This document shows, piece by piece, positions 1 through 25,840 of a DNA stretch of 25,840 nt. The translations under genes and the position numbers were made by a program. The first letter of the stretch is position 1; the number at the start of each line of letters is the position of its first letter. The notes under the pieces were generated by a model. It saw only the letters and a program-made list of their open reading frames with translations, made no database searches and had not been told where the DNA came from. The stretch is from a virus, in the IMG/VR virus record IMGVR_UViG_3300027973_000199, positions 1 through 25,840 of that record, one strand, 5' to 3'.

Positions 1-1
1 T

Positions 2-1108
2 TCTTTCGCCGTTGAAGGCGCGAAGATCGGTTCGACCCTGCGTATTCGTCTGCCCGACCGCGCTCTGGTAACTGACGGTGCTGCCCTGCAAGTTCAGGAC
101 GACAACGAGCAGTTCACCACCCTGACCGTTTCGACCCAGAAACACATCGGCGTGAACTTCACTTCTGCCGAATTGACCATGCAGTTGGATGACTTCGCAG
201 AGCGCGTTCTCAAGCCGCGTATCTCGCAGTTGGCCTCCAGCATTGACGCTGACGTTGCCAATGCCTACAAAGCAATCGGTAACACCGTTGGTACGCCCGG
301 AACGACTCCAGCTTCTTCGCTGGTTCTGTTGCAAGCTCAACAGAAACTGAACGAGAACGCCGCTGTCATGAACCCACGTTATGCAACGGTTAACCCCGCT
401 GCCAACGCTGGTTTGGTTGAAGGCTTGAAAGGTCTGTTCAACCCAGTTGATACCATCAGCAAGCAGTTCAAGAACGGCATGATGGGCACGGGTGTGCTGG
501 GCTATGACGAGATCAATATGTCTCAGTCGATCAAGCAGCACACCACGGGTAACTTCCCTGTTTCTCCAATTGTTTCCGCAAGCGCCACGTTTGCCGAAGG
601 TCAATCAACCCTCGCCATTACGTTCTCTAGCGGGACCAAGACAGTTAAGCAAGGCGACGTTTTCACCATCGCTGGCGTGTATGCAGTCAACCCACAGACC
701 CGTGAGTCAACTGGCAGTTTGCAGCAGTTCGTTGTGACCGCTGACAACAGCGTGACCTCCGGTACTTCAATGACCTTGGCAATTTCTCCGGCGCTTTATA
801 CGTCGGCAAATGCTTTGGCTACCATTGATGCGTTCCCGGCTACCAGCGCGGTTATCACGTTTGTTGGAACTGCTTCAACCCAGTATCCACAGAACTTGGT
901 CTACCACAAGGACGCAATCACGTTCGCTACGGCTGACTTGTTGCTGCCGCAGGGTGTTGATATGGCTGCTCGCGCAGTACATAACGGCATTTCGTTGCGT
1001 GTCGTGCGCCAGTACGATATTAACAACGACCGTTTGCCATGTCGTATTGACGTTCTGTATGGCTTCTCAACGATCCGTCCACAGATGGCTTGCCGCCTCT
1101 GGGGTTGA
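2..1108 (+). CDS. Major capsid (coat) protein, P22 gp5-like, 5' end outside window
   Basis: The reading frame is open from base 2, so the true start lies upstream; 368 residues are visible against about 430 in P22 coat. The protein would form the icosahedral shell with the HK97 fold. The visible start (IGSTLRIRLPDRAL), the middle block around QGDVFTIAGV, which matches the KRGDKISFAGV region of P22 coat, and the C-terminal GISLRVVRQYDINNDRLPCR followed by IDVLYG are what identify the family. The GTG at 152 is an internal valine codon, not a start. The gene heads the virion module and is followed 23 bp later by a small putative decoration protein. P22-type coat is a confident call; the exact N-terminus is unseen. 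Confidence 0.9.
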   Translation, partial: SFAVEGAKIGSTLRIRLPDRALVTDGAALQVQDDNEQFTTLTVSTQKHIGVNFTSAELTMQLDDFAERVLKPRISQLASSIDADVANAYKAIGNTVGTPGTTPASSLVLLQAQQKLNENAAVMNPRYATVNPAANAGLVEGLKGLFNPVDTISKQFKNGMMGTGVLGYDEINMSQSIKQHTTGNFPVSPIVSASATFAEGQSTLAITFSSGTKTVKQGDVFTIAGVYAVNPQTRESTGSLQQFVVTADNSVTSGTSMTLAISPALYTSANALATIDAFPATSAVITFVGTASTQYPQNLVYHKDAITFATADLLLPQGVDMAARAVHNGISLRVVRQYDINNDRLPCRIDVLYGFSTIRPQMACRLWG

Positions 1109-1131
1109 ACCTCTTAATTTAAGGAAATATC

Positions 1132-1536
1132 ATGGCTCTTCCCAATGGCGCAGGTGGGTATCAAATCGGTGATGGCAACATCAACGAAGCCCAACTCATC
1201 GTTCAAGGCGCACCAACTGCAATTACCGCAACCACCGCAACCCTAACGGGTGCTCAACTGGCTAACGGTCTGATCACCAGCAACACCTCGGCTGACACCG
1301 TGGTTACGCTGCCAACCGTTGCTGATCTGGAAGCTGCAATTAGCAGCGCCGCCAAAGTCAATGCTGCATTTGACTTTGCAGTAGCAGTTGATGACACCGC
1401 GTATCAGCTTACGTTGTCTACCGCTACCGGCTGGACATTGCTTGGCAACATGGTGGTTTTGGAAAACACCGGGGCTTTGTTCCGTGCTCGCAAAACGGGT
1501 GACGGTTCTTGGACTTTGTACCGCATCGCGGGCTAA
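1132..1536 (+). CDS. Small putative head decoration / capsid-associated protein
   Basis: 134 residues, preceded by a clear AAGGA Shine-Dalgarno. The protein is rich in Ala, Thr and Val, has no cysteine, and shows no membrane segment or signal peptide. The second half has the alternating pattern of a beta-sandwich and ends in RKTGDGSWTLYRIAG, a type of ending seen in phage surface and fibre domains. It sits directly after coat and before a strong terminator, so coat and this protein may form a highly expressed pair. A decoration or head-stabilising role is inferred from position and composition; I do not recognise a named family. Confidence 0.75.
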   Translation: MALPNGAGGYQIGDGNINEAQLIVQGAPTAITATTATLTGAQLANGLITSNTSADTVVTLPTVADLEAAISSAAKVNAAFDFAVAVDDTAYQLTLSTATGWTLLGNMVVLENTGALFRARKTGDGSWTLYRIAG

Positions 1537-1542
1537 ACCAAG

Positions 1543-1571
1543 GGGGAGGGCCACAAGCTCTCCCCTTTTTT
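1543..1571 (+). terminator. Intrinsic terminator after the coat/decoration pair
   Basis: A 9-bp stem (1543-1551 with 1557-1565, one G-U pair) closes a CACAA loop and is followed at once by six T residues. This is a textbook rho-independent terminator on the + strand. It lies inside the virion module, so it probably attenuates rather than ends transcription, raising coat and decoration mRNA relative to the tail genes downstream. Confidence 0.85.
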
Positions 1572-1582
1572 AAGGAATCATC

Positions 1583-1990
1583 ATGCCTAATACGCAAGCA
1601 GTTGGGGTCGCATATTCCGACCCAGAATTTACGACTTGTTACGCAAGTCAGGAACTTGGGTACAGCGCGGCGGCTCAAGGTACGGTCACTCAGCTAACCA
1701 GCAAATCAACGGCTGTTACACTAAACAAAAGCGCCGGTCAAATTACGATGAATAACGCATCGTTGGCGACTTCCACGAATGCTACGTTTACACTAAACAA
1801 TTCTTTGATTAGCGCAAACGATGCAGTAATTTTGACTATTGCTGGTGGTCAAGCAACCCCTGGTTCGTACAACGTTTTTGCTAACTCTCTAGCTTCTGGA
1901 TCGGTTAGTATTACGTTGCGAAACATCTCGGGCGGCACTTTGTCTGAGGCAATTGTCATCAACTTTGCTATCATTCATTGCACTGTCTAA
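1583..1990 (+). CDS. Small putative head fibre/decoration protein
   Basis: 135 residues with an AAGGA ribosome site 6-7 bases before ATG, located just past the terminator. The sequence is a run of Ser/Thr/Asn-rich beta strands (GTVTQLTSKSTAVTLNKSAG, then QITMNNASLA) ending in LSEAIVINFAIIHCTV. Similar short beta-rich proteins follow the coat gene in many phage genomes. I infer a capsid surface or fibre role from this layout. No catalytic motif is visible. The two Cys residues are at the N-terminal third and near the C-terminus. Confidence 0.72.
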   Translation: MPNTQAVGVAYSDPEFTTCYASQELGYSAAAQGTVTQLTSKSTAVTLNKSAGQITMNNASLATSTNATFTLNNSLISANDAVILTIAGGQATPGSYNVFANSLASGSVSITLRNISGGTLSEAIVINFAIIHCTV

Positions 1991-1995
1991 ACGGC

Positions 1996-2009
1996 GGGGC
2001 TTCGGCCCC
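1996..2009 (+). promoter_or_regulatory. UUCG-capped hairpin between virion genes
   Basis: GGGGC-TTCG-GCCCC forms a 5-bp G/C stem capped by the very stable UUCG tetraloop. No T-tract follows, so it is a poor rho-independent terminator by itself. It could protect the 3' end of the upstream message from exonucleases or help a weak termination. Confidence 0.6.
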
Positions 2010-2026
2010 ACCTTCTGAGGTTTACG

Positions 2027-2743
2027 ATGGCAACATATTCGGCTGGTGAGCAGATCAACCGCGCCCTGCGACTGTTGGGTGTCCTAGCAGAAGGTGAGAC
2101 CACTTCGGCAGCAGTAATGCAAGATTCATTGATGGCAATGAATCAGATGATTGATTCGTGGAACACTGAGCGGTTGTCGGTGTTCAGCACACAAGATCAA
2201 GTCTTTAATTGGCCTCCAGATTTAATTACTCGGACGCTTGGCCCTACGGGTGATTTTGTAGGCGAACGTCCGATCTTGGTAGATGACGCGACGTATTTCC
2301 GCGATGCAACTACTAACGTCAGTTACGGCATCAAGCTAATCAATCAGCAGCAGTACGACGGAATTGCGGTCAAGACCGTAACGTCTACCTACCCGCAGGT
2401 CATGTTTGTGAACATGACTTACCCCAACATTACAATGACGATCTATCCCAAACCCACAAGAGTTTTGGAATGGCATATTGTCAGCGTTGAGAAGTTGTCC
2501 GAACCCGCAACGCTGGCAACTATCCTAGCGTTCCCACCAGGATACTTGCGGGCGTTCACCTACAACTTGGCAATGGAAATCGCGCCTGAGTTTGGTGTTG
2601 AGCCATCAGAGCAGGTCAAGCGGATTGCTATGACCAGCAAACGTAATCTGAAGCGCATCAACAATCCTGACGATGTGATGTCGATGCCATATGCAATCGT
2701 TGCAACGCGCCAGCGGTTCAACATCTACGCCGGTAACTATTGA
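2027..2743 (+). CDS. Head-tail adaptor, P22 gp4-like tail accessory factor
   Basis: 238 residues. The opening (QINRALRLLGVLAEGE), the helical block with AMNQMIDSWNTERLSVFS, and the C-terminal EQVKRIAMTSKRNLKRIN are typical of the P22 gp4 / packaged-DNA stabilisation family. In P22 this protein binds under the portal after packaging and starts tail assembly. P22 gp4 is about 166 residues; the longer form here is common in environmental podoviruses. Its TGA overlaps the ATG of the gp10-like gene, which matches the usual gp4-gp10 pairing and implies coupled translation. Confidence 0.85.
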   Translation: MATYSAGEQINRALRLLGVLAEGETTSAAVMQDSLMAMNQMIDSWNTERLSVFSTQDQVFNWPPDLITRTLGPTGDFVGERPILVDDATYFRDATTNVSYGIKLINQQQYDGIAVKTVTSTYPQVMFVNMTYPNITMTIYPKPTRVLEWHIVSVEKLSEPATLATILAFPPGYLRAFTYNLAMEIAPEFGVEPSEQVKRIAMTSKRNLKRINNPDDVMSMPYAIVATRQRFNIYAGNY

Positions 2744-4272
2744 TGAAAACGCCGATTCTGGGATCGGCGTATGTTGCTCGGAGCATCAACGCTGCCGACA
2801 ACAGAATGGTCAATCTCTTCCCTGAGATTGTGCCCGAAGGCGGCAAAGAACCCGCGTTCTTAAACCGCGCTCCCGGCCTGACGCTGCTCGCCACGGTTGG
2901 CACTGGTCCCATTCGGGGACTGTGGACGTTCAACGGTGTTGGCTACGTTGTCAGCGGGTTGCAACTTTACAAGATCACTAACAACTACGTTGCTACGTTG
3001 TTGGGTACGGTATCCGGCACAGGGCCGGTTAGCATGGCCGACAACGGTACGCAATTATTTGTTGCTTGTAACGGCCCAAGCTACATCTATAACTCATCAA
3101 CCAACGTCTTTGTACAGATCACCGACGTAAACTTTCCCGGCGCGGTGGTTGTTGGCTATCTAGACGGGTACTTTGTATTTATTGAACCCAACAGCCAAAA
3201 AGTCTGGGTGACTGCGCTGTTAGAAGGTACGTCGGTTGACCCGCTGGATTTTGCTAGCGCAGAAGGATCGCCAGACGGTCTGGTTAGCATGATCGTTGAT
3301 CACCGCGAAGTGTGGTTGTTCGGAACTAACTCGGTTGAAGTTTGGTACGACGCGGGTGCTCTTGACTTTCCGCTACAACGCATCCAAGGCGCGTATAACG
3401 AAATTGGTTGCGCGGCGACGTATTCGGTCGCCAAACTGGACAACGGTTTGTTCTGGTTGGGCGCTGACGCTCGCGGGCAAGGCATCGTCTACCGCGCCAA
3501 CGGCTACACCGGCCAGCGGATCAGCACCCACGCAATTGAATACGCGATTGCTCAGTACGGCAATATCAGCGACGCGATTGGCTACACATACCAGCAGGAA
3601 GGTCACGCCTTCTACGTTTTGACGTTTCCATCGGCCAACGCTACTTGGGTGTACGACGTATCTACACAAGCGTGGCATGAGCGGGCAGCGTTTTCCAACG
3701 GCCTGTTCTTGCGGCATCGCAGCAACTGCCAGATGGCGTTTAACAGCGAAATCATTGTTGGCGACTTTGAAAACGGCAATTTGTATGCGTTTGACCTAGA
3801 CGTTTACGCTGACAACGGTGGCCCTCAAAAGTGGCTGCGCTCTTGGCGGGCGTTGCCTACGGGGCAGAATAACCTAAACCGTACAGCACACCATAGCCTA
3901 CAGTTAGACTGCGAGTCGGGCGTAGGTATCAACAACAGCGGCGGTACAGATCCAACGTATCTGCTTACCGAATCCGGTTTGTTCATCACAACCGAAAGCG
4001 GCGATTTCTTGCTGGCCGTAGCTGAAGGCGAACCTACCATCGGATCTGACCCGCAAGTCATGCTGCGTTGGTCTGACAATGGTGGGCATACTTGGTCAAA
4101 CGAGCATTGGTCGCCGTTGGGCAAGATCGGCGTTTACCAGCATCGCGTGTTCTGGCGGCGCTTGGGTATGACGCTCAAACTGCGCGACCGCGTGTACGAG
4201 TTGTCCGGTACAGATCCGGTCAAGATCGCCATTATGGGGGCTGAACTGCACTTGAGCGGGACAAACGCCTAA
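2743..4272 (+). CDS. Packaged DNA stabilisation protein, P22 gp10-like
   Basis: 509 residues from ATG 2743, which overlaps the upstream TGA as ATGA; a TTG at 2740 in the same frame adds one residue and is less likely. The N-terminus (YVARSINAADNRMVNLFPEI) and beta-propeller-like repeats such as GLWTFNGVGYVVSG and the WLGADARGQGIVYR block match the P22 gp10 head-completion family. gp10 plugs the portal/gp4 channel and carries the tail parts. The region after about residue 390 is a Ser/Thr/Gly-rich beta segment (TESGLFITTESGDFLLAVAE). Length is slightly above P22 gp10 (472). Confidence 0.87.
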   Translation: MKTPILGSAYVARSINAADNRMVNLFPEIVPEGGKEPAFLNRAPGLTLLATVGTGPIRGLWTFNGVGYVVSGLQLYKITNNYVATLLGTVSGTGPVSMADNGTQLFVACNGPSYIYNSSTNVFVQITDVNFPGAVVVGYLDGYFVFIEPNSQKVWVTALLEGTSVDPLDFASAEGSPDGLVSMIVDHREVWLFGTNSVEVWYDAGALDFPLQRIQGAYNEIGCAATYSVAKLDNGLFWLGADARGQGIVYRANGYTGQRISTHAIEYAIAQYGNISDAIGYTYQQEGHAFYVLTFPSANATWVYDVSTQAWHERAAFSNGLFLRHRSNCQMAFNSEIIVGDFENGNLYAFDLDVYADNGGPQKWLRSWRALPTGQNNLNRTAHHSLQLDCESGVGINNSGGTDPTYLLTESGLFITTESGDFLLAVAEGEPTIGSDPQVMLRWSDNGGHTWSNEHWSPLGKIGVYQHRVFWRRLGMTLKLRDRVYELSGTDPVKIAIMGAELHLSGTNA

Positions 4273-5012
4273 TGCCCGTCATCAATAACATCACGCAGAT
4301 CCCCGCGCCTCGGGTTGATTTTATTGACCAGCGCACGGGGTTAATGTCGCGTGAGTGGTATCGGTTCTTTCTGAACTTGTTTACGCTGACCGGATCTGGC
4401 GCAAACGCAACCGCGATTGAAGACTTTAACTATGACCCGATTGGGTCGCAGGTAAGCGAACTCTATAGCATGGTCAACACGCTGGAACTTGGCCCCGTAG
4501 GTCAGCCAGCGTTTGATAGCGGCGTCACCCAAGTCAACACCGGCACGGGCTTGACCGGCGGTCCAATCGTTACGACTGGCACGATCAGCATTGACAACAC
4601 CGTTGTCACGCTTACGGGTACACAAACGCTAACCAACAAGACCATTACAGGTCTTGCTAGTGGGTCAACGGTCAAAGACAGCGCCGGTAACTTGTACGGG
4701 TTTGGCTTTCGGACCATGCCGCAATCGGACAACACTAGCGGCACGCTGGTTTTGTCAGATTCAGCCAAGCACCTCTACATAACTAGCAACGTCACCGTAC
4801 CGCCTAACAGCAGCGTAGCGTTTGAGATTGGTACGGTTATTAGTGTGGTGAGCAACGCCACAGCAATAGTCATCCAAGCCGGATCTGGCGTCACGCTCAA
4901 GCTTGCCAACTCCACATCTACCGGCAACCGATCTGTCGCGTCTAACGGCGTTGCTACCATGATCAAGGTCGCAACCGACACTTGGTACGTCTTTGGTCTG
5001 GGTGTGACATGA
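4272..5012 (+). CDS. Tail/fibre protein with podovirus-type N-terminal anchor
   Basis: 246 residues; the ATG overlaps the TAA of the gp10-like gene. The first 40 residues contain FIDQRTGLMSREWYRFFLNL, a conserved block found at the N-terminus of tail-associated proteins in many environmental podoviruses. Then come Gly/Thr-rich beta segments (TGTGLTGGPIVTTGTISID, TLTGTQTLTNKTITGL) that resemble fibre shaft repeats, and a compact C-terminal domain with SGVTLKLANS and MIKVATDTWYVFGLG. I infer a tail adaptor or short fibre. No enzymatic motif is visible. Confidence 0.75.
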   Translation: MPVINNITQIPAPRVDFIDQRTGLMSREWYRFFLNLFTLTGSGANATAIEDFNYDPIGSQVSELYSMVNTLELGPVGQPAFDSGVTQVNTGTGLTGGPIVTTGTISIDNTVVTLTGTQTLTNKTITGLASGSTVKDSAGNLYGFGFRTMPQSDNTSGTLVLSDSAKHLYITSNVTVPPNSSVAFEIGTVISVVSNATAIVIQAGSGVTLKLANSTSTGNRSVASNGVATMIKVATDTWYVFGLGVT

Positions 5013-6091
5013 GCGGCTTTCTGGGGATGTTTACCTACGGCGGTGCTAATACGCCTTCGGAGTACATTGCCTATTCCACAGCAATTCTTGGGCGTAGGGT
5101 GTCTGCGTACCCGTGGTCTGATGCGTCTGGTTTTGGGACGATCTTCAGCACCACTATCTCTATCAATCTTTTAACTAACGAAGCGTCGCGGCTTTCGTTT
5201 ACTAAAGACAACTCCCTGTTTAGTTTTAGCAATACAATTACTCCGTTTGTCCATGTCTGGCCTTGGTCTGTTTCTGGGTTTGGGACTAAGTACGCCAGCC
5301 CAACTAGCGCGCTGTCACCAACCGGCGCGGGTACATCGGGCCACACTTGGACGCCAGCCACCGACGCATTTCTAACAATTAACATTGCGTCGCCCAACAG
5401 CGCACCGCAAGCGTGGGCGTGGTCGGGTGGTTTTGGCAGCAAGTATTCCAACGGCGCAAACGTCGCCGGATTAGGTGCTGGCATCAGCATGAACGCTGCG
5501 GGAACCCAAGTTGTTGTATCTCACGCCGGTAGTCCGTACATTTCCATGTATCCGTGGTCCGGTGGGTTTGGAACCAAATACAGCAATCCAGCTACGCTAC
5601 CAACGGGAGCGCCCACTTCTGGAACTGGGCCACCAAACGGCGTAGACGTGGGATTTAACCCCGTCACTAACGATGTGGCGATTGGGCATACAGTATCGCC
5701 ATACATCACAACGTACCCCGTAACCAGCGGCGGTTTTGGAACTAAGTACGCCGACCCGTCATCATTGCCGGTGGGGACAACTGACTCTCTAAAATTTGCC
5801 TCCACAGGCACGTTGTTAGGCGCGGGGTCTGCGGCGTCGCCTTACATCACGGTTTGGGATTGGTCTTCTGGTTTTGGCTCTAAGTATTCCAATCCATCTA
5901 CGCTGCCAACGACGGCGACAACATCAATGGATTGGTCAAGCACTGCTGATAGTATTGTGACGGCTGGCAATACAACGACCCCATATACTTCCGCGTATCC
6001 TTGGTCCGGTGGATTTGGAACCAAGTATTCTAACCCCGGAACGCTTCCTACTAGCGCCTTGGCCGTATCCTTTTCTAATCAATCAAGATGA
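5009..6091 (+). CDS. Tail protein with seven repeats, probable beta-propeller
   Basis: 360 residues from ATG 5009, which overlaps the previous TGA (ATGA); a TTG at 4982 in frame is less likely. The chain holds seven copies of a block like YPWSGGFGTKYSNPxTLPT, whose coding starts near 5106, 5254, 5410, 5546, 5710, 5852 and 5993, about 49 residues apart. The later copies are nearly identical. Between blocks are short strands such as GTQVVVSHAG, NDVAIGHTV and DSIVTAGN, as in WD40-type blades. The last block is 13 residues from the C-terminus and the N-terminus supplies an extra strand segment, which would suit ring closure. Position suggests a tail or fibre protein that binds a host surface; this is inference. 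Confidence 0.78.
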   Translation: MSGFLGMFTYGGANTPSEYIAYSTAILGRRVSAYPWSDASGFGTIFSTTISINLLTNEASRLSFTKDNSLFSFSNTITPFVHVWPWSVSGFGTKYASPTSALSPTGAGTSGHTWTPATDAFLTINIASPNSAPQAWAWSGGFGSKYSNGANVAGLGAGISMNAAGTQVVVSHAGSPYISMYPWSGGFGTKYSNPATLPTGAPTSGTGPPNGVDVGFNPVTNDVAIGHTVSPYITTYPVTSGGFGTKYADPSSLPVGTTDSLKFASTGTLLGAGSAASPYITVWDWSSGFGSKYSNPSTLPTTATTSMDWSSTADSIVTAGNTTTPYTSAYPWSGGFGTKYSNPGTLPTSALAVSFSNQSR

Positions 6092-6453
6092 TTACTGACA
6101 ACGAAAAACTAGCTTCCGCAGTCATGAACGCCTACTACCGCGAGATGGAAATCCACGCGTATCAGGTGAACATTGATAACTATTCTGCTATGCTACTCGC
6201 ACTTCCGTCGGATGATTGGCCGCAGGATTGGGTAGCGTTCAAGGGCGTGAAAATCGAGGATCTGCCGCACTCGTTGTCAGACGATGATGCCCAGGCGATC
6301 AGCGATTATCAGTACCGTGACCGTCTACGGTCGTTGGTGAGGACTGAAAAAGCAGAGCAAAGTAAGTCTATCAGGATTAGGGACGTTCTCAAGGCTCAAG
6401 TCGGCGGCGAATACGACGCGCTGGTTTTGGCTTACAAGGCGACGCAACCATGA
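6088..6453 (+). CDS. Hypothetical tail-module protein
   Basis: 121 residues, ATGA overlap with the propeller gene. The sequence is mostly helical and charged: MITDNEKLASAVMNAYYREM at the start, then a segment rich in Asp (LPSDDWPQDW, SLSDDDAQAISDY) and a basic stretch with RDRLRSLVRTEKAEQSK. No signal peptide or membrane segment. A small helical protein directly after a fibre gene could be a fibre assembly chaperone, but the sequence does not show it. Function unknown. Confidence 0.75.
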   Translation: MITDNEKLASAVMNAYYREMEIHAYQVNIDNYSAMLLALPSDDWPQDWVAFKGVKIEDLPHSLSDDDAQAISDYQYRDRLRSLVRTEKAEQSKSIRIRDVLKAQVGGEYDALVLAYKATQP

Positions 6454-6785
6454 CTGTAACCGTAAAAGTCTTGATCCCGGCAAAGCTGGCTGAACCTAGC
6501 CAGACGACCCAGTACACCGCTAACGGTGTGACGGCGCTTGTGGACAAGTTTACCGCGACCAACTTCAGCGCGTCAGCGGCAACAATTAGCGTCAACTTGG
6601 TCACGGCGGCAGACTCAGCGGGCAATCAGAATTTAATCGTCAAAACCAAGACGCTACAACCGTCAGAGACGTATACCTTTCCTGAGATTACTGGCGCTGC
6701 GCTTGGCCCTAGTGGCTTTATTAGCACCATCGCGGGGACGGCATCAGCGATCAACATCCGGGCTAACGGACGGGAGATTACATAA
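6450..6785 (+). CDS. Hypothetical small beta-rich structural protein
   Basis: 111 residues, ATGA overlap with the gene before. The pattern is an all-beta sandwich (TQYTANGVTALVDKFTATN, then ISVNLVTAAD, LIVKTKTLQPSETYTFPEI) ending in INIRANGREIT. The protein lacks Cys, Trp and His. Similar short beta proteins occur in the tail-gene cluster of environmental podoviruses. A minor virion role is inferred only from context. Confidence 0.72.
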   Translation: MTVTVKVLIPAKLAEPSQTTQYTANGVTALVDKFTATNFSASAATISVNLVTAADSAGNQNLIVKTKTLQPSETYTFPEITGAALGPSGFISTIAGTASAINIRANGREIT

Positions 6786-7291
6786 TGGACTTAACGGTTC
6801 AGAACGACCCCGTTAAAGTAAAATTTCGGCAAGACATTTTGGTTGTTCAGAATGGGCTGCAAGAGCTAATTGACGCCGGTCATGTTGAGTCGGTGGCAGA
6901 TCAATGTACGCTCAAACACTACTTCACACCTAAAGATGAGAAGTACGGGTGCTGCACCTACGCCAGAGAAATTTTTCTTCCCAAGGGCAGCGTTGTCATT
7001 GGTAAGATTCACAGACACCAGCACTTAAATTTTATCAGCAAAGGTAAAGTTAAGGTTGTCACCGAGTTTGGCGAAAAGTATCTTGAAGCGCCGTGTACGT
7101 TTGTTTCTGAAGTCGGATTGAAACGCGCCGTGTACGCTGAAGAAGATACTGTCTGGACTACGGTCCATTTGACTGAGTTTGATAACGAGGCAGAACTCGG
7201 TCAAATTGAACAAGAAGTGATCTCCCCTACTTATGAAGAGATGGGGCTGATCGGCTCAACTGAAAAATTGTTGGAAGGGGAAAAATCATGA
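6785..7291 (+). CDS. Cupin-like virion-module protein
   Basis: 168 residues; ATG overlaps the previous TAA. Residues 73-87 read GKIHRHQHLNFISKG, a cupin motif 1 shape: glycine, an HxH pair (H78, H80; H76 may also bind metal), then G87. The usual glutamate a few residues after HxH is not present. A second strand block (APCTFVSEVGLKRAVYAEED, then TVWTTVHLTE) ends with a His as in cupin motif 2. So a double-stranded beta-helix that may hold a metal ion is likely. Its role in a phage is unknown; it could be a structural protein or an enzyme acting on a host small molecule or surface sugar. Confidence 0.75.
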   Translation: MDLTVQNDPVKVKFRQDILVVQNGLQELIDAGHVESVADQCTLKHYFTPKDEKYGCCTYAREIFLPKGSVVIGKIHRHQHLNFISKGKVKVVTEFGEKYLEAPCTFVSEVGLKRAVYAEEDTVWTTVHLTEFDNEAELGQIEQEVISPTYEEMGLIGSTEKLLEGEKS

Positions 7292-8058
7292 CTTGGGTAG
7301 CAACTGCGGTTGTTGGAAGCGCGGTAGTCGGCGGCGTTGTATCGTCTAATGCGGCTAGAAGGGCTGGAAATATTCAAGCTGACGCGACTCAAGCCGCGCA
7401 AGATGCTCAAGAGCGGATGTATGAAAAGCAAGTTCAACTAAACGAACCGTTTAGGTTAGCTGGCCTTTCGTCTCAAAATCGTTTGATGACGTTGTTAGGG
7501 ATTAAATCTCCAACCACTCCTGCTGGCGGCACTCCTTCAGAATTCGTAACTGACCCAAACTCACCTGACTTTGGTAAGTACGCCCGCGATTTTAGTGCTG
7601 CTGATTTCACGGCAGACCCCGGATACGCTTTTCGATTGTCAGAAGGCATGAAAGCACTAGACCGCACGGCAGCAGCGCGTGGTGGGCTATTGTCTGGCGC
7701 TACGTTCAAAGGCGCTGAACGCTACGGTCAAGGATTGGCTTCCGACGAATACCAACGGGCGTACGAACGCTATAACACCAACCGCGCTAATCAGTTAAAC
7801 CCGCTGATGGGTTACGCAACCGGCCCCGGTATGTCGGCAACGGCTGCATCTTCTGGCGCGGCGCAAAATTTTGGAACGCAGACGGGTCAAAATTTGCAAG
7901 ACGTTGGAACTGCTCGGGCGTCTGGGTATCTTGGCAGCGCAAATGCGTTGTCCGGCGCGCTTAACACCGCCGGTAATGCATATATGTACAACAACCGTAC
8001 AAACGCGCTGTCCAATATGTATAACGTGCTCCCCGGCGGCGTTGGACGCCCATACTAA
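7288..8058 (+). CDS. Probable DNA ejection / internal virion protein
   Basis: 256 residues, ATGA overlap with the cupin gene and a GGAAGGGG ribosome site. The N-terminus has a small-residue hydrophobic segment (WVATAVVGSAVVGGVVSS) followed by a helical stretch rich in Ala and Gln. The middle has FTADPGYAFRLSEGMKALDR and AAARGGLLSGATFKG, a block often seen in DNA transfer proteins of podoviruses (the P22 gp7/gp16/gp20 role). The C-terminal third is Gly/Ala/Asn rich. It would be carried inside the head and injected with the DNA. The family call rests on recalled patterns and position. Confidence 0.75.
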   Translation: MTWVATAVVGSAVVGGVVSSNAARRAGNIQADATQAAQDAQERMYEKQVQLNEPFRLAGLSSQNRLMTLLGIKSPTTPAGGTPSEFVTDPNSPDFGKYARDFSAADFTADPGYAFRLSEGMKALDRTAAARGGLLSGATFKGAERYGQGLASDEYQRAYERYNTNRANQLNPLMGYATGPGMSATAASSGAAQNFGTQTGQNLQDVGTARASGYLGSANALSGALNTAGNAYMYNNRTNALSNMYNVLPGGVGRPY

Positions 8059-8067
8059 GAGGCAATC

Positions 8068-9504
8068 ATGGCACTTCGTCCTCTTGACCCGTCAATCGTT
8101 AATTTTTATCAACCGCCCAAGATAAATATGCCCGATCCTTTGCAGGATGTGGCGGCGCTTGAGCAAATCAAATCTGGGCGCGTATCGCGGCAGTTTCAAG
8201 AACAGCAGTTGGCGCAACTGCAACGCGATAGTCTTGCGCTAGACGAAATGAAAAAAGTACTTGTGTCAAAAGGTCAGTCGCCTGATCTTGACGCCGCCGC
8301 AGACGCAATGATTAGTACTGGCATCCCTAATGTTATGGATGTTGGGTTTAAGATAAAACAAAAACGAGATTTCCAAAGGAATTTTAATCTTGCTATGGGT
8401 GGAGGCCAACCAGCGCCGCCCGCTCAACCCGCGCCTGTAGCTACTACCGCTCCTATTCAAAGCCCATCGTTGTCTGTGGAAAATTTGAGTGGTGGCGGTA
8501 CTGGCATCAAGATGCGCCCCACTTTGCCAGAAGCAGCGCCAGCACCGGCGTCTACAAACGCGCTTGGTTTGCCGACTAATTTCGGCGAAAACACAATGGC
8601 TCAACTTAGACAACTTGAGCGCCAGCGAGACGGTCTAAGTATGCTTGCGGCAGAAAACCCGCAAATTACGCCTATGGTTGCGGAACTGTCGCGTCAAATT
8701 GCTGAACTGCGTAGACCTCAAACATTCAGCCCCGGCCAGACAGTTTATGTTCCGGGTCAAGCGCCGTTTACGCTGCCGTCAGCCCCACAACGCCCAATGG
8801 AGTTGTCGCGCGGCGCGGCTATGGTTGACCCTGCAACTGGACGAGTTATCGCTCAAGGAGCGGCCCCAGAAGCGCCCGCGCCAACAGTTGTTCAAATTGT
8901 TGATCCAAAAGATTCCACCCGTATGATTTCGGTGGACGCGCGTACAGGGCGCTTCATTGGCGAGTCCGGCAAAGAACCTGCCGCCGCCGCACGGGATGCT
9001 AAAACGGCGGTGGGTAAAAATGAACTGGCGTCGGAACTGGATAACATTCGCGGCGCGTATGAAAATCTTAACCAGATGCGCGCTATCCCAAGCACGGGTC
9101 GTAACGTACTGTCCAACATCGCCGCCGGAACTGCGGCGTCTGGTGTAGGTCAAACGCTTGGTAGGTTGGCTGGAACGCCGGAACAGAGCGAACGTGACGT
9201 TATTAAAAGCGGGCGTTTGCGGTTGGTTAACGCTATTAAGAACGCCACCGGGATGTCGGCGCAGCAGCTTAACTCTAACGTAGAACTTAAAAATATGCTG
9301 GATTCGGTTACTGACCCAAGTCAGTCTATCGAAACGGTTAACCGAATTCTTGATCAGATCCAAGAGACTTATCTTACCGGCGCTGCACCTAGCATGGGTC
9401 GCCCCGGCGCTGCAAAACCTGCGGCTAGACCTTCTGCGCCCGCCGCGCCCGCCGGTAAAGGAAAGCCAAGCGTCGACGATCTGCTTAAAAAATACGGTGG
9501 ATAA
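8068..9504 (+). CDS. Probable internal virion / ejection protein, Ala-Pro rich
   Basis: 478 residues with an AAGAGG site before ATG. Residues 20-60 are helical and Gln-rich (VAALEQIKSGRVSRQFQEQQ). From about 112 to 165 and again at the C-terminus there are Ala/Pro-rich linkers. A compact helical domain lies near residues 310-445, including VIKSGRLRLVNAIKNATGMS and TVNRILDQIQETYLTG. No catalytic motif is visible. Its place between two other probable ejection proteins, and its disordered linkers, fit a protein threaded through the tail. The exact role is inferred. Confidence 0.72.
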   Translation: MALRPLDPSIVNFYQPPKINMPDPLQDVAALEQIKSGRVSRQFQEQQLAQLQRDSLALDEMKKVLVSKGQSPDLDAAADAMISTGIPNVMDVGFKIKQKRDFQRNFNLAMGGGQPAPPAQPAPVATTAPIQSPSLSVENLSGGGTGIKMRPTLPEAAPAPASTNALGLPTNFGENTMAQLRQLERQRDGLSMLAAENPQITPMVAELSRQIAELRRPQTFSPGQTVYVPGQAPFTLPSAPQRPMELSRGAAMVDPATGRVIAQGAAPEAPAPTVVQIVDPKDSTRMISVDARTGRFIGESGKEPAAAARDAKTAVGKNELASELDNIRGAYENLNQMRAIPSTGRNVLSNIAAGTAASGVGQTLGRLAGTPEQSERDVIKSGRLRLVNAIKNATGMSAQQLNSNVELKNMLDSVTDPSQSIETVNRILDQIQETYLTGAAPSMGRPGAAKPAARPSAPAAPAGKGKPSVDDLLKKYGG

Positions 9505-11906
9505 TGGCTACCATTGACCAACTTGGTAAGGCGCTAATAAACGCCGACGCTGCGGGTGATGTTGAGGCGGCTAAAACATTAGCCGCTGAAATTAAACGGA
9601 TGCGCGGGCCTAAATTTGAACCGCGCGCGGCAACGCCAGCAGACATTCCCGGCGCGGTAGAGCAGCCAACACCAGCGCCGGATGGTCGTGGCATTCTTGA
9701 TTACATCGTAGGTGGCCCAGAGGCAGCGTTTACGCTTGCAACTGGCGCAGCGGCAGTTCCTGTTTCTTCTGCTGCTGGAATATTGACAGGCAAATTTGGC
9801 GAAGGCCCAAACAAAACCGTTCAAGAACGTGTGATGCGTTCCTTTACACATCAACCACAAACTCAAACAGCGCGCGATATTCTTGGTACTGTGGGCAACG
9901 CCGTCTCTGGGTTACCTCCTTACGTCGGTACGATGGGCGCGTTTCGCCCTGCTCCTGCTATAAATGCACTACGAAACGAAGCGCAGATGATTCGGGAATT
10001 TCAACCGTTTCCCGAACGCGCCGCGCGGTTGCAGCAAGAACGAATCACACAAAGTTTCCAGAACGCGCCGCAGATCGAGGCCGCGCAAGCAGCGCAACGT
10101 CTTGGCGTAGCAATTCCTCCTGCTGTATCAAATCCTACTCGGTCAAACAAAATTATCGCGGCGTTGACCGGCAGTCCAGAAGCAAGGATGGCGCGCAGTA
10201 ACGAATTGCAATGGACTAACGCGGCCAAAAAAGATATGGGGTTGACGCCCGCTACGACGCTTGATAAAGCGGCGTTTGATAAAGCACGGTCAGCGCCGGA
10301 AATTACTCAGCCTTACGAAGCAGTTGGCAACATTGCACAACTGACGCCGGACGAACAAACGCTGTCCGTTATTGAAGGGTTACGAATTCCTGCGTTGATT
10401 GGCGGCGAGGCCAGCGAACGCGCTGTGTCTGGGTTAGTTGATAGTACGATAAAAAATTTAAACCTTGGGTTGTCCGGCAGCGAAGCGTTGACGAACATCA
10501 GAAACCTTCGCCAATCAGCGCAGACAATCTACAACGCGCAGCGCAAAGGCATTACACCGCCGTCGCCAGAATCTATTTCGGTTGCTGATGCCAGCATGGC
10601 AATCGCCAATCAACTTGAAGAACTTGCCGCTCAAAATTTGACCGGAACACAAGCGCGCGCATTTCAAAACGCTAGAACTTTGCTCGCTAAAACTTACGAT
10701 TATGAGCGCGCTACCGACTTTAACACTGGCCGCGTAGATCCAACTAAGTTAGCTGCGATGGCAAAACAAAAGCCATTGACCGGCACAGCGGCAGACATCG
10801 CCAGCGTAGCCGCAAACTTCCCTAGCATCGCTGAAGTAAAACCCGGAGCAGCCCCTATATTGCCTACTCTTGCGCGCGGCGGTACAGGCGGGACGCTTGG
10901 GTTTGGGCTTGGAAGTGTGGTTGGATTTCCCGCTCTTGGCGGTGTTATAGGCGCGTCCGGCGGTATGCTCGCCAACGCTTTGATGGCGCGGCGTATGTCT
11001 ACCCCCGCGTATCAAGCTGCTCACGCTATGCCGCCGGACTATCGCCCGCCAATTAACGCATTGCGCCCAGTTGAACCCGGCGCGTCTAACTTGGCGATGT
11101 TTAACCCGCAAAGCGCCGTGCTGCCGCCCGAGTACACGCCCAACTTTATAATGCCGGGGCAACCGCAACAGCCTAGGTCTGCGTATGAAGCCGCCCAACA
11201 AGCATTGCGAGAAGAAGGACTACGGCGCACCGGCAGTTTAGGCCCCGATATGCAACCCGCTGGCGTACCGCCGCAATTGCCGATGCCAGGAGCGGAAGGC
11301 CCCGCCCAAGCGCGTGGGTATGAATACGCCCGCGATAGGGCCGCTGCTGAAGCCGCTGCTGCACAAGGTGGCGCGCGCCAACCGGCGGCTGGCGGGATGC
11401 TTTACGAACTTGATCCGTTTACGGGCAAACTGCGCCCCGTTGATCAAGGCGTCAAAGGTGCTACGCCAGAGACGTTTGTTAACTACGGCTCGGCGCTTGA
11501 ATCGGCAGTTGGCAAGGTAATGCGCGGCGAGCGCCCAACCATGACCGCTGAAGAAATGATCGCGTGGAAAAAGACCCGCGTTGATCTGGCAGCGGCAGAC
11601 CCCGGCTACGCCAAACTGTCCGACAAAGCCATTACCGAAAAGATGATGGACCGGAAGTGGGTTGGCGATACGATTCAAAAAGCCCGCGACCAAGCTAGAG
11701 CGTTTGAAGAAATCGCGGCGCGCGCCAAAGACGCGCAATCTAAACGCGACGCTATCGCCAAGCGTGATCAGTTGATGGATCTGCTTGAGACGCTAGAATC
11801 CAAATACGCCCAACCGCGCCCCACGCCTAGCCCGCAGGGTCCAAAGACCCGTGAAGCAAAGCGCAACGCCCTTGCCCCTAAGTCTGAAAACCAACTGGCT
11901 CCATGA
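9504..11906 (+). CDS. Large internal virion protein, probable ejection protein
   Basis: 800 residues, the longest gene in the window; ATG overlaps the previous TAA. It begins with a short amphipathic repeat (LGKALINADAAGDVEAAKTL) of a kind common at the start of phage ejection proteins. A Gly-rich hydrophobic segment lies around residues 458-500 (GGTLGFGLGSVVGFPALGGV), which could insert in a membrane, and the last 150 residues are charged helix. No transglycosylase or protease motif is visible. With the two genes before it, this gives three ejection-type proteins, the P22 number. Function is by size, composition and position. Confidence 0.75.
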   Translation: MATIDQLGKALINADAAGDVEAAKTLAAEIKRMRGPKFEPRAATPADIPGAVEQPTPAPDGRGILDYIVGGPEAAFTLATGAAAVPVSSAAGILTGKFGEGPNKTVQERVMRSFTHQPQTQTARDILGTVGNAVSGLPPYVGTMGAFRPAPAINALRNEAQMIREFQPFPERAARLQQERITQSFQNAPQIEAAQAAQRLGVAIPPAVSNPTRSNKIIAALTGSPEARMARSNELQWTNAAKKDMGLTPATTLDKAAFDKARSAPEITQPYEAVGNIAQLTPDEQTLSVIEGLRIPALIGGEASERAVSGLVDSTIKNLNLGLSGSEALTNIRNLRQSAQTIYNAQRKGITPPSPESISVADASMAIANQLEELAAQNLTGTQARAFQNARTLLAKTYDYERATDFNTGRVDPTKLAAMAKQKPLTGTAADIASVAANFPSIAEVKPGAAPILPTLARGGTGGTLGFGLGSVVGFPALGGVIGASGGMLANALMARRMSTPAYQAAHAMPPDYRPPINALRPVEPGASNLAMFNPQSAVLPPEYTPNFIMPGQPQQPRSAYEAAQQALREEGLRRTGSLGPDMQPAGVPPQLPMPGAEGPAQARGYEYARDRAAAEAAAAQGGARQPAAGGMLYELDPFTGKLRPVDQGVKGATPETFVNYGSALESAVGKVMRGERPTMTAEEMIAWKKTRVDLAAADPGYAKLSDKAITEKMMDRKWVGDTIQKARDQARAFEEIAARAKDAQSKRDAIAKRDQLMDLLETLESKYAQPRPTPSPQGPKTREAKRNALAPKSENQLAP

Positions 11907-12094
11907 TGGTTACATTATCTGAAGTTGATCACAAAATTGACGCCCACGTTGATGTCTGCGCAATTCGATACGAAGGTATTGAGAAAGAGATGCGCGGAGT
12001 CAACGCGCGGATCAAGCGGCTAGAGCAGATTCTAGTCACTGGCTGCGGCGCAATTATTTTTCTGTTGCTGACCATACTGACCAGAGGTCATTAA
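11903..12094 (+). CDS. Small membrane protein, XhlA-like topology
   Basis: 63 residues; ATGA overlap with the large ejection gene. Residues 5-43 form a charged, coiled-coil-like helix (DAHVDVCAIRYEGIEKEMRG, then ARIKRLEQIL), followed by one membrane segment (GAIIFLLLTILT) and a short basic tail. This helix-then-membrane order is that of XhlA/hemolysin-like phage proteins, which help holins. The gene is placed before the lysis cassette but separated by two genes, so a lysis role is only suggested. Confidence 0.7.
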   Translation: MMVTLSEVDHKIDAHVDVCAIRYEGIEKEMRGVNARIKRLEQILVTGCGAIIFLLLTILTRGH

Positions 12095-12144
12095 ACGGTC
12101 ACGGTCAGTTTGTAAACTTAAGACTCCTTTTTCTGGAGCCTGAC

Positions 12145-12372
12145 ATGAAAGACGACATTCTTGACGCGATCAATGACTCTGAACCAGTTGATGCCCTGAA
12201 CGCTCTGTTCTCGGTCGCCTTCTTGGTTGCCAAAGCATCAAACATCAACGAGTTTACGCTGTCTTCGCTCTTCTCTTCAACCGCCGACGCACTCTTCCAA
12301 GCTCATGCCAATGACGAAGAAGAAGCCGAAGAAGTTGAAGCCGAAGAGGTTGACGAACAGACCGACGAGTAA
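12145..12372 (+). CDS. Small acidic protein of unknown function
   Basis: 75 residues with a GGAG ribosome site 6 bases upstream. The first 55 residues are a hydrophobic helical body (DALNALFSVAFLVAKASN); the last 19 are nearly all acidic (DEEEAEEVEAEEVDEQTDE). Acidic tails like this occur in DNA mimics, scaffold-like proteins and histone-like binders, but nothing here decides between them. The GGAG is complementary to CTCC at 12124-12127, so the ribosome site could be partly sequestered in a short stem. Function unknown. Confidence 0.68.
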   Translation: MKDDILDAINDSEPVDALNALFSVAFLVAKASNINEFTLSSLFSSTADALFQAHANDEEEAEEVEAEEVDEQTDE

Positions 12373-12378
12373 TGATTA

Positions 12379-12403
12379 GGCCCCCCGACGACCTCGGGGG
12401 GTC
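12379..12403 (+). promoter_or_regulatory. Strong G/C hairpin without T-tract
   Basis: CCCCCCGA (12381-12388) pairs perfectly with TCGGGGGG (12394-12401) around a CGACC loop, and the stem extends by one G-C and one G-U pair. No run of T follows on either strand. It starts six bases after the TAA of the acidic gene and may be an mRNA 3' stabiliser or a transcription pause. The 50 bases between it and the next gene show no clear promoter. Confidence 0.6.
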
Positions 12404-12461
12404 ACCCAACCGCAACAAAACTGTGGTATTTGGGGTGCTTCTCCTAAAAGGATGAAGAATA

Positions 12462-13412
12462 ATGACACCAAAAATCACGGACGAAGAATTTTTGCGACTG
12501 TGGGAAGAGCACAAGTCACCACTTAAAGTAGCAAGAATTGCTGGCATTTCTGAGCGTCGCGCACACACTCGGCGGCGCAATATAGAAAGCAAACTAAACA
12601 TCAAATTAGCGGTTGGCAAACCAATCCATATCAAAAAAGCCAGACACGAAGCTGGCCTGACTGACGGTATTGCGCTAATTTTTTCTGACGCCCATTTCTG
12701 GCCGGGGATTAGGTCAACTGCTTTTAAGGGCCTCTTATGGGCAATAAACGAACTTAAACCGCACGTTGTAATCGCCAACGGCGATATTTTTGACGGAAGT
12801 TCGATCAGCAGACATCCTAGAATAAATTGGGGCGCAGTCCCAAACGTGAAACAAGAACTTGACGCTTGCAAGGAAGCACTTAAAGAGATTGAAGACGCCT
12901 GCGAGAAGGCCCGTCATCACACACAACTGATCTGGCCCTTAGGTAACCATGACTCGCGCTTTGAAACGCGCTTATCCGAGGCCATACCCCAATTTGAAGG
13001 CGTCGGCGGCACGGCGCTCAAAGACCATTTCCCCAAGTGGCATCCGTGCTGGTCCTGTTGGTTGTCAGATAGCGTAGTGGTCAAGCATCGCTACAAAGGC
13101 GGCGTTCACGCAACGCACAACAATACAGTCGCTGCCGGTACAACCATCATTACCGGACACCTTCACAGTCTAAAAGTCGCGGCGTTTTCGGATTACAATG
13201 GCGTCCGTTGGGGCGTTGACACCGGTACGCTTGCCGAAACGGATGGGCCACAGTTTATTGATTACCTTGAAGACGGCCCTGTTAACTGGCGCAGCGGGTT
13301 CGCGGTCATAACCATGAAAGACAGTAAACCGCTCTGGCCTGAGTTGGTCAGCAAACACGCCGAAGGTATCATTGACTTCCGTGGTCAACTTATTGATGTA
13401 AGTAGGTACTAA
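12462..13412 (+). CDS. Calcineurin-like metallophosphoesterase with N-terminal HTH
   Basis: 316 residues. The metal-binding motifs of the calcineurin-like family are all present: D76-x-H78, G107-D108, G161-N-H-D164, H216/H219 and G232-H-L-H235. This is a two-metal phosphoesterase fold that can cut phosphodiesters in nucleotides or nucleic acids. The first 45 residues (LWEEHKSPLKVARIAGISER, then RAHTRRRN) look like a helix-turn-helix, so the enzyme may be brought to DNA. AAGGA lies about 10 bases before ATG. Its TAA overlaps the next small gene. The substrate is unknown; it is an unusual gene to find between virion and lysis genes. Confidence 0.85.
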   Translation: MTPKITDEEFLRLWEEHKSPLKVARIAGISERRAHTRRRNIESKLNIKLAVGKPIHIKKARHEAGLTDGIALIFSDAHFWPGIRSTAFKGLLWAINELKPHVVIANGDIFDGSSISRHPRINWGAVPNVKQELDACKEALKEIEDACEKARHHTQLIWPLGNHDSRFETRLSEAIPQFEGVGGTALKDHFPKWHPCWSCWLSDSVVVKHRYKGGVHATHNNTVAAGTTIITGHLHSLKVAAFSDYNGVRWGVDTGTLAETDGPQFIDYLEDGPVNWRSGFAVITMKDSKPLWPELVSKHAEGIIDFRGQLIDVSRY

Positions 13413-13573
13413 TGGAAATTGTTGAACTTTTTCTTAAGGCTTGGCCAGTACTGCTCGGTCTTGTGACGCTCATCATTGTGCTGTCCAAACTTGACCTGCG
13501 TGTTGCGGTTCTTGAGGAAAAGGTCAAGTCTGCGTTTGAGATCATCAACAAGATGAAGGACAAAAATGGCTGA
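13412..13573 (+). CDS. Small membrane protein of the lysis cassette
   Basis: 53 residues; the ATG overlaps the TAA of the phosphoesterase gene and the end overlaps the endolysin start by 8 bases. It has an N-terminal membrane segment (WPVLLGLVTLIIVLSK) followed by a charged coiled coil (DLRVAVLEEKVKSAFEII) that would face one side of the membrane. This order is that of inner-membrane spanins and small holin-like proteins. The ribosome site of the endolysin lies inside this gene, so the two are coupled. Position and topology support a lysis role (i-spanin or holin accessory), but no outer-membrane partner with a lipobox was seen. Confidence 0.72.
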   Translation: MEIVELFLKAWPVLLGLVTLIIVLSKLDLRVAVLEEKVKSAFEIINKMKDKNG

Positions 13574-14081
13574 GTTCAACGCCGCCTTTGAAAAGATGAT
13601 CCGCGACGAAGGCGGCTACGTTCTCCACACTGTTCCCGGCGATACCGGAGGGATGACCTATGCAGGAATTGCGCGAAACAAAAACCCCCAGTGGGGCGGC
13701 TGGAACCTCATTGACCACAAAGAAATCAACAATCCGCTCCTCACTGGAATGGTACGTGGATTCTATAAAACTGAGTTTTGGGATCGTTTACGAGGCGATG
13801 AAATTACGAATCAAGTCGTTGCGGAGTCGGTTTTCAACTTCGGCGTAAACACCGGGATGGGCGTCGCGGTCAAGCTCGCGCAGTTGATTGTGGGCGCTAC
13901 ACCAGACGGCGCGGTCGGCCCTGCTACGTTGCAAAAGTTCAACAATGTTGAACCCGAGTCGTTCAGAAAATCCTACGCGCTGGCGAAGATCACGCGCTAC
14001 GCTGACATCTGCAACAAGAACCGTACCCAGTCTAAATTCTTATTAGGTTGGATCAACCGTACATTGTCCGGACTAAAGTAA
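13566..14081 (+). CDS. Endolysin, GH108 N-acetylmuramidase family
   Basis: 171 residues, with AAGGA six bases before ATG. Residues 11-18 read MIRDEGGY, containing E15 in the EGGY motif that holds the catalytic glutamate of glycoside hydrolase family 108. The block with GDTGGMTYAGIARNKNP and the C-terminal AQLIVGATPDGAVGPAT match the GH108 catalytic domain followed by a peptidoglycan-binding region. It would cut the glycan chain of the host wall. No signal peptide is visible, so release should depend on the holin encoded next. The TAA overlaps the holin ATG. Confidence 0.92.
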   Translation: MAEFNAAFEKMIRDEGGYVLHTVPGDTGGMTYAGIARNKNPQWGGWNLIDHKEINNPLLTGMVRGFYKTEFWDRLRGDEITNQVVAESVFNFGVNTGMGVAVKLAQLIVGATPDGAVGPATLQKFNNVEPESFRKSYALAKITRYADICNKNRTQSKFLLGWINRTLSGLK

Positions 14082-14518
14082 TGGATCTCATCGGTATAGG
14101 ATCAATAATTGAAGGCGTGGGCAAGGTCGCGGGCGACCTCATTACGACAGACAAGGAACGCCTTCAAATGGCGTTGGAAGAGCGCAAGCTCGACCTTGAA
14201 GAGAAGCGTATCGACCAAGCTACAGACCTCGCGCAGGTGGATATCAACAAGATCGAAGCGGCGTCTACTAGCGTATTTGTCTCTGGCTGGCGTCCTGCTG
14301 TGGGCTGGGTTGGGGTTGCAGGTCTGGCTTACCAATTTCTTGGCTACCCTCTAATGCAGTGGGTGTGGGCATTTGGGCAGGGCGTAGACTTGATTCCGAA
14401 GGGTCTACCCCCGCCGCCAGACCTCCAGGTAGAACAGTTGATGACCTTACTCGCCGGTCTTCTCGGCTTCGGTGGGATGAGAAGTTTCGAGAAATCCAAG
14501 GGCGTCGCGGCGAAGTAG
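14081..14518 (+). CDS. Holin, 3TM (GTA-type) family
   Basis: 145 residues from ATG 14081, which overlaps the endolysin TAA; a TTG at 14048 in frame is less likely. After a helical charged region (LQMALEERKLDLEEKRID) comes the family hallmark FVSGWRPAVGWVGVAGLAY, then a second hydrophobic stretch (LMQWVWAFG) and a third near the C-terminus (LMTLLAGLLGFGGM). This is the pattern of the three-helix holin family also found in gene transfer agents. It would form lesions in the inner membrane to release the endolysin. The last 72 bases overlap a convergent minus-strand gene. Confidence 0.88.
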   Translation: MDLIGIGSIIEGVGKVAGDLITTDKERLQMALEERKLDLEEKRIDQATDLAQVDINKIEAASTSVFVSGWRPAVGWVGVAGLAYQFLGYPLMQWVWAFGQGVDLIPKGLPPPPDLQVEQLMTLLAGLLGFGGMRSFEKSKGVAAK

Positions 14519-14656
14519 GTCGCGGTAGGCGTTAATCGCCGCTTTTAAGTCGGCGTTTAGCGCCTCAATCTCCGCATTTAGAAGGTTCATCCGTTCGGTC
14601 GATTCCTTGGCAAACTGCACAAGGTTCTCGTAGCGCCACGCTGCGAAGTCGGTCAT
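14447..14656 (-). CDS. Small coiled-coil protein, end of leftward operon
   Basis: 69 residues; the ATG overlaps the TGA of the upstream minus-strand gene (ATGA). It opens MTDFAAWRYENLVQFAKEST and continues with a heptad-like helix (LNAEIEALNADLKAAINAYR). Its last 24 codons overlap the end of the holin gene on the other strand. The tidy coupling to the chain of small genes and the good helix make it likely real. Function unknown; it is too short for a domain call. Confidence 0.65.
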   Translation of the reverse strand: MTDFAAWRYENLVQFAKESTERMNLLNAEIEALNADLKAAINAYRDLLRRDALGFLETSHPTEAEKTGE

Positions 14657-14778
14657 GGTTGTTTAGCCTCTTGAAGTAGTTCGATCCGCTCGCGCGATAC
14701 GCGCAGCACGTTATATCGTTGGTGAATGCGGCGCAGGATGCTGGCGCGACTCTCAGTCGCTCTCTCGTGATTCAGCAT
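14653..14778 (-). CDS. Very small charged helical protein
   Basis: 41 residues from ATG 14778, with AGAAGG 8 bases upstream. An in-frame TTG at 14844 would give 63 residues but would overlap the gene before it by more. The protein is basic and helical (RASILRRIHQRYNVLRVSRE). It overlaps the previous gene by 26 bases and shares an ATGA with the next. Start and function are uncertain. Confidence 0.5.
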   Translation of the reverse strand: MLNHERATESRASILRRIHQRYNVLRVSRERIELLQEAKQP

Positions 14779-14971
14779 CTCCAACACCTTCTGCTCGTCC
14801 AACGTCTTCAGAGCTACGTTTAAGCCCCTCCAAGTGTGATTCAATTCGCACCTCTAAGTCTTTGAGCGTTTCAAGTACGCGGTTGTAGTTGCGCTGCGCT
14901 GCGGCCAGTTCGCGCTGACGAATTATAAGTTCTTCCCGCGCGGCGATCAGTTTTGCCCGGACTAATTTCAT
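14753..14971 (-). CDS. Small coiled-coil protein of leftward operon
   Basis: 72 residues from ATG 14971, with a strong AGAAGG ribosome site 7 bases upstream and an ATGA overlap with the preceding gene. A TTG 54 bases further up would extend it, but that stretch already codes in another frame. Residues 6-50 form a long helix rich in Arg, Glu and Leu (LIAAREELIIRQRELAAAQR) typical of a coiled coil; the tail is acidic and Ser-rich. It may bind a partner from the same operon, such as the helicase or nuclease; function unknown. Confidence 0.65.
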   Translation of the reverse strand: MKLVRAKLIAAREELIIRQRELAAAQRNYNRVLETLKDLEVRIESHLEGLKRSSEDVGRAEGVGDAESRESD

Positions 14972-15138
14972 CGGATCACCTTCTCTAGTAGTGTGCGGGC
15001 CAGCGGTTTCTGACCCAGTAACCAAGATTGAACCCTACCCATGTCCCACGTGATGTTGCGGAACTGGTTGGGGCGCTGGTAGCCGGTGCTGATCTGGGAC
15101 TTGTCCCAGTCTTTGACGATCCTGCCGTTAATGATCAA
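14968..15138 (-). CDS. Small protein with TTG start, leftward operon
   Basis: 56 residues. The frame starts TTG ATC ATT at 15138, with an excellent GGAGG 7 bases upstream inside the previous gene, and overlaps that gene's TGA. The protein reads MIINGRIVKDWDKSQISTGY and continues to LARTLLEKVIR; it has several Trp and basic residues. The TGA overlaps the next ATG. Both overlaps and the ribosome site make this short gene convincing. Function unknown. Confidence 0.62.
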   Translation of the reverse strand: MIINGRIVKDWDKSQISTGYQRPNQFRNITWDMGRVQSWLLGQKPLARTLLEKVIR

Positions 15139-15278
15139 AATAAAGCCTCCGGTACGTTGGATAGATCCAGCTTTGGTTTGCGCTGGCGTTTAATTCGTTC
15201 GACTACGTGCGGGTACGGCGGCATATTCCAGACCCACCGCACCACTTGCCCTTCATCGTCAAGGATTCCATATCTCAT
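15135..15278 (-). CDS. Small protein directly after the helicase
   Basis: 47 residues; ATG 15278 overlaps the helicase TGA (ATGA). The sequence opens MRYGILDDEGQVVRWVWNMP and ends KLDLSNVPEALF. I recall short phage proteins of this shape (MRYGI-D-EG-VVRWVW and a KLDLS..EALF ending) in replication regions of other phages, with no known role. The coupling and conserved shape support a real gene. Confidence 0.65.
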   Translation of the reverse strand: MRYGILDDEGQVVRWVWNMPPYPHVVERIKRQRKPKLDLSNVPEALF

Positions 15279-16597
15279 TTAAGCGCCTCCATAGCGATGT
15301 CAGAAACGGCGCGTTTGTCTTGGAGCGCCACCCAAATTTTTTCGTCAATTGTCTTCTGAGTTGACATAATGTAGACCCAGACGTCATGGCGTTGGCCGCT
15401 GCGGTGTAGGCGTCCGACCGTCTGCTCAAACAACTCCAACGACCACGGCAGCGACACGAAGACCATCTTGCAGCCGCCGTGCTGAAGGTTCAGACCGTGA
15501 CCGGCAGACTTAGGATGCACCGCCAGCAGTTCAATCTGACCGGCGTTCCAGCGCCCGATGGCGTCTTCATCGTCAAGCGTGACAAGGTTGGAATAGCGGC
15601 GGTGCAACTCCGCAAGTTCTTCTTGGTATTGGTAGACCAGAATCGTGTTGGCGTGCTGGTTCTCAGACAGCAAGTCGTCCAGCGCCTCAAACTTGTGTTT
15701 GGAGAACCAGATCGGCGTTTGATGCGTGATGAACTTACCCCGCACAACTAGATCGGGTGTGTGCGAAGTGTCATACACAAACCCAGACGCCATCTGTTGC
15801 AGCTTGCCCGTCACCACGCCAGCGTTCAGGGCGACGATGTTGGCGGTGTCGTACTCCAGCACAAATTCTTTCTTAAGTTTGTTGTAGTGGTCCATCTGCA
15901 TCTGACAGTTCACATGGACCACATGGATCGGCGGCAACTTATCCCGGTACTCTCCCGGCTCAAGGACGTAGGTGGCCGGTTTGATACGCTCCATAACGTG
16001 TTCCAGACTGCCTACGCGCGGCGTCCATTGGCCGAATTCTGGGTTTATGGCGATGAAGTATTGTTGCAAGAACGCGCCCTTGGAGCGCCCGAGCAGCGTC
16101 TGGTCGATGATCTTGCATTGCCCGTAGACATCTCCCAATCCGTTGCTGGTAAACGATCCGGTCAAGCCCCACCGGATTTCAATGTGGTGAATTAACTTGG
16201 CGAGCGCTTTGAACCGCGCGCCGTACGGGTTTTTGAGCCGCGTCAGTTCGTCAAAGATGATGCAGTCAAAGTCCAAATGCGGCATCGACTGGATGTTGTC
16301 GTAATTCGTCACCACCACCTGCGCGCCGGACTTAAACGCTTTCTGGCGCTGCTTTGGTGTGCCGACCGCGACCGCGACGGTCAACTCAGGCGACCACTTC
16401 GCGGCCTCGGTCGCCCATACGCTCTCGGCTACCCGTTTAGGCGCAAGCACTAAAGCGTTGCGTTTGATTTTGAGCAGCGCCGACAACGCGGTCAACGTGA
16501 TCGCCGTCTTGCCAGCCCCCACGGGCGCTAGGATCATTGCGCGGTCTTGGCCGTACAGAAAGTCTGCGGCTACTTCTTGGTAAGGTCTAAGGACCAT
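15275..16597 (-). CDS. SNF2-like DEAD-box superfamily 2 helicase
   Basis: 440 residues; ATG 16597 with AAGGGG 8 bases upstream. Motif Q/I: RPYQEVAADF then APVGAGKT (Walker A, K30). Motif II is DELT at 116-119, in the place of DEAD/DEAH. Motif III is LTGSF, and motif VI is QTVGRLHRSGQ near 392-402 with the arginine finger pair. This fits the compact SNF2-related phage helicase that remodels DNA with ATP. The gene follows the VRR-NUC nuclease with a 28-base overlap, a pairing often seen in phages for recombination or replication fork processing. Start is well supported by the ribosome site. Confidence 0.9.
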   Translation of the reverse strand: MVLRPYQEVAADFLYGQDRAMILAPVGAGKTAITLTALSALLKIKRNALVLAPKRVAESVWATEAAKWSPELTVAVAVGTPKQRQKAFKSGAQVVVTNYDNIQSMPHLDFDCIIFDELTRLKNPYGARFKALAKLIHHIEIRWGLTGSFTSNGLGDVYGQCKIIDQTLLGRSKGAFLQQYFIAINPEFGQWTPRVGSLEHVMERIKPATYVLEPGEYRDKLPPIHVVHVNCQMQMDHYNKLKKEFVLEYDTANIVALNAGVVTGKLQQMASGFVYDTSHTPDLVVRGKFITHQTPIWFSKHKFEALDDLLSENQHANTILVYQYQEELAELHRRYSNLVTLDDEDAIGRWNAGQIELLAVHPKSAGHGLNLQHGGCKMVFVSLPWSLELFEQTVGRLHRSGQRHDVWVYIMSTQKTIDEKIWVALQDKRAVSDIAMEALK

Positions 16598-16851
16598 TGT
16601 GCTACCCCTTCTAAGTTCCAGATTACTGTGTAGTTTTGGTTAAGTTGACGCATGGTTGCGCCGAAGTGTTCCTGTAATTTGCTGAGTTTGCCCCCCTTGG
16701 TTTTAAGTTCCACGAACCACACCGACCCGTCTGGCAGACACGCCACACGGTCGGCCACGCCCCGAACGCCGGGGCTTGTGAACTTGTACGTCTTGCCGCC
16801 CATCGTCTCGACGGTCCAGACGAAATGGCGTTCGATTTCGCTTTCTTTCAT
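16570..16851 (-). CDS. VRR-NUC family nuclease
   Basis: 93 residues from ATG 16851. A GTG/ATG-type extension to 16941 is open, but it would run through the promoter and the domain begins at KESEIERHFVWTVE. The VRR-NUC motifs are clear: SPGVRGVADR (D34), then WFVELKTKGG (E48, K50) and Q60 in KLSKLQ. The family is a PD-(D/E)XK nuclease that acts on branched or flap DNA; the domain is also in FAN1. It is about the length of the stand-alone phage version. It is the first gene of the leftward operon and appears to be leaderless (see the promoter entry). Confidence 0.88.
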   Translation of the reverse strand: MKESEIERHFVWTVETMGGKTYKFTSPGVRGVADRVACLPDGSVWFVELKTKGGKLSKLQEHFGATMRQLNQNYTVIWNLEGVAQWSLDLTKK

Positions 16852-16857
16852 GCCGTC

Positions 16858-16886
16858 ATCATAGCTTGTGAAAAAGTTGTTGACAA
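16858..16886 (-). promoter_or_regulatory. Leftward promoter for the VRR-NUC/helicase operon
   Basis: On the minus strand TTGTCA (16886-16881, 5/6 to TTGACA) is followed by exactly 17 bases and then TATGAT (16863-16858, 5/6 to TATAAT). Six bases after the -10 element lies the ATG of the nuclease gene, so the message would begin at or beside the start codon. No good Shine-Dalgarno precedes the ATG, which fits a leaderless mRNA. Confidence 0.72.
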
Positions 16887-16911
16887 GCAGATTGTGGTCG
16901 GGCAGTATGAC
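16880..16911 (+). promoter_or_regulatory. Possible rightward promoter sharing the divergent region
   Basis: A perfect TTGACA (16880-16885) overlaps the leftward -35 box because TTGTTGACAA (16877-16886) is nearly palindromic. At 17 bases the -10 would be CAGTAT (weak), and TATGAC is 20 bases away (too far). So a rightward promoter for the replication genes is expected here but its -10 is poor. The TTGTTGACAA differs by one base from the TTGCTGACAA repeat at 25116-25237. Confidence 0.4.
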
Positions 16912-16941
16912 ATCTCCAACCAACCACACAGGTACTCTCAA

Positions 16942-17106
16942 ATGAAAATTACCTTAGACCGCGAAGAAGTCCAGAACATCCTCATCACTTACTTAGAAAG
17001 CCTTCTCCCTAACACCAAGTTCAACACGGTAAAGTTTGAGTGCAGCAACTACGCTTTCCTTTACCGCGCAGAATTTACTTACGAAAAAGAGGACACCGCA
17101 GAATGA
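16942..17106 (+). CDS. Small hypothetical protein, first gene of rightward replication module
   Basis: 54 residues from ATG 16942. The open frame goes back to 16825, but that would cross the divergent promoter and the nuclease start, so the shorter start is chosen. The protein is mixed helix and strand (KITLDREEVQNILITYLESL) with an acidic C-terminus (YEKEDTAE). TGA overlaps the next ATG. It is the first gene of the rightward unit. Function unknown. Confidence 0.65.
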   Translation: MKITLDREEVQNILITYLESLLPNTKFNTVKFECSNYAFLYRAEFTYEKEDTAE

Positions 17107-17396
17107 ACCTCATCCACAGAATGGAAGATGACAACGGCGACTTTGAACCGTTGGACCTCACCCCCGTGTTCTACAAGGGCAACCTGATGTGCGTGCCACA
17201 TTGGCGCATCAAGAACACTTGGGTCTTCCCCGGCGGCCAGACCTACACCACGACAGAGTTGCTGGCGCTTGGTGCTAAAGTGTCGCTGTCGCTGCTCTGG
17301 CCGCGCGGGTGGGTCACTAAGATGTTAGGGCGGCACAACCCTGCGATGCTGTCGCAGGAGTCACTAACGAACCTTATTAAAGGAAAGTCAACATGA
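17103..17396 (+). CDS. Hypothetical protein of replication module
   Basis: 97 residues from ATG 17103 (ATGA overlap); an earlier in-frame start at 17040 lies in the previous gene. Rich in Trp and Pro, with WVFPGGQTYTTTELLALGAK and LLWPRGWVTKMLGRH. No catalytic motif recognised. It is coupled by ATGA to the next gene as well. Function unknown. Confidence 0.65.
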   Translation: MNLIHRMEDDNGDFEPLDLTPVFYKGNLMCVPHWRIKNTWVFPGGQTYTTTELLALGAKVSLSLLWPRGWVTKMLGRHNPAMLSQESLTNLIKGKST

Positions 17397-17575
17397 TTCC
17401 GTTTCCAAACAACGTAGCGATAGAAAGTATGACCCTGCGCGACTACTTCGCCGCGCTGGCGATGCAAGGTCTGTTAGCTTGTGAAAAATATTGTGATTTT
17501 AGCTGTAAAGATATCGCCGAAATCGCTTACAAACAAGCCGACGAAATGTTAGAGGAGCGCGAATATGCACAGTAA
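17393..17575 (+). CDS. Small conserved-type phage protein (MTLRDYFA-like)
   Basis: 60 residues with GGAAAG upstream of ATG. Contains MTLRDYFAALAMQGLLA and ends in a helix AEIAYKQADEMLEEREYA. Short proteins with the MTLRDYFAA..AMQGLLA and AY..AD.ML..R blocks are common in phage and prophage genomes; none has a proven function as far as I know. It overlaps the nuclease gene by 11 bases. Confidence 0.75.
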   Translation: MIPFPNNVAIESMTLRDYFAALAMQGLLACEKYCDFSCKDIAEIAYKQADEMLEEREYAQ

Positions 17576-18689
17576 TATCGTTGGCGGTTCGACCGCCAAG
17601 CGCGTCGTCAACTGCCCCGGTAGCGTGGCGCTGGTGCAGAAGATGCCTCCCAAATTGGGAAGTGACGCGGCTGATCAAGGCACGTTGTGCCATAGCGCGA
17701 TGGCGACGCTTCTTAACGATCCTTCGCTTGAGATCAAGAGCGTACTCGGCATGACCGAGAACGATCAGGTCATGACCGAGGACTTGATCGACGAAAAGAT
17801 CATCCCGGCGATGGCGGCGCTAACCGAAATCGACCCAGACGGCGACATGGAGTATCAAATCGAGGCCCATGTCAACTTCGGCCAACTGCTCCCGAACGTG
17901 TTCGGCAGCGCCGACTTGATCGGTCGGATCGACGACCGCGCCATCATCCTTGACTGGAAGTTTGGACGCGGTGAGGTTGACGTCGAAGAGAACGAACAGT
18001 TGCTGTTCTACGCCGCTGCGGCCATGCGGACCAAAGGTCTGGAATGGGCGTTTGCGGGTGTATCTGAGGTTGAGATGGTCATCGTCCAGCCGCCAGCGGT
18101 TAAGCGGTGGACGACTACCGTGGCGCGCGTTAAGCAGTTCGAGCGCGACTTGGTTCACGCCGTCACAGCGTCACAAAACGCTGCTGCGCCGCTTAAAGTT
18201 GGCGACCATTGCCGCTACTGCCCAGCCAAGCCGATCTGCCCGCAGATGACCGGCGCGGCAGAACGGGCGTTGAAGGTGCAGATCAAAGACCTAGACCCCG
18301 CGAAGATCGGCGCGTATTTAGCGACTGCCGATCTGGTTGAGAAGTGGATCGGTGACCTACGCGATCTGGCGCACCAAATTCTTGAGTCTGGCGAGCCAGT
18401 TCCGGGTTACAAACTGGTCCCCAAGCGCGCGTTGCGCCAGTGGGTTGACGAAGACAAGGCTTACGCTGCGCTGACTAAGCTAGGCGTTGACCGTGAAGAA
18501 TTGGTGGAGACAGCCCTGCTGTCGCCCGCCAAGGTTGAGAAGATCTTGAAAAAGAGTAAACTCAACCTCCCCGATGACATCGTTGTTGCGGTGTCGTCGG
18601 GAACCACAATCGCCCCGGAGAGTGATCCTCGGTCAGCGGTTGTGTTCCTTCCCGAGCAGATGAAATCTGCTCTTCTTAAACTTGGATGA
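17565..18689 (+). CDS. DUF2800 Cas4-like PD-(D/E)XK nuclease
   Basis: 374 residues. The family opening is present: GGSTAKRVVNCPGS, then QGTLCHSAM (H43). The catalytic core is GSADLIG (D117), ILDWKFGRG (D130, K132) and EENEQLLFYA (Q145, Y149). C17 with C215, C218 and C224 (HCRYCPAKPIC) is the one-plus-three cysteine layout that binds a 4Fe-4S cluster in Cas4/AddB-type nucleases. It likely resects DNA ends for phage recombination or replication. It lies just before a putative ssDNA-binding protein, a fitting partner. The family call is strong; the in vivo substrate is not shown. Confidence 0.9.
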   Translation: MHSNIVGGSTAKRVVNCPGSVALVQKMPPKLGSDAADQGTLCHSAMATLLNDPSLEIKSVLGMTENDQVMTEDLIDEKIIPAMAALTEIDPDGDMEYQIEAHVNFGQLLPNVFGSADLIGRIDDRAIILDWKFGRGEVDVEENEQLLFYAAAAMRTKGLEWAFAGVSEVEMVIVQPPAVKRWTTTVARVKQFERDLVHAVTASQNAAAPLKVGDHCRYCPAKPICPQMTGAAERALKVQIKDLDPAKIGAYLATADLVEKWIGDLRDLAHQILESGEPVPGYKLVPKRALRQWVDEDKAYAALTKLGVDREELVETALLSPAKVEKILKKSKLNLPDDIVVAVSSGTTIAPESDPRSAVVFLPEQMKSALLKLG

Positions 18690-18693
18690 AATC

Positions 18694-19311
18694 ATGTCAA
18701 ATCTAGTAGCCTTCAATAAAGCAGGTCTTCCCGCTCTCGCAGCAATCGCAACGGCTATCAAGACCGTTGCATCGCCCGCCGCCTCCGCTGGCTCGGTCAT
18801 CCTGAAAATGGACAAGACCGGTCATTGGGTGTTTGGCGCGGATCAGACTGAAGTTGAGTCTGACTCTAAGTGGGCGGTCAACCCGTTCTCCTTCGTACAT
18901 GGTTGGATCGCCTGGGGCGACGGCGTTGTGCTGGGCGAGCGTATGGTCGCGCTGACCGATCCGTTGCCAGACACGGACGACGCGCCTCCCCACGCCGCAC
19001 GCGGTTGGGAGAAGCAAGTCGGGTTCTCGCTCAAGTGTTTGACGGGCGAGGACAAGGGTCTAGAGGCGCGCTACACGACGACTTCGGTCGGCGGCAAGCG
19101 TTCCTACGAAGCCTTGGCAAGCGCGTTTGCGAACCAAGTGTCTGTAGATGAGTCGAAGCCCGTGCCGGTGGTGCTGCTCAAGAAAGAGCACTATCAGCAC
19201 AAGTCGTACGGTCGCATTTACACGCCGATCTTTGAGATCGTCGAGTTTATGTCGATGGACGGACCTGAAGAGGAAGCTCCCCAGCCGACGCGCCGTCGTC
19301 GCGCAGGGTAA
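18694..19311 (+). CDS. Putative ssDNA-binding / replication accessory protein
   Basis: 205 residues from ATG 18694; a TTG 12 bases up is less likely. The middle is beta-rich (SVILKMDKTGHWVFGADQTE, then NPFSFVHGWIAWGDG) and the end has an acidic patch then a basic tail (GPEEEAPQPTRRRRAG). It sits between a Cas4-like nuclease and the DNA polymerase, where phages often code an SSB or annealing protein, and its size and strand pattern would allow an OB fold. I do not recognise a named family, so the role is inferred from context. The gene's TAA is followed directly by the polymerase GTG. Confidence 0.6.
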   Translation: MSNLVAFNKAGLPALAAIATAIKTVASPAASAGSVILKMDKTGHWVFGADQTEVESDSKWAVNPFSFVHGWIAWGDGVVLGERMVALTDPLPDTDDAPPHAARGWEKQVGFSLKCLTGEDKGLEARYTTTSVGGKRSYEALASAFANQVSVDESKPVPVVLLKKEHYQHKSYGRIYTPIFEIVEFMSMDGPEEEAPQPTRRRRAG

Positions 19312-21168
19312 GTGATCCTGTGGGTTGACTTCGAAACCCGTAGCACCTGCGACCTTCGGGTCGCGGGTGTCTATAACTACGCGCAGGACTTGGAAACCGA
19401 AGTCATCTGTATGTCCTACGCTTTTGACGACGGCGACGTTCAGACATGGACGCCCGATCAACCATTCCCAGATTCAATTAAGAACCACAAAGGCCAGATC
19501 CGCGCGCATAACGCCGCATTTGAGCGTCTGATCTTCTGGTACGTGCTTCAGATCAACTTCGATCTTGAGCAGTTCTATTGCACCGCAACACAAGCCCGCG
19601 CTAATTGCGCGCCGGGGTCGCTTGAGGACGTCGGCAGGTTCGCGGGCGCTGACATGAAGAAAGACCGCCGGGGCGATTACCTTGTGCGCCAGTGTTGTGT
19701 GCCGCCCTACAATGACAAGCTCATCCCAGAACTCATAGAGTATTGCGAGCAGGACGTGCGCGCTATGCGCGCCGTAAGCGTTGCCCTGCGGCAGTTGTCC
19801 GATGAGGAATTGCTTGACTACCACGTGAACGAGCGGATCAATGACCGAGGTGTAAAGGTAGACATTACACTTTGCAAGGCGGCGATCCGCTACGCTGACG
19901 CCGAACTAGCCGAGATACAAAGTATCGTAACCGAGATCACAGGCGGGCTGGCCGTGCGCTCGCCACGTATGCGCGAGTGGGTGCTGGCGCGCGTCACGGA
20001 CGAGCAAAAGAAACTGATGTGGGTCGGTGAGAAGTACAGCATCGACAAGGCCGTTCGCGCTAATCTATTAGCGTGTGATGACTTAGACCCGGATGTGCGT
20101 GAGGTAGTGCAATGCGCGGACGATCTATGGGCGTCCTCGATTGCGAAATTTAAGCGTTTACAGGAGTTAGCAGATGTCGAAGATGACCGAGTACGAGGCG
20201 CATTTGTTTTTGCTGGCGGATCTGCGACGGGGCGAGCCTCTAGTTACGGAGCACAAGTCCATAATTTCACCCGCAAGACCGCCAAAGATCCGGCTGGAGT
20301 GCGTGAGGATATGGTCGGGGGAAGAGCAATTGTCCCTATTCACGGACGAAGAGTTACAGATGTGCTCAAAGGGATGCTCCGACCCGCGCTTATTGGTAAT
20401 TTCGTAGTCGCGGACTGGTCAGCTATCGAGGCGCGCGTCAACCCGTGGTTATCAAACATGGGCGAGGAGAAGCTCAAGCAATTCGACCAAGACATTTACA
20501 AGATCAACGCCGCTGCGACGTTCGGCTGCTCTGTCGATCAAGTGACCGACGATCAGCGTCAGATCGGCAAAGTTCAGGAGCTATCGTGTGGCTATGCGGG
20601 CGGTGTGGGCGCGTTCGCCGCTATGGGTCGGGCCTATGGCATTCATCTGCCAGAGGCCGACGCCAAGCGCATGGTAGACGCTTGGCGGCGCAGCAATCAA
20701 TGGGCCGTGCGGTTCTGGTCGGAGCTTGAGCGGGCCTATACGTCAGCGATGCACACGCCTAACGCGGAGTTCAGCGCGGGTCGGGTTACGTACCTATTCG
20801 ACCGCCAACATCTCTGGTACATTCTTCCTTCGGGCCGCGTTCTGTGTTACCCGTTTGCAAAACTGGAAGACGATGGCATTTCATACTGCAAAGCCGCCTG
20901 GAAGCCCGCCGCTGACGCTAAAGAATGGCCGCGCGCTCGACTATGGAAAGGGTTGGCTTGCGAGAACATCACGCAAGCAGTCGCCAATGATGTCCTGCGC
21001 CACGCGCTACGTCAGCTAGATAACGTAGTGCTCCACGTACATGACGAGATCGTCCTAGAGGACGGTGACCCCGACGTATTACGCCGCGTCATGTGTACGT
21101 CGCCGCCGTGGGCGGCAGGTTTGCCCCTGAAGGCAGAAGTTAAGCAGATGACAAGGTATGGGAAATAA
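19312..21168 (+). CDS. DNA polymerase, family A, with 3'-5' exonuclease
   Basis: 618 residues with a GTG start right after the previous stop and AGGG upstream. The proofreading domain has D6/E8 (VDFETRS), N67 in AHNAAFERLIFW and Y144-D148 (YCEQD), a complete DEDDy set. The polymerase domain has motif A DWSAIEAR (D368), motif B R416-K420-Y428 (RQIGKVQELSCGY) and motif C LHVHDEI (H577, D578, E579). It should replicate the phage genome. The segment from 20174 to 20407 is unusual: 5 of its 9 Arg codons are CGA and 2 are AGA, against about 2 CGA and no AGA in roughly 43 elsewhere in the gene, and a second ORF lies there in another frame. Confidence 0.95.
   Translation: MILWVDFETRSTCDLRVAGVYNYAQDLETEVICMSYAFDDGDVQTWTPDQPFPDSIKNHKGQIRAHNAAFERLIFWYVLQINFDLEQFYCTATQARANCAPGSLEDVGRFAGADMKKDRRGDYLVRQCCVPPYNDKLIPELIEYCEQDVRAMRAVSVALRQLSDEELLDYHVNERINDRGVKVDITLCKAAIRYADAELAEIQSIVTEITGGLAVRSPRMREWVLARVTDEQKKLMWVGEKYSIDKAVRANLLACDDLDPDVREVVQCADDLWASSIAKFKRLQELADVEDDRVRGAFVFAGGSATGRASSYGAQVHNFTRKTAKDPAGVREDMVGGRAIVPIHGRRVTDVLKGMLRPALIGNFVVADWSAIEARVNPWLSNMGEEKLKQFDQDIYKINAAATFGCSVDQVTDDQRQIGKVQELSCGYAGGVGAFAAMGRAYGIHLPEADAKRMVDAWRRSNQWAVRFWSELERAYTSAMHTPNAEFSAGRVTYLFDRQHLWYILPSGRVLCYPFAKLEDDGISYCKAAWKPAADAKEWPRARLWKGLACENITQAVANDVLRHALRQLDNVVLHVHDEIVLEDGDPDVLRRVMCTSPPWAAGLPLKAEVKQMTRYGK
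20174..20407 (+). CDS. Possible overprinted small gene inside the polymerase gene
   Basis: 77 residues in a different frame from the polymerase. AGGAG lies 7 bases before the ATG, an ideal ribosome site. The protein looks natural rather than a shadow: it opens MSKMTEYEAHLFLLADLRRG, has SPARPPKIRLECVRIWSG, and then EEQLSLFTDEEL. QLSLF is the canonical five-residue sliding-clamp-binding motif, and this phage codes a clamp-like protein. The polymerase frame uses rare CGA/AGA Arg codons exactly here, as expected if this frame also constrains the bases. It stops just before polymerase motif A. A chance ORF remains possible. Confidence 0.45.
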   Translation: MSKMTEYEAHLFLLADLRRGEPLVTEHKSIISPARPPKIRLECVRIWSGEEQLSLFTDEELQMCSKGCSDPRLLVIS

Positions 21169-21171
21169 AAA

Positions 21172-21194
21172 AAGCCCGTCGTGGGGACGGGCTT
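21172..21194 (-). terminator. Hairpin that would terminate leftward transcription
   Basis: AAGCCCGTC (21172-21180) pairs with GACGGGCTT (21186-21194) around GTGGG. The A-run lies on the left, so on the minus strand the stem is followed by a T-run, making a good leftward terminator; on the + strand only two T follow. Both flanking genes are rightward, so it may stop antisense transcripts or act as a weak terminator between polymerase and primase-helicase. Confidence 0.65.
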
Positions 21195-21211
21195 AAACGA
21201 GGAGTAGCACA

Positions 21212-23491
21212 ATGGAACTGGTGGATCATATCATAGCCCTCGCGCCAGAGGGTGAGGTTGTACTATTTACGAAACAAGTCGAGCGTGAGGGCGGCTATGC
21301 CTATCCTGCGTTTCGCAAGCCGCGCGGGGAAGGCGCGTGGTACGTCAACATTGGCAGTTTTATTGAGTCACGCTTCGACGGTCAGCGGGTCAGCGCGGGT
21401 GCTGCGTTCTGCGAGAACGTATGGTGCTTAGTTCTAGATGACGTCGGTACGAAGTCTAAGACGCCTACGATCAGACCTACGTGGATCATTGAAACGTCGA
21501 AGGATAACTTTCAATGGTGCTACGTTTTTCGGCTAGACGATCAGCCTCATAAATCCGTCTATAGCGCGGCTATCAAGGCGATAGCGGCAGCGGGCTATAC
21601 GGACCCTGGCGCTATCAATCCGGTGCGCAACATCCGTATCCCCGGCTCGATCAATCTAAAGCCCGGCCGCGACCGTTTCGCCGCGCGCTTGGTCGAGTTC
21701 AACCCATCGCGCGAGTTTAGTCTTGAAGAGATCTGCGGCGCTCTGTCGGTCGTTCCCGGCGCAGTCGAGACGACGACATTTAGGCCCGGAAACCTAAAGG
21801 ATGACGGGTCGGACGACGTCCTAGCGTGGCTTGTCGAGCGTAAGGAAGTCACGCAGGGCGGCAATCCGGCGGGCTGGTGGGGCGTGATCTGCCCTAACAG
21901 CGCGGAACACTCAGACGGTAACCCGGAAGGCCGCTATATGCCCGCTTCGCGGGCCTATTGCTGTCTGCATTCGCATTGCACCGAGTGGGATTCTGCGCGG
22001 TTCCTTGCATGGGTTGAAGAGCAAGGCGGTCCCAAGCGGACTTATGGCCTACGTGATGAACTGCTCGCGTCTGTAGTCAATGGCGCGCTATCCAAGTTAA
22101 CACCTTCGGAAATGTTTACTGATGATGCGAAGGCCGTGATCGCGCAAGTCGAGGCGCGCGAACTGGGCCGCGTCGAGCGGTCAGGTTGGCACGAACGATT
22201 TGCTTACATTCAGTCCGATGATGCTTACTTTGATCTTATAGAGCGTCGGGAGATCACGCGCCGCGCGTTTGATTCAACTTATCGCGGCGTGATGTGTACG
22301 TCGATGCACCAGACGGGCAAAAGCCCGCGCTTGATCAATGCGTCGCTATGGTTTGATGAGAACCGTCAAGCGTGCGGGGGGCGTATCCTAAACGGGATTA
22401 CCTATGCGGCGGGCGATTCGGTCCTAGTGTCGCGCAATGGCGAGGTGTTTGGTAACTGGTGGCGCAACGCGCGGCCGCAAGTGAGCGGGACCGTTGGCGA
22501 TATATCTATATGGCTCGACCATTGCGCGCGCTTGGTCCCAGAGCGTTCGGAACTAGAGCATATATGGGACGCAATGGCCTATAAAGTCCAACACCCAGAG
22601 ATCAAGATCAACCACGCTATTTTGCATGGGGGCGATGAGGGCTGCGGCAAGGACACCATGTGGGCGCCGTTTATATGGGCGGTCTGTGGGGACGGCAAGA
22701 TCAATCTAGGGATTGTCGATAATGACTCTATATCGTCCCAATGGGGGTATCAATTAGAGTCGGAGATCCTGCTGATCAACGAACTGAAAGAACCAAACGC
22801 GGCAGACCGGCGACAGTTAGCGAACAAACTTAAGCCGATCATCGCTGCGCCTCCTGATGTGCTGCCAATCAATCGAAAGGGACTTCACCCCTATATGATG
22901 CTCAATCGTGGGTTCGTGCTCGCGTTTACGAATGACTTAGTGCCTATATCGCTAGGTTCGCAAGATCGTCGCTGGTTCTGCGTTTGGTCCCATGCGCCGC
23001 GCATGAGTGAAGCGGCGGGTCGCGCGATGTGGGACTGGTTCAACGCGGGTGGTTTTGATTCGGTAGGTTCGTGGCTTTATGCGCGAGATGTGTCGAAATT
23101 TAACCCGGCCGCTACTCCCGCAATGACTGAGTTCAAGGCGAACCTTGTCGAGAACTCGATGTCGAGCGCGGAGTCATGGTTACTTGAGACGATCCGCGCG
23201 CGTCGGTCTATCTTTGCGCGCGGCGTGATCGGTTCGCCGTTCCAAGGCGTTTGCGACACTCTGGGCGCGCTCGCTCCCGCGGGCGTGAAGCTGTATCAGG
23301 CCGCTCTACTGCACGCGCTAAAGGAAGCCGGGTGGATTGATTGCGGCCGCTTATCGGCGCGCGCGTTGCCTACCCGCAAGCATATATTTTGCGCGCCTGA
23401 TAATGCTGGAATGAGTGCTTCGGACCTTCGGCGCGCCGTCGAGCCAGAACCCATAATGGGTAACGTCACGCCGATTAGTGCGGCGCGGTAA
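21212..23491 (+). CDS. Primase-helicase (AEP-like primase plus SF3-type DUF5906 ATPase)
   Basis: 759 residues; GAGGAG 7 bases before ATG. N-terminal archaeo-eukaryotic primase features: CLVLDDVGTKS (D76/D77) and NPVRNIRIPGSINLK (142-148). A zinc-binding segment follows (C227, H233, then CCLHSHC at 250-256). The C-terminal ATPase has Walker A GGDEGCGKDTMW (K480), a Walker B-like EILLINELKE, and a sensor FTND. This architecture is that of phage primase-helicases with a DUF5906/VirE-like ATPase. It would unwind the fork and prime synthesis for the polymerase just upstream. The final 100 residues look like a winged-helix region. The call is confident; the priming activity itself is inferred. Confidence 0.85.
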   Translation: MELVDHIIALAPEGEVVLFTKQVEREGGYAYPAFRKPRGEGAWYVNIGSFIESRFDGQRVSAGAAFCENVWCLVLDDVGTKSKTPTIRPTWIIETSKDNFQWCYVFRLDDQPHKSVYSAAIKAIAAAGYTDPGAINPVRNIRIPGSINLKPGRDRFAARLVEFNPSREFSLEEICGALSVVPGAVETTTFRPGNLKDDGSDDVLAWLVERKEVTQGGNPAGWWGVICPNSAEHSDGNPEGRYMPASRAYCCLHSHCTEWDSARFLAWVEEQGGPKRTYGLRDELLASVVNGALSKLTPSEMFTDDAKAVIAQVEARELGRVERSGWHERFAYIQSDDAYFDLIERREITRRAFDSTYRGVMCTSMHQTGKSPRLINASLWFDENRQACGGRILNGITYAAGDSVLVSRNGEVFGNWWRNARPQVSGTVGDISIWLDHCARLVPERSELEHIWDAMAYKVQHPEIKINHAILHGGDEGCGKDTMWAPFIWAVCGDGKINLGIVDNDSISSQWGYQLESEILLINELKEPNAADRRQLANKLKPIIAAPPDVLPINRKGLHPYMMLNRGFVLAFTNDLVPISLGSQDRRWFCVWSHAPRMSEAAGRAMWDWFNAGGFDSVGSWLYARDVSKFNPAATPAMTEFKANLVENSMSSAESWLLETIRARRSIFARGVIGSPFQGVCDTLGALAPAGVKLYQAALLHALKEAGWIDCGRLSARALPTRKHIFCAPDNAGMSASDLRRAVEPEPIMGNVTPISAAR

Positions 23492-23496
23492 TAAGA

Positions 23497-23516
23497 AACG
23501 GCCCTTGCGGGCCGTT
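23497..23516. terminator. Hairpin between convergent modules
   Basis: AACGGCCC-TTGC-GGGCCGTT forms a perfect 8-bp stem right after the primase-helicase stop. On the minus strand it is followed by a T-rich stretch (TTTCTTATT), so it should end leftward transcripts from the clamp unit; on the + strand no T-run follows, so rightward termination is weaker. It sits 2 bases past the end of the last minus-strand ORF. Confidence 0.7.
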
Positions 23517-23517
23517 C

Positions 23518-23628
23518 TCATAAGTCGAGGATGATCACTAGGATCGCGGCGAGAACCGCCGCAATCACTAACGACACAGAGCGGCCGCTATATTTTCGGC
23601 CAATATGACGCTCGTTACGATAATCCAC
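23518..23628 (-). CDS. Possible tiny membrane protein (GTG start)
   Basis: 36 residues from a GTG at 23628, partly overlapping the next ORF in another frame. It has a basic N-terminus (MDYRNERHIGRKYSGR) followed by a clean membrane segment (SLVIAAVLAAILVIILDL), an Nin-Cout arrangement by the positive-inside rule. No good ribosome site is visible, so translation would depend on coupling. It stops at the edge of the terminator. Could be a chance ORF. Confidence 0.4.
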   Translation of the reverse strand: MDYRNERHIGRKYSGRSVSLVIAAVLAAILVIILDL

Positions 23629-23666
23629 GCGATAAGCGCAAAGGTGCAGTAGGTTTCGAGTTTCAT
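23568..23666 (-). CDS. Possible tiny membrane protein
   Basis: 32 residues from ATG 23666, with CGGAG 8-9 bases upstream and starting 4 bases after the stop of the gene before it. Most of the chain is one membrane segment (CTFALIAWIIVTSVILAE). It fits the operon layout better than the nested GTG ORF, but is too short for any family call. Function unknown. Confidence 0.45.
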   Translation of the reverse strand: MKLETYCTFALIAWIIVTSVILAENIAAALCR

Positions 23667-23669
23667 TGT

Positions 23670-24086
23670 TCAGACTCCGATTCTGATAGCGATTTCCTGC
23701 AAACGGAAACGATTCTCAAGGGTTTGCTCGCCTCTCAGACACGCTTCGATTGTTTGCCGTTCCTCATCCGTGTCGCACCAATTAAGCGCGCGCTTAAGAT
23801 CATGGGCATCGTAAGTGTCGCCTTGCGCGATAGCTTGAACGCGCTGACTGAGCGATTTGCGGGTATTTTTAACCCATGCGAGCGAACCGTCGGGTAACTC
23901 TCCCGATACATGGTCAAATTCCCAATTGAACTTGTCGCAAAATGCTACGGCCGCGACGCGGTGAGCGCCTGTCGTATCCGACCCATACTCATAAGGAACC
24001 GTTACGCTACCGGCCGCCGCGATGGCTTTGATACGCGCGCCGCGATGATTGGTAGGTTCAATAAATTTAGTGATGATTGCTTGCAT
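23670..24086 (-). CDS. Conserved-type hypothetical phage protein (MQAIITK-like)
   Basis: 138 residues from ATG 24086; an in-frame TTG at 24104 adds six residues and is unlikely. It opens MQAIITKFIEPTNHRGARIK followed by AIAAAGSVTV, a block I recall from small phage proteins near replication genes. The C-terminal half is helical and acidic (NWCDTDEERQTIEACLRGEQ). It lies 14 bases after the clamp-like gene in the same leftward unit. No enzymatic motif is visible; function unknown. Confidence 0.78.
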   Translation of the reverse strand: MQAIITKFIEPTNHRGARIKAIAAAGSVTVPYEYGSDTTGAHRVAAVAFCDKFNWEFDHVSGELPDGSLAWVKNTRKSLSQRVQAIAQGDTYDAHDLKRALNWCDTDEERQTIEACLRGEQTLENRFRLQEIAIRIGV

Positions 24087-24100
24087 GGTGTGCTCTCTTA

Positions 24101-24709
24101 TCAAAGTGTCGAAAATGCGTCAAACGTCCACGACGGCGCGGCGTAGTTAGCCAAACCTTCAGGATCACGATAGGGCATCAGTACGCCGAAAAACTTCGTA
24201 TCGTTGAGCGTGATCGGCGCGGCCGATCCGCCATTGTGCCAAATTTTAAGATTAGCCCTCGATCCCAAGCATTTATTAGCGGCGGCGAATTTGGCAATCA
24301 ACGCGGGATCAAACTGAGCGACTTCGCCGCTACATTGTTGCGGAATAACGCGCGCAATGTCGGGAAATTTCCCGTCGACGGCGGCCCACGCTACTGTCGC
24401 GCCGCCAACTACGCTAATCGTCCCCGTCGCGCCGTCGTTGGTGTCGATCACGGCCGCGTCGAGACCATTTTTTGCTGGCTTTAACATTTTGATGACGTCG
24501 AGCGGTAGTAGAAAAGAAACCTTGTCGTCGACTTCGTTCTCAACGTCGACGACGCGGTACATCCCAACGCAAGTTCCATTTGTCGCGGCCAAGATCGTTT
24601 GGGTTGCGTTTGCCTCAACGCGAACGCTGACCATGTAGTAGCGAATTTCCTTATCGGCCGCAAGTTGCGCGACGGCGTGGAGCGCTGAGAGTTTGACGTT
24701 GATTTTCAT
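24101..24709 (-). CDS. Sliding-clamp-like protein (DnaN-like, short)
   Basis: 202 residues; AAGGA about 7 bases before ATG. It begins with an amphipathic strand-helix (MKINVKLSALHAVAQLAADK), then VRVEANATQTILAATNGTCV, LPLDVIKMLKP and DGKFPDIARVIP. The last block closely matches the DGRFPDY-RVIP signature of bacterial beta clamps. Bacterial clamps have three domains and about 366 residues; this one has room for two, like T4 gp45 or PCNA subunits. It may tether a polymerase or act as a clamp mimic. It has its own promoter and palindromic operators, apart from the polymerase operon. Confidence 0.72.
   Translation of the reverse strand: MKINVKLSALHAVAQLAADKEIRYYMVSVRVEANATQTILAATNGTCVGMYRVVDVENEVDDKVSFLLPLDVIKMLKPAKNGLDAAVIDTNDGATGTISVVGGATVAWAAVDGKFPDIARVIPQQCSGEVAQFDPALIAKFAAANKCLGSRANLKIWHNGGSAAPITLNDTKFFGVLMPYRDPEGLANYAAPSWTFDAFSTL
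24659..24669. promoter_or_regulatory. Operator-like palindrome inside the clamp gene
   Basis: CGCAA-G-TTGCG is a perfect palindrome in the first codons of the clamp-like gene. The same core recurs as CGCAA-C-TTGCG at 24743-24753. The centres are 84 bp apart, eight helical turns, as expected for two sites bound by one looped repressor. Confidence 0.5.
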
Positions 24710-24740
24710 GTGCTTTCCTTAGTGTAGTGAAGTGTAACGA

Positions 24741-24755
24741 CGCGCAACTTGCGCG
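24741..24755. promoter_or_regulatory. Operator-like palindrome between clamp promoter and gene
   Basis: CGCGCAA-C-TTGCGCG, 7-bp perfect arms with a one-base centre, lies just downstream of the predicted start of transcription and upstream of the ribosome site. A repressor bound here would block the clamp unit. It shares its core with the copy at 24659. Confidence 0.6.
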
Positions 24756-24767
24756 CCGTGAGTAGAG

Positions 24768-24795
24768 ATTACCGCGCGTGATCGTACCTTGTCAA
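24768..24795 (-). promoter_or_regulatory. Leftward promoter for the clamp-like unit
   Basis: Minus strand TTGACA (24795-24790, perfect) then 16 bases then GGTAAT (24773-24768, 4/6). The predicted start is near 24761, giving a 5' leader of about 50 bases that contains the palindrome at 24741 and the AAGGA ribosome site. Confidence 0.6.
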
Positions 24796-24815
24796 TAGAT
24801 GTTTGACACGGTTCT

Positions 24816-24832
24816 TACAACCAACGGTTGTA
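24816..24832. promoter_or_regulatory. Palindrome upstream of the clamp promoter
   Basis: TACAACC-AAC-GGTTGTA, 7-bp arms, lies 20 bases upstream of the -35 box. Its right arm runs into a reverse-strand copy of GTTGCCTAC (24830-24838), one of the iteron variants. It may be an activator or repressor site. Confidence 0.45.
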
Positions 24833-24851
24833 GGCAACGCGTCAGCAGAAT

Positions 24852-24935
24852 GTCAGCAACCGAAGAAAAAACGTTGCCTACGCTCAACGTCAATACTGGC
24901 GCGGGTTTCGGGCGATGTTAGTCAATGTCAGCAAT
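24852..24935. repeat. Left iteron cluster, scattered 9-bp copies
   Basis: Copies of the (A/G)TTGCNNAC motif occur in both directions: reverse GTTGCTGAC at 24852-24860, forward GTTGCCTAC at 24873-24881, and a reverse tandem ATTGCTGAC plus ATTGACTAA at 24918-24935. These copies are less regular than those to the right. An inverted repeat ACGTTG/CAACGT flanks the forward copy (24871-24890). Confidence 0.6.
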
Positions 24936-24976
24936 GCTTTTTTAATATTTGTTTCAAAAGTCAATTTTTATATATA

Positions 24977-25011
24977 GGGAGTTTGGCCGCGCTAGTGGCC
25001 ACCAAACTCCC
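24977..25011. repeat. Long inverted repeat in the control region
   Basis: GGGAGTTTGG (24977-24986) is perfectly complementary to CCAAACTCCC (25002-25011), with 15 bases between that include a second GGCC pair. The left arm follows an AT-rich TATATA stretch. It could be a replication-origin cruciform, a protein site or an RNA hairpin; a T-run (25033-25039) follows about 20 bases later, too far for a normal terminator. Confidence 0.65.
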
Positions 25012-25041
25012 ACGCGTTCTGAGCCAGCCCGATTTTTTTCC

Positions 25042-25068
25042 ATTGCTAACATTGCCTACATTGCTGAC
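25042..25068 (+). repeat. Triple 9-bp iteron array
   Basis: Three direct tandem copies with no gap: ATTGCTAAC, ATTGCCTAC, ATTGCTGAC. The constant bases are ATTGC--AC. It comes just after a T-run and before the 51-bp repeats. Confidence 0.8.
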
Positions 25069-25092
25069 ATTTTGCCGAAAACCACAAGTTCC

Positions 25093-25245
25093 ACGTTTTA
25101 TAAGAAGTTCAAACCATTGCTGACAATTGCTGACATTAGTTTTACGTTTTATAAGAATTAAAAAGCATTGCTGACAATTGCTGACATTAGTTCTAGCAAT
25201 TAATAGGGTTTTATTTCATTGCTGACAATTGCTGACATAGGGGGT
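25093..25245 (+). repeat. 51-bp tandem repeat, three units, with paired 10-bp iterons
   Basis: Two near-identical 51-bp units (25093-25143 and 25144-25194) carry ACGTTTTATAAGAA, a variable 8-9 bases, then CATTGCTGACAATTGCTGACA and TTAGTT. A third unit (25195-25245) keeps only the doublet part. The doublets ATTGCTGACA-ATTGCTGACA begin at 25116, 25167 and 25218, exactly 51 bp apart, close to five helical turns, so bound proteins would line one face. Each of the first two units also contains TATAAG, a -10-like sequence. Origin iterons or a multi-site operator are both possible. Confidence 0.85.
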
Positions 25246-25265
25246 ACATAGGGGGTACATAGGGG
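25238..25265 (+). repeat. 11-bp tandem repeat TAGGGGGTACA
   Basis: Two full copies (25238-25248, 25249-25259) and a partial third (TAGGGG). It starts at the end of the last iteron doublet. A different sequence from the iterons, so likely a second protein site or a slippage product. Confidence 0.75.
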
Positions 25266-25274
25266 TTTTGGTTG

Positions 25275-25294
25275 AGGCCCCCCGGGTAGGGCCT
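25275..25294. promoter_or_regulatory. G/C hairpin in control region
   Basis: AGGCCC (25275-25280) pairs with GGGCCT (25289-25294) around CCCGGGTA. No T-run follows closely. A very AT-rich tract (25331-25366, runs of T and A) lies 40 bases on, a candidate DNA-unwinding element. Confidence 0.45.
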
Positions 25295-25366
25295 TGGCCC
25301 GACCGGTCACGGTAACGCACCCCCCGCAAACATTTTTTAAAAAATTTTTTTTTCTAAATTTTTTTG

Positions 25367-25393
25367 ATTGCGAACATTGACTACATTGCCTAC
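25367..25393 (+). repeat. Triple 9-bp iteron array overlapping the terminase promoter
   Basis: ATTGCGAAC, ATTGACTAC, ATTGCCTAC in direct tandem, the same form as the array at 25042. It covers the -35 box, the spacer and the start of the -10 box of the predicted promoter for the small terminase gene, so a bound protein would control that promoter. Confidence 0.8.
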
Positions 25394-25396
25394 AAT
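25368..25396 (+). promoter_or_regulatory. Rightward promoter for small terminase gene
   Basis: TTGCGA (25368-25373, 4/6) then 17 bases then TACAAT (25391-25396, 5/6). Six bases later is the ATG at 25403, the same spacing as in the nuclease promoter at 16858-16886. No Shine-Dalgarno precedes the ATG, so the mRNA is predicted to be leaderless. Confidence 0.6.
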
Positions 25397-25402
25397 CCAA
25401 TC

Positions 25403-25840
25403 ATGTTCAAATCTTTGCCACTAACTGTCAGAAATGTTCAGGCAACAGAGGCGCGTCTTCAGTCCATCTACGACGCGGCGAAGTTAGGTCTGAAAGGTGA
25501 CTCGCTGGCGCTGGCGGCTGGTATGCTGCCCGCTGAGTATCGGCAACTGTGTCAGCTAGATCCGTTAGCAGAAATGGCAGAACAAAAAGGCCGCGCTGAC
25601 AATGAAAGAGAAATCTCGCAGGTTCTCAATAGCGCGGCGTTAGGTGGTGACGCTAAAGCCGCGTTAGAGATCTTGCGCCACCGTCACGAGTGGACGGCCA
25701 AGCAAGAAGTTAGTGTTGATGTGTATCAACGGATCAGCATCACACAGGCGCTAGAAGCCGCGCAAACCAGAGTGCTAGAGAATGCAAAAAACGATCTATA
25801 CATCAGCCGAAGAGCAGACGTTGATGACGCGGTTGTGGTC
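25403..25840 (+). CDS. Small terminase subunit, 3' end outside window
   Basis: 146 codons are open to the window end with no stop. The protein has a helical opening (AKLGLKGDSLALAAGMLPAE), GRADNEREISQVLNSAALGG, then DAKAALEILRHRHEW and QRISITQALEAAQTR. The ALGGDAKAALEILRHRHEW block and the ISITQALEAAQ segment are typical of small terminase subunits of podoviruses. It would recognise the packaging site and regulate the large subunit, which should lie next. The start has no Shine-Dalgarno; ATG 25403 fits the promoter spacing. It would open the packaging/virion operon that resumes with coat at the left edge if the genome is circular. Confidence 0.75.
   Translation, partial: MFKSLPLTVRNVQATEARLQSIYDAAKLGLKGDSLALAAGMLPAEYRQLCQLDPLAEMAEQKGRADNEREISQVLNSAALGGDAKAALEILRHRHEWTAKQEVSVDVYQRISITQALEAAQTRVLENAKNDLYISRRADVDDAVVV

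Follow-up and report, generated by a model that had tools for sequence, protein, structure and literature searches.

The stretch of DNA analysed here, referred to as the window, is the 25,840-base virus record IMGVR_UViG_3300027973_000199 (positions 1 to 25,840). It contains a family-A phage DNA polymerase gene (pol), within which a second ORF is present in the +1 frame, and, on the opposite strand, a gene for a DnaN-like protein. The features are as follows, clade A being the window's own clade:

19312..21168, + strand: family-A phage DNA polymerase gene (pol), 618 aa, host of the overlapping ORF (Pfam DNA_pol_A, 1.9e-11; PHROG 17 DNA polymerase, 2.2e-84)
20162..20166, + strand: Shine-Dalgarno sequence (SD) AGGAG, spaced 7 nt from the ORF's ATG, read from the sequence and kept in clade A and a second lineage
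20174..20407, + strand: overprinted ORF of 77 codons in the +1 frame of pol, MSKMTEYEAHLFLLADLRRGEPLVTEHKSIISPARPPKIRLECVRIWSGEEQLSLFTDEELQMCSKGCSDPRLLVIS, open in 27/27 clade-A contigs
20323..20367, + strand: stretch of near-zero synonymous change, pol codons 338-352, +1 frame EQLSLFTDEELQM.. (observed/expected 0.23)
20327..20341, + strand: clamp-binding motif (CBM) QLSLF, ORF residues 52-56, in 27/27 clade-A contigs, fitting the published CBM definition (PMC11139829)
24101..24709, - strand: DnaN-like sliding clamp, 202 aa, candidate partner (PF02767, weak match at 0.0013; PHROG 947 processivity factor, 1.1e-11)

The overlapping ORF encodes 77 amino acids, from an ATG start to a TAG stop. No pol-frame start codon is positioned to use the AGGAG at 20162-20166, and a +1-frame TAG at 20168-20170 closes the reading frame immediately upstream of the ATG. 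QLSLF is the sole match to Q[LMI][SDNG]LF across the six frames of the window. An earlier note on this DNA had described the 77-codon ORF, the AGGAG located 7 nt upstream of the ATG and the QLSLF pentapeptide, and all three were confirmed in the sequence. It had also named QLSLF as a clamp-binding consensus, and the motif does match the published definition, Q-phi-x-[L/M]-[F/L] or Q-phi-x-[L/M]-x-[F/L] (PMC11139829). No homologs of the ORF protein were found in Pfam, PHROGs or GenBank phages.

Conservation and synonymous change in clade A

A search with the ORF protein yielded 39 loci, and a search with pol yielded 80. The clade-A set consisted of 27 viral contigs matching the clade-specific pol pattern MLRPAL[IV]GNF with third bases left free, so that the relatives were not chosen by the ORF itself. 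QLSLF is encoded in the +1 frame of all 27 contigs (CBM match in 20/20 non-redundant sequences), and the open +1 frame stops at the same place or 5 codons earlier. The ATG is kept in each contig covering the start, with AGGAG ahead of it in 23/25 contigs and AGGAA in 2/25. Conservation of the ORF among related phages, proposed earlier as a check, thus extends throughout clade A for the SD, the ATG and QLSLF. The closest GenBank phage polymerase, MW202483, the only one to reach 58% identity, contains +1 stops and none of the features of the ORF. No clade-A phage in culture was found.

Synonymous divergence was measured in 20 non-redundant clade-A pol genes. Codons 288-337 of pol, which make up most of the ORF, gave a normal observed/expected ratio of 1.11, and codons 338-352 formed a trough deeper than any other 15-codon stretch in pol (permutation p <0.002). 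When third-base changes were counted on a tree built without the tested region, clade A showed 0 changes at codons 338-342 versus approximately 15 expected (3.0 per codon elsewhere), placing these codons in the lowest 0.65% of windows. The reduced synonymous change anticipated over 20174-20407 was therefore found at approximately 20323-20367 (codons 338-352) only, and constraint over the whole ORF was rejected. Because the N-terminal 50 codons of the ORF evolve at the normal synonymous rate of the gene, visible selection is confined to the motif, and codons 288-337 show no protein-level constraint.

Two pol codons in the constrained stretch vary at the first base in clade A: codon 341 is GTC or ATC (V/I), and codon 343 is ATT, CTT, GTT or TTT (I/L/V/F). 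These changes alter the polymerase and leave the +1-frame EQLSLF unaltered. Judged from the aligned sequences, substitution at first bases only is the prediction of selection on the +1 frame, and the opposite of ordinary polymerase evolution.

Synonymous change also departs from the average elsewhere in pol. A second near-zero trough of similar depth is present in clade A at 20809-20853 (pol codons 500-514), where CAT CTC TGG TAC ATT CTT CCT TCG GGC is fixed in nearly all 20 genes, and no coding motif or motif-type signature was recognised there. Because this trough is comparable and lacks the motif, a single trough could be the result of chance or recombination. Over pol codons 301-337 (20212-20322), the synonymous rate is approximately 1.5 times the gene average in 3/5 lineages examined, clade A being one of the three. 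Clade A also has distinct allele types over this segment, suggestive of local recombination. Near the start of the gene, synonymous sites at 19339-19383 (pol codons 10-24) are conserved in several clades and between clades; the 25-codon window 7-31 shows synonymous conservation with p <0.001, possibly reflecting an RNA or DNA element.

Lineage D, chance expectation and codon usage

The wider comparison comprised 118 non-redundant relatives, with 13 rows forming lineage D, which shares 72-75% identity with the window across this segment of pol. Most lineage D rows carry AAGGAG, AAGGAT or GGAG ahead of the same ATG, and 11/13 encode QLSLPL, QLSLL or QLYLF at the same residue as QLSLF. The exceptions are L138, where the motif is present but a good SD is lacking, and L094 and L139, where the SD is present but the motif is not. 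Codons 338-342 of lineage D show 2 third-base changes versus approximately 13 expected (lowest 0.8% of windows), and the Fisher-combined p for constraint at these codons in clade A and lineage D is 6e-4. Groups B1, E and F, which have no SD at this ATG, showed no constraint at codons 338-342 (window ranks 0.32, 0.85 and 0.80, respectively).

Counted without regard to kinship, a strong SD and ATG is found together with a QL[SY]L-type CBM in 30/32 versus 1/86 non-redundant sequences. When 99 pol genes are read in the +1 and +2 frames, 26/31 CBMs lie at exactly ORF residue 52 and none outside the ORF; the antisense frames contain some chance matches, at other positions. The product is 72-81 residues long in most members of A and D, with the motif at residue 52. 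By this comparison, the pol genes of clade A and lineage D carry a nested +1 ORF with its own SD and ATG, of which the CBM is the sole strongly selected part.

The pol tree separates A and D, and a single A+D clade was not rejected (AU p 0.2), so that one origin or two are both possible and two independent origins are not established. In other clades, QLFL[DN]L and QSCLGM, the latter departing from the published CBM consensus, were considered as working clamp motifs and rejected, as they show no constraint. A family-wide start at ATG288 or at TTG298/300 was rejected because it is not conserved.

The chance expectation was estimated from 4000 synonymous-codon shuffles of the window's pol gene, in which +1 and +2 ORFs were scored. 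An ORF of at least 77 codons with an ATG arose in 58% of shuffles. For ORFs of at least 60 codons, 16% of shuffles contained one whose SD scored -6 kcal/mol or better, 1.5% one with a CBM by the published definition, and 0.2% one with both. QL[SD]LF occurred anywhere in 0.05%. The length of the ORF is thus ordinary, and the combination of SD, ATG and CBM is unusual (58% versus 0.2% of shuffles).

Within the ORF stretch, the Arg codons of the window's pol gene are CGA (5), AGA (2), CGC (1) and CGT (1), compared with CGA 2 and AGA 0 of 40 outside it (Fisher p 1.4e-5). The earlier note had pointed to this skew; its count of 5 CGA and 2 AGA among 9 inside the stretch stands, and its outside total of 43 is corrected to 40. 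The use of the CGA/AGA excess as specific evidence for the gene did not survive the comparison. The excess is shared by almost every related pol clade, even those lacking the SD or the constrained motif, and is therefore non-specific; Arg-codon bias was rejected as proof of this ORF.

The anomaly extends to other amino acids. Synonymous usage at codons 288-361 is odd in 13/14 pol clades, with sharp borders at the ends of the ORF (Arg A3 0.48 versus 0.14; Gly GGA 0.41 versus 0.08; Leu CTC 0.52 versus 0.12), and the +1 frame is open over the stretch in 109/118 sequences. Distant polymerases show little or no such anomaly. The +1-frame composition looks protein-like (E, D, L, Q and K up; R, C and stops down), and is therefore a hint of a family-wide gene. 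Conservation of the +1 protein between clades showed no excess over other pol regions, no start codon conserved over the whole pol family was found, and no motif constraint was seen outside A and D in the groups examined. Stop-codon avoidance was rejected as unique family-wide coding evidence, since other parts of pol show deficits too in a permutation test. A rare-codon cluster or slow-translation stretch is disfavoured, as ATA, CTA/TTA and NTG before A are avoided and GGA/CGA/ACA and CTC rise. It is possible, if doubtful, that the +1 frame of the segment is an old overlapping gene shared by a large freshwater phage group, which would have left the codon footprint over 288-361 in 13/14 clades, evolved very rapidly except at a short docking motif, and acquired or retained a canonical CBM in at least two lineages together with reduced phage clamps.

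The candidate clamp and the proposed product

The gene at 24101-24709 had been called clamp-like, and its product is indeed DnaN-like by sequence, PHROG match and predicted fold. Its homolog L238 aligns over clamp domain II with beta clamps of solved structure (6e-14), and the AlphaFold model of the window's protein matches PDB beta clamps (E 3e-9, TMq ~0.65). The segments RYY, T-[DN]-G, FPD..RV and MP-x-R, which we take to be the peptide-pocket segments of DnaN, are largely kept across the clamp family. The protein and its relatives share with DnaN the domain II sequence and the predicted fold; DnaN is a three-domain chain of 366 aa forming a dimeric ring, whereas the 24101-24709 protein, at ~200 aa, is about one domain shorter. 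Sequence and structural model indicate a protein that would work like a DnaN clamp, and full DnaN membership is not claimed. The best PHROG match of this gene is labelled RusA-like resolvase (phrog_3007), which looks misannotated. Reduced DnaN-like clamps of ~200 aa occur sporadically among members of this phage family.

A phage clamp is present in 13/28 clade-A records (window included), 3/14 lineage-D records and 2/49 others, and is thus enriched yet not obligatory (16/42 for A and D together versus 2/49, p 5e-5, kinship ignored). Two clade-A contigs of ~36 kb contain no recognisable clamp gene, so that a host clamp is an equally possible target. Strict co-occurrence of the ORF with a phage clamp was rejected, because the clamp is missing from several near-complete clade-A contigs; those contigs still keep the CBM.

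A small overprinted clamp-binding protein, as a prediction from comparative sequence data, is well supported in clade A and lineage D. We consider it probable that this protein is mostly disordered and attaches by way of the CBM pocket to a sliding clamp, the ring that keeps DNA-copying enzymes on DNA; its role would probably be that of a competitor or regulator. In the proposed mechanism, ribosomes would initiate internally on the pol mRNA, at 20174, to give a separate small protein, and its QLSLF would dock in the protein-binding pocket of the clamp. The clamp would be either the reduced one of the phage, if its genome has such a gene, or host DnaN. The product would most likely act by filling the pocket, so that other clamp clients are displaced or regulated, rather than as a polymerase-clamp adaptor. 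A pocket ligand is favoured over a two-sided adaptor because the product has no other conserved part and no second interface, which is a judgement. The AlphaFold model of the ORF product has a mean pLDDT of 57, a low confidence that is weak evidence of disorder, with helices at residues 6-18 and 58-64, and the CBM lies outside both. Disorder is common among CBM carriers (PMC11139829).

In a variant of this explanation, the overprinted protein would be a tether bringing the phage polymerase to the phage clamp. This would fit the enrichment of the phage clamp in lineages A and D, and also the lack of a strict CBM match in pol and the other proteins of the window, save the QWSLDL of the ORF at 16570-16941. 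However, the N-terminal two thirds of the product is not conserved, so that no second interface is evident, and the near-complete clade-A contigs without a phage clamp retain the motif; we regard the tether role as rather unlikely. The ORF at 16570-16941 (- strand) is endonuclease-like (PHROG 93), and QWSLDL, near its C-terminus, is a possible six-residue clamp motif.

Alternatively, there would be no second gene. Odd local codon usage (low GC3, few NTG) with an unrelated cause would leave the +1 frame open, and the SD, ATG and QLSLF would be coincidental, preserved by recent shared ancestry or by a DNA or RNA element in codons 338-352. The codon anomaly is family-wide and the openness of the +1 frame partly follows from it, long alternative ORFs are common in synonymous shuffles of pol, and the second synonymous trough at codons 500-514 is also in keeping with this account. 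A nucleotide element, however, would forbid the four first bases seen at codon 343 while third bases are fixed. The SD, the ATG and the motif position recur in lineage D, with a different pol sequence and the variant QLSLPL, and the groups without the SD are unconstrained at the motif codons. The absence of a second gene is judged unlikely.

It is highly improbable that the +1 segment is instead the tail of a frameshifted polymerase (an exonuclease part with a CBM tail). In favour of such a product, the start codon is not conserved family-wide, and it would be functionally sensible for a truncated replication protein to have a CBM close to its C-terminus. Against it, clade A and lineage D both retain an SD and an ATG dedicated to the ORF, and no conserved slippery sequence was seen at codons 280-300. 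In addition, the window and most lineage D members have a +1 TAG two codons ahead of the ATG, and the frameshift would have to occur downstream of that TAG.

Significance and comparison with known systems

If the preferred reading of a small overprinted clamp ligand is correct, the phage would hide a clamp ligand inside its own replicase gene, with the polymerase and a clamp-directed protein produced from the same mRNA. A docking motif of five residues could then be enough by itself to justify retaining a new gene where the frame is already in use, and, with its constrained motif set apart from a free linker, the ORF would offer a clean test case for gene birth by overprinting. It would also expose a gap in annotation, as genome annotation usually drops ORFs nested in this way on the same strand. 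In the literature searched, we found no described case of an ORF nested in a phage pol gene with selection visible only at a short linear motif.

Gp168 of phage Twort inhibits the beta clamp of its host (PMC11139829, citing Liu 2021). Like Gp168, the ORF product would be a phage protein aimed at the sliding clamp, in its case by prediction. As summarised in that source, Gp168 occupies the DNA channel and not the CBM pocket and is not described as overprinted, and the two are likened by description only.

Compared with known CBM proteins, QLSLF and QLSLPL/QLYLF fit the consensus, and the motif of the ORF lies outside the predicted helices, in a region that may be unstructured. Known motifs are found in the tail of a polymerase, a repair enzyme or a transposase, such as the transposases with QLxLF tails (PMC4549789), whereas here the candidate motif is in an overprinted mini-protein within the pol gene. 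With overprinted viral genes (reviewed in PMC8227390), the locus shares a new alternative-frame ORF in an older gene and atypical codons in the older frame. It differs in that the ORF is nested in a phage DNA polymerase gene, with selection visible on a short linear motif only.
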